NCBI RefSeq assembly: GCF_022557175.1 | Contig: NZ_CP092915.1 | Span: 2,480,001 to 2,544,000, forward strand | DNA: 64,000 bases | Source: Mycolicibacterium sp. YH-1 | GTDB taxonomy: Bacteria; Actinomycetota; Actinomycetes; Mycobacteriales; Mycobacteriaceae | Direction of reading: 5' to 3' | Shown here: positions 1 through 64,000 of the stretch, one piece after another | How the letters are laid out: each line of letters starts with the position of its first letter | Numbering within the stretch: the first letter of the stretch is position 1 | Notes under the pieces: generated by a model | What the model was told of the DNA's origin: nothing | Seen by the model: the letters and a program-made list of their open reading frames with translations, nothing else | Databases searched by the model: none | Position numbers and translations under genes: made by a program

Positions 1-1941
1 GTCGAGCGCGTCATGGTGGTGCGCGACAAGGTCCGCACCGAACCGCCCCACGAGGGTGCCCGCTACACCCAGATCGCCGTGCTCGAGGACGGCGTCGTCG
101 TTGAGCACTTCGTCACGTCGGCCGCGTCGGCGTCCCTCGTCGGCAACGTCTACCTGGGCATCGTGCAGAACGTGCTGCCGTCGATGGAAGCCGCGTTCGT
201 CGACATCGGCCGTGGCCGCAACGGTGTGCTCTACGCCGGCGAGGTGAACTGGGAGGCCGCAGGCCTCGGCGGTGCGCAGCGCAAGATCGAGCAGGCACTC
301 AAGCCCGGTGACTACGTCGTCGTCCAGGTCAGCAAGGACCCGGTCGGGCACAAGGGTGCACGGCTGACCACGCAGGTGTCGCTCGCCGGGCGGTACCTGG
401 TCTACGTTCCGGGAGCCTCGTCGACGGGCATCAGCCGCAAGCTTCCCGACACCGAACGTCAGCGACTCAAGGAGATTCTGCGCGAGGTGGTCCCGGCTGA
501 CGCCGGCGTGATCATCCGCACCGCGTCCGAGGGTGTCAAGGAAGACGACATCCGCACCGACGTCAATCGTCTTCAGGAGCGCTGGACGCAGATCGAGGCC
601 AAGGCCACCGAGATCACCGGGAAGGCCGCCGGTGCGGCGGTCGCGCTCTACGAGGAGCCCGATGTCCTGGTCAAGGTGATCCGAGACCTGTTCAACGAGG
701 ACTTCTCCGGCCTCATCGTCTCCGGCGACGACGCCTGGAAGACGATCGACGATTACGTGACATCTGTTGCGCCGGAACTTCTTCCGCGGATGACGAAGTA
801 CGAGCCCGCGGGTGGTGGCAACGGCCCGGACGTCTTCGCGGTGCACCGCATCGACGAGCAGCTCACCAAGGCGCTGGACCGCAAGGTGTACCTGCCATCG
901 GGGGGCACCCTGGTGATCGACCGCACCGAGGCGATGACCGTGGTCGACGTCAACACCGGCAAGTTCACCGGCTCGGGTGGCAACCTCGAGCAGACGGTGA
1001 CGCGCAATAACCTCGAAGCCGCTGAGGAGGTCGTGCGCCAACTGCGGTTGCGTGACATCGGCGGCATCATCGTCGTCGACTTCATCGACATGGTGCTCGA
1101 GTCCAACCGCGATCTGGTGCTTCGCAGGCTGACCGAGGCGCTCGCCCGCGACAGGACACGGCATCAGGTCTCCGAGGTCACCTCGCTGGGGTTGGTGCAG
1201 CTGACCCGCAAGAAGCTCGGCACCGGCCTGATCGAGGCGTTCTCGACCAACTGCACGCACTGCAACGGGCGCGGCATCGTGATCCACGGTGACCCCGTCG
1301 ACTCGGGGTCGTCGAACTCCGGCCGCAAGGCCGAGCCGGGCACGGCCGGTGGCCGGCGTGGCAAGCGCGGGAAGAAGGGCACTCAGCCCGCCGAGGCCGA
1401 GGTCGCAGTCGCCAAGGTGCCCGTGCACGGCGCCAACGAACATCCGATGTTCAAGGCCATGGCCGCCGCAAACGGACGTCACGAGGACGATGACACCGAG
1501 GGTGAGGTCGGCGACGACGAGACCCTGGTGGTCCCAGACGGCGAGGTCGCAGAGTCGGTCGCCAGGCACCGGGCACCCGATGACGGTGACTTCGACGAGA
1601 TCGATGACGCCGAGAGCGACGACGAGTCTGATGACGACGAGGACGACACCGACGAGGAGAACCTCGACGTCGATGACGACGAGAACGACATCGACGACGA
1701 CGACATCGAGGTGATCGGCGCCGATGACGACGCCGATGATGACGACGCCGATGATGACGATGACGACGACGCGGATGATGAGGACGACGAGGACTCTGAC
1801 GACGACTCGGATGACGACTCTGACGACGATGAGGACGAGGACTCCGACGATGACGAGGATGACGATGAGGACCTCGTCGCCCCGTCCCGTCCCCGCCGTC
1901 GCCGCGCAGCCGCACGTCCGGCGGGTCCTCCGGCCTCATGA
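1..1941 (+). CDS. rne: Ribonuclease E/G, 3' part (5' end outside window)
   Basis: Endoribonuclease that processes rRNA and starts mRNA decay in the cytoplasm. The frame is open from base 1, so the N-terminus lies upstream of the window. Numbering from the first visible codon, an S1-type RNA-binding segment (GNVYLGIVQNVLPS) lies near residues 45-80. The catalytic DNase I-like region has VVDVNTG (Asp about 316) and VVDFIDM (Asp about 360), matching the two metal-binding aspartates of E. coli RNase E. The Zn-link CTHCNGRG is at about 418. After it come a basic RGKRGKK patch and then an unusually long Asp/Glu tract (about residues 490-625) ending in a short Arg-rich tail. The gene heads the rne-rplU-rpmA-obg block conserved in mycobacteria. 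Family identity is certain; the function of the acidic tail is unknown. Confidence 0.96.
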   Translation, partial: VERVMVVRDKVRTEPPHEGARYTQIAVLEDGVVVEHFVTSAASASLVGNVYLGIVQNVLPSMEAAFVDIGRGRNGVLYAGEVNWEAAGLGGAQRKIEQALKPGDYVVVQVSKDPVGHKGARLTTQVSLAGRYLVYVPGASSTGISRKLPDTERQRLKEILREVVPADAGVIIRTASEGVKEDDIRTDVNRLQERWTQIEAKATEITGKAAGAAVALYEEPDVLVKVIRDLFNEDFSGLIVSGDDAWKTIDDYVTSVAPELLPRMTKYEPAGGGNGPDVFAVHRIDEQLTKALDRKVYLPSGGTLVIDRTEAMTVVDVNTGKFTGSGGNLEQTVTRNNLEAAEEVVRQLRLRDIGGIIVVDFIDMVLESNRDLVLRRLTEALARDRTRHQVSEVTSLGLVQLTRKKLGTGLIEAFSTNCTHCNGRGIVIHGDPVDSGSSNSGRKAEPGTAGGRRGKRGKKGTQPAEAEVAVAKVPVHGANEHPMFKAMAAANGRHEDDDTEGEVGDDETLVVPDGEVAESVARHRAPDDGDFDEIDDAESDDESDDDEDDTDEENLDVDDDENDIDDDDIEVIGADDDADDDDADDDDDDDADDEDDEDSDDDSDDDSDDDEDEDSDDDEDDDEDLVAPSRPRRRRAAARPAGPPAS

Positions 1942-1970
1942 CCTGTGCACCGACCTACGGGCGAGGCGGT

Positions 1971-2000
1971 TTGACCCCTTACCCGCTGGTCACGTAATCT
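1971..2000 (+). promoter_or_regulatory. Probable SigA-type promoter of rplU-rpmA
   Basis: TTGACC at 1971-1976 and TAATCT at 1995-2000 are separated by 18 bases. This is a good match to a housekeeping -35/-10 pair in a stretch just after the rne stop. Transcription would start near 2007, leaving a leader of about 125 bases before rplU. Inferred from sequence only. Confidence 0.55.
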
Positions 2001-2006
2001 TGAGCA

Positions 2007-2131
2007 GTTGTCTGCTGGCTCTGTGAATATCTGAGCCGGTGGCGGCGGGGCCTTTCCCCGCACCCCAGACCCGCGCACGCAGCCTTCGGGTAGCGCGCGC
2101 CCGCTTCAGCGAAGTAGAGGAAGACACACTT
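2007..2131 (+). promoter_or_regulatory. 5' leader of rplU with stem-loop
   Basis: The untranslated region between the predicted transcription start and the rplU ATG contains a GC-rich stem: GCGGGG at 2045-2050 pairs with CCCCGC at 2056-2061. A second GC-rich segment (CGCGCACGC...GCGCGCGC) follows. Ribosomal protein operons are often controlled by such leaders, but no known L21 leader consensus could be matched by eye. The ribosome-binding sequence GAGGAAG lies a few bases before the start. Confidence 0.35.
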
Positions 2132-2443
2132 ATGGCGACGTACGCAATCGTCAAGACCGGCGGCAAGCAGTACAAGGTCGCGGTTGGAGACATCGTCAAG
2201 GTCGAGAAGCTGGAGATCGAGGCCGGCGACTCGGTCTCGCTTCCGGTGGCGTTGGTCGTCGACGGTGCGAATGTCACCACCGATGCCAAGGCCCTCGAGA
2301 AGGTCGCCGTGACGGCAGAGGTCCTCGAGCACACCAAGGGCCCGAAGATCCGCATCCACAAGTTCAAGAACAAGACCGGCTATCACAAGCGGCAGGGCCA
2401 CCGTCAGAAGCTGACGGTCGTCAAGGTCACCGGAATCAAGTAA
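2132..2443 (+). CDS. rplU: 50S ribosomal protein L21
   Basis: Ribosomal large-subunit protein L21, 103 aa. The start [20 protein letters not shown] is the conserved N-terminus of the family, so ATG 2132 is chosen over an in-frame upstream extension that lacks similarity. The C-terminal [14 protein letters not shown] signature is intact. It is followed 16 bases later by rpmA, the usual L21-L27 pairing, and both are probably transcribed from the promoter at 1971-2000. Confidence 0.98.
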
Positions 2444-2459
2444 GGCAAGGGAGCGAACA

Positions 2460-2726
2460 ATGGCACACAAGAAGGGCGCTTCCAGCTCGCGCAACGGTCG
2501 CGACTCCAACTCACAGCGCCTAGGCGTTAAGCGGTTCGGTGGTCAGGTCGTCAAGGCTGGCGAGATCATCGTCCGGCAGCGCGGCACCCACTTCCACCCC
2601 GGCGTGAACGTCGGCCGTGGCGGCGACGACACTCTGTTCGCCACCGCTCCGGGCGCTGTCACGTTCGGTGTCAAGCGTGGACGCAAGACGGTCAACATCG
2701 TCCGCGTCCCGCGACCCGAGGCCTAA
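2460..2726 (+). CDS. rpmA: 50S ribosomal protein L27
   Basis: Ribosomal large-subunit protein L27, 88 aa, whose N-terminal tail reaches the peptidyl-transferase centre. It begins [20 protein letters not shown] and contains the family signature [20 protein letters not shown]. The start is preceded by AAGGGAG. It is the second gene of the rplU-rpmA-obg-proB series. Confidence 0.98.
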
Positions 2727-2812
2727 TACCCCGAGGACTTCCACGCGAGTGAAGCTGCTGCGAGTTCTCACCCGAATCGCTCACTAGCTTCACAATCGAG
2801 GGGAAGGACACC

Positions 2813-4261
2813 ATGCCCCGGTTCGTTGACCGAGTCGTGATTCATGCACGAGCCGGCAATGGCGGTCACGGCTGCGCCTCGGTGCACCGTGAGAAGTTCA
2901 AACCGCTCGGTGGACCGGACGGCGGCAACGGCGGCCGGGGTGGCAGCATCGTGTTCGTCGTGGACCCTCAGGTTCACACGCTTCTCGACTTCCACTTCCA
3001 TCCGCACGTCGACGCGCCCTCCGGTAAGCAGGGGGCCGGTAATAACCGTGACGGTGCGGCCGGTGCAGACCTCGAGGTCCGGGTGCCCGACGGCACCGTC
3101 GTCCTCGACGAGAACGGGCGGCTACTCGCGGATCTGGTCGGCGAGGGCACCCGTTTCGAGGCCGCCGCAGGCGGTCGTGGTGGACTCGGCAACGCCGCGC
3201 TGGCATCGCGTGCCCGCAAGGCTCCAGGGTTCGCCCTGCTGGGGGAGAAGGGTGAGGCCCGCGATCTCACTCTCGAACTCAAGACGGTCGCCGACGTCGG
3301 TCTGGTCGGTTTCCCCTCGGCGGGCAAGTCCTCGCTCGTGTCGGTGATCTCGGCAGCGAAGCCGAAGATCGCCGATTATCCGTTCACCACGTTGACGCCG
3401 AATCTGGGCGTCGTGTCCGCAGGCGAGCGCACCTTCACCGTGGCCGATGTGCCCGGACTGATTCCTGGCGCGTCCGCCGGCCGTGGTCTCGGCCTTGACT
3501 TCCTGCGCCATATCGAGCGATGCGCCGTGCTGGTTCACGTCGTCGACTGCGCGACGATGGAACCGGGTCGCGACCCGATCTCCGATATCGAGGCGCTGGA
3601 GGCCGAACTCGCCGCCTACGTCCCGACACTGCAAGGTGATTCGACGCTGGGTGACCTGGCCGGGCGCCCGCGTGCGGTGGTGCTCAACAAGATCGACGTT
3701 CCCGATGCCCGCGAGCTGGCCGACTTCGTCCGCGACGAGGTGACCCAGCGCTACGGCTGGCCGGTCTTCGAGGTGTCGGCCGTCAGCAGGGATGGATTGC
3801 GGCCCTTGACCTTCGCGCTGGCCGATATGGTGACGGCGTTCCGTGAGTCGCAGCCCGTCGTCGCGCCCCGACGTCCCGTGATCCGGCCCGTTCCGACGAA
3901 CGACAGTGGCTTCACCATCGAATCCGACGGTGAGGATGGCTTCGTGGTGCGTGGCACCCGGCCGGAACGCTGGATCAACCAGACCGACTTCACGAACGAC
4001 GAGGCCGTCGGCTACCTGGGTGACAGGTTGGCCAGGCTCGGCGTCGAGGACGAGCTGATCAAGTTGGGGGCACGGCCGGGTTGCGCCGTCACCATCGGCG
4101 ATATGACGTTCGACTGGGAGCCCCAGACTCCGGCCGGTGTCGACATGCCGCTGTCGGGCCGCGGTACCGACGTGCGCCTGGAACAGACCGACCGCATCGG
4201 TGCACCCGAACGAAAGGCCGCTCGTAAGGAGCGCCGTCGGGCCGGTGGAGACGAGCAGTGA
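2813..4261 (+). CDS. obg: GTPase Obg/CgtA
   Basis: Essential ribosome-associated GTPase involved in 50S assembly and stress adaptation, 482 aa. It has the glycine-rich Obg fold at residues 1-158, then the G domain with G1 GFPSAGKSS near 166, G2/switch ADYPFTTL, G3 DVPGLI and G4 NKID, and a C-terminal OCT domain as in other actinobacterial Obg proteins. The ATG at 2813 has GGGGAAGG upstream. Its stop overlaps the proB GTG by the GTGA arrangement, so the two are translationally coupled. Confidence 0.97.
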
Positions 4262-5373
4262 CCAGTCTCCATCGCGAGGCGGTCCGCACGGCCCGCAGCG
4301 TGGTGGTCAAGGTTGGCACGACCGCGCTCACCACGCCCTCGGGCAGGTTCGACGCCGACCGCCTGGCCACCCTCGCCGACGCCATCGAGGCGCGCATGGA
4401 GGCGGGATCCGACGTCGTGATCGTGTCCTCGGGTGCTATCGCGGCGGGTATCGAACCACTGCGTCTGACCAAGCGACCCACTGACCTGGCGACCAAGCAG
4501 GCGGCCGCCAGCGTTGGTCAGGTGGCGTTGGTCAACGCCTGGAGTGCGGCATTCGGTCGTTACAACCGCACCGTCGGACAGGTGTTGCTGACGGCCCATG
4601 ACATCTCAATGCGCGTGCAGCACAACAACGCTCAGCGCACCCTGGATCGGCTGCGCGCACTGCACGCGGTGGCGATCGTCAACGAGAACGACACCGTCGC
4701 CACCAATGAGATCCGGTTCGGTGACAACGATCGCCTGTCAGCGCTCGTCGCGCATCTGGTCGGAGCGGACGCGCTGATCCTGCTGAGCGATATCGACGGC
4801 CTGTATGACGGGGACCCACGCAAGGCGACCGAGGATCGCCCCGCGCGATTCATCGCCGAGGTCGCAGCGCCCGACGACCTCGACGGCGTCGTGGCAGGTA
4901 ACGGCAGCAAGCTGGGCACCGGGGGAATGGCCTCCAAACTGTCGTCGGCGTTGCTGGCAGCCGACGCGGGCGTGCCGGTGCTGTTGGCTGCGGCGGCCGA
5001 CGCCACCGCCGCGCTGGTCGATGCGTCGGTCGGAACGGTGTTCGCGGCCCGGCCCGAGCGGATGACGGCCCGTCGGTTCTGGGTGCGCTACGCGGCGGAG
5101 GCGGCAGGTGTCCTGACGCTGGACGACGGTGCCATCCGGGCGGTGCTCAGACAACGTCGCTCACTGCTGCCCGCGGGTATCACCGGAGTGTCCGGACGCT
5201 TCCATGGCGGTGACGTGGTGGAGCTTCGGGGCACCGACGCGGTGACGGTGGCGCGCGGTGTGGTGGCCTATGAGGCGGGGGAGCTGGCGACCATGATCGG
5301 GCGCTCGACATCTGACCTTCCTCCCGAGATGCGTCGCCCCGCCGTCCACGCGGACGATCTGGTCGCTGTCTAG
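4258..5373 (+). CDS. proB: Glutamate 5-kinase
   Basis: First enzyme of proline synthesis: phosphorylates glutamate with ATP to gamma-glutamyl phosphate, which ProA reduces. 371 aa. It has an amino-acid kinase domain (VVKVGTTAL at the N-terminus, [38 protein letters not shown]) and a C-terminal PUA domain (from about residue 275), the usual full-length architecture. The GTG start overlaps the obg stop. The stop overlaps that of the convergent TetR gene by three bases. The partner proA is about 9.4 kb downstream. Confidence 0.97.
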
Positions 5374-5999
5374 GGCGCTTCGAGATACAGTGCGCCCCAG
5401 ATGATCTGGGTCAGCGCGTTGGCGAGTTCGGCGTCATAGGAGTCCGGTCTGCCTGGCAGCGTCTGCTGACACGACCGCTCCACCATCCACGTCAACGTCG
5501 TCGCGGTCGACTCGGGCGGCAGCTCCTGGCGGATGGTTCCCTGCGCCTGGCCCTGCTCGATGATGGCGGTCACGCGCGCCGAGATTCCGGCGAGTATCTC
5601 GGTGTAGGTGGAGCCGACCAGTGGGTCGTAGGCAGACATCTCGTTCAGCGCCACCAGTAGGGGTTGATGACGGCGGTAGCTCGCGATGATCGCGGTCATC
5701 GCGACACGGACATCGGCGGGGTCGCGGCGATGCGCGACGCTCCACCAGCGCTCGGCGCCGTTGGCCAGATCGCTGAACACCTGGCCCGTCAGCTGGCGCA
5801 GGAGGTGGCCCTTGTCCTCGAAGTAGATGTAGAAGCTGGCCCGCGATATCCCGGCCTCGGTCGCCAGCCGGTCCACGCTCAGCTCGGTGAAGCTGGCACC
5901 GGCGCCCATGAGGCGATCGGTGGCGTCGAGGAGCTGGCGTTCGATCTGCTCGCGACGCTCCTGTCGCTTGGCCTGCGGTCTTCGGGTGACGGACGGCAC
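5370..5999 (-). CDS. TetR family transcriptional regulator
   Basis: 209-aa repressor-type protein with an N-terminal TetR helix-turn-helix ([20 protein letters not shown], about residues 40-60) and an all-helical ligand-binding C-terminal domain of unknown ligand. It starts at GTG 5999 and is divergent from the P450 gene. The 66-base gap holds a perfect 7-bp inverted repeat, so it probably represses itself and the P450. It is not part of the M. tuberculosis backbone at this site, suggesting an accessory insertion between proB and nadE. Confidence 0.9.
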
Positions 6000-6032
6000 C
6001 GACTCAGGGTATCCGAGCGAGCCACACCTTGA

Positions 6033-6049
6033 CTAGACATAGTGTCTAG
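6033..6049. promoter_or_regulatory. Palindromic operator between TetR and P450 genes
   Basis: CTAGACA-TAG-TGTCTAG is a perfect 7-bp inverted repeat with a 3-base spacer, lying between the divergent starts at 5999 (minus) and 6066 (plus). Size and position fit a TetR dimer site controlling both genes. Binding is inferred. Confidence 0.6.
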
Positions 6050-6065
6050 ACCTATGGTCAGCGCC

Positions 6066-7334
6066 ATGACTGTGTCGCCGCTCACACCCAGCTCGTCGCG
6101 TCCGTACGATCCCATCGACCTGTCGTCGAAGGCGTTCTGGTCGGGCACCGCCGCGGACCGCGAGACGTCGTTCGCCGAGCTACGGGCCGCGCGCCCGGTC
6201 AGCTGGCATCCACCGGTCGAGGACTCGCTCATGCATGACCCGGAGGACCACGGCTACTGGGCGGTCACCCGCCACGCCGACGTCGTCACCGTCAGCCGCG
6301 ACAGCGAGACGTACCTGTCCGGCAAGGGCGTGCTGTTCGAGAACATCCCCGAGGAGCTGCTCGAGGCCTCGCAGTCGTTCCTGGCGATGGACCCGCCGCG
6401 GCACACGCTGATCCGCAAGGTCGTGCACTCGGCGTTCACCCCGCGCCAGGTGCGGCGCATCGAGGACTCGATCAAGGAGAACGCGCGGAACATCGTGGGC
6501 GAGCTGCGCGAGGCGGGAAGTGGTGCCGACTTCGTCGAGCACTGTGCCAAGGAACTTCCGATCCGAACGCTGTCGGATATGGTCGGCATCCCCGAATCCG
6601 AACGCGCGCAGGTGGCCAGCGCCGCCGATGCGCTGGTGTCGTGGGGCGACGAGGTCTACCTGGAGGGCCGCAACCCGCTTGAGGTGCTGGTCGGCAATCA
6701 GATGTACCTGCATCAGGTGGCCGGTGCGCTGGCCGCGGATCGGCGGGCCAATCCCGGTGACGACCTGATCAGCGCGCTGGTGCACGCCGAGGTGGACGGC
6801 GACCGGCTCACCGATGCCGAGGTGTCGGCGTTCTTCGTGCTGTTGGCGGTGGCGGGTAACGACACCACCCGCCAGACCACCAGCCACGCCATGAGGGCGT
6901 TGACCGACTTCGGTGATCAACGCGCCTGGCTGGCCGCCGACTTCGACGACCGCATCGGCGGCGCGGTCGAGGAGTTCGTCCGGTGGGCCACCCCGGTGAT
7001 GACATTCCGCCGGACCGCATCGACGGACTGTGAACTCGGCGACCAACGTATCGCGGCCGGCGAGAAGGTCGTGATGTTCTACTCGTCGGCCAACTTCGAC
7101 ACCGAGGTGTTCGACGCGCCGCACCGACTGGACCTGGGGCGCAAGCCCAATGCGCACGTCGGCTTCGGTGGCGGCGGGCGGCACTTCTGTCTGGGCGCGC
7201 ACGTCGCCCGCGCGCAGTTGCGGTCGATATTCTCCGAGCTGCTCACCCAGATCCCCGATATCGCGGCCGGTGAGCCGACCTACGTCGCGGGCAACTTCAT
7301 CCACGCCATCCGGTCGATGCCCGTCACCTTCTAG
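6066..7334 (+). CDS. Cytochrome P450
   Basis: Heme monooxygenase of about 422 aa. The oxygen-activating I-helix motif AVAGNDTTRQ is near residue 261, the ExxR helix is replaced here by the standard region upstream of PVMTFRRTA, and the heme-binding loop FGGGGRHFCLGAH has Cys at about 374. The MDPPRHTLIRKVVHSAFTPR segment resembles the CYP124/125/142 clade of mycobacterial lipid and sterol hydroxylases, but the family number cannot be assigned by eye. ATG 6066 is chosen; in-frame ATG 6054 and GTG 6042 lie inside or next to the operator. Expression is likely controlled by the divergent TetR protein. Confidence 0.93.
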   Translation: MTVSPLTPSSSRPYDPIDLSSKAFWSGTAADRETSFAELRAARPVSWHPPVEDSLMHDPEDHGYWAVTRHADVVTVSRDSETYLSGKGVLFENIPEELLEASQSFLAMDPPRHTLIRKVVHSAFTPRQVRRIEDSIKENARNIVGELREAGSGADFVEHCAKELPIRTLSDMVGIPESERAQVASAADALVSWGDEVYLEGRNPLEVLVGNQMYLHQVAGALAADRRANPGDDLISALVHAEVDGDRLTDAEVSAFFVLLAVAGNDTTRQTTSHAMRALTDFGDQRAWLAADFDDRIGGAVEEFVRWATPVMTFRRTASTDCELGDQRIAAGEKVVMFYSSANFDTEVFDAPHRLDLGRKPNAHVGFGGGGRHFCLGAHVARAQLRSIFSELLTQIPDIAAGEPTYVAGNFIHAIRSMPVTF

Positions 7335-7386
7335 CGATTTCGGCGCGTTTTGGAGCGCTCACCGCGCCTTAACGCGCCGAAATCGC
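7334..7386. terminator. Perfect 16-bp inverted repeat between convergent genes
   Basis: GCGATTTCGGCGCGTT at 7334-7349 is the exact reverse complement of 7371-7386, with a 21-base loop. It begins at the last base of the P450 stop codon, and its right arm encodes the last residues of the convergent sirtuin. A bidirectional intrinsic terminator without a strong U-tract is the simplest reading. Confidence 0.6.
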
Positions 7387-8217
7387 GAGTTCGTCGGCCA
7401 GCAGGGCCAGTAGTTCGGAGCAGCCGCCGTCGACCTTCACCGCCGCCAGCGCGTCGCCGCGGGTGGGCCCACGGTTGATGATCGCGACGGGCTTGCCCGC
7501 TGAAGCCGCGTGGCGGACGAACCGCAACCCGGAGAACACCGTGAGCGATGACCCGGCCACCAGCAGGGCATCGGCGTCGGCGACGAGTGAATACGCCCTC
7601 TCCACACGCGATTTCGGAACGCTCTCGCCGAAGTAGACGATGTCGGGTTTGAGCATGCCTGCGCAGCACGGACAGTCGAGGAACCGGAAAGACGCCGTCT
7701 CGCGGACCACCGCGTCGGCGTCGGGCGCCACCGCGATACCGCCCACCCGCTCGGCGCTTTCGAGGAAGCCGGGGTTGAGCGCCTCCAACTCGTCGGCCAG
7801 CGCCGCCCGGCTCATCGAGAAGTCACACGCCAGGCAGATCACCCGCGCGTACGTCCCGTGCAGGTCGACGACCGTGCGACTGCCCGCCTTGGTGTGCAGC
7901 AGATCGACGTTCTGGGTGATGACGGCGGTGACCACTCCGGCGCGTTCGAGCGTGGCCAGCGCGCGGTGTCCGGCGTTGGGCAGCGTCGCCGCCATGTGCC
8001 GCCAACCGACGTGGTTACGCGCCCAGTACCGCTGCCGAAACTCGGGGTCGGAGGTGAACTGCTGAATGGTCATCGGGTTGCTCGGGGGTGAGTCCGGTCC
8101 CCGGTAGTCGGGGATGCCGGAGTCGGTGGACATGCCGGCGCCGGTCAGGACGGCCACGCGTTGACCAGCGAGCACGCGGAGCAGTTCGGGGCCTTCCACA
8201 CCGTCGAGGCTAGCCAC
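7369..8217 (-). CDS. Sir2-family NAD-dependent protein deacetylase
   Basis: NAD-consuming protein deacylase, about 282 aa. It has the family signatures GAGMSTDSGIPDYRG (NAD loop), TQNVDLLHTKAGS, the catalytic His in DLHGT, two zinc-binding Cys pairs (CLAC and CPCC) and a C-terminal LLVAGSSLTV nucleotide-binding strand. GTG 8217 is taken as start because the protein reads VASLDGVEGPELL from there; upstream residues look non-coding. Only 17 bases separate this start from nadE on the other strand, pairing an NAD-consuming with an NAD-making enzyme. Confidence 0.92.
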   Translation of the reverse strand: MASLDGVEGPELLRVLAGQRVAVLTGAGMSTDSGIPDYRGPDSPPSNPMTIQQFTSDPEFRQRYWARNHVGWRHMAATLPNAGHRALATLERAGVVTAVITQNVDLLHTKAGSRTVVDLHGTYARVICLACDFSMSRAALADELEALNPGFLESAERVGGIAVAPDADAVVRETASFRFLDCPCCAGMLKPDIVYFGESVPKSRVERAYSLVADADALLVAGSSLTVFSGLRFVRHAASAGKPVAIINRGPTRGDALAAVKVDGGCSELLALLADELAISAR

Positions 8218-8234
8218 TTTGCGACAATTGAGCC

Positions 8235-10277
8235 GTGGACTTCCATTCGGCGTACCGGCACGGCTTCGTCCGAGTGGCCGCATGCACCCATCACACGACG
8301 CTGGCCGACCCCGTGGCCAACGCCGAATCGGTGCTCGCGCTGGCGCGCGACTGCCACGATGAGGGTGTCGCGTTGGCGGTGTTCCCAGAGCTGACGCTCT
8401 CGGGATACTCCATCGAGGACGTGTTGATGCAGGACGGCCTGCTCGACGCCGTCGAACGGGCGCTGGCAGATCTGGTGGCGGCCACGGCCGACCTGCTGCC
8501 CGTGCTCGTCGTGGGTGCGCCGTTGCGCTACCGCAACAGGATCTACAACACCGCTGTGGTCATCCACCGCGGCAGCGTGCTCGGGGTGGTGCCGAAGTCC
8601 TATCTGCCCACCTACCGGGAGTTCTACGAGCGCAGGCAGATCGCGGCCGGTGATGACGTGCGCGGGACCATTCGCGTCGCGTCCACCGACGTGCCGTTCG
8701 GACCGGACCTGTTGTTCACCGCGACCGATCTGCCGAGTTTCGTGCTGCACGTGGAGATCTGCGAGGACATGTGGGTGCCGGTGCCGCCGAGTGCGGAGGC
8801 CGCGCTGGCCGGGGCGACGGTGCTGGCGAACCTGTCCGGCAGTCCGATCACGATCGGTAGGGCCGAGGATCGCAAGCTCATGGCCCGCTCGGCGTCGTCT
8901 CGCTGCCTCGCTGCCTATGTGTACGCCGCCGCGGGGGAGGGCGAGTCGACGACTGACCTGTCCTGGGACGGCCAGACGATGATCTACGAGAACGGCACCC
9001 TGCTTGCCGAATCCGAGCGCTTTCCCAAGGGCGAGCGGCGCTCTGTCGCCGATGTCGACACCGAACTGCTGCGCGCCGAGCGGATCCGCATGGGCACCTT
9101 CGACGACAACCGGCGCCACCACGGTGCGCGGACCGACGCGTTCCGGCGGATCGAGTTCACCGTCAACCCGCCGGCAGGCGATATCGGGCTGCGTCGCGAG
9201 GTCGAGCGCTTCCCGTTCGTTCCCGCGGATCCAGAACGGCTGCAACAGGATTGCTACGAGGCCTACAACATCCAGGTGTCCGGGCTGGAGCAACGGCTGC
9301 GGGCGCTGAACTATCCGAACGTCGTGATCGGTGTGTCGGGGGGCCTGGACTCCACCCACGCGTTGATCGTCGCCGCGCATGCGATGGACCGGGAGGGGCG
9401 CCCCCGTAGTGACATCCTGGCCTTCACCCTGCCCGGTTTCGCCACCGGTGAGCGCACCAAGGGCAACGCCATCGCGTTGAGTAAGGCGCTGGGCGTCACC
9501 TTCTCCGAACTCGACATCCGTGACACCGCGACGTTGATGCTGACCGAGATGGGCCATCCGTTCGCCCGCGGCGAGAAGGTCTACGACGTCACCTTCGAGA
9601 ACGTGCAGGCGGGTCTGCGCACCGACTACCTGTTCCGGTTGGCCAATCAGCGCGGCGGCATAGTGCTCGGCACGGGTGATCTGTCCGAGTTGGCACTGGG
9701 CTGGTCGACCTACGGTGTGGGCGACCAGATGTCGCACTACAACGTCAACGGTGGTGTACCGAAGACGTTGATTCAGCACCTGATTCGATGGGTTATCGCC
9801 TCCGAGCAGTTCGACGACACCGTCAACGGCATCCTGGCGTCGGTGCTGGACACCGAGATCACACCCGAACTCGTGCCCACGGGTGAGGACGAGGAGATCC
9901 AGAGCAGTGAGGCGAAGGTCGGCCCGTATGTTCTGCAGGACTTCTCGCTGTACCAGGTGCTCCGCTGGGGATTTCGGCCGTCGAAGGTCGCCTTCCTGGC
10001 CTGGCATGCCTGGCATGACGCCGATCATGGCGACTGGCCCGCAGGGTACCCAGATGACAAACGACCGTCGTACTCGCTCAAGGAGATTCGGCACTGGCTG
10101 ACGGTCTTCGTGCAGCGGTTCTACTCCTTCAGCCAGTTCAAGCGGTCAGCCCTGCCCAACGGTCCGAAGGTGTCCGCAGGCGGGGCGCTGTCACCGCGCG
10201 GGGACTGGCGGGCGCCGTCGGACATGTCCGCACGCACCTGGCTCGACGAGATCGAGCGCGAAGTACCCGAGGCATAG
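8235..10277 (+). CDS. nadE: Glutamine-dependent NAD+ synthetase
   Basis: Makes NAD+ from nicotinic acid adenine dinucleotide, ATP and glutamine. 680 aa with two domains. An N-terminal nitrilase-type glutaminase carries the Glu-Lys-Cys triad: FPELTLSGYS (Glu about 52), VPKSYLPTY (Lys about 121) and VEICEDMW (Cys about 176). The C-terminal synthetase has the ATP-pyrophosphatase P-loop GVSGGLDSTH near residue 367. GTG 8235 gives the N-terminus (MDFHSAYRHGFVRVAACTHH) conserved in mycobacterial NadE. The earlier NAD step, nadD, is at 18.4 kb. Confidence 0.97.
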   Translation: MDFHSAYRHGFVRVAACTHHTTLADPVANAESVLALARDCHDEGVALAVFPELTLSGYSIEDVLMQDGLLDAVERALADLVAATADLLPVLVVGAPLRYRNRIYNTAVVIHRGSVLGVVPKSYLPTYREFYERRQIAAGDDVRGTIRVASTDVPFGPDLLFTATDLPSFVLHVEICEDMWVPVPPSAEAALAGATVLANLSGSPITIGRAEDRKLMARSASSRCLAAYVYAAAGEGESTTDLSWDGQTMIYENGTLLAESERFPKGERRSVADVDTELLRAERIRMGTFDDNRRHHGARTDAFRRIEFTVNPPAGDIGLRREVERFPFVPADPERLQQDCYEAYNIQVSGLEQRLRALNYPNVVIGVSGGLDSTHALIVAAHAMDREGRPRSDILAFTLPGFATGERTKGNAIALSKALGVTFSELDIRDTATLMLTEMGHPFARGEKVYDVTFENVQAGLRTDYLFRLANQRGGIVLGTGDLSELALGWSTYGVGDQMSHYNVNGGVPKTLIQHLIRWVIASEQFDDTVNGILASVLDTEITPELVPTGEDEEIQSSEAKVGPYVLQDFSLYQVLRWGFRPSKVAFLAWHAWHDADHGDWPAGYPDDKRPSYSLKEIRHWLTVFVQRFYSFSQFKRSALPNGPKVSAGGALSPRGDWRAPSDMSARTWLDEIEREVPEA

Positions 10278-10329
10278 GGGCGTAGCGGTATCCGACCGCT
10301 ACGCGCCAGATCGTGCGAAGATCACGACG

Positions 10330-11136
10330 ATGGCAGAAGCGAGCGACCAAGAGTCGCTGGTCAACGTCGCTGCCGGGGTGCCGCTGCATCGGCAGCTGTT
10401 CCTGGTGCTGCACGACGAGATCGCCCGCGGCGCATTGGCCGCGGGCGATGGTCTGCCGACCGAACTGTCGATGTGCGAGCAGTTCGGCGTCTCGCGGATC
10501 ACCGTGCGCCGCGCTCTGGCCGACCTCGCCGACGCCGGGTTGATCGAGCGCAGACACGGCGTCGGTTCCTTCGTCACCGACCGATCACCGCCGCGGGGGT
10601 ACGACGAGACCGGTTCGTACATGGACGAACTGCGGCAGGTCGAGTTCGAGACCGAGGTCGAGGTGATCGAGTTCGGCGTGCGCACCGTGCCGGGACCCAT
10701 CGCCGAGCGCCTTGGCGGACCAGACCAGGCGCTTCACGTGCTGAGGCTGCGGCGGGAGCGACGCACGGGTGAGCGGCTGATGATCTCCGAGGCATGGCTT
10801 CCCGAGGGTCTCGCCGACGAACTCACCGCGCCCGGGCTGGCAGGTGCCCCGATCTTTCACGTCCTGCACGACGCGGGTGTCGGGCTGACGAGCCTCGACC
10901 ACGAGCTGACCGCCGAGATCGCCGGGCCCAGGACGGCGGCCACACTCGGTGTGTCGATCGGCGCGGCGTTGATCCGCATCAACTCGCTGGCCCACACCGC
11001 GGCCGGGCCGCATCACTGTCTGTCGGTGACGCTGTCGCCGAACCGAAGTCGGGTGCTGCTGACCCAGACGGCCGCGGATCTCGAATCCGGTGTCGGCATG
11101 GCGATCGCGCACGACGTGCGTCGGCCGCACGCCTGA
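10330..11136 (+). CDS. GntR family regulator with UTRA domain
   Basis: 268-aa transcription factor with a winged-helix DNA-binding domain (LFLVLHDEIARGALAAGDGLPTE then FGVSRITVRRALADLADAGL, residues 15-85) followed by a UTRA ligand-binding domain (residues 95-255), as in HutC-subfamily regulators that sense sugars or small acids. It lies between nadE and the convergent enoyl-CoA hydratase/ribokinase pair; a link to that pair is possible but unsupported. No operator was identified. Confidence 0.9.
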   Translation: MAEASDQESLVNVAAGVPLHRQLFLVLHDEIARGALAAGDGLPTELSMCEQFGVSRITVRRALADLADAGLIERRHGVGSFVTDRSPPRGYDETGSYMDELRQVEFETEVEVIEFGVRTVPGPIAERLGGPDQALHVLRLRRERRTGERLMISEAWLPEGLADELTAPGLAGAPIFHVLHDAGVGLTSLDHELTAEIAGPRTAATLGVSIGAALIRINSLAHTAAGPHHCLSVTLSPNRSRVLLTQTAADLESGVGMAIAHDVRRPHA

Positions 11137-11146
11137 GCGGCAGCGG

Positions 11147-11977
11147 CTAGAGCCGGCCGTCGGTACGCAGGTCGGGGTGCACCCATTCGGGTGAGCGGCG
11201 CTCCTTGAACGCCACGAAACCCTCGACCGCCTCGGGCCCGCTGTAGGAGGCCTTCATGCCGATCCGGTCGAACAGCCCCATGTAGTTGTCGAGGCTCGAC
11301 TTCACCACCGAGCGCGCCTTGGGCGCGGTGCGGCACACCTGGGTCAGCACCTCGCGCGCGGCGCCCGCGAGATCGTCGTGCGGGACCACTCGCGCCACCA
11401 TTCCCCAGTCCGCGGCCTCCTGCGCGGTCAGGGTGCGGCCGGTGAACATCAGGTCCCTGGTTCGCATGGGTCCGATGACGCGGGCGAGCATCTGGCTGTA
11501 GTAGGTGTCGGCGATGCCTCGGTACAACTCGGGGACGCGGAAGGTCGCGCGGTCGCTGACCACCGCCATGTCACTGCACATCGCGATCTGCAGGCCGCCG
11601 CCCTGACACAGGCCGTTGACCGCCGACACCACCGGCTTGACCGACTGACGCAGCGTCTCGAACGGCGTGACATCCATCGACAGCGCGGGCCCGAAGGTCA
11701 TCCAGTCGTCCACGCCGTCACCGCCGCCGAGATCACCGCCCGGCGCGAACACGTCACCGGTGCCGGTGATCAGCAGGCCCGCCAGGTCGTCGTCGGCCTC
11801 GACGTGGGTGACCGCGTATCGGATCCCGAAGTACATCGCCGGCGTCATCGCGTTGCGTGCCTGCGGGCGGTCCAGCGTGACGATCCCGAACGGCCCCTCG
11901 CGCTCGAAGCGCAGGAATGGGGTGCCGAGCCAGTCGCCCTCGGGTGGGCGGGGCGTGCTCTTGGCGGCGGTCGTCAT
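11147..11977 (-). CDS. Enoyl-CoA hydratase/isomerase family protein
   Basis: 276-aa crotonase-fold protein. Visible features are the CoA-binding and oxyanion segments (DRPQARNAMTPAMY; GDVFAPGGDLGG; VNGLCQGGGLQIAMCSD) and a C-terminal trimerisation helix. Crotonases hydrate or isomerise acyl-CoA thioesters; the substrate is unknown. ATG 11977 is chosen because AGGAG precedes it by seven bases. The ATG at 11995 overlaps the ribokinase stop but has no such site. It is the second gene after ribokinase on the minus strand. Confidence 0.9.
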   Translation of the reverse strand: MTTAAKSTPRPPEGDWLGTPFLRFEREGPFGIVTLDRPQARNAMTPAMYFGIRYAVTHVEADDDLAGLLITGTGDVFAPGGDLGGGDGVDDWMTFGPALSMDVTPFETLRQSVKPVVSAVNGLCQGGGLQIAMCSDMAVVSDRATFRVPELYRGIADTYYSQMLARVIGPMRTRDLMFTGRTLTAQEAADWGMVARVVPHDDLAGAAREVLTQVCRTAPKARSVVKSSLDNYMGLFDRIGMKASYSGPEAVEGFVAFKERRSPEWVHPDLRTDGRL

Positions 11978-11991
11978 CGGGCTCCTAGGGC

Positions 11992-12855
11992 TCATTGCAG
12001 TACGTCGTCGATGGCTTCGCGGGTCGGCGCGCAGTTGCCCGCGCCGGGCGTCAGGGTAGCGAGCGCGCCTGCGGCGCACGCTCGAATCAGGGCGTTCCTG
12101 GGACCGCGGTGCCAGTCCGCGGCGAGCACGCCGGCGAACACGTCGCCCGCGCCGGTGGTGTCGACGGCCTCCACGGCTGGTGCCTCGACGTCGTAGCGTT
12201 CGGCGACGCCCTGATAGGAGGCGCCTCGCGCACCACGAGTGATCACCAGATGGGGTACCTGCCAACGAATTTCGCGGGACTCGTGGTCGTTGACGATCAC
12301 GACGTCCACGGCCTGGGCCAGCTCCTCGAGTTGAGCAGGCGGCGTCCCCCCGGGTGATGCGTTGAGCATCACCACAGCGCCCCCGGCCCGCCCCGTGCGC
12401 GCGGCCGCGAGCGCGGTGTCGATCGGTATCTCGAGCTGGATCAGCACGACGTCGGCGTCGGCGATCTCGATCCGTGTGTGCGCCGATGCCAGATGCAGAT
12501 GGGCATTGGCTCCCGGTGCGACCACGATGCAGTTCTCGGCGTGCTCGTCCACCAGAATCACCGCGGCACCGCTCGGTCCGGGCACGGTCATGACGCCGCC
12601 GAGGCCGACTTCGTTGTCGAGCAGGTGGGCACGCAGTCGTGAACCGGCATCGTCGTCGCCGACCGCTGCGACGAGATCCACCGTGGCGCCCGCGCGGGAC
12701 GCCGCGACGGCCTGGTTGCCGCCCTTGCCGCCCGGAGACGACGTCACCGCGGACGCCAGCACCGTTTCGCCGGGTTTGGGCAGTGTCGAGACCTCGAAGG
12801 ACTGGTCGAGATTCACGCTACCCACGACGCACACCCGGTTGCTCGAACCTGCCAC
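11992..12855 (-). CDS. rbsK: Ribokinase-like PfkB carbohydrate kinase
   Basis: Phosphorylates ribose or a related sugar with ATP. About 287 aa. It carries both PfkB signatures: N-terminal GSVNLDQ with the glycine motif SSPGGKGGNQAVAASRAGA, and C-terminal VDTTGAGDVFAGVLA with the catalytic Asp in GAGD. GTG 12855 is the natural start (VAGSSNRVCVVGSVNLD). The preceding TnpB-related ORF stops only four bases upstream, so the native promoter has probably been displaced and the gene may depend on read-through from the element. Confidence 0.9.
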   Translation of the reverse strand: MAGSSNRVCVVGSVNLDQSFEVSTLPKPGETVLASAVTSSPGGKGGNQAVAASRAGATVDLVAAVGDDDAGSRLRAHLLDNEVGLGGVMTVPGPSGAAVILVDEHAENCIVVAPGANAHLHLASAHTRIEIADADVVLIQLEIPIDTALAAARTGRAGGAVVMLNASPGGTPPAQLEELAQAVDVVIVNDHESREIRWQVPHLVITRGARGASYQGVAERYDVEAPAVEAVDTTGAGDVFAGVLAADWHRGPRNALIRACAAGALATLTPGAGNCAPTREAIDDVLQ

Positions 12856-12859
12856 GGGC

Positions 12860-14539
12860 TTACGGTAACCGTTCCTTATGGTGAGCAGGAGAGGGTCCTG
12901 CTCGGTTGCGGCCCGAACGGTGTTGGCCGCTGCCGGCGGGTGTTCTCCGGTGGACCGGCACGCATCGCGTGGGTGTCGGTGAGCCGGAACTGCCGCGCCT
13001 GCCACCGCGGCTCGGGCGGCGATCGAGCCTGGCCGGTGGCGTGCCCGTCACGGTCCTCTGTCCGTTGCGGGGTCCTGCCGGTCGCCGCCTGATCGTCATG
13101 CCGAGGCCGCGTCTGCCGATCGCGGCCGCTGCGGCGTGGTGCCGCGTGACCGGATCAGAAGTCTGTTGCTGCAGGGGTTTCGTCCAATGTTGGGCACCCC
13201 ATTTAGTGGTGTAGGCCGGATCCACTCCGATCACCGCTATCCCCCGACGATGCGCCATCGCCGTCAGTCGGGCGCGGAATCCGGCGGTGGGTATCCCGAC
13301 CACCGTGTGTCGAAAGCGTTTGCCCCGGCTGCCGCGACCCATCGTTTCGCGGCCGGTGGCTCGGGCGTCGGAGAAGTCGAGGTTCTCAATCACAACTGCA
13401 GTGCAGTTCTGTGTCCGCGCGGCATCGAGCAGCGTGGTGAGCGCGGCGCGGACCCGCCCATCACGACGGCTGGCGCGCAACCCGGAGGTATCGAGCGCGA
13501 TGGTCGTCGGAGCGCCGATCGGGTTCCCGGCGCCGTCGAGCACGCAACAGGCGAGGTGATCGGCGTTGAGATCGACACCCAGGACCGGGCCGGTCCGCAA
13601 GTGTTCGATCGAGGGCGCTGCTACGGACATGTCCTGTTTCCACGACGCGTCCAGATACCAGCGGCTCTTGACCGGGTCGTAGGCGATGTCATAACGCACC
13701 GCGCGGCGGCAGGCGATGCGCTCAGCCCACTGGTCGCCGCGGTGCGCGAACCCCACTGGGGCCGCGATCTGCAGGTGGGACCCGAATTGACCGGTGAGAG
13801 CGGCGGGCACCTTGATATGCAGCTGGCCCGCGGTGTCGACGCGGATGGTTTCGTTGCCGCCGGTCTTGCCTGACTCCCCATCGGCGGTCAAGAACATACG
13901 GGCCGCATTCCAGCGTGCTCGCCATTGGGGTTCGGTCATTGCGGCCGCATCGAGGTGATGACGGTTGCGCCACAGGCGTTTTCCTCCGACCGTGAGCGAC
14001 GGCCGGCCAGCCGTCAACGCGGCCTCGGCTGCTGTCAGTCGGGAGCTCAGTTGCGCAAGCCGGCGGGTCTTGGCGAACCGCTCATGCGCCGATCGGTAGC
14101 CGCGACGACGACGATCACCATGCGCGCGCACCTCGGTGCCCTGCGGGGACCGTTCTCCGGGGCGCAGCTCGCACCTCTGCGCCACCACGGCAACGGCCTG
14201 CTGCAGATCGCGGACATGGGCGCTCAGACCGCGCATACCCAGCTGGTACTGGTCCTCTACTGAACGGGTGATCGCCCCCGCCCACCTGCTTGAGCACACC
14301 GCTGTGATCGCCTGCTTACGCTGCGCCCGCCACAGCCCGTGACCGGCCCGATCCAGCCCACCAAGCCGTACCCGGGAGGCCAGTTCGGCCCGGTACACCT
14401 CGCCGAGAAATGACCCGATCACCCGCAGCGCTGCTGCCTCAGCTTCGGTCACGTGAATCCGGGTCCGGATCCGCACACCCGCAGGTGCAGCTGCCACCGC
14501 CGGGTCCCCAACTCGACGTAACCGAGCGCGCACATCCAT
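12860..14539 (-). mobile_element. TnpB-related (IS200/IS605 accessory-type) protein, solitary
   Basis: About 559 aa from ATG 14539 (a TTG at 14569 is in frame). Numbered from that TTG, RuvC-I Asp lies in LGVDLNADH (about 333) and RuvC-II Glu in VVIENLDF (about 395), then VIGVDPAYTTKWGAQHW (about 450) and TRHHAAAAAIGRRGLG (about 476-490). The CxxC...CxxC zinc finger that normally follows VDPxxT in TnpB is absent. The position of the last RuvC acidic residue is occupied by His/Ala. A 75-residue Arg/Gly/Pro-rich tail follows. No tnpA or other recombinase is next to it. TnpB proteins are RNA-guided DNA nucleases; whether this subgroup is active is not known from sequence. It sits between the divergent rbsK and proA starts, a backbone junction, consistent with insertion. 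Confidence 0.8.
12863..12902 (-). other. Candidate right end / guide-RNA region of the TnpB-like element
   Basis: A perfect stem (AGCAGGA at 12884-12890 with TCCTGCT at 12896-12902, 5-base loop) lies in the last codons of the TnpB-related gene. In IS200/IS605-type elements the guide RNA comes from the 3' end of tnpB and the adjoining element end, with the guide taken from the flank. By analogy the flank here would be the sequence leading into rbsK. This is inference; no transcript evidence is available. Confidence 0.25.
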
Positions 14540-14750
14540 GCACCACATTCTGACCAGCGCCACCGACAAACCCCCCAGCCGACATCACGCCGCGCCAGCA
14601 CTGTTCCTTCCGAGCGGGGGGGTGCACGGACCGGGCTCACTCCACGATTCACAACACCGACAAATACATCCGAACGCAGTATCGATCGCCGGAGTCCACT
14701 ATCCGGTCAGCAGCGGTAACCCCAACCGGGCCGATCCCGGCTTGTCTCGA

Positions 14751-14756
14751 TACGCT
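14751..14756 (+). promoter_or_regulatory. Possible -10 element for leaderless proA
   Basis: TACGCT fits the TANNNT mycobacterial -10 pattern and is followed after six bases by the proA ATG. No Shine-Dalgarno sequence is visible before that ATG, so a leaderless transcript is plausible. The rest of 14540-14750 shows no ORF or clear terminal repeat. Confidence 0.35.
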
Positions 14757-14762
14757 GGGCAG

Positions 14763-16010
14763 ATGAGTGTGGACGCTGCCGTGGACGCTGACCTGCGCCT
14801 GCAGGTGCATGACGCCGCCCGACGGGCCCGGGTGGCCGCGCGCGTGCTGGGCACATTGGACACCGCGACCAAGGACCGCGCGTTGCACGCCGCGGCCGAT
14901 TCGGTGTTGGCCCAGGTGGACGCGGTTCTCGCGGCCAACGCCGCCGACCTTGACGCCGCGCGGGCGGCGGGTACCCCCGACGCGATGCTCGATCGGCTCG
15001 CCCTGAACCCGCAGCGTGTGGACGGTATTGCGGCCGGACTGCGTCAGGTGGCGGGGCTGCCGGACCCCGTCGGGGAGGTGCTGCGCGGCAGCACGCTGCC
15101 CAACGGTCTTCGAATCCGTCAGCAGCGGGTGCCGCTCGGTGTCGTCGGCATGGTCTACGAGGGCCGACCCAACGTCACCGTCGACGCCTTCGGGTTGACC
15201 CTGAAGTCGGGTAACGCGGCGCTGCTGCGGGGCAGCTCGTCGGCGAGGCGCTCGAATGAGGCGCTGGTCACCGCGTTGCGCGCCGCCCTGGTCGCCGAGG
15301 GTCTGCCCGCCGATGCCGTGCAGCTGCTGCCCAGCGAGGACCGCGCCAGCGTCACCCACCTGATCCAGGCCCGCGGCCTGGTGGACGTCGTCATTCCGCG
15401 CGGGGGAGCCGGGCTGATCGCCGCCGTGGTTCGGGACGCGACCGTGCCGACCATCGAGACGGGCGTCGGTAACTGTCACGTCTACGTGCACGAGGCGGCG
15501 GATCTCGATGTCGCCGAACGCATTCTGCTGAACTCCAAGACCCGGCGCCCGAGTGTGTGCAATGCCGCGGAGTCGCTGCTCGTCGACGCCGCGATCGCCG
15601 AGACCGCACTGCCGCGGCTCATCGAGGCACTGCAGGACGCCGGTGTCACCGTGCACCTTGACCCCAGCGAGGACGAGTTGCGGGCCGAGTTCCTGTCGAT
15701 GGACATAGCGGTCGCGGTGGTGGACGGCGTCGACGCCGCCATCGCCCACGTCAACGAGTACGGCAGTGGGCACACCGAGGCCATCGTGACCACCAATCTC
15801 GCTGCCGCCGAACGCTTCACGGCCCAGGTCGACGCGGCGGCGGTGATGGTGAACGCCGCCACCTCCTTCACCGACGGTGAGCAGTTCGGGTTCGGGGCCG
15901 AGATCGGCATCTCGACGCAGAAGCTGCACGCCAGGGGCCCGATGGGTCTGCCAGAATTGACCTCGACCAAGTGGATTGTGTGGGGAAACGGCCACACCCG
16001 CCCGGTCTAA
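14763..16010 (+). CDS. proA: Gamma-glutamyl phosphate reductase
   Basis: Second step of proline synthesis: NADPH-dependent reduction of gamma-glutamyl phosphate to glutamate semialdehyde. 415 aa, aldehyde-dehydrogenase superfamily. Motifs include [31 protein letters not shown], the catalytic Cys in [15 protein letters not shown] (about residue 266) and the C-terminal [13 protein letters not shown] signature. It works with proB at 4.3 kb. ATG 14763 gives a normal-length protein; the upstream in-frame sequence belongs to the intergenic or element region. Confidence 0.97.
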
Positions 16011-16036
16011 TCAAGCAACAACGAGGAGAACACCCC

Positions 16037-16912
16037 GTGAGCGTCCCCGCACGCCCAGTACCGCTTTTCGCGGACATCGATGATGTCGCCGCGCGTCTGG
16101 CCGAGACCGGTTACCTGCCCGACACTGCGACCGCGACCGCGGTCTTCCTCGCTGACAGGCTGGGCAAGCCGCTGCTCGTCGAGGGACCGGCCGGCGTCGG
16201 TAAGACCGAACTGGCCCGCGCCGTCGCGCAGTGCACAGGATCTGAGCTGGTCCGGCTGCAGTGCTACGAGGGTGTCGATGAGGCACGCGCGCTCTACGAG
16301 TGGAACCACGCCAAGCAGATCCTGCGAATTCAAGCCGGTTCGGGCGACTGGGACCAGACCAAGATGGACGTGTTCAGTGAGGAGTTCCTGCTGACCCGTC
16401 CGCTGCTGACCGCCATCAAGCGGACCGACCCCACCGTGCTCCTGATCGATGAGACCGATAAGGCCGATATCGAGATCGAGGGCCTGCTGCTCGAGGTCCT
16501 GTCAGACTTCGCCGTCACGGTTCCCGAGCTGGGCACCATCAAGGCCGAGCGGCCACCGTTCGTGCTGCTGACCTCCAACGCCACCCGCGAGCTGTCCGAG
16601 GCGCTCAAGCGTCGCTGCCTGTTCCTGCACATCGACTTCCCCGAACCCGATCTGGAGCGTCGGATCCTGCTGTCGCGGGTGCCCGAACTGCCGGAACGGC
16701 TGGCCGAGGAACTGGTCCGCATCATCGGCGTGCTGCGCGGAATGCAACTCAAGAAGGCGCCATCGGTGGCCGAGACCATCGACTGGGGCCGCACCGTCCT
16801 CGCGCTGGGCATGGACACCATCGACGACGAGTTGATCGCCGCGACGCTGGGCGTGGTGCTCAAGCACCAGTCCGATCAGCAACGCGCATCCGGCGAACTT
16901 CGCCTGAACTGA
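16037..16912 (+). CDS. MoxR-type AAA+ ATPase
   Basis: 291-aa AAA+ ATPase. Walker A is GPAGVGKTE (about residues 52-60), Walker B is LLIDETDKAD, sensor 1 is LLTSNATRE. MoxR ATPases act as chaperones that load cofactors or assemble complexes, usually with a VWA-domain partner. That partner follows 10 bases downstream. GTG 16037 is chosen because GAGGAG precedes it and it matches the length of the Rv2426c equivalent. Substrate unknown. Confidence 0.92.
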   Translation: MSVPARPVPLFADIDDVAARLAETGYLPDTATATAVFLADRLGKPLLVEGPAGVGKTELARAVAQCTGSELVRLQCYEGVDEARALYEWNHAKQILRIQAGSGDWDQTKMDVFSEEFLLTRPLLTAIKRTDPTVLLIDETDKADIEIEGLLLEVLSDFAVTVPELGTIKAERPPFVLLTSNATRELSEALKRRCLFLHIDFPEPDLERRILLSRVPELPERLAEELVRIIGVLRGMQLKKAPSVAETIDWGRTVLALGMDTIDDELIAATLGVVLKHQSDQQRASGELRLN

Positions 16913-16922
16913 GGATCCGCTG

Positions 16923-18368
16923 ATGGCCGCCCGACGCACCCGACCCCCGCAACCGATTGCCCCCCACGGCATTCCGGGTCACCTGGTCGAGTTTGTCGAG
17001 GCGCTGCGCGGCGTGGGTATCTCCGTCGGACCATCCGAGACAGTGGACGCCGGGCGGGTTATGGCGACTCTGGGTCTGAGCGATCGCAATGTGCTTCGGG
17101 AGGGACTCGCGTGCGCCGTGCTGCGCCGTGCGGACCACCGCGAAACCTACGACGCCATGTTCGACCTGTGGTTCCCGCCCGCACTGGGCGCCCGGACGGT
17201 GGTGGACGACGACGGCACCGCCGAGGACGACCCCGCCGCTCCGCCTGCCCAGGACATCGAGGGTCTGCGCGAGGCGTTGGTCGAGATGCTGGCCAACAAC
17301 GCCGACCTTGAGAACCTCGACGCACGGCTGGCGGCGATGATCGCCCAGATCGTCGAGTCCCAGGGTCGCTACAACTCCAGCCGGGGGCCGTCCTACTCGT
17401 CGTATCAGGCGTTGAAGGCCATGGCGCTCGACGAACTCGAGGGCCGGCTACTGGCCGGGCTGCTCGCGCCGTACGGCGACGCACCCACGCCCACGCAGGA
17501 GGAGATCGCCAAGGCGATCGCCGCGAAGCGCATCACGCAGCTGCGCCGGATGGTGGAGGCCGAGACCAAGCGCCGCACCGCCGAGCAACTGGGCCGCGAC
17601 CACGTCCAGATGTACGGCATTCCGCAGCTGGCCGAGAACGTCGAGTTCCTCCGCGCGTCGGGCGAGCAGCTGGCGCAGATGCGCCGCGTCGTCGCACCGT
17701 TGGCGCGCACGCTTGCCACCCGGTTGGCGGCCCGGCGGCGGCGCTCCCGCCGTGGTGAGATCGACCTGCGCAAGACCCTGCGTAAGTCGATGTCGACCGG
17801 CGGTGTGCCCATCGACGTCGTGCTGAAGAAGCCGCATCCCGCGCGCCCCGAACTGGTGGTGCTGTGCGATGTCTCCGGTTCCGTCGCGGGGTTCAGCAGC
17901 TTCACGCTGATGCTGGTCAACGCCCTGCGTCAGCAGTTCTCCAGGGTCCGGGTGTTCGCCTTCATCGACACCACCGACGAGGTGACCGAGATGTTCGGCC
18001 CGGAGTCCGACCTCGCTGTCGCCATTCAGCGCATCACCCGCGAGTCGGGCGTGTACACCCGCGACGGCCACTCCGACTACGGGCACGCGTTCGTGTCGTT
18101 CCTGGACAAGTACCCCAACGTGTTGTCCCCGCGCAGCGCGCTGCTGGTCCTCGGCGACGGCCGCAACAACTACCGCAACCCAGAACTCGACCTGCTGGCC
18201 CGCATGGTCAGTGCGAGCCGCCACGCGCACTGGCTCAACCCGGAGCCCAAGCACCTGTGGGGCAGCGGTGACTCCGCCGTCCCGCGCTACGAGGGCGTCA
18301 TCCCCATGCACGAGTGTCGCTCGGCCAAGCAGCTCGCCACGGTGATCGACAAGCTGCTGCCCGTCTAA
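16923..18368 (+). CDS. VWA domain-containing CoxE-like protein
   Basis: 481 aa. A helical N-terminal half contains a YNSSRGPSYSSYQALKAM segment, and the C-terminal VWA domain has a MIDAS-like start LCDVSGSVAGFSS (DxSxS, about residues 314-326) and a later GDGRNN. It is the customary partner of the MoxR ATPase just upstream, and together they match the Rv2426c-Rv2425c pair. Relatives (CoxE/CoxD) help assemble carbon monoxide dehydrogenase, but no such enzyme is encoded here, so the client is unknown. Confidence 0.9.
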   Translation: MAARRTRPPQPIAPHGIPGHLVEFVEALRGVGISVGPSETVDAGRVMATLGLSDRNVLREGLACAVLRRADHRETYDAMFDLWFPPALGARTVVDDDGTAEDDPAAPPAQDIEGLREALVEMLANNADLENLDARLAAMIAQIVESQGRYNSSRGPSYSSYQALKAMALDELEGRLLAGLLAPYGDAPTPTQEEIAKAIAAKRITQLRRMVEAETKRRTAEQLGRDHVQMYGIPQLAENVEFLRASGEQLAQMRRVVAPLARTLATRLAARRRRSRRGEIDLRKTLRKSMSTGGVPIDVVLKKPHPARPELVVLCDVSGSVAGFSSFTLMLVNALRQQFSRVRVFAFIDTTDEVTEMFGPESDLAVAIQRITRESGVYTRDGHSDYGHAFVSFLDKYPNVLSPRSALLVLGDGRNNYRNPELDLLARMVSASRHAHWLNPEPKHLWGSGDSAVPRYEGVIPMHECRSAKQLATVIDKLLPV

Positions 18369-18425
18369 CCTCTGCGTTTCGGCGAGCGCAGGCGGGTCCG
18401 GATCACTGCCGTAAGCTGCCTATTC

Positions 18426-19076
18426 GTGACTCGACGCAGGCTGGGTGTGATGGGTGGGACGTTCGATCCCATCCATCACGGTCACCTCGTCGCGGCCAGC
18501 GAGGTCGCCGACCAGTTCGGCCTCGACGAGGTGGTGTTCGTGCCGACGGGTCAGCCATGGCAGAAGCGGGAGCGCATCGTCACCGAAGCCGAGGACCGCT
18601 ACCTGATGACCGTGATCGCGACGGCCGCCAACCCGCGCTTCTCGGTCAGCCGCGTCGACATCGACCGCGCAGGCCCCACCTACACCAAGGACACCCTGCG
18701 GGACCTCGCGGCGCAGCGTGGTGACACCGACTTGTTCTTCATCACCGGGGCGGACGCGCTGGCATCGATCCTGTCGTGGCAGAACTGGGAGGAACTGTTC
18801 TCCCTGGCCCGGTTCGTCGGCGTCAGCCGGCCCGGCTACGAACTCGACGGCGAGCACATCGCAGCGGCAATGAAGGAACTACCGGAGGACGCGTTGCAGT
18901 TGGTTGAGGTGCCCGCGCTGGCGATCTCGTCGAGTGACTGCCGCGCGCGGGCCGGGTCCGGCAGGCCCATCTGGTATCTGGTTCCCGACGGTGTCGTTCA
19001 GTACGTGTCCAAGCGCGGCCTCTACCGATCCCAGGCCCAATCCCAAACCCACGCAGTCCAGGAGCCCCAAACATGA
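18426..19076 (+). CDS. nadD: Nicotinate-nucleotide adenylyltransferase
   Basis: Transfers AMP from ATP to nicotinate mononucleotide, giving the substrate used by NadE. 216 aa. It has the nucleotidyltransferase signature [12 protein letters not shown] (HxGH), [21 protein letters not shown] and the second signature [16 protein letters not shown] (ISSSxxR). GTG 18426 is the annotated start; the first ATG 18450 would cut into the conserved strand. The stop overlaps rsfS (ATGA), giving coupled translation. Confidence 0.96.
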
Positions 19077-19474
19077 GCGCAGGCGACGAATCCGTACACA
19101 TGGCGACGGTGGCCGCGCAGGCCGCCTCGTCGAAACTGGCCGACGACATCGTCGTCATTGACGTCTCCGAGCAGCTCTTCATCACCGATCTCTTCGTCAT
19201 CGCCTCGGCCAATAACGAGCGGCAGGTCAACGCGATCGTCGACGAGGTCGAGGAGAAGATGCGCGTGGCCGGGTACAAGCCCGCCCGCCGTGAGGGCACC
19301 CGCGAGGGGAAGTGGGTGCTGCTCGACTACGTCGACATCGTCGTGCACGTCCAGCATCAGGATGAGCGCAACTTCTACGCCCTGGACCGGCTGTGGCGGG
19401 ACTGCCCGGTGGTGCCGGTGGAACTCGAGGACGGAGCCGACCGAGCCGACGAGTCCACGGAGGATTCGCAGTGA
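19073..19474 (+). CDS. rsfS: Ribosomal silencing factor RsfS
   Basis: 133 aa, DUF143/Iojap family. Binds L14 on the 50S subunit and blocks subunit joining when nutrients run low. Conserved segments are [34 protein letters not shown] and [16 protein letters not shown] (the family core). It has a four-base overlap with nadD upstream and a GTGA overlap with gpgP downstream. Confidence 0.96.
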
Positions 19475-20139
19475 GGGTCTGCCACCTGGTGATGCTGCGG
19501 CACGGGCAGACCGAGTACAACGCGGGCAGCCGCATGCAGGGTCAGCTCGACACCGAACTGTCCGACCTGGGGCGCGCCCAGGCGGTATCGGCTGCCGAGG
19601 TGCTGGCCAAGCGCCAGCCGCTGCTGATCGTCTCGTCGGACCTGCGCCGCGCACTGGACACGGCGACCACACTCGGGGAACGGGCCGGCGTACCGGTCAC
19701 GGCCGACACCCGGCTGCGTGAGACACACCTCGGCGACTGGCAGGGCATGACGCACCACGAGGTGGATGCGATCGCTCCCGGTGCCAGGCTGGCGTGGCGC
19801 GACGATGCCCGGTGGGCACCGCACGGCGGCGAGAGTCGGGTCGACGTCGCGCGCCGCAGCCTACCGCTCGTCGAGGAACTCGTTGCCGGGCATCGGGAGT
19901 GGGGTGTCGATGAGCCCGACCGGCCCGTAGTGCTGGTGGCGCACGGTGGATTGATCGCGGCGCTCACCGGCGCAGTCCTCGGTATCCCGGTGGACAACTG
20001 GCCCGTGTTCGGCGGGATGGGCAACGCGAGCTGGGTGCAGCTGTCGGGGCACGGCGAACCCGACGCCGCGTTCGGTGACATCCGCTGGCGCCTCGACGTG
20101 TGGAACGCCTCGGCGCAGGTGGCCAACGATGTCCTCTGA
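19471..20139 (+). CDS. gpgP: Glucosyl-3-phosphoglycerate phosphatase (histidine phosphatase family)
   Basis: 222 aa. Histidine phosphatase with the phosphohistidine motif [11 protein letters not shown] and the second His in [12 protein letters not shown]. By position (Rv2419c equivalent, next to octT) it is the phosphatase that makes glucosylglycerate, an early intermediate of the mycobacterial methylglucose lipopolysaccharide. GTG 19471 overlaps the rsfS stop and gives [12 protein letters not shown]. The 3' end overlaps octT by 11 bases. Confidence 0.9.
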
Positions 20140-20878
20140 GGAGTCGTCGGGCACGCCGCGCAGGACACTGCTGGTCTTCTGCGATTCGCTGTCCTATTAC
20201 GGACCCACCGGCGGGCTGCCGTCGGATGACCCCCGGATCTGGCCCAACATCGTTGCCAGCCAACTTGGTTGGGACCTCGAGTTGATCGGTCGGATCGGTT
20301 GGACCTCCCGCGATGTGTGGTGGGCGGCCATCGGCGATCCCCGGGCATGGGCCGCCCTACCGCGGGCCGGCGCGGTGATCTTCGCGACCAGTGGGATGGA
20401 CTCACTGCCCTCCCCGCTACCGACCGCCGCCCGCGAGTTCATCCGCTACATCAGGCCATCGTTCCTGCGTCGCTGGGTACGCGACGGTTACGGCTGGGCG
20501 CAGCCCCGACTGTCGCCGATCGCCCGACCGGCCCTGCCGCCGCAGCTGACCGTCGACTACCTCGAACAGACCCGCGCGGCCATCGACTTCAACAGGCCCG
20601 GCATCCCGTTCGTGGCGTGTGTGCCCTCGGTGCACATCGCCGACACCTACGGGCGGTCGCACCGCTGGCGCGACGCCACGGTTGACGCGATCACGGAATG
20701 GGCTGGCGAACACCGTGTTCCGGTGGTCGACCTCAAGGCTGCCGTCGACGAAGAGGTGATGAGCGGGCGGGGCAACCCCGACGGGATTCACTGGAACTTC
20801 GAGGCACACCAGGGTGTCGCCGACCTGATGATGAAGGGCCTCGCCGAGGCCGGAGTGACACCGGGCCCCGGCGACTGA
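20129..20878 (+). CDS. octT: Diglucosylglycerate octanoyltransferase (SGNH fold)
   Basis: 249 aa SGNH-hydrolase-like protein. The nucleophile segment is [10 protein letters not shown] (Ser in a GDS-like block) and the C-terminal catalytic pair lies in NPDGIHWN (DxxH). It corresponds to Rv2418c, shown to transfer octanoyl to diglucosylglycerate during methylglucose lipopolysaccharide synthesis. ATG 20129 lies inside the end of gpgP, so both proteins are made from one message, fitting their consecutive roles. Confidence 0.85.
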
Positions 20879-20880
20879 TC

Positions 20881-21717
20881 ATGGCCGTCGTGGTGGTGAC
20901 CGACTCATCCTCGCGGCTACGCCCGGATGAGTTGCAGCGGTGGGGGATCCGCCAGGTGCCGTTGCACGTGCTGGTGGACGGCGCAGACCTTCTCGACGGT
21001 GTCGACGCGGTGCCGAACGACGTGTACGCGCGCAGCCACGCCACCACATCTGGGGTGTCGCCTGCGGACCTCGCCGAGGTCTACCGTGCCGCCCTCGCCG
21101 ACAGTGGTGGTGACGGCGTGGTGGCAGTGCACCTGTCCGCGGCGCTGTCGAGTACTTTCAGCAATGCCAGTGCGGCGGCGCGGGAGTTCGGATCAGCTGT
21201 GCGCGTGGTGAACTCGCGGTCGGCAGCGGCATGCGTCGGCTTCGTCGCCGCCGCGGCGGCGCAATCAGCCATCGCGGGTGCCGACCTCGACACCGTCGAG
21301 GCCGCGGCCCGCGCGGCGGTGCCCCGCGGACACGCATTCATCGTCGTGCACCGGCTGGACAACCTGCGCCGCAGCGGGCGGATCGGCGCTGCGGCGTCGT
21401 GGCTGGGCACCGCGCTGTCGCTCAAGCCGCTGCTGTGCCTGGACGTCGACGGCAGGCTGGTGCTGTCCCAACGGATTCGCACGGTGTCGAAGGCACACGC
21501 GGCCATGGTCGACGCGGTCGCCGAGGTGGTCGGCGAGCGTCGGGCCACGGTCGTCGTGCATCACGTGGACAACCACGACGCGGCCGACGTCATCGGTGCC
21601 GCGCTGACCGATCGTCTGCCTCAGATCGAGTCGCTGACGGTGTCGGATATGGGTCCCGTGCTGGCGGTCCACGTCGGCGCGGATGCCGTCGGTGTGTGCG
21701 TGACCGTCGACGGGTAA
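20881..21717 (+). CDS. DegV family fatty-acid-binding protein
   Basis: 278 aa. DegV proteins hold a fatty acid and in other bacteria feed fatty-acid kinase systems. Motifs are VVVVTDSSSRL at the N-terminus, TSGVSPADLAEVY, LSAALSSTFSNA and VVHRLDNLRRSGRIGAAASWLG. It begins two bases after the octT stop, so it may be coexpressed with the lipopolysaccharide genes. Fatty-acid supply for OctT is an attractive but untested role. Confidence 0.92.
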   Translation: MAVVVVTDSSSRLRPDELQRWGIRQVPLHVLVDGADLLDGVDAVPNDVYARSHATTSGVSPADLAEVYRAALADSGGDGVVAVHLSAALSSTFSNASAAAREFGSAVRVVNSRSAAACVGFVAAAAAQSAIAGADLDTVEAAARAAVPRGHAFIVVHRLDNLRRSGRIGAAASWLGTALSLKPLLCLDVDGRLVLSQRIRTVSKAHAAMVDAVAEVVGERRATVVVHHVDNHDAADVIGAALTDRLPQIESLTVSDMGPVLAVHVGADAVGVCVTVDG

Positions 21718-21748
21718 CAATGACCGTCGCCTCCGCGCATGCACTCCG

Positions 21749-21800
21749 AACGTGCCGCCACTGCGAGAAAATGGCGGATTCTTCGCAGTGGCGTCACGTT
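21749..21800. terminator. 18-bp near-perfect inverted repeat between degV and methyltransferase
   Basis: AACGTGCCGCCACTGCGA (21749-21766) and its complement at 21783-21800 match at 17 of 18 positions around a 16-base loop. It sits between convergent genes, and its right arm overlaps the methyltransferase stop at 21794. A bidirectional terminator is the likely role. Confidence 0.6.
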
Positions 21801-22651
21801 GGGCGAGCCCTGTTCCTGGCGCTGACCGACCAGCACGCAGCGGTATAGCGAACCTCGCCGTCATGGACGAACTGCTCGTGAGCGGGCCGGATAGCCGCGA
21901 CTACCCGTGAGCGCGTCTGCTCGTCGCTGCCGTGCAGGATCTGACCGACCGGGCCCATGTGTGTCAGGTAGGGCACCAACTCCTCCTCGGCCAGAGTGCA
22001 CCCGACGTCGATCGGCGTGATGTCGATGTCGGTCCATCCGGCTGGCTCGAGGATGCTGGCGAGACGATCGGCGTCGGCGAACGCGAACGGTCCCTGCAGG
22101 CCGGGTCGGCGAAGGGCCAGGGTGGGCAGCAGCGGTGCCGCCGCGCGCTCGGCCGTTGTCATGAAGGGGTTCTCGTCGGGGGACCGCCAAGCGAAGAACT
22201 GGAGTTGGGCGTCGGTGCGCGCCGCGCGTCGTAGGTTCGCGAACGCGGCGATGGGGTCGCCGAAGAACATCACGCCGAAACGCGAAACGACAGTGTCGAA
22301 CGACCCGGCGTCGAATTGGTGTGTTTCGGCGTCGTCGACGACGAAGCGCACCGGCAGCTGGGGACTTCTAGCTCGGCCGCGCGCGACGCCGATCATCGGG
22401 TCGGAGATGTCGATCCCCGTGCAGTGACCGCCTCCGGTCAGGTTTCGTGCGACTGCGAGAGTGGTGGCCCCGGTGCCGCACCCGACGTCGAGGACGCGGC
22501 CGCCGCCACCGGCTGTCACCGCCTCGACGAGTAGATCCGCGAAGGGCTCGAACGTGCGGTCCAGAATCTGCTGCATCACGATCCATGCCTGTGCCGTACC
22601 GCCGTTCCATGCGCGCGCCTGATCCGCCGTCGCCGTGTGCGTCGTCTTCAC
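21794..22651 (-). CDS. Class I SAM-dependent methyltransferase
   Basis: 285 aa. Rossmann-fold methyltransferase with motif I VLDVGCGTGATTLAVA (about residue 55), acidic loop GIDISDPM, and SFDTVVSRFGVMFFGDP for motif IV. The substrate is unknown. It is divergent from a MerR regulator with which it shares the 82-base promoter region, so its expression probably responds to the signal sensed by that regulator. Confidence 0.88.
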   Translation of the reverse strand: MKTTHTATADQARAWNGGTAQAWIVMQQILDRTFEPFADLLVEAVTAGGGGRVLDVGCGTGATTLAVARNLTGGGHCTGIDISDPMIGVARGRARSPQLPVRFVVDDAETHQFDAGSFDTVVSRFGVMFFGDPIAAFANLRRAARTDAQLQFFAWRSPDENPFMTTAERAAAPLLPTLALRRPGLQGPFAFADADRLASILEPAGWTDIDITPIDVGCTLAEEELVPYLTHMGPVGQILHGSDEQTRSRVVAAIRPAHEQFVHDGEVRYTAACWSVSARNRARPT

Positions 22652-22700
22652 GATCTCTCCCTCTGCTGATAGGAACTGGTTGGCTTCACGGTTTCAGTTA

Positions 22701-22718
22701 AAGTCAACTTCAAGTCAA
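22701..22718. promoter_or_regulatory. Direct repeat AAGTCAA x2, candidate MerR site
   Basis: AAGTCAA occurs at 22701-22707 and 22712-22718, an 11-base period (one helical turn), within an AT-richer island between the divergent methyltransferase and MerR genes. The same bases contain partial GTT...AAC dyads. A regulator site is inferred from position. Confidence 0.4.
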
Positions 22719-22733
22719 GGGGAGGAGCGAAAC

Positions 22734-23177
22734 GTGGATATCGCCGAAGTGGCGAGACGTTGCGGTGTGCCCGCGTCGACGTTGCGGTTCTACGAGCAGA
22801 GGGGACTGATCTCGTCGATCGGCCGACGAGGTCAGCGCCGGCTGTTCGAGTCGAGCGTCGTGGATCAGATGGCGCTCATCGCACTCGGGCGGGCCGCAGG
22901 ATTCTCACTGGACGAGATCGCCGTGATGCTGATGCCAGATGGGCAACCGAGGATCGACAGGAAGACGCTTGCGGCCAAGGCAGACGAACTCGACGCGACG
23001 ATAGGACATCTCAGCGCCATGCGAGACGGACTACGGCACGCGGCTGAGTGTCCCGCCTCCAGTCACGCCGAATGTCCAACATTCCAGCGCTATCTCAAGG
23101 CCGCGGCAGCAGGAGCCCTGGGCGTGCGGAGCGGAGGAAAGCGGAGAGCGGGGGTCAGCCGCGGAAGCGTCCGGTGA
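22734..23177 (+). CDS. MerR family transcriptional regulator
   Basis: 147 aa. The N-terminal MerR winged helix (DIAEVARRCGVPASTLRFYEQ, residues 2-22; LISSIGRRGQRRLF) is followed by a dimerisation helix and a C-terminal part with Cys at several positions (AECPASSHAECPTF), which could bind metal or respond to oxidants as in SoxR-like members. GTG 22734 has GGAGGAG seven bases upstream. The 3' end overlaps the convergent oxidoreductase gene by 23 bases. Confidence 0.9.
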   Translation: MDIAEVARRCGVPASTLRFYEQRGLISSIGRRGQRRLFESSVVDQMALIALGRAAGFSLDEIAVMLMPDGQPRIDRKTLAAKADELDATIGHLSAMRDGLRHAAECPASSHAECPTFQRYLKAAAAGALGVRSGGKRRAGVSRGSVR

Positions 23178-24228
23178 CCGGGGGCAGGTCCTTGAGCGTG
23201 ACGATGCCCGGCGGGGCCGCCACCACGGCGGGCACGGCGTTGGTCACCGGCATCGCGGTGTAGATCATGCCCAGTCCCATGAAGCCCGGCTCCGTCCAAT
23301 CCCGCGGCGGCAGGCAGTGCAGCACCGTGCGCATGTTGGGTGTGCCGAAGACCTGAATCACGTGTCCGTGCTCCAACGGTTTTGGCGGGGTGACGTGATC
23401 GCCCATCGTCCAGTTGAATCCGACGCTGACGACGTTCTTGTCGCCGACCCAACCGCGGTGGTAGCCGTAGACGCCGCCGACGGTGCCCTTCGGTATCCGC
23501 ATGAAGCCCAGGTCGCTGTCGCCGGTGGCCGTCGTGAACTCGACATCGAACGTCAGGCGGTCGAGGTGGGCGCCGATGGCATCGGCCATCATGGCCGCGG
23601 ACTCGGCGAACACCTCGCTCTCGCGTCGCACACTCTCGGCCAGATTCGGTGTCTCGGGGTCCTGGCCGAAGCCCATGGCGGCCTGCGTTCCCTCCGACTC
23701 GTACGTCGAGCAGTCGACCGACTCGGTGATGCGGATCTCGTCGACGTTCTCACACGCACCGGAGAGCACCATGCCGACCATGTTCGTCATACCGGGATGC
23801 GCGCCGCTGCCGAAGATCGTGGAATTGCCCTCCTGGCAGGCCTTCTCGATCCTGGCCGTGTCCTCCGGTGACTGCTTGCCGCCGGTGATCCAGGCGGCGC
23901 TGGAGCAGACGTTGACGCCCGCGGCCAGCAGCCGGACGAGCTCGTCGACGTTGGGCCACAACGGGTTGTAGCAGCACGCGTCGGGACGCAACGCGATCAG
24001 CGCGTCGATATCGTTGGTGGCAGTAACCCCGGTGGGCTCGGACCGGCCAGCGAGGACGGCGGCGTCGACGCCGATCTTGTCCGCGCCATGGGCGTACACG
24101 CCGACGAGTTCCATGTCGTCACGGCCGATGATGGCGTGCAGCGAGCGCTTGCCGATGTTGCCGGTGGTCCACTGGATCACTCGAAGCGGACGGTTAGTGG
24201 TCAATCGCGATCCCGCTTCGGCGCTCAT
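23155..24228 (-). CDS. NAD(P)H-dependent amine dehydrogenase/DapB-like family protein
   Basis: 357 aa. An N-terminal Rossmann segment VIQWTTGNIGKRSLHAI resembles the dihydrodipicolinate reductase nucleotide-binding domain. The C-terminal domain is typical of a large mycobacterial family often labelled dihydrodipicolinate reductase-like. The true DapB is much shorter, so lysine synthesis is unlikely and the substrate is unknown. It stands alone between MerR and RidA, divergent from RidA. Confidence 0.8.
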   Translation of the reverse strand: MSAEAGSRLTTNRPLRVIQWTTGNIGKRSLHAIIGRDDMELVGVYAHGADKIGVDAAVLAGRSEPTGVTATNDIDALIALRPDACCYNPLWPNVDELVRLLAAGVNVCSSAAWITGGKQSPEDTARIEKACQEGNSTIFGSGAHPGMTNMVGMVLSGACENVDEIRITESVDCSTYESEGTQAAMGFGQDPETPNLAESVRRESEVFAESAAMMADAIGAHLDRLTFDVEFTTATGDSDLGFMRIPKGTVGGVYGYHRGWVGDKNVVSVGFNWTMGDHVTPPKPLEHGHVIQVFGTPNMRTVLHCLPPRDWTEPGFMGLGMIYTAMPVTNAVPAVVAAPPGIVTLKDLPPVTGRFRG

Positions 24229-24315
24229 ACGGCGACTCCTCGTTGTGGTGGTTCAGTAGACACCTTCGGTCAATATGTATACGCGAGGATCCGCTGCGCT
24301 GGCATCATCTCTGCG

Positions 24316-24732
24316 GTGCAAGATCTCCCACCCTCAATCCGCGCTTTCACCTTCACCCCCGACGACGGCGTGCCTCCGAGTGTCGCTCCGTTCGCTCACG
24401 CCACCGTCGCCGGCGAGACTCTCTACGTCACCGGGCAGATGCCGACAGACGTGACGGGCACCGTCGTCGGCGCCGACGTGGCGACCCAAACGGATCAGGT
24501 GATGCGCAACCTGGTGCGGGTCACCGAGCTGTGCGGCGGTCGCTTGAGCGACGTCGTCTCGGTGCGCGCCTACCTGCTCGACTGGGCGGATTACGCGGCC
24601 TTCAACGACGCGTACGCGGCCTGGTTCCCGGACCGGCTACCGTCGCGGACCTGCGTCGGGGTTACCGGCCTCGCGGTCGGCGCACTGGTCGAGATCGACT
24701 GGGTGTGTTGGCGCCCGGGCGGGTGGGCGTAG
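24316..24732 (+). CDS. RidA family (YjgF/UK114) protein
   Basis: 138 aa. Family members hydrolyse reactive enamine/imine intermediates. The typical order is seen: FAHATVAGETLYVTGQMP, DQVMRNLVRVTELCGG, SDVVSVRAYLLD and LPSRTCVGVTGLAVGALVEID, the last two with the conserved Arg region of the RidA pocket. GTG 24316 is the first start that gives a normal-length protein. It is divergent from the DapB-like gene with 87 bases between starts. Confidence 0.88.
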   Translation: MQDLPPSIRAFTFTPDDGVPPSVAPFAHATVAGETLYVTGQMPTDVTGTVVGADVATQTDQVMRNLVRVTELCGGRLSDVVSVRAYLLDWADYAAFNDAYAAWFPDRLPSRTCVGVTGLAVGALVEIDWVCWRPGGWA

Positions 24733-24847
24733 CCGCGGCGGCAGCAGACGCCAAGCCGGTATCCACAGACCGGTTTTCATCCACAGGGCGGTGCGGCGGC
24801 AGCGTCGCCCGGCCTCTCGCGTCGCGTCGCACCCTTACCGTCGCGCC

Positions 24848-25663
24848 ATGCGAACCGAACTGCCCGCAGACAGGGTTGCGCGCCGCCTCAACGGATCCGA
24901 CGGCGCGGAGGCGTCGCCGGCGGGCGAGTCCTCCGAGGACGAGCAGCCCGACACCTCGCTGGCCAGGTGGCTACCCGAGGGGGCCTCGCGCGGCCATCCG
25001 CAGTGGCTGGCGACGATCCGCGCCGATCCCGGCCGCGCCGGTGCCATCGCCCTGGCCGCCGTCGGGGCGATCGCGGTGCTGGTGACGGTCTTCACCGTCA
25101 CCGGCGACGATCCGCCGCCCGTCGTATCGGCCAATCTCCCTCCGGTACAGATGGTCTCCTCGACGGTCCCGTCCGCACCGTCGGAGCATCAGCCGGTCGT
25201 GGTCAGCGTTGTCGGACTGGTCCACCGCCCCGGTTTGGTCACGCTCGAGCCGGGCGCCCGCATCGACGACGCCCTCACCGCGGCAGGCGGGGTGCTCGAC
25301 GGCGCCGACCTGAGCGGGCTGAACGTGGCGCGCCGACTCTCCGACGGGGAGCAGATCGTCGTCGGCATCGCCGCGCCACCCGGTGTTCGGACGGCGATGG
25401 GCAGCTCCGTCAGCAGCCCGGCCGAGCAGTCCGCGCCCCCGACCGGCGGCGCCACGGACACTTCCACGGCGGGTCCGGTGAACCTGAACACCGCAACGGT
25501 CGAGGAACTCGACGCCCTGCCGGGAGTCGGACCCGTCACTGCCGCGGCGATCATCGCCTTCCGCGACGCCAACGGCAGCTTCACCGACGTCGAACAGCTC
25601 GGTGACGTCGACGGTATCGGCCCGGCGCGGCTGGAGAAGCTGCGCGACCTGGTTCATGTGTGA
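24848..25663 (+). CDS. comEA: ComEA-like helix-hairpin-helix DNA-binding protein
   Basis: 271 aa. A cytoplasmic N-terminus of about 60 residues is followed by one membrane helix (AGAIALAAVGAIAVLVTVFTV), an SLBB/soluble ligand-binding segment (VVSVVGLVHRPGLVTLEPGARI) and two C-terminal HhH motifs (LNTATVEELDALPGVGPVTA; VEQLGDVDGIGPARLEKL). ComEA binds incoming DNA at the cell surface in competent bacteria. Gene order comEA-comEC-holA equals Rv2415c-Rv2413c. ATG 24848 chosen; a four-base overlap joins it to comEC. Confidence 0.93.
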   Translation: MRTELPADRVARRLNGSDGAEASPAGESSEDEQPDTSLARWLPEGASRGHPQWLATIRADPGRAGAIALAAVGAIAVLVTVFTVTGDDPPPVVSANLPPVQMVSSTVPSAPSEHQPVVVSVVGLVHRPGLVTLEPGARIDDALTAAGGVLDGADLSGLNVARRLSDGEQIVVGIAAPPGVRTAMGSSVSSPAEQSAPPTGGATDTSTAGPVNLNTATVEELDALPGVGPVTAAAIIAFRDANGSFTDVEQLGDVDGIGPARLEKLRDLVHV

Positions 25664-27174
25664 GCACCACCGGGTCCGACCTGCGGTTGGTCCCGGCAGC
25701 GTTGACCAGCTGGGCGGTCACGGCATCGGGAATCGTGTGGGGTCCGGCCGTGACGATGGGTGTCCTGATCGTCGCGACCGCGCTGACCGCGTTGACCATG
25801 CGGATGAGCCGCGATCCCGGGTCGGCGACGCTGACCTGGCCCGCCGTACTGGCGGTCACCGCCGCCGGTGCGATGTTCGCGCTGTCGGTGGCGCTGCGGG
25901 TGGCCGACGCGGAGCACCATCCCGTCATCGCCCGGCTGGGCGACACCGTTGCGGTGACGATCGCCCCGACCGAGACACCGCGCGTCGTGGCGGGCGGTCG
26001 GCTGATGTTTCGAGCCAAGCTGCTCGCCATCGGTGACCATCGACAGTCCGGTCGGGTCCTGGTGTTCGCGTCGGTGCGCGGCTACGGCGATCTGACGGTG
26101 GGCCGCCCTGCGGCGTTTCGCGCGCGCGTCGGAAGGCCCATTCGCCGTGATCTGACGGTGGCGGTGCTGTCGGCGACCGGTGAACCGCGGGTGGGGGAGG
26201 CGGGTCCGGTGTATCGCGTGGCCGCGGACGTCCGAGCCGACTTCGGGGCGGCCGCCCGCGCCGCGCTGCCCGCCGACCAGGCGGCGATGCTGCCCGCACT
26301 GGTGCTGGGCGACACGGGCGCATTGCCGCGCGACACCGTCGAGGACTTCCGGGTTGCCGGGCTGACGCATCTGACCGCGGTCTCGGGTGCCAACGTCACC
26401 ATCGTGTGTGGTGCGGTCCTGTTGTCCGCGGCGCTGGTGGGTCCGCGCGTCGCGGTGAGCCTGGCGGCGTTGGCACTCATCGCGTTCGTGATCGTGGTGC
26501 AACCCTCTGCCAGCGTGCTGCGGGCATCGAGCATGGCCGCGATCACGTTGTTGGCCATGGTGTCCCGCCGCCGGCGCCAGGCGATACCCGCGCTCGCGGC
26601 CACCGTCATCGCCGTGCTGATCGGATGGCCCGAGATGGCCGTTGATGTCGGCTTCGCGCTGTCGGTCTCGGCGACGGCGGCACTGGTCGTCATCGCACCG
26701 GCGTGGTCGGAGCGCCTCGTCCAACGGCGGTGGCCCAAACCGCTGGCCGATGCGGTCAGCGTCGCGGTGGCGGCCCACCTGGTCACGGCGCCGCTCGTCG
26801 CGGGGATATCGGGGTCCTTCAGCGTGGTGTCGGTCGCGGCCAACCTCGCAGTGGCCGTGGTCATCCCGCCGATCACGGTGCTGGGCACCGGTGCGGCGGC
26901 GTTGGCGTCCGCGGCGCCCGACCTCGCGGGCCTGGTGATCAGGTTCACCGGGCCTGCCCTGTGGTGGCTGCTGCGGGTCGCCGACGTGGCGGCCGCGGCG
27001 CCCGGCGCGGCGGTGCCCGTCCCGTCGGGTGCGGCCGGGGTGCTGTGCGTGACACTGGCGGGTGTCGCGGCCGTGGTGCTGTGGCGGTGGCGGTGGGGCC
27101 GAATCGTGCTCGGCGCGTGCTTGGTCTGCGTGGTTGCGTGGACGTCGGCGGGACGTGACACGATCTTCGGGTGA
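25660..27174 (+). CDS. comEC: ComEC/Rec2-type DNA channel, competence domain only
   Basis: 504 aa, mostly hydrophobic. An N-terminal region with several membrane helices precedes the Competence domain core ([20 protein letters not shown], then [16 protein letters not shown], the family hallmark) and a block of C-terminal helices. ComEC of competent bacteria has a C-terminal metallo-beta-lactamase domain; here the protein ends after the last membrane segment, as in the similar-sized mycobacterial orthologues. The GTG overlaps the comEA stop and its end overlaps holA, so the three are cotranslated. Confidence 0.93.
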
Positions 27175-28124
27175 GCCAACTGCACCTCGTTCTCGGTGAT
27201 GAAGATCTGCTCGTCGAACGCGCGGTGGCCGCCGTTCTGCGTTCAACGCGTGAGGAAGCCGGCACGTCTGACATCCCGGTGGACCGCATGCGCGCGGGCG
27301 AGGTGAGCACCAACGAACTCGCCGAGCTGCTCAGCCCGTCACTTTTCGCCGACGAGCGGGTCGTGGTCCTCGAGGCGGCGGGCGAGGCAGGCAAGGACGC
27401 GGTCGCGCTCATCGGTTCCGCGGCGGCGGACCTCCCGCCGGGCACCGTGCTCGTCGTCATTCACTCCGGTGGCGGGCGCGCGAAGGCGCTGGCCGACCAG
27501 TTGAAGAAACTCGGGGCCGACGTGCATCCGTGCGCGAAGATCACCAAGCCCGGCGATCGGGCCGATTTCGTCCGTAACGAGTTTCGTGCCCTCAAGGTGA
27601 AGGTTGGCGACGATGCGGTGAACGCGATGCTCGACGCCGTCGGATCCGATATCCGCGAACTCGCGGCGGCGTGCTCACAACTCGTTGCGGACACCGGCGC
27701 CGACGTGACTCCCGCGGCTGTGCGGCGCTACCACAGCGGCAAGGCCGAGGTGAAGGGCTTCGACATCGCCGACAAGGCGGTCACCGGGGATATCGAGGGT
27801 GCGGCGGAGGCGCTGCGCTGGGCCATGATGGGCGGCGAGCCGCAGGTGGTTCTTGCCGACGCGCTGGCCGAGGCGGTCCATGCCATCGCCCGCGTGGCAC
27901 CGCTGTCCGGTGACCCCTACCGGCTGGCCGGAGAACTGGGCATGCCGCCGTGGCGGGTGCAGAAGGTGCAGAAGCAGGCTCGTCGCTGGTCGCGTGATTC
28001 CGTGGCGGAGGCGATGCGGCTGGTGGCCACGCTCAATGCAGACGTCAAGGGCGCAGCGGCTAGTGCCGACTACGCCCTCGAGACTGCGGTTCGCAGAGTG
28101 GCCGAACTCGCGGCCAGGGGATAA
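27171..28124 (+). CDS. holA: DNA polymerase III delta subunit
   Basis: 317 aa clamp-loader subunit that opens the beta clamp. It starts at GTG 27171 ([19 protein letters not shown]). The body shows the delta fold: [31 protein letters not shown] near the N-terminus and the C-terminal helical collar ([23 protein letters not shown]). Convergent with rpsT, with a one-base gap between the stops, as in M. tuberculosis. Confidence 0.94.
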
Positions 28125-28125
28125 C

Positions 28126-28386
28126 TCAGAGCTTGTTCAGCGCGAGCGCCAGAGCCGACTTCTTGTTGGCGGCCTGGTTCTTGTGAATGACACCCTTGCT
28201 GGCGGCCTTGTCGAGCTTGCGGCTGGTGGCGGCGAGCAACTCGGCTGCCTTGTCCTTCTCGCCGGCGTCGATGGCCTCACGGAAGCCGCGGACAGCCGTG
28301 CGAAGAGCCGACTTCACCGACTGGTTGCGCAAACGCGCGCGCTCGTTGGTGAGGATGCGCTTCTGCTGCGACTTGATATTGGCCAC
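28126..28386 (-). CDS. rpsT: 30S ribosomal protein S20
   Basis: 86 aa, basic and helical, starting [22 protein letters not shown], the family N-terminus. It binds 16S rRNA early in 30S assembly. GAAGGAAC precedes the ATG on the minus strand. It is monocistronic, with its promoter in the 28387-28544 interval shared with the divergent ATP-grasp gene. Confidence 0.98.
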
Positions 28387-28544
28387 GCGTGTCGTTCCTT
28401 CTTAAGGTCGGCTTGGGTTTACCAAAGTGTTTCTGGGGCGCCCGAACGCGGGCAGCGAGTGTTCAGATTACCAGCGGAGGGGGTGAATCCCCAAAGTGAC
28501 GCCTCTGGCCTGCCGAAACGTCGTTATTGGTGCAGCATGTCAGG

Positions 28545-30239
28545 GTGAGCCCGCGAACAGTGCCCGTCGAACCGTCGCGAACGGCGCCCAGCAAGTCATC
28601 GGTTAGCAAGCCATCGGTTGGCAAGTCATCGCGTGGCAAGTCCTCGAAACGCCATGACGGGATCTTCGGGGGTTACAACAGCGTAGGGGGCTACGCCAAG
28701 GCGTTCGACGAGATGTTCGACGCCGCGGGCAACGTGCGGGGACCCTACAAGGGCATCCTGGCCGAACTCGCGCCGTCGGATGCCTCCGAGCTCGCCGCCC
28801 GCTCAGAGGCGCTTGGCCGCGCCTTCGTCGATCAGGGCATCACGTTCTCGCTGTCGGGTCAGGAGCGGCCGTTCCCGCTCGACCTGGTGCCGAGGGTCAT
28901 CTCGGCCGCCGAGTGGTCGCGGTTGGAGAAGGGCATCAAACAGCGCGTTAAGGCGCTTGAGCTGTATCTGGACGATATCTACGGCGAGCAGGAGATAGTG
29001 CGCGACGGCGTCATCCCACGCCGGCTGATCACATCGTGTGAGCACTTTCACCGAGAGGCCGTCGGCATCGTCCCGCCCAACGGTGTGCGCATCCACGTGG
29101 CGGGTATCGACTTGGTGCGCGACGCCCAGGGCAGCTTCCGGGTGCTGGAGGACAACCTGCGCTCGCCGTCGGGCGTCTCCTATGTGATGGAGAACCGCCG
29201 CACCATGGCGCGGGTCTTCCCGAATCTGTTCGCCACGCATCGCGTCCGCGCGGTCGGGGACTACGCCTCGCATCTGCTGCGCGCCCTGCGCAATGCGGCG
29301 GCGTCCAATGAGGCCGACCCGACCGTGGTGGTGCTCACCCCGGGCGTCTACAACTCGGCCTACTTCGAGCACTCGCTGCTGGCCCGCCAGATGGGTGTCG
29401 AACTGGTCGAGGGTCGCGACCTGTTCTGCCGGGACAACACCGTCTACATGCGGACCACCGAGGGTGAGCGTCAGGTCGACGTCATCTATCGCCGAATCGA
29501 CGACGAGTTCTTAGACCCGATGCACTTCAAACCCGACTCCGTGCTCGGCGTGGCCGGGATCCTCAACGCGGCCCGGGCGGGAAACGTGGTCATCTCGAGC
29601 GCGGTGGGCAACGGTGTCGGCGACGACAAACTGGTCTACACCTACGTGCCGACGATCATCGAGTACTACCTCGGGGAGAAGCCGCTGCTGGCCAACGTCG
29701 ACACCTTCCGGTGCTGGCTGGACGATGAGCGCGAGGAGGTGCTCGACCGCGTCGATGAGCTGGTCATCAAGCCCGTCGAGGGCTCCGGCGGGTACGGCAT
29801 TGTGTTCGGCCCCGATGCGTCGGAGAAGGAACTGGCCACGATCTGCAAGAAGATCCGGGCCGACCCGCGCGGCTGGATCGCCCAGCCGGTGGTGCAGCTG
29901 TCCACCGTTCCCACCCAGATCGACGACAAGCTGGCGCCGCGGCACGTGGATCTGCGTCCGTTTGCGGTCAATGACGGTGACGACGTGTGGGTGCTGCCCG
30001 GCGGGTTGACCCGGGTGGCACTTCCGGAGGGCTCGCTGGTGGTGAACTCCAGCCAGGGCGGCGGGTCCAAGGACACCTGGGTGCTGGCCTCGCGCACGTC
30101 GGCCGCCGACCGCGAGCTGGCGGCTGCCGAGGTCGTTCGGTCGCTGCCGAAGAACGCCAAGGGGCCGACGGTGGAGAAGGACGCTGACACCATGAGCCAG
30201 CAGCAACAGCAGCAGCAACAGAGCAGCGGGAGGCACTGA
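28545..30239 (+). CDS. Circularly permuted ATP-grasp protein
   Basis: About 564 aa. The N-terminal 35 residues are Ser/Lys-rich. The body is a CP_ATPgrasp domain (YNSVGGYAKAFDEMFD; VLEDNLRSPSGVSYVMENRR; VDVIYRRIDDEFLDPMHF; LVIKPVEGSGGYGIVFG). The extreme C-terminus contains a run of Gln residues (MSQQQQQQQQSSGRH). It corresponds to Rv2411c and is followed by alpha-E and transglutaminase genes, a trio widespread in actinobacteria and thought to make or modify a peptide bond; the product is unknown. The start is uncertain: GTG 28545 is preferred, GTG 28530 and TTG 28527 are also in frame. Confidence 0.88.
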   Translation: MSPRTVPVEPSRTAPSKSSVSKPSVGKSSRGKSSKRHDGIFGGYNSVGGYAKAFDEMFDAAGNVRGPYKGILAELAPSDASELAARSEALGRAFVDQGITFSLSGQERPFPLDLVPRVISAAEWSRLEKGIKQRVKALELYLDDIYGEQEIVRDGVIPRRLITSCEHFHREAVGIVPPNGVRIHVAGIDLVRDAQGSFRVLEDNLRSPSGVSYVMENRRTMARVFPNLFATHRVRAVGDYASHLLRALRNAAASNEADPTVVVLTPGVYNSAYFEHSLLARQMGVELVEGRDLFCRDNTVYMRTTEGERQVDVIYRRIDDEFLDPMHFKPDSVLGVAGILNAARAGNVVISSAVGNGVGDDKLVYTYVPTIIEYYLGEKPLLANVDTFRCWLDDEREEVLDRVDELVIKPVEGSGGYGIVFGPDASEKELATICKKIRADPRGWIAQPVVQLSTVPTQIDDKLAPRHVDLRPFAVNDGDDVWVLPGGLTRVALPEGSLVVNSSQGGGSKDTWVLASRTSAADRELAAAEVVRSLPKNAKGPTVEKDADTMSQQQQQQQQSSGRH

Positions 30240-31216
30240 TGCTGGCGCGCAACGCGGAATCGTTGTACTGGATCGGACGCTACGTCGAGCGAGCCGATGA
30301 CACCGCCCGCATCCTCGACGTCACCGTCCATCAACTCCTAGAGGACTCCAGCGTCGACCCCGACCAGGCATCGCGGACACTGCTGCGGGTGCTGGGCATC
30401 GAGGCCCCGAAGATCGCGTTGGACGTGTGGTCGCTCACCGACCTGGTGGCCTTCAGCCGGGACACCGACGGCGGCTGCTCGATCGTCGAGGCGATCTCCG
30501 CGGCACGTGAGAATGCCCGTGGCGCACGGGAAGTCACGTCGACCGAGATCTGGGAGTGCCTCAACACCACCTACAACGCGCTGGCCGAACGCGAACGCGC
30601 CGCGAAACGCCTCGGACCGCACGAGTTCCTGTCCTACGTCGAGGGCAGGGCGGCGATGTTCGCCGGGTTGGCCGACTCCACGCTGTCCCGCGACGACGGG
30701 TACCGCTTCATGGTGCTGGGCCGCGCGATCGAACGTGTCGACATGACGGTGCGCCTGCTGCTGTCCCGTGTCGGCGACAGCGCGTCCTCACCGGCGTGGG
30801 CGACGGTGCTGCGCTCGGCCGGCGCGCACGACACCTATCTGCGCACGTACCGCGGTGTGCTCGACGCCGGCAGAGTCGTCGAGTTCATGTTGCTGGACCG
30901 GCTTTTCCCGCGGTCGGTCATGTACTCGCTGCGGCTGGCCGAGCACAGCCTCGAGGAACTGCGCCACAGCGCGCTCAATCGGGTCGGCGCCACCGCGGAG
31001 ACGCAACGGCTCTTGGGTCGGGCGCGCAGCGAGTTGGAGTTTCTGCGGCCGGGAGTCCTGTTGGAGTCCCTCGAGGAGCGGTTGGCGGGCCTGCAGGAGA
31101 CCTGCCACGAGGTCGGAGAGGCGCTGGCGGTGGAGTACTTCCACTCCGCGCCGTGGGTGGCGTGGACCGATGCGGGGCGCAATGCCTCGGTCGTGATCGA
31201 GGAGGGTGAGGTCTGA
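30239..31216 (+). CDS. Alpha-E domain-containing protein
   Basis: 325 aa, almost entirely helical. It starts MLARNAESLYWIGRYVERADDTARILDV, the signature of the alpha-E (DUF403) family. The ATG overlaps the ATP-grasp stop (TGATG) and its own stop overlaps the transglutaminase start in the same way, so the three proteins are almost certainly made together in equal amounts. Alpha-E proteins are predicted to act with ATP-grasp ligases; no biochemical role is firmly assigned. Confidence 0.9.
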   Translation: MLARNAESLYWIGRYVERADDTARILDVTVHQLLEDSSVDPDQASRTLLRVLGIEAPKIALDVWSLTDLVAFSRDTDGGCSIVEAISAARENARGAREVTSTEIWECLNTTYNALAERERAAKRLGPHEFLSYVEGRAAMFAGLADSTLSRDDGYRFMVLGRAIERVDMTVRLLLSRVGDSASSPAWATVLRSAGAHDTYLRTYRGVLDAGRVVEFMLLDRLFPRSVMYSLRLAEHSLEELRHSALNRVGATAETQRLLGRARSELEFLRPGVLLESLEERLAGLQETCHEVGEALAVEYFHSAPWVAWTDAGRNASVVIEEGEV

Positions 31217-32055
31217 TGTGGCGCATGCGTGTCATCCACGCCACGGGCTACGCCTACAAGTCACCGGTGACCGCGTCGTTCAACGAGGTTCGGCTCACGC
31301 CTCGGTCGGACTCGCGGCAGAACGTCATCCTCAACCGCATCGAGACGGTGCCCGCCACCAGGTCCTACCGGTACGTCGACTACTGGGGGACCGCTGTCAC
31401 GGCCTTCGATCTGCACGCCCCGCACACCGAACTCGAGGTGACGGCGTCATCGGTGGTCGAAACCGACACGGAGGAGATGCCCGAGACGACGGTCACCTGG
31501 GAGGAATTGAAGTCCGGGGCGGTCATCGACCGGTTCGACGAGGTGCTCACGGCCAGGCACTACACGCCTGCGAGCGGTCGCATCGCTCGGGTCGGGCAGC
31601 GGATCGCCAAGGAGCACGACCCCGCCGAGGCTGTCATCGAGGCCGCCAACTGGGTGCACGGTGAGCTCGATTACGTGCCAGGGACCACCGGCGTGCACTC
31701 CTCGGGTCTTGACGCGTTACGGGAGGGCAAGGGCGTCTGCCAGGACTTCGCGCACCTCACGTTGATCCTGTTGCGCAGCATGGGGATTCCCGCTCGATAT
31801 GTGTCTGGTTATCTGCATCCGCACAAGGAGGCCGTCGTGGGTGACACCATCGACGGTCAGAGCCATGCCTGGGTGCAGGCGTGGACGGGCGGATGGTGGA
31901 ACTTCGACCCCACCAACGACGCCGCGATCAACGAGCAGTACGTCAGCGTCGGTGTCGGCCGTGACTACGCCGATGTCAGCCCGTTGAAGGGCATCTACTC
32001 CGGTGAGGGTTCGACCGATCTGGACGTCGTCGTCGAGATCACCCGCCTGGCCTAG
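31216..32055 (+). CDS. Transglutaminase-like cysteine protease-fold protein
   Basis: 279 aa. An N-terminal beta domain ([21 protein letters not shown]) precedes a transglutaminase core with Cys in [12 protein letters not shown], His in SHAWVQAW and Asp in WNFDPTND, the complete triad. Bacterial members are often peptidases or amidases rather than cross-linkers. Third gene of the ATP-grasp/alpha-E trio. Its last 17 bases overlap the convergent RNase Z-like gene. Confidence 0.92.
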
Positions 32056-32926
32056 CCGCGTCGGCGCCGTCGATCTTGTGTCCACAGACGCCGGGGTGCA
32101 CGTCCACTCGCAGCAGGTCGTCGCCGAGTTCGATCTGGCGACTGAACGTGGTGGCGGCCAGTGCGCGCCACTCCTCCTCCTGGCCCGGTGCGATGCCGGG
32201 CACGTAGTGGGTGAGGATCAGGATGCCGACGCCCGCCCGGGTGGCGGTTGCGCCTGCCTCCTCGACTGAGGAGTGGTAGTCGCAGATGTCGCGGATCCGC
32301 TGCGCGGGCATCAGGGCGATGAGTTCCTTGCGAATCACGGTGTGCACCAACGCACCCGCGCCTGCGGCCAGCTCGTCCAGGCTCTCGCACGGCACCGTGT
32401 CCCCGGCGAGAACCACCGACGCGCCCGCATGCTCCACCCGGAAGGCCACGGTCGGGGCCACGGGCCGATGGTCGGTCGGGGCGGCGCGGATCAGCACGTC
32501 GCCCTGCTCCCACACGACACCCTCGGTGTACTCGAGGACCTCCACCTGCGGTGGACCCGTGAGATCTGGATGGTGGGCCAGGCGATAGCCGATATCGTGC
32601 CCGAACGCCTTCAGCGTGGCATCGACGACCTCCGCGGTGCCGGGTGGCCCGATGATGGGCAGTGGCGGGGCATCTGGGGTGAACGTCATCACCCATCGGG
32701 TGATGAGGAGGTCGCCGAGGTCGGCGATGTGATCGCTGTGCAGGTGAGTCAGCAGCAGTGCGGTCAGGGCGGGGGCGCTGCTGCCCGCCGCCGCGAGGCG
32801 CTGCTGGACGCCACGTCCGCAGTCGACCAGGAAGGTCTGCTCGCCGGCGCGAATCAGCGTGGCCGGTCCTGCTCGGTTCGCGTCGGGTACGGGGCTGCCG
32901 GTGCCGAGCAGCGTCACGTCGATCAT
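32039..32926 (-). CDS. RNase Z-like metallo-beta-lactamase fold hydrolase
   Basis: 295 aa. It starts [22 protein letters not shown], as in tRNase Z-type proteins, and has the metal-binding HxHxDH ([16 protein letters not shown], about residues 60-75) and later His residues ([17 protein letters not shown]). It is the Rv2407 equivalent; activity against tRNA 3' ends is possible but the flexible-arm of classical RNase Z is not obvious. ATG 32926 is chosen because the upstream in-frame extension lies over the divergent CBS promoter. Confidence 0.85.
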
Positions 32927-33005
32927 GGGCACAGGTATACCGCCCAGGGTCGGGCGCCGGACGGTTATGCGAGTTCGCTGGGGCTTTCCTCGCGCCGAGA
33001 TCCGA

Positions 33006-33035
33006 CCTAGCCTGGTGTGAGCCAGGTCACCTAGG
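33006..33035 (+). promoter_or_regulatory. Composite inverted repeat overlapping CBS-gene ribosome-binding site
   Basis: CCTAG (33006-33010) pairs with CTAGG (33031-33035), and inside it CCTGG (33011-33015) pairs with CCAGG (33022-33026). The right outer arm shares bases with the AGGAGG ribosome-binding site at 33033-33038 of the following gene. It could be an operator or an RNA hairpin that masks translation start. Confidence 0.35.
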
Positions 33036-33043
33036 AGGCTGCG

Positions 33044-33472
33044 GTGCGGATCTCGGATGTGTTGAAGAACAAGGGTGCGGGTGTGCTGACCATCACCCCG
33101 GACACCATGGTCAGCGACCTGCTGACCGGACTGGTCACACGCAATGTCGGCGCGATGGTGGTGATAGGTCCGGAGGGGCCGGTGGGCATCGTCTCCGAGC
33201 GCGACGTCCTGCGCAAACTGCACGAATTCGGCCCCGCACTGCTCCACAGGTGCGTCGCGGACATCATGACCCCCGAGCTGATCACCTGCACGCCGGATGA
33301 TCCGGTGGACCTCCTCAGCGGGCTCATGACCACGAATCGGGTGCGCCACGTGCCCGTCATCGCCGACGGGCAGCTGGTGGGCATCGTCAGCATCGGCGAC
33401 GTGGTGAAGACCCGGATGGAGGAACTCCAGATGCAGCAGGAGCAGTTGGAGGCCTACATCACCCAGGGGTGA
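33044..33472 (+). CDS. CBS-domain protein
   Basis: 142 aa made of two CBS motifs ([21 protein letters not shown]... and [21 protein letters not shown]...[21 protein letters not shown]) and a short Gln/Glu-rich helix at the end. CBS pairs bind adenine nucleotides and act as energy sensors. It matches Rv2406c next to the RNase Z-like gene. GTG 33044 is preceded by AGGAGG. Confidence 0.92.
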
Positions 33473-33518
33473 GGTTCGACCCTTTCACCTCGGCAGTGCG
33501 ATCAGCCAAGATGGCGGG

Positions 33519-34124
33519 GTGACCAGCGTCGAGGTTCGTCCCGCCACCCGTGCCGATGTGCCCGCCCTGTCCAAGACGCTGGGCCGCGCCTTCTTCGATG
33601 ACCCCGTGATGCGTTGGATGCTGCCCGATGACGACGAGCGCCGACGCAAGCTGCACCGACTGTTCGGCGCGCTGACCCGCCATCACCACCTGTCCCGCGG
33701 TGGTGTCGAGGTCGCCCCCGACGGTCCGGGAATCGGCGGAGCCGCACTCTGGGACCCACCCGGGCAGTGGCAACAGACCCGCTGGGAGGAGATGCGGGCG
33801 ATGCCCGGCCTGGTCATGGCATTCCGGAAGTCGATGACGCGCGGCCTGGCGGTGTCGGAGCTGATGAAGAGGGCGCACCCCGAGGAACCGCACTGGTATC
33901 TGGCGGTCATCGGCAGCGACCCCGACGTGCGCGGTAAGGGCTACGGCAATGCGCTGATGAGGTCGCGCCTGGACCGCTGCGATGCCGAGTACGCCCCGGC
34001 CTACCTCGAGTCGAGCAACCCTGACAACGTGCCGTACTACGAGAGGTTCGGGTTCGAGGTCACCGGCGAGATCAGGTTGCCCGACGGCCCGAGCCTGGTC
34101 CCAATGTGGCGCCAGCCGCGCTGA
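33519..34124 (+). CDS. GNAT family N-acetyltransferase
   Basis: 201 aa. GNAT fold with VRPATRADVPALSKTLGRAFFDDPVMRWM at the start and the acetyl-CoA loop SDPDVRGKGYGNALM (R/Q-x-x-G-x-G/A) near residue 135, ending YYERFGFEVTGEIRLPDGPSLVPMW. The acceptor is unknown. Convergent with the flavin monooxygenase gene, 10 bases apart. Confidence 0.9.
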   Translation: MTSVEVRPATRADVPALSKTLGRAFFDDPVMRWMLPDDDERRRKLHRLFGALTRHHHLSRGGVEVAPDGPGIGGAALWDPPGQWQQTRWEEMRAMPGLVMAFRKSMTRGLAVSELMKRAHPEEPHWYLAVIGSDPDVRGKGYGNALMRSRLDRCDAEYAPAYLESSNPDNVPYYERFGFEVTGEIRLPDGPSLVPMWRQPR

Positions 34125-34134
34125 CGCGCGCGGT

Positions 34135-35496
34135 CTAGCCGGTCTGCGCAGCCTGCTCTGCCCGACGATCCAGCGGGCGTTGCAGCCCCAGATGACCGCG
34201 CAGCGTGGTGTGCCGGTACTCCCGACGGAACAGGCCGCGGTCGCGGAGGATCGGCACCACGTGGTCGACGAACAGTTCGAGCCCGGACGGGAAGACGTCA
34301 GGCATCAGGTTGAAACCGTCGACAGCCCCGGCGACGAACCACTCCTCGATCGCGTCGGCGATGCGCTCGGGCGAGCCGATCACCAGTCGGTGCCAGGTGA
34401 TCACTCGATCGAGAAGCTGACGGACCGTCAGTTCCTCGCGGCGTGCCAGGTTCACGACGATGTCGCGTGCACCCTGGGATCCCGTATCGGTCACCGCACC
34501 GTCGAGCAGCCACTGTGGCAGTGGCTTGTCCCAGTCGAGTTCGCCGGGATCGACGGAGATCTGCCCGGCCAGGTGTGCCAGCCGGCGCTCCCCGGCCAGC
34601 TCGTTCAATTCGTCGTTGCGGCGCCGGGCCTCATCGTCGGTGCTGCCCAGCACGAACGACAGCCCGGGCATGATGCGGATTGCATCCCGGGGTCGTCCGT
34701 ACGCGACTGTGCGCGAACGCAGTTCGTCGGCGTTGCGTAGCGCATCCGGCAGCGAGGCCTGCGCGGCGAACACACCGTCGGCATACCGGGCCGCCAGATC
34801 GAGGCCGCCCGGCGAGCCGCCGGCCTGGAACAGCACCGGATGCCCTTGCGGGGAACGGGGCAGCGTCAGCGGTCCGTCGACGCTGAAGAACTCGCCGCGG
34901 TGGTCGATCGTGTGGATGGCGCCCGGTCTGCTGAACGCTCCTGTGCGTTTGTCGGCGAGTACGGCGTCGTCGTCCCAGGAATCCCACAGCGCACGAACCA
35001 CGTCGATGAACTCCGCGGCGCGCCGGTACCGGTCGCGCCGGTCGGGCCGGCCGCCGGGGTCATCGCCATGGCCGAAGTTGTTCCACGCGTATGGATCACT
35101 GCTGGTCACCACGTTCCATGCCACCCGCCCGCGGCTGAGGTGATCCAGTGACGAGAACCGGCGAGCGAGGTTGTAGGGCTCCTCGAAGGACGTCGACACG
35201 GTGCCAATGAGCCCGAGATGTGTGGTGGCCGAGGCCAGTGTCGACAGCAGCACCAGCGGGTCGAGTGCGAGCGGCGGTGCCACCAGCGGCTCGTCGGGCT
35301 TCTGGAACAGCGACGGGCTGTCGGCGAGAAACAGCGCATCGAGCGTTCCGCGCTCCGCGGTCTGGGCCACCTCGATCCAGAACGCGGGGTCGGTGAACCA
35401 GTCGGGGTCAGCGCTGGGATGCTGCCACGCCGCCGGGTGCATACCGTCGGACAGCACGTTGACACCCAGGTGCAGTTCCCGGTTCGCCGTGATCAC
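34135..35496 (-). CDS. LLM-class FMN-dependent monooxygenase (NtaA/SnaA/DszA type)
   Basis: 453 aa TIM-barrel flavoprotein. Typical segments are WFTDPAFWIEVAQTAERGTLDALFLAD, the flavin-site HLSRGRVAWNVVTSSD, and PVLFQAGGSPGGLDLAARYAD. This subfamily uses reduced FMN and oxygen to oxidise nitrilotriacetate, dibenzothiophene sulfone and other sulfur or nitrogen compounds. It overlaps by four bases the end of the preceding binding-protein gene, so the importer probably brings in its substrate. No flavin reductase is adjacent. Confidence 0.9.
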   Translation of the reverse strand: MITANRELHLGVNVLSDGMHPAAWQHPSADPDWFTDPAFWIEVAQTAERGTLDALFLADSPSLFQKPDEPLVAPPLALDPLVLLSTLASATTHLGLIGTVSTSFEEPYNLARRFSSLDHLSRGRVAWNVVTSSDPYAWNNFGHGDDPGGRPDRRDRYRRAAEFIDVVRALWDSWDDDAVLADKRTGAFSRPGAIHTIDHRGEFFSVDGPLTLPRSPQGHPVLFQAGGSPGGLDLAARYADGVFAAQASLPDALRNADELRSRTVAYGRPRDAIRIMPGLSFVLGSTDDEARRRNDELNELAGERRLAHLAGQISVDPGELDWDKPLPQWLLDGAVTDTGSQGARDIVVNLARREELTVRQLLDRVITWHRLVIGSPERIADAIEEWFVAGAVDGFNLMPDVFPSGLELFVDHVVPILRDRGLFRREYRHTTLRGHLGLQRPLDRRAEQAAQTG

Positions 35497-36413
35497 TGTG
35501 GATCGCCAGGCAGCGCAAGCTTCTTCACGGCGGGGTCCTCGGCGATGAACGTCTGCACCCGGGGGTCCTTGAACGCCTTGACGAGGTTCTGGACGTTCTC
35601 GGTGTCGGCGTAGTTGCTCCCGATAGTCAGCACCGAGGCGAACTCGTCAGGTGATTTCGGGGCGTAGATCAGCTTGTCCTCCGGCACACCCGCCGCGAGG
35701 AAGGACTCCGCGTATCCGACGACCGCGTCGAGGTCGGGCAGGGCGCGCGGCTGGGCGCCGAAGTCGAGCAGCGTGAACCTCAGGTTCTTCGGGTTGCCGA
35801 CGATGTCCTTCTGGGTCAACGCGGTGATATCGGCGTCAGGTCGCAGGGTGATCAAGCCGGCCTGGGCCAGGTACCAGATGCCCTGGGCGTTGTTCGCGGG
35901 GTCGGCGAGCAGCGATACCGTTGCGCCGTCAGGGATCTCCTGCGGTGTCTTGTACTTGTACGACCAGATGCCGAACACCCAGTGGAAGAACGGACCGGTA
36001 GCCGCCTCCTCCCGGAAGCCCGGGTTGGCGTCGAGCACCTGCTGCAGCCAATGCCGGTGCTGGAAGATGGTGCCGGCGTAGCGACCGTCGCTTATCGCCT
36101 GGTTGATCTGCGTGCTGTCACCGAGTCCGACCGCACCGACCCGTACGCCGTAGTCGGGGGCAATCTTGTCCGCAATGAACTCGATGATTCGCTTCTCGGC
36201 CGGGTTCGAGTCCAGATAGACCACATCGAGAGTGGCACCGGCGGTTTCATTCGGTGACGCCGTGCCGGCGCTGCGCTGAATGACGACGAATGTGGCGATG
36301 GCGATGACGACGATCGCCGTGACGATGAGGTAGGGCCACTTGCGTCGCTTGTCGATGGTGAAACCGTGTGGTTCGGCCCCGTCGCGGACGGAGACCGAGT
36401 CGTCGATGCTCAT
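35493..36413 (-). CDS. NlpA/MetQ-type substrate-binding protein, membrane-anchored
   Basis: 306 aa from ATG 36413 (ATGs at 36452 and 36464 are in frame upstream). A basic cytoplasmic stretch and one membrane helix (WPYLIVTAIVVIAIATFVVI) are followed by a MetQ fold (TLDVVYLDSNPAEKRIIEFIADKIAPDYG). There is no lipobox Cys, so it should be held by the helix. It is a close paralogue of the protein at 38350-39249: both share QKDIVGNPKNL and PDEFA..LTIGS..ADTENV. It probably serves the MetNI importer encoded divergently. Confidence 0.88.
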   Translation of the reverse strand: MSIDDSVSVRDGAEPHGFTIDKRRKWPYLIVTAIVVIAIATFVVIQRSAGTASPNETAGATLDVVYLDSNPAEKRIIEFIADKIAPDYGVRVGAVGLGDSTQINQAISDGRYAGTIFQHRHWLQQVLDANPGFREEAATGPFFHWVFGIWSYKYKTPQEIPDGATVSLLADPANNAQGIWYLAQAGLITLRPDADITALTQKDIVGNPKNLRFTLLDFGAQPRALPDLDAVVGYAESFLAAGVPEDKLIYAPKSPDEFASVLTIGSNYADTENVQNLVKAFKDPRVQTFIAEDPAVKKLALPGDPQ

Positions 36414-36474
36414 GTCTTCAGGAGTGTGGCGGCCGCGAACTTCTTCGCCCATGGTTTGGATCACGTTGGCGTCA

Positions 36475-36501
36475 ATTGCATTGATTCATGGTGATTGCAA
36501 T
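36475..36501. promoter_or_regulatory. ATTGCA-N15-TGCAAT dyad in divergent promoter region
   Basis: ATTGCA at 36475-36480 is mirrored by TGCAAT at 36496-36501, and ATTGCA also recurs directly at 36494-36499. The site lies in the intergenic stretch between the divergent binding-protein/monooxygenase pair and metN. A shared operator is plausible; the regulator is not encoded next to it. Confidence 0.35.
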
Positions 36502-36590
36502 GGTTTTCGCTCGGTGCCGAGTTCTGAGACGGTTCGACTCCAACGGCGATGACGCCTGCACACCCCACTTCCTGAGGACGTCCCCCTTCG

Positions 36591-37601
36591 ATGATCGAGC
36601 TGACTGACCTGACGAAGATCTACGGCCACGGCGACGAACGGACGGTGGTGCTGGACCGGATCAACTTCCGCGTGGATGCCGGCGAAATCCTCGCCGTCGT
36701 CGGCCCCAGTGGGGCCGGGAAAAGCACGCTGGCACAGTGCGTCAACCTGCTTACGGCGCCGACGTCCGGGTCAGTCGTGGTCAACGGTGACGACCTGACG
36801 ACACTCTCGTCGAGGGAGCTTCGCGTTGCCCGCCGCAGAATTGGGACCGTCTTTCAGTCGTCGGGCTTGTTCGAGCGCCGAACTGCAGCCGAGAACGTCG
36901 CGCTGCCACTGGAGTACCTCGGCGTCACCCCAGTGGAGACGCGCGCCCGCGTCGCCGAACTGCTCGACCGGGTGGGTCTGACCGAGCGGGCCAACCACTA
37001 CCCGTTCCAGCTGTCAGGCGGTCAGCGGCAGCGGGTCGGAGTGGCCCGCGCACTGGCGCTGCGGCCCTCGGTGCTGCTATCCGACGAGGCGACGGCGGGG
37101 CTGGATCCGACGACCACCGAGTCCGTCGTGGCGCTCCTGCGTGAACTGCGCGACGACCTGAGTCTGTCGATCGTGTTCATTACCCATGAGATGGACACCG
37201 TGCTCAAGATCGCGGACTCCGTCGCCAGGCTCGACCGCGGCAGCATCGTGGAGTCCGGCCGTCTGGTGGAGCTACTCACCGACCCCGATTCATCGCTGGG
37301 CGCCGAACTGCGCCCGCAGGGGGTGGCAGCGAGTGCGGCGACGGGTCAGCAGGTGTGGCACGTGGTGTACGACGCGCCGGACGTGCCAGCGGACTGGATC
37401 GCGCGCGCCTCGGCGGACCTCGGTGCGCCCCTCTCGGTGCTTGGCGCGTCCGTGCAGCAGATCGGCGGTGTCACGATAGGCGCTGCGACGCTGGGGATTC
37501 CGGAGCGGTTCGACTCGCGGGCCGCCGAGGTTCTGGCGCGCTATGGATTGGCCACCAACACGGAGGGTCGCAGCGACCCCGCGCTGGAGGGCGTGGCGTG
37601 A
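36591..37601 (+). CDS. MetN-type ABC transporter ATP-binding protein
   Basis: 336 aa. Walker A GPSGAGKST (about residues 39-47), ABC signature [15 protein letters not shown], Walker B VLLSDEATAGLDP and H-loop FITHEMD, then a C-terminal NIL-type regulatory domain (about 245-330) as in methionine importers. It energises uptake by the MetI permease translated from the overlapping GTG. The exact substrate (methionine, its sulfoxide or another organosulfur compound) is not determined. Confidence 0.92.
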   Translation: MIELTDLTKIYGHGDERTVVLDRINFRVDAGEILAVVGPSGAGKSTLAQCVNLLTAPTSGSVVVNGDDLTTLSSRELRVARRRIGTVFQSSGLFERRTAAENVALPLEYLGVTPVETRARVAELLDRVGLTERANHYPFQLSGGQRQRVGVARALALRPSVLLSDEATAGLDPTTTESVVALLRELRDDLSLSIVFITHEMDTVLKIADSVARLDRGSIVESGRLVELLTDPDSSLGAELRPQGVAASAATGQQVWHVVYDAPDVPADWIARASADLGAPLSVLGASVQQIGGVTIGAATLGIPERFDSRAAEVLARYGLATNTEGRSDPALEGVA

Positions 37602-38338
37602 CCGAGACGCTGCTGGCCACCACCAAGGTGCCGGTGAACGAGCTGCCCGGTCTGCTGTTCCCGGCGCTGCTGGACACGCTGATCATGGTCGGGATCGTCA
37701 TGACCATCGTGGTGCTTGTTGGCGTGCCGCTGGGCGCCCTCGTGCACAACCTGGCTCCGGGCGGCTTGTTCGAGAACCCCAGCCTGCACACGGTCTTGAG
37801 TTGGATCATCAGCATCGGCCGGTCGCTGCCGTTCCTGATCCTGATGGCCGCGATCATGCCGTTCACCAGACTCATCACCGGTACCAACATCGGCATCGCC
37901 GCAGCGGTAGTGCCGATGACGTTGGCGGGCACCGCGTTCTTCACCAGGATCGTGGAGAACTCGCTGCGCTCGGTGGCGCCGTCGGTGGTGCAGGTGGCCC
38001 GCGCGTCAGGCGGGTCGAATGTTCAGATCATCCGCAGCGCACAGCTCGCCGAGGCGGTGCCGTCGATCATCGGTGGCCTGACCATCAACATCATCGCGAT
38101 GATCGAGTACTCCGCGATCGCAGGCACCATCGGCGCCGGCGGAATCGGCTATGTCGCAGTTACTTACGGTTACCAGCGCTTCGACCAGGGCGTCATGCTG
38201 GCCACCATCATCATCCTGGTCATCACCGTCGCCGCGGTTCAGTTGATCGGTGATGCCCTCGTTCGCTTCACCACGCCGCGCAGCCGCATCGGCACCGGCG
38301 CGGCCCGTCCGCTGCGCAAACGCGCAGTCCCCGCTTGA
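37598..38338 (+). CDS. MetI-type ABC transporter permease
   Basis: 246 aa with about five membrane helices. It has the permease family EAA-type loop (VVQVARASGGSNVQIIRSAQLAEAVPSI) and the MetI segment MIEYSAIAGTIGAGGIGYVAV. GTG 37598 overlaps the metN stop. It works with the upstream ATPase and the two flanking binding proteins in the cytoplasmic membrane. Confidence 0.92.
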   Translation: MTETLLATTKVPVNELPGLLFPALLDTLIMVGIVMTIVVLVGVPLGALVHNLAPGGLFENPSLHTVLSWIISIGRSLPFLILMAAIMPFTRLITGTNIGIAAAVVPMTLAGTAFFTRIVENSLRSVAPSVVQVARASGGSNVQIIRSAQLAEAVPSIIGGLTINIIAMIEYSAIAGTIGAGGIGYVAVTYGYQRFDQGVMLATIIILVITVAAVQLIGDALVRFTTPRSRIGTGAARPLRKRAVPA

Positions 38339-38349
38339 GAGGAAATCCC

Positions 38350-39249
38350 ATGGCGACCAACACCACGGTGGAGGGCACCGACGATCACGGGTTCGAGCTG
38401 AAACGTCGGCCGAAATGGCTCTGGATCGCACTGAGCCTCGCAGTTGTGGTGGTCGTGGTCGTCGGGGCGCGGCTGCTGTTCTTCGGCAAGACGGAGTCGG
38501 CGAACGAGATTCCCGGCGCAACCCTGGTCGTCGCCACCAATGAGGGCAACGCGGCCGAGCAGGCGTTGATCGAGTACATCGCGGCGGAGGTCGCACCGCG
38601 GCACGGGATCAAGGTGGCCTTCCGGGGCCTGTCGGACAGCAACACGATCAACCGTGCTGTCAGCGACGGCGAGGTCGCCGGGACCATCTATCAGCACAAG
38701 CTGTGGCTGGGTCAGGTGCTGGAGGCCAACCCGGACTTCACGGAGGAGGCGGCGACGCCGGTGTTCCGGTGGGGCTTCGGAATCTGGTCGGACAAGTACA
38801 CCGACCCCGCGCAGCTGCCTGACGGGGCCAACGTCTCGCTGTACTCGGATCCGGCGAACGAGGCGCAGGGACTGTGGCTGCTGGAGCGGGCCGGGCTGAT
38901 CACGCTGAACCCGGCGGTCGACAAGTGGACGGCGACGCAGAAGGACATCGTTGGCAACCCGAAGAACCTGAAGTTCACCCTCCTGGACTTCGCCGCCCAG
39001 TCGCGATCGTTGCCCGATCTGGACGCCGCGGTCGGCTACACGGAGTACTACCTGGCGGCCAAGGTGCCGATCGGTCAGCAGATCTTCGCGCCGCCGGCAC
39101 CCGATGAGTTCGCCGGACAGCTGACGATCGGCAGCGAGTGGGCTGACACCGAGAACGTCAAGAAGCTGGTCGAGACGTTCAAGGACCCGGCCGTGCAGGA
39201 GTACCTGGCCAATGATCCGGACGTGAAGAACATCCTGCTGCCGCTGTAG
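38350..39249 (+). CDS. NlpA/MetQ-type substrate-binding protein, membrane-anchored
   Basis: 299 aa. KRRPKWLWIALSLAVVVVVV is a positively charged stretch and membrane helix without a lipobox Cys. The extracytoplasmic MetQ fold starts at GATLVVATNEGNAAEQALIEY. It is the second copy of the binding protein at 35493-36413, with the same QKDIVGNPKNLKFTLLDFAAQ block. ATG 38350 follows GAGAGGAAA. It completes the metN-metI-metQ operon. Confidence 0.9.
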   Translation: MATNTTVEGTDDHGFELKRRPKWLWIALSLAVVVVVVVGARLLFFGKTESANEIPGATLVVATNEGNAAEQALIEYIAAEVAPRHGIKVAFRGLSDSNTINRAVSDGEVAGTIYQHKLWLGQVLEANPDFTEEAATPVFRWGFGIWSDKYTDPAQLPDGANVSLYSDPANEAQGLWLLERAGLITLNPAVDKWTATQKDIVGNPKNLKFTLLDFAAQSRSLPDLDAAVGYTEYYLAAKVPIGQQIFAPPAPDEFAGQLTIGSEWADTENVKKLVETFKDPAVQEYLANDPDVKNILLPL

Positions 39250-39268
39250 CGGCGCAGGTCCGTCGACG

Positions 39269-39880
39269 TCAGCTCCAGGAGTACTCGGCGCGCAGGCGGG
39301 CGGCGACCGCTTCGAAACGCTCGCGTTCCAGGATGGCGCCCTCGCGGCGGATTCCCTCCTCGGGCACGTCGAGCACGCGGTCCAGTCGAACAAAGCTGGG
39401 GCGACCCTCGTGGTCCCAGCCGCCGGTGCCGATCGCGACCCACTGGTGATCGACGACGTGCCGGTCCTGACTCGACAGCATGAGCCCGAGAAGTGTGCGC
39501 TGGTCGCGGCCGACCACGAGAACTGGTCGGTCCTTGCCGCGCGTCGGGTCATCCTCGTAGACCACCCAGGTCCACACGATCTCGCCAGGGTCGGCGCGGC
39601 CGTCGAGGTCGGGGGCGTAGACCACCCGCCGCGCCCGGTGCGCGGTCGGGACGCCGTTCTGCGTTATCGGGCGGCCTGCGGTGATGGCCTCCGGCGGCGG
39701 GCTGGTTGTCGCGTTCAGCGCGGCCAGACCTGCATCGATGCCGATCTTGATGCCCTGCGCAAGGCTGCGCTGCACCGATTCGGGCACGGGTAGTTGGCGG
39801 ATGAGCTTGGGGGTCTCGCGGAACACCAGGTTCTCGGTGTTCTTCAGAATCCGCTGAAACGTCTTCCACTGCGACGCCAT
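39269..39880 (-). CDS. PemK/MazF-fold protein, no adjacent antitoxin
   Basis: 203 aa. An N-terminal helical extension (MASQWKTFQRILKNTENLVF) of about 90 residues precedes a PemK-like core (GEIVWTWVVYEDDPTRGKDRPVLVVGRD; LMLSSQDR). MazF/PemK toxins are usually about 110 aa and follow an antitoxin gene; neither holds here. It matches the Rv2405 position next to lepA. It may be a domesticated fold rather than a toxin. ATG 39880 is chosen over upstream in-frame codons that overlap the lepA leader. Confidence 0.75.
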   Translation of the reverse strand: MASQWKTFQRILKNTENLVFRETPKLIRQLPVPESVQRSLAQGIKIGIDAGLAALNATTSPPPEAITAGRPITQNGVPTAHRARRVVYAPDLDGRADPGEIVWTWVVYEDDPTRGKDRPVLVVGRDQRTLLGLMLSSQDRHVVDHQWVAIGTGGWDHEGRPSFVRLDRVLDVPEEGIRREGAILERERFEAVAARLRAEYSWS

Positions 39881-40016
39881 GGAAACGAGCATAGGTGAGG
39901 ATCCGGGGAGTTGTTCTGGCGACGATTGGTGTGCGCGATTGTGCCGTCGCGGGTGTGGCTCGATACCCTGGTAGAGCCTCACCCAGGGCTAAGCCCCGTT
40001 CTATCAGGAGATTCCC

Positions 40017-41858
40017 ATCAGCAGTTTCGCCGACAAGACGTTCACTGCACCGGCGCAGATACGGAACTTCTGCATCATCGCCCACATCGACCACGGCAAG
40101 TCGACGTTGGCCGACCGGATGCTGGGCATCACCGGTGTCGTCGCCGACCGTGACATGCGGGCCCAGTACCTGGACCGAATGGACATCGAGCGCGAGCGCG
40201 GCATCACCATCAAGGCGCAGAACGTGCGCCTGCCCTGGGAGGTGAACGGTGAGCAGTTCGTCCTGCACCTGATCGACACCCCCGGGCACGTCGACTTCAC
40301 CTATGAGGTGTCCCGCGCGCTCGAGGCCTGCGAGGGAGCGGTGCTCCTGGTCGACGCCGCACAGGGCATCGAGGCGCAGACGCTGGCCAACCTGTACCTG
40401 GCACTGGACCGCGGGCTGACGATCATCCCGGTGCTCAACAAGATCGACCTGCCCGCCGCCGATCCCGACCGCTACGCGGGCGAGATCGCCCATATCATCG
40501 GCTGCGAACCCAGCGACGTGCTGCGGGTCTCGGGCAAGACCGGCGAGGGTGTCACAGAGCTGCTCGACGAGGTGGTCCGCCTGGTCCCCGCTCCGGTGGG
40601 TGACGCCGATGCGCCCGCCAGAGCCATGATCTTCGACTCGGTCTATGACATCTACCGCGGCGTGGTGACCTATGTCCGCGTGGTGGACGGCAAGCTCAAC
40701 CCGCGCGAGAAGATCAAGATGATGTCGACCGGGACGACGCACGAGCTGCTGGAAGTCGGCATCGTCTCGCCCGAGCCGAAGGCCACCGGGGGACTGGGCG
40801 TCGGCGAGGTGGGCTACCTCATCACCGGTGTGAAGGACGTTCGACAGTCCAAGGTCGGTGACACCGTGACGTCCGCCCGCAACGGCGCCACCGAGGCGCT
40901 GACCGGATACCGCGAACCCAAGCCGATGGTCTACTCGGGCCTCTACCCGGTCGACGGCTCCGACTACCCGAACCTGCGGGACGCGCTGGAGCGGCTGCAG
41001 CTCAACGACGCGGCGCTGGTGTGGGAGCCAGAGACCTCGGTGGCGCTCGGCTTCGGATTCCGCTGCGGCTTCCTCGGTCTGCTGCACATGGAGATCACCC
41101 GTGAGCGCCTCGAGCGCGAGTTCGACCTCGATCTCATCTCCACGTCACCGAACGTCGTGTACCGGGTGGTCAAGGACGACGGCAGCGAACTCGTCGTGAC
41201 GAATCCGTCGCTGTGGCCCGAGGGCAAGGTGGGCGCCGTCTACGAACCGGTGGTGAAGACAACCGTCATCGCACCCAGCGAGTTCATCGGCACGATCATG
41301 GAGCTGTGCCAGCAGCGTCGCGGCGAGCTGGGCGGTATGGACTACCTCTCACCCGAGCGCGTCGAACTGCGGTACACGATGCCGTTGGGCGAGATCATCT
41401 TCGACTTCTTCGACTCACTCAAGTCGCGCACACGCGGCTACGCCAGCCTCGACTACGAGGAGGCCGGCGAGCAGGAGGCCGACCTGGTCAAGGTCGACAT
41501 CCTCCTGCAGGGCGAGGCGGTGGATGCGTTCAGTGCAATCGTGCACAAGGACTCCGCCGCCGCCTACGGCAACAAGATGACCACCAAGCTCAAGGAACTC
41601 ATTCCGCGCCAGCAGTTCGAGGTCCCGATTCAGGCCGCGATCGGGTCGAGAATCATTGCGCGCGAAAACATCCGGGCTATCCGCAAGGACGTGCTCTCCA
41701 AGTGCTACGGCGGTGACATCACCCGCAAGCGCAAGCTGCTGGAGAAGCAGAAGGAGGGCAAGAAGCGGATGAAGACCATCGGACGGGTCGAAGTCCCGCA
41801 GGAGGCCTTCGTCGCCGCGCTGTCCTCTGATGCGGCAAGCGACAAGCCGAAGAAGTAG
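40017..41858 (+). CDS. lepA: Elongation factor 4 (LepA), apparent ATC start
   Basis: 613 aa from ATC 40017. Back-translocase/ribosome-assembly GTPase. Domains: G domain with P-loop [19 protein letters not shown] (G2), DTPGHVDF (G3), NKIDLP (G4); domain II; EF-G-like domains; and the LepA-specific C-terminal domain ending [16 protein letters not shown]. In this frame there is a TAA at 39990 and no ATG, GTG or TTG before the P-loop; the first TTG (40107) would delete the GTP site. AGGAG at 40006-40010 followed by six bases points to ATC 40017, giving (M/I)[17 protein letters not shown], the conserved N-terminus. Confidence 0.93.
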
Positions 41859-41921
41859 ACCCCAAGAAGTGGACGTTGTCAGAATGCGGCGGAGGGCCGC
41901 TGTGTCCGTCACAATGACGCG

Positions 41922-42632
41922 GTGAGTACTGCTGGCAAGGGGCCGACCCCTCGACTACTTGTCGTGCTGGCCGCCGCCTGTCTTCTCACGGCGTGTACGA
42001 GCACGGTGACGGGGTCCGCGGTACGCGACCCGGCGGCCGCGCCGGCGAACGTCGGGTCCCTCAAGGAGTCCGATATCGACCGAATCATGTTGACCGTCGA
42101 CGAGATCGAGGACATCGTCGGCGCGCGCAATCTGGAGGTCATCCTCGAGACCGGGGAGATGTCCGATAACGCCGACTCGGTGTCGGATCCGGATTGCCTG
42201 GGCGCGCTCTTCGGCGCCGAGGAGGCCGTGTACGAGGGCACCGGCTGGACGGCGGTCCGCGATCAGGTTGTCGGCGACGAGGAGAACGACAGGCAGCACT
42301 GGGTCGAGCAGACCGCAGTGCTGTTTCCGTCCGAACGCCAGGCCCGCGAGTTCTTCGACGACTCCGCTGCGGCGTGGGGTCACTGCGCCGGTTTCTCGGT
42401 CTCCGTGGACGACTACGAGTCCACCTACATCTGGCACGTCGAGGACCTCGATACCCGCGATGACGTGATCGCTCAGGTCACTGTGCAGGAAGACTTCGAC
42501 GACTGGCAGTGCCAGCACGCCATGTCGGTGGTGTCGAACCTGAGCGTCGAGACGTGGGCGTGCGCCTTCGGTATCGAGGATCAGGCCGTCGACATCGCCG
42601 AGAAGATGCTGGCAAAGGCGGCCAAGCGCTAG
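41922..42632 (+). CDS. Lipoprotein with PknH-like sensor domain
   Basis: 236 aa. The signal sequence LLVVLAAACLLTACTS ends in a lipobox (LTAC), so it is anchored outside the membrane. The rest resembles the extracellular PknH_C-type domain (LKESDIDRIMLTVDEIEDIVG; two Cys pairs: DPDCLGALF and HCAGF, WQCQHAM and WACAF, likely disulfides). Position next to lepA corresponds to lppR of M. tuberculosis. Ligand unknown. GTG 41922 start. Confidence 0.85.
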   Translation: MSTAGKGPTPRLLVVLAAACLLTACTSTVTGSAVRDPAAAPANVGSLKESDIDRIMLTVDEIEDIVGARNLEVILETGEMSDNADSVSDPDCLGALFGAEEAVYEGTGWTAVRDQVVGDEENDRQHWVEQTAVLFPSERQAREFFDDSAAAWGHCAGFSVSVDDYESTYIWHVEDLDTRDDVIAQVTVQEDFDDWQCQHAMSVVSNLSVETWACAFGIEDQAVDIAEKMLAKAAKR

Positions 42633-42846
42633 GTCCGATCTGCCGGTTGCGACCAGCCTGATTCGAACACCGATGCCCCCCCGGCGATTGGTACGTCGGG
42701 CACGGAATGAGCTGTTCGGCAACCGATTCGGTGGCACCCGCACGTCGTCGTCGCCCGCCGGTGAGCGGGGGAGTCGGACCGGCACCCAGCAGGTTGGGCA
42801 CACCGCGGCCTAGCGTCGTGGGTACCTGCCGTCGAAGGAGCCCGCC

Positions 42847-42987
42847 ATGCTGCGTCTAGTCCGGCCGTGGATTCCGTTGGTACTGGGTGCCGCGGCCGTC
42901 GTCATCGGGGGAATCCTGTTCTCTCCGCATCCCGTCGGCGCCCCAGATTCGGGGTCGCCGACCGGTGGGTTCTCCGCCTCGCCATAG
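42847..42987 (+). CDS. 46-aa single-pass membrane protein
   Basis: A short ORF with ATG at 42847 preceded by GAAGGAG at 42834-42840 (six-base spacing, excellent). The product begins MLRLVRPWIPLVLGAAAVVI, one membrane helix, followed by a Pro/Gly/Ser-rich tail. Third positions are mostly G/C. No family recognised. The 214 bases before it, back to the lipoprotein stop, show no other gene. Confidence 0.6.
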   Translation: MLRLVRPWIPLVLGAAAVVIGGILFSPHPVGAPDSGSPTGGFSASP

Positions 42988-43011
42988 GCGTCCGGCGGCG
43001 CGGCGTTCGGC

Positions 43012-43509
43012 TTAGCCCAGGGCACCGCTGTCGCGGCGCACGATCTGTTCCACGTCGTCGCGCAGGCTCTCGAGTTCGGCCCGTTGCTCATCGGTGTAGT
43101 CGCGCGGGCCGTCGTCGAGCACGCAGACGGTGCCGAGCACCGCGCCCGACTCATCGTGGACCGCGACACCGAGGTAGTTGCTCAAGCCGAATTCGACCTC
43201 GTCCTCATTGCCGGCGAAGGTGGCATCCTCCCGCGAATCCCGCACGAACAAGGGAGCATCGGTGTCCACGATGCGTTCGCAGTACAGCGGCACCCGGTCG
43301 GCGTCCCTGCCGGCCTTGCGGCCCGCGGCGCCCACGGTGTAGTGCTTGGTCGCCTCGCCGGCCGTGGCCGCCACGACCATCGCGTCTGGATCGGAGCGCA
43401 TCACCAGCACTGACTTCACCCCCAGCCGCTCTGCGAGCGCATCGAGCCTGCCGGCGATCTGCGCCAGTCCTGCGGTGGTATCGGTGACGTTGGGTTCCGG
43501 GGCGGTCAT
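43012..43509 (-). CDS. GAF-domain protein
   Basis: 165 aa. Almost the whole protein is one GAF domain: LGVKSVLVMRSDPDAMVVAA, YTVGAAGRKAG, YCERIVDTDAPLFVRDSRED and NYLGVAVHDESGAVLGTVCVLD. GAF domains bind small ligands, heme or cyclic nucleotides; no output domain is attached. ATG 43509 is chosen. Solitary gene, convergent with the small membrane protein. Confidence 0.85.
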   Translation of the reverse strand: MTAPEPNVTDTTAGLAQIAGRLDALAERLGVKSVLVMRSDPDAMVVAATAGEATKHYTVGAAGRKAGRDADRVPLYCERIVDTDAPLFVRDSREDATFAGNEDEVEFGLSNYLGVAVHDESGAVLGTVCVLDDGPRDYTDEQRAELESLRDDVEQIVRRDSGALG

Positions 43510-43677
43510 GCGCGGATAGTGACCCAGTGCGTGGGGCATCGCAACGGTTTAGATCACGTCGATCCTGCGGGGATCGTGTTCGGCTCGCGCCGCGCTTTAC
43601 CGGCGACGGAGGCTCGCACCATCGTTACCGTCGAGAATCCCAACGCCACAAGGAATGTCGCAAGGAGTGCTTCACCC

Positions 43678-44985
43678 GTGACCCGTCAACTGCATCTGCT
43701 GCTGTTCGGCAACACCCGTTCGGCAGGGCCCTGGCGGCATCCCGATATCGACCACACCACCGCGGGCGTACGACGCGCGTTGATCGAACGGGCGCGCACG
43801 GCTGAGCGCGGGGGACTGGACGCGCTGTTCTTCGCCGACGGGCTGAACTTCGGCCCACCTGCCACCTGGGCGTACAAGACCACCGAGGACTTCGAACCGC
43901 TCACCACGGCGGCCGCGCTGTCGTCGGTCACCGAACACATCGGCCTCGTGCTGACCGGATCGGCGACCCTCGCGCACCCATTCCACCTGGCCCGCCAGTT
44001 CCTCTCACTCGATCATCTCAGCGGGGGACGAACCGGCTGGAATCTGGTGACCAGCTTCGCCGCGGCGGCCGCCGACAACTTCAGCGCCCGCGGAGTGGTC
44101 GACCATGACGAGCGATACCGCATCGCCGAGGAGGCCATCGACGTCGTCACCAACCTGTGGGACGGCTGGGGCGAGGACACCATCGTCGCCGACCGTCAGG
44201 CGGGAGTCTTCAACGACGTCAGCAAGATTCACGTCACCGAACACCATGGGCGCTACTTCGACGTCAAGGGGCCGATCGGTGCCGCGCGTTCCCCTCAGGG
44301 CAGGCCGGTGATCTTTCAGGCGGGCAGCTCGAGCGCGGGAAGTGCGTTCGCCGCACGGCACGCCGAGGTGATCTTCACCGGCCAGGGCAACCGGGCGCGG
44401 GCAGCTGACTTCTACCGTCAGATCCACGCCAAGGCGCTGGCCGTCGGTCGGAGGACACCACCGCTGATCACACCGTCGCTGCGGTTCATCGTTGGTTCGA
44501 CAGAGGACGAGGCCGCGCGTGCTGAACGCACCGCCTACGAGCACTTCAGCCCCGAGTACCAGGCGGGCTGGTTGCTCGAGGTCGACGTCGACGTCACCGG
44601 TGCGGACCTGGACGGTCCGGTGCCCTCCTCGGCGTTCCCCGCCACCACCCAGACGCACCAGACCGCCCTGGCCGGCTATCGGGCGTTGGCAGCCGAAGCC
44701 ACCACGGTGCGGGAGTTCCTGTACCGCACCGTCAACGGCTGGGGTGCGCAGGTGATCGGCACCCCCGAACGGATCGCCGACGATATCGAGGAGTGGTTCC
44801 ACACCGGGGCCTCCGACGGCTTCGTGCTCAGCGACTCGGGTCTGCCCGGGCAGCTGGATCTCTTCGTCGACCAGGTGGTGCCGGTCCTGCGCAAGCGTGG
44901 TCTGTTCCGGCACGAGTACGCCGGTGCCACGTTGCGTAGCCATCTGGGTCTCGAGGTGCCCGCGCGGTTCGGCGTGCAGGCATGA
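43678..44985 (+). CDS. LLM-class FMN-dependent monooxygenase (NtaA/SnaA/DszA type)
   Basis: 435 aa. LLFGNTRSAGPWRHPDID at the start, ARTAERGGLDALFFADG, flavin site DHLSGGRTGWNLVTSF and PVIFQAGSSSAGSAFAARHAE. Same subfamily as the proteins at 34135-35496 and 44982-46346, which act on sulfur or nitrogen organics with FMNH2. GTG 43678 follows AAGGAG. The stop overlaps the start of a second monooxygenase, so they form an operon. Confidence 0.9.
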   Translation: MTRQLHLLLFGNTRSAGPWRHPDIDHTTAGVRRALIERARTAERGGLDALFFADGLNFGPPATWAYKTTEDFEPLTTAAALSSVTEHIGLVLTGSATLAHPFHLARQFLSLDHLSGGRTGWNLVTSFAAAAADNFSARGVVDHDERYRIAEEAIDVVTNLWDGWGEDTIVADRQAGVFNDVSKIHVTEHHGRYFDVKGPIGAARSPQGRPVIFQAGSSSAGSAFAARHAEVIFTGQGNRARAADFYRQIHAKALAVGRRTPPLITPSLRFIVGSTEDEAARAERTAYEHFSPEYQAGWLLEVDVDVTGADLDGPVPSSAFPATTQTHQTALAGYRALAAEATTVREFLYRTVNGWGAQVIGTPERIADDIEEWFHTGASDGFVLSDSGLPGQLDLFVDQVVPVLRKRGLFRHEYAGATLRSHLGLEVPARFGVQA

Positions 44986-46346
44986 CGCGGGTGGACAGGC
45001 CGTTCGCGTTGTCGGCGTTCACCATGTCGACGGCCTCGCACGGCAACTTCGGCATGTGGCGACACCCCGAGGATCACACCTCGCGCTACACCGACCTGCG
45101 GTACTGGACCGATCTCGCCAAGCTGCTCGAGGACGGCGGGTTCGACGTCCTGTTCGTTGCCGACGCGGTCGGCCAGCTCGACGTCTTCGGTGGTGACGCG
45201 TCGGCCGCACTGTCGCGCGGCGTGCAGACACCCGTGACCGATCCGCTGCTGGCGGTGTCCGCGATGGCCGCCGTCACCGAGCGAATCGGGTTCGGCATCA
45301 CCGTGTCAACGACCTATGAGAGCCCCTATCTACTGGCCCGCAAGTTCAGCACTCTGGATCACCTGACGGGCGGCCGGATCGGCTGGAACATCGTCACGTC
45401 GTTGTTGGACAGTGCGGCGCGCAACATCATCGCCAGGGACCGCCAGATTCCGCACGACGAGCGCTATGCGATGGCCAGTGAGTTCCTCGACGTCGCCTAC
45501 AAGCTGTGGGAGGGCTCGTGGGAGGACGATGCGGTGGTCCGGGACCGTGACCGCGGTGTCTACACCGATCCGCAGAAGGTCCACCCGATCGAGCACAGCG
45601 GTCGCTACTTCAGCGTGCCGGGAGCCCATTTGGTGGAACCCTCGCCGCAGCGGACCCCGGTGCTGTTCCAGGCCGGCACATCGGCCGCGGGCCGCGAGTT
45701 CGCCGCCCGTAACGCCGAACTCGTCTTCGCCAGCGATCCGCGCCCTGACGTGCTGCGCGCGAACATCGACGACGTCCGGCGCCGCGCGGTGGGCCACGGG
45801 CGTGATCCCGACTCGATCAGGTTCATCACCTCGGTCGAGATCGTCACGGACAGCACTGATTCCGCGGCACGCGCCAAGGCCGACGAGCTGGCCACCTACC
45901 ACGACCTCGAGGGCGGCCTGGTGCTGCTGTCGGCGCTCAGCGGTGTCGACTGGTCGAGCTACGGGGTGGACCGGCCGATCGAACAGTTCGACACCGACGC
46001 CAGCCGTTCCATTCTCGCGTCGGTCGCCACCTCGGAACGATTGACGTTGCGCGACTACGTGGGAGGTCTCGGCGGATTCGGCGGTGAGCTGTTCGTCGGC
46101 TCGGGATCCACCGTCGCAGACGAGCTGGAGGCCTACGCAGAACGCTCCGGCGTGGACGGTTTCAACATCGCCTACCACGTCACGCCCGGAAGTTTCCGGG
46201 ACGTCGCCGAGCACGTCATCCCCGAACTGCGACGCCGTGGCCGCGCTGCGGAGCAGGGGGACCCGACGACGTTGCGGCAGCGGCTGTTCGGCTCCGACTC
46301 GGCGCGGCTCGCGCGCGATCACCCGGCCGCCGCATACCGCAGATAA
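44982..46346 (+). CDS. LLM-class FMN-dependent monooxygenase (NtaA/SnaA/DszA type)
   Basis: 454 aa. FGMWRHPEDHTSRYTDLRYW, LLEDGGFDVLFVADAVG, DHLTGGRIGWNIVTSLLDSA and PVLFQAGTSAAGREFAARNAE mark the family. It is related to its upstream neighbour (ATGA overlap), suggesting tandem duplication followed by specialisation, or a two-step pathway. Substrate unknown; a flavin reductase is not encoded nearby. Confidence 0.9.
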   Translation: MTRVDRPFALSAFTMSTASHGNFGMWRHPEDHTSRYTDLRYWTDLAKLLEDGGFDVLFVADAVGQLDVFGGDASAALSRGVQTPVTDPLLAVSAMAAVTERIGFGITVSTTYESPYLLARKFSTLDHLTGGRIGWNIVTSLLDSAARNIIARDRQIPHDERYAMASEFLDVAYKLWEGSWEDDAVVRDRDRGVYTDPQKVHPIEHSGRYFSVPGAHLVEPSPQRTPVLFQAGTSAAGREFAARNAELVFASDPRPDVLRANIDDVRRRAVGHGRDPDSIRFITSVEIVTDSTDSAARAKADELATYHDLEGGLVLLSALSGVDWSSYGVDRPIEQFDTDASRSILASVATSERLTLRDYVGGLGGFGGELFVGSGSTVADELEAYAERSGVDGFNIAYHVTPGSFRDVAEHVIPELRRRGRAAEQGDPTTLRQRLFGSDSARLARDHPAAAYRR

Positions 46347-46482
46347 GAATCTGCCCGATCCGATGACTGCCGCCGACAGAGGTGTTGCGGCAGTGTGACT
46401 ACAAGATCATTTCAGCGTTAATCACAGTTCCGGCAACGCATTGCGCCGCCCGGCGATGACGCATGTGCGAAAGGCGGTAATC

Positions 46483-48045
46483 GTGTCGAACTCGGCGAAT
46501 CCAGAGGTGAGCCTGTCGGGCAAGAGGTTGACGTCGGCTCAGGACACCGGACTGGAACGGGAGGCACTCGGACCCTGGGGCGTCTTCGCCCAGGGTCTGG
46601 CGGCAGCCGCCCCCAGCGTGGCGGTCGCGGTGGTGCCTTTCTCACTGTTCGTGGCGGCGGGCAAGGGCGCCGCGTGGGCGGTGCTGGTGGGCTTGGTGAT
46701 TGTCGTCCTCATCGCCACCACCATCAGCTTCCAGGCCAAGCGCACGGTGTCCTCGGGATCGCTGGGCACCTACACCGGCAACGGTCTCGGGTCCGGATTC
46801 GCCTATGCCGCAGGGTTCAGCCTGCTGATCGGCTACATCGGCTTCGCCACCACCGGCACCCTCGGCGGTGTGCTCTACCTGGACTCGTTCCTGGAGGCCA
46901 TCGGCATCGGTTCGGAGGCAACCTGGTTCAAGTTGCTGCTCGTCATCGTGGTGGTGGCCACCGCGGTGTACCTGCCCTACCGGGGGGTCTCGATCGCGGC
47001 GAAGTACGAACTGGCCTTCGAACTCATCGCGATCGCGTCCATCCTGGTGATCATCATCGGCTCCTACGTGGCATACGGCGTCCGAATCGACTGGGAGCAG
47101 TGGAATCCCGCACATCTGGGATCCAGTGCCACCTTCATCGCCGCCGTGACCGCGGTGGGTTCTTATGCAGGCTTCGAGAGCGTCGCCTCGCTGGGCGCCG
47201 AGGCCAAGGATGCGCACCGCAACATCTCGCGTTCGCTGCTGCGGGTTGTCCTTCTGCTCGGTGTGCTCTACATCGTCGCCACCTACCCGCAGATCCTGTT
47301 CTTCGACGATATCGACGGCGATAAGGCGGTACTGCCACAACTGGCTGACGCCGTTGGTGTGAGCTGGGTCAACTACGTGGTCAGCGCCGCGGTCGCCATC
47401 GCGTTCATCGTCTTCGTCACCGCGGTCACAACCGCCGCTGCTCGGTCGTTGTTCACGTTCGCCCACGAGGGCGCGCTGCCCGCGGTCTTCACCAAGGTGC
47501 ACGAGAGGCACCGCACACCCTGGGCGGGAATCGTCTTCGTGGGTGCTGTGTCGCTGATCTTCTCGGTGGTCGCGACGTTCAGCTCGGTGGGGCGTCTGGT
47601 GTTCGACGTTTACGGCGGTTACGTCGCCACATGGGGCTTCCTGATCAGCTATCTGCTGGTCGTCATCGCGACGCCGATTTGGCTGGCCAAGATCAAGGCG
47701 CTCACGCCGGTGCGGCTCGCGGTCTCGGTGGCGGCGGCCATCGGGCTGGGATACGTCATCTTCAGCAACTTCTACCCGGTGCCCGAGTTCCCGTTCAACA
47801 TCCTGCCGTTCATCTACGGCGGCATCCTGCTCGCCGGGCTGCTCTGGTACGCCTACCTGCGCTGGGCGAAACCCGAAGTGGCCGAGCGGATCGGAACCAT
47901 CCAGACGCTGTCGGAGGAGGAGCAGCAGCGGCTCGTCGACGCGGGCATCCTGGAAGTCCTCGCCGAGGAGCACCGGGCCGAGCAGGACCCGGCCGAGGAC
48001 GGCGATCCCGAGTCGTCGCGCGACCGGGAGCCAGTCGCGCCATGA
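46483..48045 (+). CDS. APC family amino-acid permease
   Basis: 520 aa with about 12 membrane helices. The APC core is visible: GPWGVFAQGLAAAAPSVAVA near the N-terminus and TAVGSYAGFESVASLGAEAKD, the substrate-binding unwound helix region, in the middle. The C-terminus is cytoplasmic and acidic. GTG 46483 has AAAGGCGG upstream; ATG 46459 is an alternative. The stop overlaps the double GNAT gene, linking uptake to intracellular acetylation. Confidence 0.88.
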   Translation: MSNSANPEVSLSGKRLTSAQDTGLEREALGPWGVFAQGLAAAAPSVAVAVVPFSLFVAAGKGAAWAVLVGLVIVVLIATTISFQAKRTVSSGSLGTYTGNGLGSGFAYAAGFSLLIGYIGFATTGTLGGVLYLDSFLEAIGIGSEATWFKLLLVIVVVATAVYLPYRGVSIAAKYELAFELIAIASILVIIIGSYVAYGVRIDWEQWNPAHLGSSATFIAAVTAVGSYAGFESVASLGAEAKDAHRNISRSLLRVVLLLGVLYIVATYPQILFFDDIDGDKAVLPQLADAVGVSWVNYVVSAAVAIAFIVFVTAVTTAAARSLFTFAHEGALPAVFTKVHERHRTPWAGIVFVGAVSLIFSVVATFSSVGRLVFDVYGGYVATWGFLISYLLVVIATPIWLAKIKALTPVRLAVSVAAAIGLGYVIFSNFYPVPEFPFNILPFIYGGILLAGLLWYAYLRWAKPEVAERIGTIQTLSEEEQQRLVDAGILEVLAEEHRAEQDPAEDGDPESSRDREPVAP

Positions 48046-49049
48046 CACTGACCGACTTTCGTGGCGTCGGAAGCTGGTCGCGGTCACCGGCATCCGCCGT
48101 CGACCATCCCCTGATCGCCGACTTTCTGGCCACCACCAGCGGGTTGGGCGGACGCAAGTTCTCCGCTGACTCCCGCGATGTCGCCGAGCAGCTCGACGGC
48201 GTCTATCCCGACGGTGCGACGGTGTTGCGTGACGAGGCGGGCCGCGTGCGGGGTTACGCACTGCTGCGACCGCCACACGGTGTCGACCTCGCGGAGATCT
48301 CGGGCGAGTTCGTGTTCGGCCCCGATGCGCGACATGTCCTCATCGACGAGATCGTCGGCGCGACTGTGGATCGGTTCCACCGCGAGGCGAGGGGTGTCGC
48401 GGGGGCGTATCTGCGCGTCTTCATCGGCACCGACCAGGCTGCGGCGCTGGATGCGCTCATCGCACGCGGCGCCTGGCGGGAGGGGGAGTTCATCAGGACC
48501 CGCAAGCCGCTGGAGGGGGAGGACGTCGACGGGCTGGCAGCGGTCGAGGTGTCGGGACTGACGGTGCTGAGCTGGGCGGAGGTCGTCGACCGCGGCCTGG
48601 GTGAGCAGGTGCGCCGCCTGCAGTACGACACGTTCCTCGAACACTTCGGCAACATGTCGAAAACCCCGGCGGCGTTCGCACATCACCTGCACAGCCGGTC
48701 GTTCACGCCGGACTTCAGCGTCGCGGCGGTCGACGCCTCCGGTGATGTCGTGGGCTATGTGCTTGGCTCGACGTTCACCGCAGGGACGGCGCCGGGCGAG
48801 GAACGCAGTGCCCACACCGACTACATCGGAGTCCGCAGCGATCAGCGCAAGCGGGGGATCGGTGAGCTTCTGCTGCGCAAGGTCTGGCTCGCGGCGCTGC
48901 GGCGCGGGGTGACGGTCGCCTCCCTGGGCACCGACATCAACAACCAGAGCAATGCCCACCTGCTGTACCGGCGACTCGGGTACGTCGCCGTGGAGAACCA
49001 GTACGCATACCGTATCGATGCCGTGAGGGAGCCGAACACCCATGAGTGA
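48042..49049 (+). CDS. Tandem GNAT acetyltransferase
   Basis: 335 aa. Two GNAT-like halves: a degenerate N-terminal one (residues about 20-160, FLATTSGLGG...AYLRVF) and a C-terminal one with the acetyl-CoA loop GVRSDQRKRGIGELLLRKVW and NAHLLYRRLGYVAVE. Mycothiol synthase (MshD) has a similar two-domain plan, but the sequence is not MshD. It lies between the permease and the acyl-CoA dehydrogenase-like gene with overlaps at both ends, so all three form one operon. Confidence 0.85.
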   Translation: MTLTDFRGVGSWSRSPASAVDHPLIADFLATTSGLGGRKFSADSRDVAEQLDGVYPDGATVLRDEAGRVRGYALLRPPHGVDLAEISGEFVFGPDARHVLIDEIVGATVDRFHREARGVAGAYLRVFIGTDQAAALDALIARGAWREGEFIRTRKPLEGEDVDGLAAVEVSGLTVLSWAEVVDRGLGEQVRRLQYDTFLEHFGNMSKTPAAFAHHLHSRSFTPDFSVAAVDASGDVVGYVLGSTFTAGTAPGEERSAHTDYIGVRSDQRKRGIGELLLRKVWLAALRRGVTVASLGTDINNQSNAHLLYRRLGYVAVENQYAYRIDAVREPNTHE

Positions 49050-50277
49050 CAACGAGACCTACCTGCGCCACCCCAGCGCAACGGACGACGAGCTGTGGGT
49101 GAGGTTCGGGCCCGTGTTCGAGTTCATCGCCGAGGGCAATACCGAGCGAGAGCGCGACCGGACGTTCCCGCACGAGCAGGTGCGCTGGTTGCGGGACGAG
49201 GGTTTCGGCACGCTGCGAATCCCCAAGGAGGACGGTGGTTTCGGAGCCTCGCTGCAGCAGACGTTCGAGCTGTTGGCGGATCTTGCTGCCGCCGACCCGA
49301 ACGTCGCGCACATCTTCCGCAACCATCTCGCCTTCGTCGAGGACCGGCTCAACGCGCCACGGTCGGCTGGTGCCGACACCTGGCTGAAGCGCTTCCTCTC
49401 GGGTGCATTCGTGGGTGGCGGATGGACCGAGGCGAACAACGTCACCCTGGCCAACATCGCCTCGACCGTGATACAACGCGACGACCACTGGGAGGTCACC
49501 GGCGCGAAATACTATGCCACCGGCAGCCTCTACGCGGACTGGCTCGACGTTCTGGGTAAGGATGACGACGGGACACTGCTCACGGCGCTCGTGCGGGCCG
49601 ATGATCCGGGAGTCGAACTGGTCGATGACTGGCGAGGATTCGGTCAGCGCACCACGGCCAGTGGATCGGCGCGCTACAACCAGGTCCCCGCGCAGGAGGG
49701 TGACGTCTTCCCAGCCACAGACCGGTTCGTCTACCAGGCGCACTTCTATCAGACCGCGATGCTGTCGGTGTTGACCGGTATCACGCGCGCGGCGTTGCGT
49801 GACGGCACAGCCCAATTGAGGGCGCGGACGCGCAACTACCCGCAGGGACTCACCGAGGTTCCCTCCGATGACGCACAACTACTTCAGGTCATCGGTCAGG
49901 TGTCGGCCGATGTGTTCGCGGCGGACGCCGCACTGAGCAGAGGTAGCAGCACGCTGGACGATATCGTCGACGCCCGCGTGCAGGCCCGCGAATCCCGCGT
50001 CGAGCAGCTCTTGATCGACGCCGAGGTTGCGGTGTCGCAGGCGCAGCTGGTGATCATCGCCGCTGCGCTGAAGTCCACCACCGAGATCTTCGATGCCCTT
50101 GGCGCATCGGGGGTGTCGGAGGTCAACGGGCTCGACAGGCACTGGCGCAACGCCAGGACCCTGGCGTCGCACAACCCGCGGGTCTACAAGGCCCGGATCC
50201 TGGGGGACTGGCTCGTCAACGGCAGGACACCGGTGTCGAGTCTCGTTGCCGGCGGTCGCGGCGGGCAGGGCAACTGA
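49042..50277 (+). CDS. Acyl-CoA dehydrogenase-like flavin monooxygenase (DszC/SfnB type)
   Basis: 411 aa with the acyl-CoA dehydrogenase fold: FGTLRIPKEDGGFGASLQQT, GGGWTEANNVTLANI, VTGAKYYATGSLYADW and a C-terminal RNARTLASHNPRVYKARILGDW. This subgroup lacks the usual acyl-CoA dehydrogenase catalytic Glu region and includes DszC and SfnB, which oxygenate sulfur compounds with FMNH2. It overlaps the GNAT gene by eight bases; its 3' 62 bases overlap the convergent MFS gene. Confidence 0.85.
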   Translation: MSDNETYLRHPSATDDELWVRFGPVFEFIAEGNTERERDRTFPHEQVRWLRDEGFGTLRIPKEDGGFGASLQQTFELLADLAAADPNVAHIFRNHLAFVEDRLNAPRSAGADTWLKRFLSGAFVGGGWTEANNVTLANIASTVIQRDDHWEVTGAKYYATGSLYADWLDVLGKDDDGTLLTALVRADDPGVELVDDWRGFGQRTTASGSARYNQVPAQEGDVFPATDRFVYQAHFYQTAMLSVLTGITRAALRDGTAQLRARTRNYPQGLTEVPSDDAQLLQVIGQVSADVFAADAALSRGSSTLDDIVDARVQARESRVEQLLIDAEVAVSQAQLVIIAAALKSTTEIFDALGASGVSEVNGLDRHWRNARTLASHNPRVYKARILGDWLVNGRTPVSSLVAGGRGGQGN

Positions 50278-51505
50278 GTCCGCGTAGCTCGACCGCCCAG
50301 ACGCAGAAGGCCACAGCAGCGTAGGCACCGCCAAGGACGCACACCGCTCCCCACCCCGCGGACGCAAAGACCGCGGCGCTGCTCATTGCTCCGATGGCGC
50401 TGCCGAGCGAGTAGAAGACCATGTAGCTGCCGACAACGCTGCCTGCGGATTCCGGCGCGTGCGCGACGATCTGGTTCTGGCTCGTGACATGTACGGCCTG
50501 AACGGCGAAATCGAGTGCGATGACGCCGATCACGAACAGAACGAGGGAGTGGGGAGCCTGCGCACTGAACACCCAGGAGATCATGAGGACGATCAGCCCT
50601 ATCGCGGTGACGCGCTGCTGTTTCCCCCGATCGGCCCATCGTCCAGCGCGGGTGGCGCCGAGGGCGCCGATCAAGCCCGCGATCCCGAACAGCCCGATCT
50701 GTGTGGTCGACAAGTGCCACGGGTCTGCGCTGAGCGGCAGCGCCATCCCGCTCCACAGCACCCCAAAGGATGCGAACAGAAACAGGGCTATCACCGCCCG
50801 CGGGCGGAACACTCGATCGGTGGCCGTCAGGGTGATCACCGAGACAACTGCCCGGGCATACGTGCGCTCGGGCGGTACCCGTTTGTCACGAGGTAGCCGA
50901 GCCAGCGCAACACCCGCAAGCAGCACGGAGATGAGGGCCGACCCCGCGTAAACGGCACGCCAGCCCACGAGATCCGCGATGACGCCGGAAGCGGTACGCG
51001 CCATGACAATGCCAATGACCACCCCACTCGTGACGACACCGATGTTCATACCGCGCTCGGCAGGTGCGCTGACCGCCGCCGCGTAGGCCACCACCACTTG
51101 CACCACCACCGAGAACAGTCCTGCCACAGCCATTCCCACCAGTAGCTGCACACTCGTCGTGGAGAAGGCGACCAGCGTCGTCCCCGCGGCTGCGGCGCCG
51201 ATCTGGATGGCAATCAGCTTTCTGCGGTTCACCAGATCGCCGAGCGGAACCAGGGCTATCAGACCCACCAGGTAGCCGAGTTGGGCGATCGCGATGATGA
51301 CGCCGAGGTTGGCGCGCGGAATCGACAGGTCGGAGCCGATTCGTTCGAGAAGCGGCTGGGCGTAGTAGATGTTGGCAACGGCTACGCCGCACAACACCGC
51401 CAACAGGATTCGCAGGGATGTCGATATGCCCGTCCCCGCCGGCGCCGCCGCGCCTTGCTCATCCTCGACCACGCCAACCTCCGTATGGTTTTCTATTGCA
51501 ACCAT
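50216..51505 (-). CDS. MFS transporter
   Basis: About 429 aa, 12 membrane helices. The MFS motif A region is GLIALVPLGDLVNRRKLI between helices 2 and 3. The protein resembles drug/metabolite exporters of the AraJ/Bcr kind. ATG 51505 is chosen. It is divergent from an HxlR regulator with 49 bases between starts containing two copies of an inverted repeat, so it is probably controlled by it. The C-terminal coding end overlaps the opposite-strand flavoprotein gene. Confidence 0.88.
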   Translation of the reverse strand: MVAIENHTEVGVVEDEQGAAAPAGTGISTSLRILLAVLCGVAVANIYYAQPLLERIGSDLSIPRANLGVIIAIAQLGYLVGLIALVPLGDLVNRRKLIAIQIGAAAAGTTLVAFSTTSVQLLVGMAVAGLFSVVVQVVVAYAAAVSAPAERGMNIGVVTSGVVIGIVMARTASGVIADLVGWRAVYAGSALISVLLAGVALARLPRDKRVPPERTYARAVVSVITLTATDRVFRPRAVIALFLFASFGVLWSGMALPLSADPWHLSTTQIGLFGIAGLIGALGATRAGRWADRGKQQRVTAIGLIVLMISWVFSAQAPHSLVLFVIGVIALDFAVQAVHVTSQNQIVAHAPESAGSVVGSYMVFYSLGSAIGAMSSAAVFASAGWGAVCVLGGAYAAVAFCVWAVELRGLSCPARRDRRQRDSTPVSCR

Positions 51506-51540
51506 GTGAAGGTAGATCAAAACGGTTTCATTATGCAACC
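51487..51540. promoter_or_regulatory. Duplicated GGTT-N9-AACC operator
   Basis: GGTTTTCTATTGCAACC (51487-51503) and GGTTTCATTATGCAACC (51524-51540) are two copies of the same 17-base dyad, 37 bases apart. They sit exactly between the divergent MFS and HxlR genes. The right halves TGCAACCAT are identical over nine bases. A binding site for the HxlR protein is inferred. Confidence 0.6.
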
Positions 51541-51554
51541 ATCGTGGAGGGTTG

Positions 51555-52001
51555 ATGACTGACAACGATCGATGGACCGACCAGCACTGCCCCGTCGCGA
51601 GAGCACTCGACCTCGTCGGCGATCGGTGGTCGCTGCTGATCGTGCGGGACGCCATTGACGGTGCTCGCCGGTTCAGTCAGCTTCAGCGCAGTCTCGGTAT
51701 CGCCAAGAACATCCTCAGTGACCGGCTGCGCGTCCTGGTCGAACAGGGGATTCTCGAGACTCAGTCAAACGAGCAGGGAACCCGCAAGGAGTACGTGCTC
51801 ACCAGTAGCGGCCGTGACCTGTTCACGGTGATCGTGAGTCTCCGTCAATGGGGTGAACGCCACGCCTTCTTGGCTGGCGAGCGGCACTCGACGCTGGTCG
51901 ACGACACCGGTGGAGGTGCTGTGCCCACGCTTCGTGTGGTGAACAAGGACGGCGTCGAACTCACTCCTGCAAACACCCACGTGCACAGGGTGGACACCTG
52001 A
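51555..52001 (+). CDS. HxlR family transcriptional regulator
   Basis: 148 aa. The MarR-like winged helix has the family start HCPVARALDLVGDRWSLLIVRDA with Cys12, the residue that senses electrophiles or redox in several HxlR proteins, then RFSQLQRSLGIAKNILSDRL and ETQSNEQGTRKEYVLT. ATG 51555 follows GGAGGG. It likely represses itself and the MFS exporter from the operator at 51487-51540. Confidence 0.9.
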   Translation: MTDNDRWTDQHCPVARALDLVGDRWSLLIVRDAIDGARRFSQLQRSLGIAKNILSDRLRVLVEQGILETQSNEQGTRKEYVLTSSGRDLFTVIVSLRQWGERHAFLAGERHSTLVDDTGGGAVPTLRVVNKDGVELTPANTHVHRVDT

Positions 52002-52005
52002 GGCC

Positions 52006-53121
52006 TCACACCAGGCCGCGGGCGCGCAGCACCGCGCCCGCGCCCTCGGCGAACCAGTACGCCTCCTCGACGTGTGGTTGTCCCGACAGGACGAAGTGGT
52101 CGATGCCCAGCGCGTGGTACTCCGCGATGCGGTCGGCGACCTCCGTGTGGCTGCCGACCAGCGCCGTGCCCGCACCACCGCGCACCAGACCGTAACCGGC
52201 CCAGAGGTTCGGCGAGATCTCGAGATTCGCCGTTCGCCCCTCGTGCAGGGCGGTCATCCTGCGCTGGCCCACGGACTCCGAGCGGGCCAGGACTTGCTGC
52301 GCGGTCGCGATCCGTTCATCGCTGATGGCCGACAGCAGGCGTTCGGCGTGCGCCCACGCCTCGGCCGACGTGTCCCGGCTGATCACGTGCAGCCGGATGC
52401 CGAACTGCAGCGAGCGGCCCTGCTCGGCGGCACGGACACGCAACCGGTCGAGCCGCTCGGCGATCTGGGCTGGCGTCTCGCCCCACGACAGATAGGTGTC
52501 GACATAGCGTGCCGCGACGTCCTCGGCGGCGCTGGATGCACCGCCGAAGAAGATCTGCGGAGGATCCCAGTCGCCGAAATCGATTCGGGCACCAGATATC
52601 TGGTAGTGGTCACCGTCGAGGTCGAACGTCTCGCCGCGAGGCAGCGCCGAGACGCCGCGCAGTACCCGAAGGAACTCCCCGGTGCGCCGGTAGCGTTCGT
52701 CGTGCCCCAGGTGATCGCCGAACCGGGCCTGCTCGACGGGATCGCCACCGGTGACGATGTTGAGCAGCAGCCGGCCACCGGAGATGCGCTGGAACGTGGC
52801 GGCCTGGTGCGCCGCGAGCGTGGGGGAGATGAAGCCCGGCCGGAACGCCACCAGGAACTTCAACCGGGAGGTGACCTGGGTCAGCGCCGCCGTGGTGACC
52901 CACGCGTCCTCGCACCACGTCCCGGTTGGCGTGAGCACCGACTCGAATCCGAGAAGCTCTGCGGTGCGGGCGATTTCGCCGAGGTAGGCGATCGTCGGCT
53001 GGCGGATTCGGCTCGCCGACGGACCAACGGCCAGATGCGAGTCATCACCCGATCCGAGAATCTCCCGGCTGTCGCCGTTGGTGGGCAGAAACCAGTGCAG
53101 ATGGATGCTCACCGGCAACAT
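52006..53121 (-). CDS. SsuD-type FMN-dependent alkanesulfonate monooxygenase
   Basis: 371 aa. It starts MLPVSIHLHWFLPTNGDSRE. The body has SRLKFLVAFRPGFISPTLAAHQ and GGRLLLNIVTGGDPVEQARFGDHLGHDERY, as in SsuD, which releases sulfite from alkanesulfonates using FMNH2 and oxygen. The second in-frame start upstream (53148) adds residues without similarity. It ends five bases from the convergent HxlR gene; the two are unlikely to be cotranscribed. Together with the neighbouring genes it points to organosulfur use. Confidence 0.87.
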   Translation of the reverse strand: MLPVSIHLHWFLPTNGDSREILGSGDDSHLAVGPSASRIRQPTIAYLGEIARTAELLGFESVLTPTGTWCEDAWVTTAALTQVTSRLKFLVAFRPGFISPTLAAHQAATFQRISGGRLLLNIVTGGDPVEQARFGDHLGHDERYRRTGEFLRVLRGVSALPRGETFDLDGDHYQISGARIDFGDWDPPQIFFGGASSAAEDVAARYVDTYLSWGETPAQIAERLDRLRVRAAEQGRSLQFGIRLHVISRDTSAEAWAHAERLLSAISDERIATAQQVLARSESVGQRRMTALHEGRTANLEISPNLWAGYGLVRGGAGTALVGSHTEVADRIAEYHALGIDHFVLSGQPHVEEAYWFAEGAGAVLRARGLV

Positions 53122-53187
53122 GGTCCGTGCTGGCGGCGGCCGCGACAAGATATCGGTGCAGCGTGATCCTGACGTCAGGACCCGCTG

Positions 53188-55200
53188 TTAGGTCGGCGCG
53201 TTGGCCGGTTGGAACACGCCGGTGCTGTCCGCCTCCTCCTCGGCGCGGATGACGTGCACCACGGCGTTGATCAGCGCCAGGTGAGTGAATGCCTGCGGGA
53301 AGTTGCCGAGGTGGCGGCCCGTGCGGGGCTCGATCTCCTCGGCGTACAGGTGCAGCGGGCTGGCGAATGACAGCAGCCGCTCGCACAGGTGCTTGGCCCG
53401 GCTGAACTCGCCGATCTCGACCAGCGCCGACACCAGCCAGAACGAGCAGATGGTGAAGGTGCCCTCCTCGCCGGACAGCCCGTCGTCGGTCTCCTCGACG
53501 CGGTAGCGCAGCACCAGGCCGTCCTCGGTGAGTTCGTCGGCGATGGCCAGCACCGTCGCCCGCACTCGGGGGTCGTCGGACGGCAGGAACCGCACCAGCG
53601 GAGCGAGCAGCAGTGAGGCGTCCAGTGCGGGGTCGCCGTAGCGCTGGGTCAGTACACCGCGCGAATCGACACCGTGGGCCAGGATGTCGGCCTTGATCTC
53701 CTCGGCGATCGCCCGCCACTGCTGCGCGTAGCTCTTCTCGCCCTGCAGCTCGGCCAGTTTGGAGCCGCGGTCCAGCGCCACCCAGCACATGATCTTGCTC
53801 GAGGTGAAGTGCTGCGGCTCGCCGCGGACCTCCCAGATGCCACGGTCTGGTTCGCGCCAGTGCTTGACGGCCTCCTCGACCTGCTCCTTGAGCACCGGCC
53901 ACAACATCTCCGGAATCTGCTCACGGGACTTGGCGTGCAGATACACCGAGTCGAGCATGGTGCCCCAGATGTCGTGCTGCATCTGGTCGAACGCACCGTT
54001 GCCGATGCGGACGGGCCGCGAATTGTCATAGCCCGAGAGGTGGTTCAGCTCCTCCTCGACCAGCGTGCGTTCGCCGCCGACGCCATACATCACCTGAAGT
54101 GGGTGGCGTTGCCCGTTGTTGGCACCGGACACATCGGCGATGAACGCGAAGAAGTCATCGGCCTCACGATCCAGGCCCAGCGTGTACAGACCCCACAGTG
54201 CGAACGTGGAGTCCCGAATCCAGGAGTAGCGATAGTCCCAGTTGCGTTCGCCCTGAGGGGTTTCCGGTAGCGACGTGGTGCAGGCTGCCAGCAGTGCGCC
54301 GGTGGGGGAGTACGTGAGGCCCTTGAGTGTGAGCGCGCTGCGCTGCAGATAGGAGCGCCACGGATGGTCGGGGAAGTCGCCGATGTTGATCCACTGCCGC
54401 CACGACTCGCTGGTCTTCCACATCTTGTCGGCGGCCTCTTCGTAGGTCTGAGGGGCCGGGTGCTTGGACCAGCTCAACGCCACGAACACGTTGTCGCCCT
54501 CGTTGAGCCGCGTCCGCGCCCGCGCCTCGTGACCCTCCAGGCCGATCCGCAGATTCGTGGTGAGCCGCAGGGTGGGGTGGGCCTCGGGGTTCTTGCTGGC
54601 CCTCGCGATGGCCTCGCCGTAGGCGGCCGCCGAGTACTCCCAGGTGGCAGGCTCGCGGTGGTAGTCAAAGGACGGCTCGCAGCTCATCACCAGTTCGACC
54701 ACACCGCTCACACAGCGCACCGTGCGCAGCAGGATGTGTTCGGCGTCCCAGTCCATCGGCGTGCGGCGGTGGGTGCGCGAGCGGGTGTCCAGGTCATGCC
54801 AGGGCCCCATCACCAGCGCGTCGCGGACGATGACCCAACCCGTGTGGGTCTGCCAGGTCGTCTCCAGGATCAGGCTGCCCGGCAGGTAGCGACGCGCAGA
54901 CGGCACCGTCACCCCGTAGGGGCCCAACCGGAAGTGGCCCGCGCCGCGGTCCAGGATCGCCCCGAACACGCTCGGTGAGTCCGGCCGCGGAACACACATC
55001 CACTCCACCGACCCGGCCGAGGAGACCAGACAGCTGTTCTCACAATCGGACAGGAACGCGTAGTCCGCGATCGGCGGGAACGGGTTGCGCAGCGGCCCCC
55101 CGCCGGGCGCGTACGGCACCGGCGCGGTCACAGTGAAGGGCGCCTCGGCCACGGCATCCGTGTCGGTGTCGTCGGCGGACTCGGTGTGCTCCATGACCAT
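53188..55200 (-). CDS. Glycoside hydrolase family 15 protein (probable trehalase)
   Basis: About 670 aa. An N-terminal beta-sandwich (IADYAFLSDCENSCLVSSAG) precedes a helical barrel with NWDYRYSWIRDSTFALW and the catalytic-acid region ILAHGVDSRGVLTQRYGDPALDASLLL. Mycobacterial GH15 enzymes at this position (Rv2402 equivalent) hydrolyse trehalose to glucose. No secretion signal is visible. Starts at 55200 (MVMEHTESADD) or 55221 are both possible. Confidence 0.88.
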   Translation of the reverse strand: MVMEHTESADDTDTDAVAEAPFTVTAPVPYAPGGGPLRNPFPPIADYAFLSDCENSCLVSSAGSVEWMCVPRPDSPSVFGAILDRGAGHFRLGPYGVTVPSARRYLPGSLILETTWQTHTGWVIVRDALVMGPWHDLDTRSRTHRRTPMDWDAEHILLRTVRCVSGVVELVMSCEPSFDYHREPATWEYSAAAYGEAIARASKNPEAHPTLRLTTNLRIGLEGHEARARTRLNEGDNVFVALSWSKHPAPQTYEEAADKMWKTSESWRQWINIGDFPDHPWRSYLQRSALTLKGLTYSPTGALLAACTTSLPETPQGERNWDYRYSWIRDSTFALWGLYTLGLDREADDFFAFIADVSGANNGQRHPLQVMYGVGGERTLVEEELNHLSGYDNSRPVRIGNGAFDQMQHDIWGTMLDSVYLHAKSREQIPEMLWPVLKEQVEEAVKHWREPDRGIWEVRGEPQHFTSSKIMCWVALDRGSKLAELQGEKSYAQQWRAIAEEIKADILAHGVDSRGVLTQRYGDPALDASLLLAPLVRFLPSDDPRVRATVLAIADELTEDGLVLRYRVEETDDGLSGEEGTFTICSFWLVSALVEIGEFSRAKHLCERLLSFASPLHLYAEEIEPRTGRHLGNFPQAFTHLALINAVVHVIRAEEEADSTGVFQPANAPT

Positions 55201-55255
55201 GGGCACATCATCGACCGCCAACCCGCCCGCCGTCTACTTGTGAGCCGGCCGCGAC

Positions 55256-56494
55256 TCAGCGGCGGGCGTAGGCCGGTGCATGCTCCGGCAGCGGGCCGAT
55301 GGCCACGCCGTACGCAGCCACAGCCCCCAACGCGGGGAATCTGTTGACCAGGCGCACCGCCCGCGGCGCGGTCCGCAGGCCGGTGTCGGTGCCGAGCCCC
55401 ACCGCGATGGCGCGGTCCTGCACCGTGCGCTGAACCCGCTGAATGATGGCCGCGGGCAGCCACCGTCTGGCCTGCACTCCGGCCAGGTGTCTGGTGGTGA
55501 CAGACCGTCGGCGAAGCGGATCGGCGAGGATCCGGCCTGCGGCCACCGCGTCGGCGACGGCCAGGTTGATGCCCACCCCGCCGATCGGCGACATGGCATG
55601 CGCCGCGTCGCCGATGAAGAGCAGCCCGTCGGTGTACCAGCGGCGCAGCCGGTCGAGTTGCACGTCGAGGAGTTTCACGTCGTCGAAGGACTCCAGCGCG
55701 TCGATGCGGTCGGCGAGCCAGGGCACCAGTTCGCAGACCTGACGTCGCAGTGACTCGATACCCTCGGCGCGCATCGCCGCGTCGGCGCCCTTGCGGATCA
55801 GGTAGGCGATCTGGAAGTAGTCGCCGCGGTCGATCAGCGCGCAGCCGTGTCCGGACCGAAAGATGCCGTTGAGGCCGTGCGGGTCGCCGGCATGACGGGG
55901 CAGACGGAACCACCACACGTCCATCGGGGCGCCGAAACTGCGGGTCGCGAGCCCGGCGGCCGCGCGCAGGGTCGAGGACCGCCCGTCGCAGCCGACGGTC
56001 AAATCGGCCCGCATCTGCGCCTCCGCGCCGTCGGCGCCTCGGTAGCGCACCCCTGTGACGCGGCCCCCTGACCGCACCGGACCGAGAACCTCGGTGCTGC
56101 GCATCAGGCGGAAGGTTGGCTCGTCCTGCGCCGCGCTGGCCAGCAGCTCCAGGAAGTCCCACTGGGGGACCAGTGCGATGTGCTTGTGCGGGCCGGGCAA
56201 CCGGGTCAGGTCCACCTTGACCGTGGTGTCCTGGATGGTCGCGTTGACACTGTCGATCATCCGGTGCGGGAGGGCGGCGAACTCGTCGCCGAGACCCAAC
56301 TCGTCCAACAGGCGCAGCGTGCTGGCATGCACGGTGTCACCGCGGAAGTCGCGCAGGAAGTCGGCGTGCTTCTCCATCACCGTGACGTCCACCCCGGCCC
56401 GGGCGAGCAGTAGACCCAGCATCATCCCCGCCGGACCACCGCCCGCGACCAGGCACGTCGTCACATCGAGAGGAGCCTTGCCGGGGTCCGCCAT
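55256..56494 (-). CDS. FAD-dependent aromatic-hydroxylase-type monooxygenase
   Basis: 412 aa. It has GGGPAGMMLGLLLARAG near the N-terminus (FAD ADP-binding), VGCDGRSS (DG motif) and LLFIGDAAHAMSPIGGVGIN (GD motif), the three fingerprints of group A flavin monooxygenases. ATG 56494 is preceded by CAACGCC with no clear ribosome-binding site. It is divergent from a small membrane protein with 12 bases between possible starts. Substrate unknown. Confidence 0.9.
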   Translation of the reverse strand: MADPGKAPLDVTTCLVAGGGPAGMMLGLLLARAGVDVTVMEKHADFLRDFRGDTVHASTLRLLDELGLGDEFAALPHRMIDSVNATIQDTTVKVDLTRLPGPHKHIALVPQWDFLELLASAAQDEPTFRLMRSTEVLGPVRSGGRVTGVRYRGADGAEAQMRADLTVGCDGRSSTLRAAAGLATRSFGAPMDVWWFRLPRHAGDPHGLNGIFRSGHGCALIDRGDYFQIAYLIRKGADAAMRAEGIESLRRQVCELVPWLADRIDALESFDDVKLLDVQLDRLRRWYTDGLLFIGDAAHAMSPIGGVGINLAVADAVAAGRILADPLRRRSVTTRHLAGVQARRWLPAAIIQRVQRTVQDRAIAVGLGTDTGLRTAPRAVRLVNRFPALGAVAAYGVAIGPLPEHAPAYARR

Positions 56495-56506
56495 GGCGTT
56501 GATCGT

Positions 56507-56713
56507 ATGGTGGTCGTGATGAGCGGCATTCTGAATTGGTGGGACGGCGTGGAACTGTGGCTGTCGGGCCTCGGATTCGTCGCGCAGACCGCGGTGGTGA
56601 TGCCCGTGGTCCTGCTTCTCGCCTACGGGATCGCGGTGGTGCTCGACGGGGCGCTCGGCAATGGCATCCGTTTGTTGCGACGCGCCGGGCACACCGGCGA
56701 GGAAGAGGGGTGA
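56507..56713 (+). CDS. 68-aa membrane protein
   Basis: One long hydrophobic segment (FVAQTAVVMPVVLLLAYGIAVVL) follows an amphipathic Trp-rich start (ILNWWDGVELWLSG); the C-terminus is charged. ATGs at 56507 and 56519 are both possible starts. The stop overlaps the GTG of a 28-codon ORF. It matches the small conserved membrane gene between the GH15 and sulfate-transport genes of mycobacteria. Function unknown. Confidence 0.75.
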   Translation: MVVVMSGILNWWDGVELWLSGLGFVAQTAVVMPVVLLLAYGIAVVLDGALGNGIRLLRRAGHTGEEEG

Positions 56714-56796
56714 CCGGCATGCCCCGTTCGCGCGTCACGCTGATCCTGATCCTGTTGGTGGTCCTGGTCATCGTCATGTGGCTGTTCACCCGCTGA
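56710..56796 (+). CDS. 28-aa single-helix membrane protein
   Basis: GTG 56710 overlaps the previous stop (GTGA) and has GGAAGAGGGG upstream. The product VTGMPRSRVTLILILLVVLV continues with IVMWLFTR, a basic N-terminus plus one membrane helix. ATG 56719 is an alternative start. Coupled translation with the 68-aa protein suggests a two-subunit membrane complex. Confidence 0.6.
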   Translation: MTGMPRSRVTLILILLVVLVIVMWLFTR

Positions 56797-56842
56797 TCGG
56801 ATCGTCGGGCTCGCTCGTCTCATGTTCGGCGAACACCTCTGT

Positions 56843-56848
56843 TATTCT
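56843..56848 (+). promoter_or_regulatory. -10 element of leaderless cysteine leader transcript
   Basis: TATTCT fits the TANNNT consensus. Seven bases separate it from the A of ATG 56856, the spacing expected if transcription starts on the start codon. There is no Shine-Dalgarno sequence before this ATG. No clear -35 hexamer is seen, common in mycobacteria. Confidence 0.6.
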
Positions 56849-56855
56849 TCGCGCC

Positions 56856-56948
56856 ATGCACGCAGCGTCCCGCAGCGCCGAGAGCCACATCGTGGCTCTC
56901 GTTGGCGTGGGCTCTCCCGTTGTTGCAGCCGTTCTCTGTTGTCGCTGA
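56856..56948 (+). CDS. Cysteine-containing leader peptide upstream of subI-cysTWA
   Basis: A 30-codon ORF from ATG 56856 to TGA 56946, encoding MHAASRSAESHIVALVGVGS followed by PVVAAVLCCR. The last sense codons are TGT-TGT-CGC, two tandem Cys codons (56937-56942). Leaderless short ORFs ending in Cys runs are described in mycobacteria as cysteine-responsive attenuators of sulfur-assimilation operons. This one sits 114 bases ahead of the sulfate importer. Ribosome stalling at the Cys codons when cysteine is scarce would alter downstream RNA folding. Confidence 0.75.
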   Translation: MHAASRSAESHIVALVGVGSPVVAAVLCCR

Positions 56949-57058
56949 CCCCAGCCCGTTCGCGGTTTGGCGTCAGTCGTGTGGCCAGGGTGCCCGGGAG
57001 CTGATCGATCACCTTTCCGTTGTGACGGGGTAATACTTTCCCTCACCTCTCGAAAGGT
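56879..57058 (+). promoter_or_regulatory. Attenuator-like RNA structures before subI
   Basis: Within the leader ORF 56879-56888 pairs perfectly over 10 bp with 56892-56901 (3-base loop). Bases 56880-56886 (GAGAGCC) can instead pair with GGCTCTC at 56910-56916, an exclusive alternative. Just before subI, ACCTTTC (57011-57017) is complementary to GAAAGGT (57052-57058), which contains the ribosome-binding site. TGATCGATCA at 57003-57012 is a perfect palindrome. There is no U-tract, so control may be at translation or through Rho. Confidence 0.5.
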
Positions 57059-57062
57059 CCCC

Positions 57063-58109
57063 ATGTCCCACATCAAGAAGTCGCTCAACAGCAGGAAGTC
57101 CTGGCTATCGGCCGGTGCCATCGCGCTCACCGCCACGCTGCTCACTGCCTGCGGCGGCGGAGCCAGCGACGTCGCGGGTGGTGACGGAGCGAGCAAGGCC
57201 GACACGACATTGACCCTGGTGGCGTACGCGGTCCCGGAACCCGGTTGGAGCAAGATCATCCCGGCGTTCGCCGCCACCCCGGAGGGCAAGGGCGTCGCGG
57301 TGACGACCTCCTACGGCGCGTCGGGTGACCAGTCCCGCGGCGTCGTCGACGGCAAGCCCGCCGATATCGTCAATTTCTCGGTCGATCCCGACATCACCCG
57401 ACTGGTCAAGGCCGACAAGGTGGCAAAGGACTGGAACGCGGATGCCACCAAGGGCATCCCGTTCGGATCCGTCGTGTCGTTCATGGTCCGTAAGGGCAAC
57501 CCCAAGGGCATCAAGGACTGGGACGACCTGCTCAAGCCGGGCGTCGAGGTGATCACACCCAGCCCCCTGAGTTCGGGTTCGGCGAAATGGAACCTGCTGG
57601 CGCCCTACGCCGTCAAGAGCAACGGTGGCCAAAATCCGCAGGCCGGCCTGGACTTCGTGAACAAGCTCGTCACCGAGCACGTCAAGCTGCGACCGGGCTC
57701 CGGCCGTGAGGCCACCGATGTGTTCCTGCAGGGCAGTGGTGACGTCCTCCTCGCCTACGAGAACGAGGCCATCAACTCCCAGCGCCAGGGCCGCGACTTC
57801 GACTACCTCAACCCTCCGCAGACGTTCAAGATCGAGAACCCAGTCGCGGTCGTCACCAGCAGCGCACACGTCGAGAAGGCCAACGCGCTGAAGAACTTCC
57901 TCTACACCGACGAGGGGCAGAAGCTGTGGGCAGAGGCCGGGTTCCGGCCGGTGAACCCTGCCGTGGCCGAGCAGTTCGCCGCGCAGTTCCCGGCCCCGGA
58001 GAAGCTGTGGACAATCGCCGACCTGGGTGGCTGGACTGAGGTCGATCCCGCACTGTTCGACAAGGACAACGGCACGATCACGAAGATCTACAAGCAGGCG
58101 ACTGGATGA
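57063..58109 (+). CDS. subI: Sulfate-binding lipoprotein of ABC importer
   Basis: 348 aa. A signal peptide with lipobox LLTACGGG (about residue 25-30) is followed by a periplasmic-binding fold of the Sbp/CysP family: TLTLVAYAVPEPGWSKIIPAF, SYGASGDQSRGVVDG, ADIVNFSVDPDI and the YENEAI segment. It captures sulfate (and thiosulfate) outside the membrane for CysT/CysW/CysA. ATG 57063 follows GAAAGG by five bases. Four-base overlap with cysT. Confidence 0.95.
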   Translation: MSHIKKSLNSRKSWLSAGAIALTATLLTACGGGASDVAGGDGASKADTTLTLVAYAVPEPGWSKIIPAFAATPEGKGVAVTTSYGASGDQSRGVVDGKPADIVNFSVDPDITRLVKADKVAKDWNADATKGIPFGSVVSFMVRKGNPKGIKDWDDLLKPGVEVITPSPLSSGSAKWNLLAPYAVKSNGGQNPQAGLDFVNKLVTEHVKLRPGSGREATDVFLQGSGDVLLAYENEAINSQRQGRDFDYLNPPQTFKIENPVAVVTSSAHVEKANALKNFLYTDEGQKLWAEAGFRPVNPAVAEQFAAQFPAPEKLWTIADLGGWTEVDPALFDKDNGTITKIYKQATG

Positions 58110-58999
58110 CCACAGCCGTCGACCCGAATCCCGAGGCGGTCCGCCCCGAGGTCACCGGAAGCGGTGCCTCGGGCGGATCTCCCCGGAGGCGGCGGGCATT
58201 CGGCGCGGCACACGGAACCACGGGACTGCGTGTGGGTGCCGCGACCCTGTGGCTGTCGGTGATCGTGCTGCTTCCGCTGGCGGCGATCCTCTGGCAGTCG
58301 GCGGGCGGCGGTTGGAGTGCGTTCTGGAGTGCGGTGTCATCGCCCGCGGCACTGCAGTCGTTTCGTGTCACGCTGACGATCTCGATCGGTGTCACGGTGA
58401 TCAATGTCGTGTTCGGTCTGATCGTTGCGTGGGTGCTGACACGCGATGACTTCCCGGGCAAGCGACTGGTTGACGCGGTCATCGACCTGCCGTTCGCGCT
58501 GCCGACGATTGTCGCCAGCCTGGTGATGCTGGCCCTGTACGGACCGAACAGTCCAGTGGGACTTCACTTTCAACACACTCAGTGGGGCGTGGGGATCGCG
58601 CTCCTGTTCGTCACGCTGCCGTTCGTGGTGCGCTCGGTGCAACCCGTACTGCTCGAACTCGACCACGAGGTGGAGGAAGCCGCGGCGTCGCTGGGCGCCA
58701 ACAACGTGACGATCTTCACCAAGATCATCCTTCCGGCGCTACTGCCCTCGCTACTGTCCGGTGCGGGCCTGGCGTTCTCGCGCGCGATCGGCGAGTTCGG
58801 CTCCGTTGTGCTCATCGGTGGTGCCGTTCCCGGCGAGACCGAGGTCTCCTCGCAGTGGATCCGGACCCTGATCGAGAACGACGACCGCACCGGCGCCGCA
58901 GCCATCTCGATCGTGCTGCTGGCGATCTCGTTCGTCGTGCTGTTCGTCCTTCGGGCGGTCGGATCCCGGGCCGCCAAGCGCGAGGAGCTGGCGCAATGA
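58106..58999 (+). CDS. cysT: Sulfate ABC transporter permease CysT
   Basis: 297 aa with about six membrane helices after a 40-residue cytoplasmic tail. The permease loop is EVEEAAASLGANNVTIFTKIILPALLPSL (EAA motif). It forms the membrane channel with CysW. The ATG overlaps the subI stop and its stop overlaps the cysW ATG, so the operon is tightly coupled. Confidence 0.95.
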   Translation: MTTAVDPNPEAVRPEVTGSGASGGSPRRRRAFGAAHGTTGLRVGAATLWLSVIVLLPLAAILWQSAGGGWSAFWSAVSSPAALQSFRVTLTISIGVTVINVVFGLIVAWVLTRDDFPGKRLVDAVIDLPFALPTIVASLVMLALYGPNSPVGLHFQHTQWGVGIALLFVTLPFVVRSVQPVLLELDHEVEEAAASLGANNVTIFTKIILPALLPSLLSGAGLAFSRAIGEFGSVVLIGGAVPGETEVSSQWIRTLIENDDRTGAAAISIVLLAISFVVLFVLRAVGSRAAKREELAQ

Positions 59000-59808
59000 A
59001 CCTGTCGCCACTGGTTCGCAACCTGCTGCGCTACACCGCACTCGGCTACATCCTGATCCTCGTCATCGTGCCGGTCGGGTTGATCCTGTGGCGCACCCTG
59101 GAACCGGGCGTCGGTGAGTTCATCGCGTCCATCACCACCCCAGCCGCCATCTCGGCGCTGCAGTTGTCCCTGCTGGTAGTGGCGATTGTCGTCCCGCTCA
59201 ACGTGATATTCGGCATTCCGACCGCACTCGTACTGGCCCGCAACAGGTTTCGCGGCAAGAGTGCGCTGCAGGCCGTCATCGACCTGCCGTTCGCGGTGTC
59301 ACCCGTTGTCGTCGGCGTCGCGCTGATCCTGCTGTGGGGTTCTGCCGGCGTGCTGGGGTTTGTGGAGAACGACCTCGGTTTCAAGATCATCTTCGGCCTG
59401 CCCGGCATCGTGCTCGCGTCGATCTTCGTCACCGTGCCCTTCGTCATCCGGGAGGTCGAGCCCGTGCTGCACGAGCTCGGCACCGACCAGGAGGAGGCGG
59501 CATCGACACTGGGCGCGTCATGGTGGCAGACCTTCTGGAAGATCACGCTGCCGTCCATTCGATGGGGTCTGACGTACGGCATCGTGCTGACCATCGCACG
59601 CACGCTCGGGGAGTTCGGCGCGGTGATCATGGTGTCGTCGAACCTGCCCGGAACCTCGCAGACGCTCACCCTGCTGGTCGCCGACCGCTACAACCGCGGC
59701 CAGGAGTACGGCGCATACGCCATCTCAACGCTGCTCATGGGTGTCGCCGTCTTCGTGCTCGTCGCACAGGTGATTCTCGACGCCCGCCGCGCCCGCGCGG
59801 CAAAATAG
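58996..59808 (+). CDS. cysW: Sulfate ABC transporter permease CysW
   Basis: 270 aa, about six membrane helices. EAA loop: DQEEAASTLGASWWQTFWKITLPSI. It ends GVAVFVLVAQVILDARRARAAK. The partner permease of CysT. ATG 58996 overlaps the previous stop. A 27-base gap precedes cysA. Confidence 0.95.
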   Translation: MNLSPLVRNLLRYTALGYILILVIVPVGLILWRTLEPGVGEFIASITTPAAISALQLSLLVVAIVVPLNVIFGIPTALVLARNRFRGKSALQAVIDLPFAVSPVVVGVALILLWGSAGVLGFVENDLGFKIIFGLPGIVLASIFVTVPFVIREVEPVLHELGTDQEEAASTLGASWWQTFWKITLPSIRWGLTYGIVLTIARTLGEFGAVIMVSSNLPGTSQTLTLLVADRYNRGQEYGAYAISTLLMGVAVFVLVAQVILDARRARAAK

Positions 59809-59835
59809 GCCTTCGATCGACAAGGACCCGATGAC

Positions 59836-60921
59836 ATGACACTCGATGAGCGCTCGCGGGGCGAGCAGCGCAAGAACGCGATCACCGTGCGCGGCGCCAA
59901 CAAGCGCTACGGCGATTTCGTGGCCCTGGACAACATCGACTTCGACGTGCCGGAGGGATCGCTGACCGCACTTCTGGGTCCCAGCGGTTCGGGCAAGTCG
60001 ACGCTCCTGCGCGCCATCGCGGGGCTCGATCAGCCTGATAGCGGCGTCATCACCATCAAGGGCGAGGACGTCACCAATGTGCCGCCCCAGCGACGCGGCA
60101 TCGGCTTCGTGTTCCAGCACTACGCGGCGTTCAAACACCTGACGGTTCGCGATAACGTCGCCTTCGGGCTCAAGATCCGCAAGAAGCCGAAGGCCGAGAT
60201 CAAGGACAGGGTCGACAACCTCCTCGAGATCGTCGGTCTCTCGGGTTTTCAGACCAGGTACCCCAATCAGCTGTCCGGCGGTCAGCGGCAGCGGATGGCC
60301 CTGGCCCGCGCGCTCGCCGTCGACCCGCAGGTGCTCCTGCTCGACGAGCCCTTCGGTGCGCTCGACGCCAAGGTGCGCGAGGACCTGCGCGCGTGGCTGC
60401 GTCGGTTGCACGACGAGGTGCACGTGACGACGGTGCTCGTCACGCACGATCAGGCCGAGGCCCTCGATGTGGCCGACCGCATCGCGGTTCTCAACAAGGG
60501 ACGCATCGAGCAGGTGGGCTCTCCCACCGAGGTGTACGACAGCCCGCAGAGCGCCTTCGTGATGTCCTTCCTCGGCGCGGTGTCATCACTCAACGGCACC
60601 CTGGTGCGGCCCCACGACATTCGCGTCGGCCGCAATCCGGATATGGCGATCGCGCAGGCCGAGGGCAGCATCGCGGCCACGGGTGTGATCCGATCCGTCA
60701 TCGACCGAATCGTGGTCCTGGGCTTCGAGGTTCGTGTCGAGCTGACGAACTCCGCCGACCACACGCCGTTCACCGCCCAGATCACCCGCGGAGACGCCGA
60801 GGCCTTGGGACTCAAGGAGGGCGACACCGTGTACGTGCGCGCCACCCGGGTACCGCCGATTCCCGGCGGCGCCGCCGCGGCTTCGGTGGACCACGAGGTC
60901 GAGACGCTGACCAAAGCCTGA
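59836..60921 (+). CDS. cysA: Sulfate ABC transporter ATP-binding protein CysA
   Basis: 361 aa. Walker [10 protein letters not shown], signature [15 protein letters not shown], Walker [16 protein letters not shown]-loop [10 protein letters not shown], then a C-terminal TOBE domain. It drives sulfate uptake through CysTW. Last gene of the operon. GACCCGATGAC precedes the ATG; a short overlapping atg-aca-tga at 59831 is not a gene. Confidence 0.95.
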
Positions 60922-60940
60922 TTCGGGGGCCTGATTTGCG

Positions 60941-61684
60941 TCAGCGCGGCGGGTCCCCGCGCCACATGAAACTGTTGACGTACTTGCTCATGTCCAGCGC
61001 GAGAAAGAAGTTGGCGCCGGACGGGTGCCCGGAACCGAAGTCCGGAGTGAATTCGTGATACGGCCCTGCGCCTTCGGCGATCAGCGCTAGGTCGTGCTTC
61101 ACAGCGACCATGATCAGGACCCGCAGCCGGGCGGAACCGCCGGACGCATTGGGCTTGTACACATCCACGACGGCGCCGTATCCCGGTTGATAGCCGACCT
61201 GCGCGTTCGGTATCTCGTAGGCGATGGTCGAGTCCGGGAAGTGCTCGTCGATCAGGTCATTGGCGATCTGACGCGGCTTCCGGCCCAGTGCGGGCTGACC
61301 GAACAGGTGCAGCGTCCCGCCGTCTCCGGCCTGCAGGTCCAAGACCACGCCATCGGGCTCGAGGGTGGCCTCGTACGCCGTCGTGGGCCCAGGGTAGGAG
61401 ACCGAGAACGCGCCATCTGCGGATGTGAACCGGGGATTGGTCGCGACGGGTTGGCCGATGGGAGGCCGTCCGCAGTCGGGGGGACACGCGTAGTCCGCCG
61501 GGGCGGGCGTGACCAGAAGTGACAGGCCGATCGTCGCCGCCACCACGACAGCCGCTGCGGTGCCCTGCATCAGCAGCAGGCGCCCCAGTGACGTATGGCG
61601 CGGTGGTGGGGTTAGATACGATCCGCCCGGGACCGACTGTCCCGGCCACTGTGGCGTCGGGGCGGCAGTCGTTGGCGCGCTCAT
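60941..61684 (-). CDS. Conserved membrane-anchored protein of unknown function
   Basis: 247 aa. A Pro-rich cytoplasmic N-terminus, one membrane helix (LLLMQGTAAAVVVAATIGLSLL) and an extracytoplasmic domain with two Cys close together (YACPPDCGRPPIG). The middle reads like a PsbP/lipoprotein-type beta domain (FSVSYPGPTTAYEATLEPDG). No recognised family. It is the third gene of a minus-strand operon with overlapping starts and stops. Confidence 0.75.
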   Translation of the reverse strand: MSAPTTAAPTPQWPGQSVPGGSYLTPPPRHTSLGRLLLMQGTAAAVVVAATIGLSLLVTPAPADYACPPDCGRPPIGQPVATNPRFTSADGAFSVSYPGPTTAYEATLEPDGVVLDLQAGDGGTLHLFGQPALGRKPRQIANDLIDEHFPDSTIAYEIPNAQVGYQPGYGAVVDVYKPNASGGSARLRVLIMVAVKHDLALIAEGAGPYHEFTPDFGSGHPSGANFFLALDMSKYVNSFMWRGDPPR

Positions 61685-62901
61685 GGGCCGGCCTGTGGCT
61701 GGTCGATCGACACCGGGCGGTCGGTCCGTCGTGCCCGCCGAGACGATCGCGATGCCGCGTTCGCCGCGATCCCGCAGTTGACGCAGAAGGCCCGATCAGG
61801 CACCACGTGGTCGCACTGCGGGCACAGCACCGGCTGGGTGGGGTTGGTGTCAGCGGAGGTCTCACCGAGCAGGGCGGAGTGCAGAACCGCCCGCAGCGCG
61901 ACGAGGGAGAGCACCGCGATCGCGGCGTAGAGACCCACAATCAGGCCGTACGAGATCCAGGCGAAGTCGATCGCGTTCTGCGCGACGTACGCGAGCAGGG
62001 CGATGGTGATGGCAGGCACGGGAGAGGTCAGCGAGTGCCAGTGCCGCACGACCTCGGGATCTGCTCGCGGCCTGAACCAGAGCGCTGCACCCACCATGCC
62101 GCCGATGGCCGCCGCCGTCAGGGGTGCGGCCACACCTCGGATCGCGGCCAGCGAGATCAGCGCGTCCCGTGGATAGTCCTTGGCCACAAGCCCGTTCGCG
62201 AACTCCGGCGCACCGTACGTGAGGACGCCCGCGGCGATGAAGCAGAGGGCCCCGAGCGCACCGATGGAGAACCCGTCCAGCGACTCCCGTGCTCCGGTGT
62301 GCCACAACCGCACGACGGCCACCGGAAGGAGCATGAGGAGGACACCGGCGATGGGCAGAACCACCAGGTTGATCAGCGCCTGCACCGGCGTCATCGGTGT
62401 GCCGAGCACGTCGTCGTAGGTCCGAGCCCAGACGGCGTTGGTGACGACCGCCCAGCCGATGCCCAACCCGATGCCGAGGGCTGCGCTGACCACGAGGGAG
62501 CGGACGGACACGCCATCGAATGCGTCGGTCTCCCACAGATAGACACCGAACAAGAGCGGCAACCCGAGCGCGCTGATCCCGATCAGCGCTGGCTCCAGCT
62601 GCAGCGCGGCGAAGACGGTCAGGAGGACGACCAGCAGGATAAGGCCCACCCGGAAAGCCGTTCGAGAACGGCGTGGCAGCTGCGGAAAGACCGAGGTTGT
62701 GATCGAAGGGCGCACCATGTGCTCGTCCGGTGCCGCGGCGTAGGCCCGGATCCGCAACCACACGGGTCCATCACCAGGCTGAGGGGACAGTGCGGTGCCG
62801 CACTCACCGCAGAACGCGCCGGCGGGAACGCTTCGCCCGCACGCACGACAGGGCATGGTGGGCAACGACTCCCACTCATCGGGCGGCAGCTCAGCGGTCA
62901 T
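61681..62901 (-). CDS. Zinc-ribbon multi-pass membrane protein
   Basis: 406 aa. Two zinc ribbons, one at each end: CRACGRSVPAGAFCGECG (about residues 18-35) and CPQCDHVVPDRAFCVNCG (about 366-383). Between them lie about eight membrane helices. Both ribbons must be cytoplasmic if the helix count is even. Function unknown. Its ATG overlaps the protease stop and its stop overlaps the next start, so the three genes are translated together. Confidence 0.8.
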   Translation of the reverse strand: MTAELPPDEWESLPTMPCRACGRSVPAGAFCGECGTALSPQPGDGPVWLRIRAYAAAPDEHMVRPSITTSVFPQLPRRSRTAFRVGLILLVVLLTVFAALQLEPALIGISALGLPLLFGVYLWETDAFDGVSVRSLVVSAALGIGLGIGWAVVTNAVWARTYDDVLGTPMTPVQALINLVVLPIAGVLLMLLPVAVVRLWHTGARESLDGFSIGALGALCFIAAGVLTYGAPEFANGLVAKDYPRDALISLAAIRGVAAPLTAAAIGGMVGAALWFRPRADPEVVRHWHSLTSPVPAITIALLAYVAQNAIDFAWISYGLIVGLYAAIAVLSLVALRAVLHSALLGETSADTNPTQPVLCPQCDHVVPDRAFCVNCGIAANAASRSSRRARRTDRPVSIDQPQAGP

Positions 62902-64000
62902 CGCGGCGCCGCCCCGCGTTGGATGTCGAGGAAGTCGTGCACCAGCCCCTCGACATTGGGGCTGCCGAGTCCGGTGACCAGGTCGTAGCCGGGAGCCGCG
63001 ACATCGACCGCACTCGCGCCGAGGCTGACGTCACGGAAGCCGGGACGATTCGCGCCAGCCGCCACCCGGTAGAGCAACGGATTGATGTCGCCGAGTGCTC
63101 GTCCGCCGTTGGCAAGGAGGTACTGATTCATGATTGCGGTCAGCCCAGCCCAGATGGGCGCGGCCTGAGACGTGCCCGCACCGACGAAGTCTTGCTGGTC
63201 GTACCGGATCCGCATACCGGTGAACGGATCGGCCACCGCGGCGACGTCGGGCGTCAATCGACTCTCGAAGTCGGGGTCGCGCTTGGAGAACACATGCTCC
63301 TGCCAGATCGGGCGGGGGAACAGCTTCGACACACCCCCGCTGGAGCCCTGGGACAGGGGCGAGTCGAACCAGGCTTGCTCCGACTGCCATTCGCCCCTGT
63401 CGTCGGTCGACAGTGTGGTCCCGCCAACCGAGGTCATGCCGGGCAACGATGCGACGGCGTCAAGTCCGACGTCATCCGGTCCAGGCGGGGATGACCAGTT
63501 CGGGCCCCCCTTGCATTCGAGCCCAGCGGTGTCCCCGCTTGCGTCGAAGGCCGTCGTCCCATGCGCGTGCGCGCGCTGCAGTGCGGACTGCACGGGTCGC
63601 AGGTCGGTGGCAGTGATCAGTGCGTCGCACCCCCAGCCGATCGACAAACTCCATATGGCGCCGGGGAACTGGCGATCGACCGAGTCGAACATCTCGGCGA
63701 TGCGCTCGTAGGTGCGGCCGCCCTCGAGAGTGGGCCGCGCGTTGACGACGACCTTCTGCGCGTCGGGTGCGATGGCGTGCACCACCTCAAGATCCATCAC
63801 GGTCTCAGCGCCGTTGGTGTCGTCTGGCATCCCGCCGACCACGATGGGCTTCAGCGGCGGCAAGCCGGATCCGGTGGCGAACTCGTCGAGATCGGTCTGG
63901 TCCAAACCATGGAACGCATAGATCGCAATGGTCTGACCCTTGCCCGTGAACCCCTCCGCCGCAAGACGATTCGCGTTGTAGGCCGTCAGCACGTGGTTCG
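62898..64000 (-). CDS. Sedolisin-type (S53) serine-carboxyl peptidase, 5' end outside window
   Basis: The visible C-terminal 367 residues form an S53 catalytic domain. Catalytic Glu and Asp are in ETVMDLEVVHAIAPDA, the oxyanion Asp in FDASGDTAG, the nucleophile Ser in GAGTSQAAPIWAGL (GTSxxxP), and the calcium site in DVSLGASAVDVAAPGYDLVTGLGSPN. S53 enzymes are acid-active secreted proteases made as proenzymes; the propeptide and any signal peptide lie beyond the window. First visible gene of the minus-strand operon. Confidence 0.88.
   Translation of the reverse strand, partial: NHVLTAYNANRLAAEGFTGKGQTIAIYAFHGLDQTDLDEFATGSGLPPLKPIVVGGMPDDTNGAETVMDLEVVHAIAPDAQKVVVNARPTLEGGRTYERIAEMFDSVDRQFPGAIWSLSIGWGCDALITATDLRPVQSALQRAHAHGTTAFDASGDTAGLECKGGPNWSSPPGPDDVGLDAVASLPGMTSVGGTTLSTDDRGEWQSEQAWFDSPLSQGSSGGVSKLFPRPIWQEHVFSKRDPDFESRLTPDVAAVADPFTGMRIRYDQQDFVGAGTSQAAPIWAGLTAIMNQYLLANGGRALGDINPLLYRVAAGANRPGFRDVSLGASAVDVAAPGYDLVTGLGSPNVEGLVHDFLDIQRGAAPR

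Follow-up and report, generated by a model that had tools for sequence, protein, structure and literature searches.

Classical attenuators such as the trp leader work by ribosome stalling: a ribosome halted at codons for the end product decides between alternative RNA folds. In a study of M. smegmatis, stalled ribosomes reportedly block structures that hide the ribosome-binding site (RBS) of the next gene, and the NCBIfam model NF042937 (“Ms4533A family Cys-rich leader peptide”) is presumably named after Ms4533A of that species and traceable to Canestrari et al. 2020. A prediction of 2005 named mycobacterial Cys leaders at which Rho might terminate transcription (PMC1262725), a 2015 study raised the idea of attenuation from the cysA2 leader (PMC4633059), and a review states that such ORFs could control downstream translation by cysteine-dependent attenuation, for which it credits M. 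smegmatis (PMC9031893). A M. tuberculosis ribosome-profiling paper speaks of six ORFs predicted to be cysteine-regulatory (PMC9094748). The M. smegmatis leader work is cited in a 2026 paper (PMC13236596) and appears in the reference list of a 2021 review (PMC7790235).

We analysed a locus of this kind in a 64,000-nucleotide stretch of DNA (the window, taken as a whole). An ATG at 56856 opens a 30-codon ORF on the + strand whose C-terminus reads Cys-Cys-Arg and whose 3′ end consists of TGT TGT, CGC and a TGA stop codon at 56946-56948. The leader stop and the subI ATG (57063) are separated by 114 nt, and the features of the leader and of the operon are as follows.

56843..56848, + strand: -10 element TATTCT (TANNNT), read from the sequence, 7 nt from the leader ATG
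56856..56948, + strand: leader ORF MHAASRSAESHIVALVGVGSPVVAAVLCCR, 25.3 bits against NF042937, 86% DNA identity to the loci L128 and L129
56937..56942, + strand: putative sensing codons TGT TGT; TGT accounts for 189 of the 200 final-pair codons in 100 distinct leaders
57063..58109, + strand: subI, sulfate-binding protein (TIGR00971, 169.8 bits, cut-off 155.5)
58106..58999, + strand: cysT (TIGR02139, 278.2 bits, cut-off 246.1)
58996..59808, + strand: cysW (TIGR02140, 364.5 bits, cut-off 329.1; scanned from 58990)
59836..60921, + strand: cysA (TIGR00968, 420.4 bits, cut-off 342.75)

The initial annotation had described a 30-codon ORF ending in tandem TGT codons, with a TANNNT -10 element seven bases 5′ of its ATG and no RBS, placed directly ahead of subI-cysTWA. 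The sequence agrees with this description, the four genes were matched by family models, and no purine-rich Shine-Dalgarno (SD) sequence occurs in the 20 nt 5′ of the leader ATG. Contiguous Cys codons near the stop, as in mycobacterial Cys-codon leaderless leaders, are present (TGT TGT CGC TGA), and a sulfur-assimilation operon encoding SubI, CysT, CysW and CysA lies downstream. The -10 spacing suggests that transcription would start at or next to the ATG at 56856; a sigma-70 promoter scan, which also demands a -35 hexamer, found none within 56700-57100. A search for 10-60-codon ORFs that carry CC within the last six residues and start with ATG or GTG 6 to 8 nt after a TANNNT gave this leader alone on the two strands of the 64 kb, and 0 hits in 20 first-order Markov sequences of 64-kb length; conservation in related sequences is the stronger proof of a leader. 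Just 5′ of the leader promoter lie two small hydrophobic ORFs, 56516-56713 and 56719-56796 (+ strand), which gave no Pfam or NCBIfam match at E 0.001.

Comparison with other genomes supports the reading as a leaderless-type Cys-codon leader of subI-cysTWA and places it beside an already named NCBIfam family. The leader peptide matched NF042937 over residues 1-29 of 30 (25.3 bits, E 1.3e-5; 23.0 bits in the genome search), below the curated cut-off of 31 bits, and we therefore do not class it as a formal NF042937 member. The ORF at 56856-56948 is the counterpart of the described Ms4533A-type leader, a local copy of an old and known kind that has diverged enough to fall under the threshold. It resembles the Ms4533A family in its place before subI, its length of 30, its start spacing, its final CCR and its alignment over profile positions 1-30, but differs in its score (25.3 of the required 31 bits), in the peptide body (LVGVGxxVVAAV vs LIAVGxxAVADV, four changes) and in lacking a third Cys that was found in 32 of 74 distinct segments. 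The DNA of the leader was 86% identical over 147-148 nt to the same-genus loci L128 and L129, whose leader peptide scores 49.0 bits in NF042937 (the peptides of two relatives reach 49.0 and 56.8 bits). The upstream third Cys of these nearest relatives is absent from the window, which has CCC where L128 has TGC. No match to NF042936 (Ms4527A) or NF042933 (Ms5788A) was obtained at E up to 10, nor any Rfam match for 56400-57400 up to E = 1.

Within the genus, NF042937 matched at E ≤ 0.01 in 91 of 148 genomes (79 above the cut-off), and the DNA of 56800-57065 has a match in 263 of 396 genomes. One same-genus genome, G055, carries two over-cut-off copies of the leader (C1:3841632 and C1:5316232). 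The nearest named loci belong to Mycobacterium and Mycolicibacterium. We compared 80 rows, made up of the window and 79 of 80 named loci (L013 was dropped, as its match begins at the first base of its sequence), and found a leader upstream of subI in 78 of them. In 65 rows, TANNNT stands 7 nt (59 rows) or 6 nt (6 rows) before a CC leader, and 13 more leaders came from a relaxed search. The remaining 15 rows include 12 Nocardia loci with a one-Cys leader and L024, whose 7-codon leader MRTACCR (L024:1933-1956, with TAGGCT seven bases 5′ of the ATG) is the shortest version seen; among the 80 rows a recognisable leader is absent from L082 (a Solirubrobacteraceae MAG) and L085 (Pedococcus). A scan of both strands of L091-L120 and L128-L141 found the leader in 43 of 44 loci and none in L116.

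Cys-rich leaders were also found elsewhere in the same genome, which consists of a single contig of 7,267,399 bases. A leader of the Ms4527A type lies at G000:C1:2548370-2548429 (- strand; 41.5 bits vs a cut-off of 45), and a further one at G000:C1:984434-984490 (- strand) exceeds the cut-off of NF042934 as well as that of Ms5788A; by eye, the latter is followed 3′ on the same strand by a membrane-protein ORF and a rhodanese-like ORF. The Ms4527A and Ms5788A types are thus Cys-rich leaders like the one in the window, one of each being present in this genome, but their peptides are different and they lie at different loci. Two models unrelated to these leaders, NF042935 and NF042938, gave matches below cut-off only.

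We compared the Cys codons of 100 distinct leaders (from 108 records, both strands searched, all selected for CC). The initial annotation had spoken of a minimal two-Cys sensor and had proposed conservation of the Cys codons across species as a check. Two is in fact the usual count (the longest final Cys run is exactly two in 82/100 leaders, and 26/100 have only two Cys in all). TGT is used for nearly every codon of the final pair (TGT 189, TGC 11). The other Cys codons of the same 100 leaders are TGT in 26 and TGC in 78 cases (104 in total), and long ORFs of the loci (at least 250 codons, GC3 > 0.78) have 311 TGT and 1238 TGC; as the GC3 filter leans towards TGC by construction, the remaining Cys codons of the leaders make the cleaner control. 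Because these favour TGC, the TGT bias is tied to the sensing site. Part of the bias may serve a predicted hairpin at the stop codon, whose stem often reaches the second Cys codon, and slower decoding of TGT is our guess for what lies behind it.

We then considered how the RNA between the leader and subI may fold. The following elements are referred to below.

56880..56900, + strand: in-ORF hairpin GAGAGCCAC-ATC-GTGGCTCTC, a perfect inverted repeat
56943..56979, + strand: stop-codon hairpin (predicted fold), with the Arg and stop codons in its 5′ arm
56955..56960, + strand: CCCGTT, proposed anti-sequestering segment, complementary to 57024-57029 with one G-U pair
57011..57017, + strand: anti-SD arm ACCTTTC, paired with 57052-57058 in the predicted fold
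57024..57029, + strand: GACGGG, part of the SD hairpin (predicted fold) and proposed to pair with 56955-56960
57052..57058, + strand: subI SD sequence GAAAGGT, read from the sequence

The stop nucleotides were paired with a value of 0.997 in the window vs 0.522 after shuffling. For the family (74 mycobacterial sequences, loci L091-L120 being covered on the + strand only), the values were 0.866 vs 0.421 with shuffled downstream sequence, with pairing above the null in 71/74, and in the minimum-energy fold at least three of four nucleotides were paired at the stop-codon hairpin in 56/68 sequences. Outside this set, the hairpin gave no consistent picture, being above the null in 5 of 12 Nocardia and 4 of 6 Rhodococcus, in a run in which 7 of the 18 rows were misplaced. 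The subI SD sequence was paired with upstream sequence at 0.826 in the family vs 0.560 after shuffling (higher in 66/74), whereas the window’s own SD helix was no stronger than shuffles (0.504 vs 0.546). The CCCGUY part of the leader forms a predicted downstream duplex stronger than that of shuffles in 88 of 93 sequences, its partner not being fixed to GACGGG, and in a swap test of CCCGUY:GACGGG the cognate value was 12.2 vs 10.4 for swapped partners (sd 0.3), kinship being ignored. Since the short-leader clade is out of alignment register, we relied on these per-sequence tests against shuffles. RNAalifold was run on MAFFT alignments of two regions, with 49 of the 74 sequences left after manual removal of near-duplicates and outliers; it predicted four pairs for one region and no pair for the second, and no pair was compensatory.

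Leaders that carry the LAL motif retain the hairpin within the ORF, and in them the wobble position of an invariant Ala codon tracks its partner (G-C, A-T, C-G, T-G); the variable pair is A/T in the window and G/C in L128. This wobble base is paired in 46/53 ORFs vs a shuffle mean of 23.6 (maximum 38), and in 35/46 distinct cores vs a mean of 20.3 (maximum 32), in permutations that ignore relatedness. The count covers LAL-motif leaders, with 25 leader records without the motif standing outside it and L054 left out.

On this basis, release of the SD sequence by stalling in a leaderless sensory leader is the best explanation and, in our judgement, a probable one. Transcription would begin at or next to the ATG, and ribosomes would start at the 5′ end of the RNA. 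With ample Cys-tRNA, they would pass both TGT codons, terminate at TGA and leave, so that the stop-codon hairpin could form. The SD sequence of subI would then remain paired with the anti-SD arm and little SubI-CysTWA would be made. When cysteine is short, ribosomes would dwell on TGT TGT and cover the start of the 5′ arm, as far as the size of a ribosome footprint indicates, and the hairpin could then not form. The freed CCCGTT would pair with GACGGG in competition with the sequestering hairpin, which would expose the SD sequence, and sulfate import would rise as a result. The cysteine response of the window leader is here carried over from the M. smegmatis work and would hold by analogy.

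Folds computed with a ribosome in place fit such stalling that uncovers the RBS of subI, the predicted shifts being modest on average. When the ribosome occupied the second Cys codon, pairing of the SD sequence fell in 36 of 93 sequences and rose in 10, and downstream pairing of CCCGUY went up in 42 and down in 12. On the first Cys codon, the SD sequence was less paired in 32 and more in 11 of the 93, with CCCGUY pairing up in 40 and down in 11, and on the stop codon the corresponding counts were 28 and 14, and 20 and 19. On average, stalling reduced SD pairing only a little (from 0.767 to 0.674), and the value also fell when the ribosome sat on the stop codon (0.707). In the fold of the window itself, a ribosome on the Cys codons did not clearly free the SD sequence (0.78 before, 0.81 and 0.76 after), and the RNAalifold runs lent the scheme no support.

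As in classical attenuators, stalling on codons of the end product would thus select between RNA folds; the window differs from them by its leaderless-type start, by a probable output at translation initiation and in that no intrinsic terminator was found (0 in 56700-57100, shuffles averaging 0.4, so that the scan has little power). The leaders predicted for mycobacterial cys operons in 2005 are similar, being short ORFs before cys genes with a Cys run near the stop and no conserved terminator, but Rho was proposed there, while sequestration of the RBS is favoured for the window (PMC1262725).

The peptide itself may contribute to the stalling. In leaders that have the motif LALIAVGxxAVADV, its conservation is that of a protein and not of the RNA alone: over codons 4-14, 73 distinct sequences other than the window give a pN/pS of 0.26 (they were admitted by the anchor [LV]AL[IV], so that codon 4 is partly conditioned), and the comparison of Nocardia and Rhodococcus (9 and 5 sequences) with mycobacteria (59) gives 0.25. 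The body would lie in the exit tunnel of the ribosome at the moment of stalling, and a stall-prone arrest peptide acting there, at the Cys codon or codons, would mean that the codons are not the whole sensor. Leaders with a single Cys at the same place in 12 Nocardia (L069, L072, L073, L079, L080, L083, L084 and L086-L090) keep this body and end in LCR, YCR or HCR, the two that were scored in the Ms4533A model reaching 55.0 and 41.3 bits, both over the cut-off. For a pure codon counter such a body would be superfluous, and its retention in Nocardia with one Cys makes a contribution of this type possible. The reading is nevertheless doubtful, as 25 leader records lack [LV]AL[IV], many of them having 16-18 codons yet a final CCR and several of these short ones presumably coming from slow-growing species, as the body in the window has drifted (four changes, pN/pS 0.60), and as the EGHxLAL part of the conservation doubles as the RNA hairpin. 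A tentative extension of it would be that the Ms4533A-type leader is a cysteine-tuned arrest peptide rather than a mere codon counter, in which the work of the body in the tunnel would let a single Cys codon suffice (Nocardia), and that in mycobacteria the Cys codon was duplicated and the rarer codon TGT became fixed, one clade later losing the body and the window copy standing between the two modes.

Compared with release of the SD sequence by stalling, attenuation by Rho seems unlikely. Rho would load on the leader RNA after termination at TGA and halt transcription before subI, unless stalled ribosomes prevent it. Such a route was suggested in 2005 for terminator-less mycobacterial cys leaders by authors who called the case weak (PMC1262725), and the result of the terminator scan of 56700-57100 agrees with it. 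In the relatives, however, pairing within the leader-subI stretch exceeds that of shuffles both at the stop codon and at the SD sequence, which suits control of translation better than Rho.

It is also quite improbable that the leader is translated constitutively, without sensing cysteine, and merely feeds ribosomes to subI. The replacement of the Cys pair by a single Cys in the 12 Nocardia loci would suit such an ORF, but otherwise the two cysteines and their TGT codons persist while much of the peptide varies, and other Cys-rich leaders occur elsewhere in the same genome. Between the leader and subI, the window has an AT-rich stretch, GTAATACTTT (57030-57039), a possible species-specific promoter. 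That this stretch drives subI as an internal promoter, leaving the leader with little effect, is hardly credible, since by eye the other 73 aligned sequences do not have GTAATACTTT at this position and the sigma-70 scan of 56700-57100 found no promoter.

By analogy with the known mycobacterial switch, the leader very likely lets ribosomes sense a shortage of cysteine, and the comparison places a diverged copy, overlooked by the NCBIfam model at its cut-off, in a known system of cysteine control. Two questions also become testable: why genomes rich in GC use TGT for nearly all of the final Cys codons, and whether the conserved body takes part in stalling, for which the single-Cys leaders of Nocardia offer a natural test.
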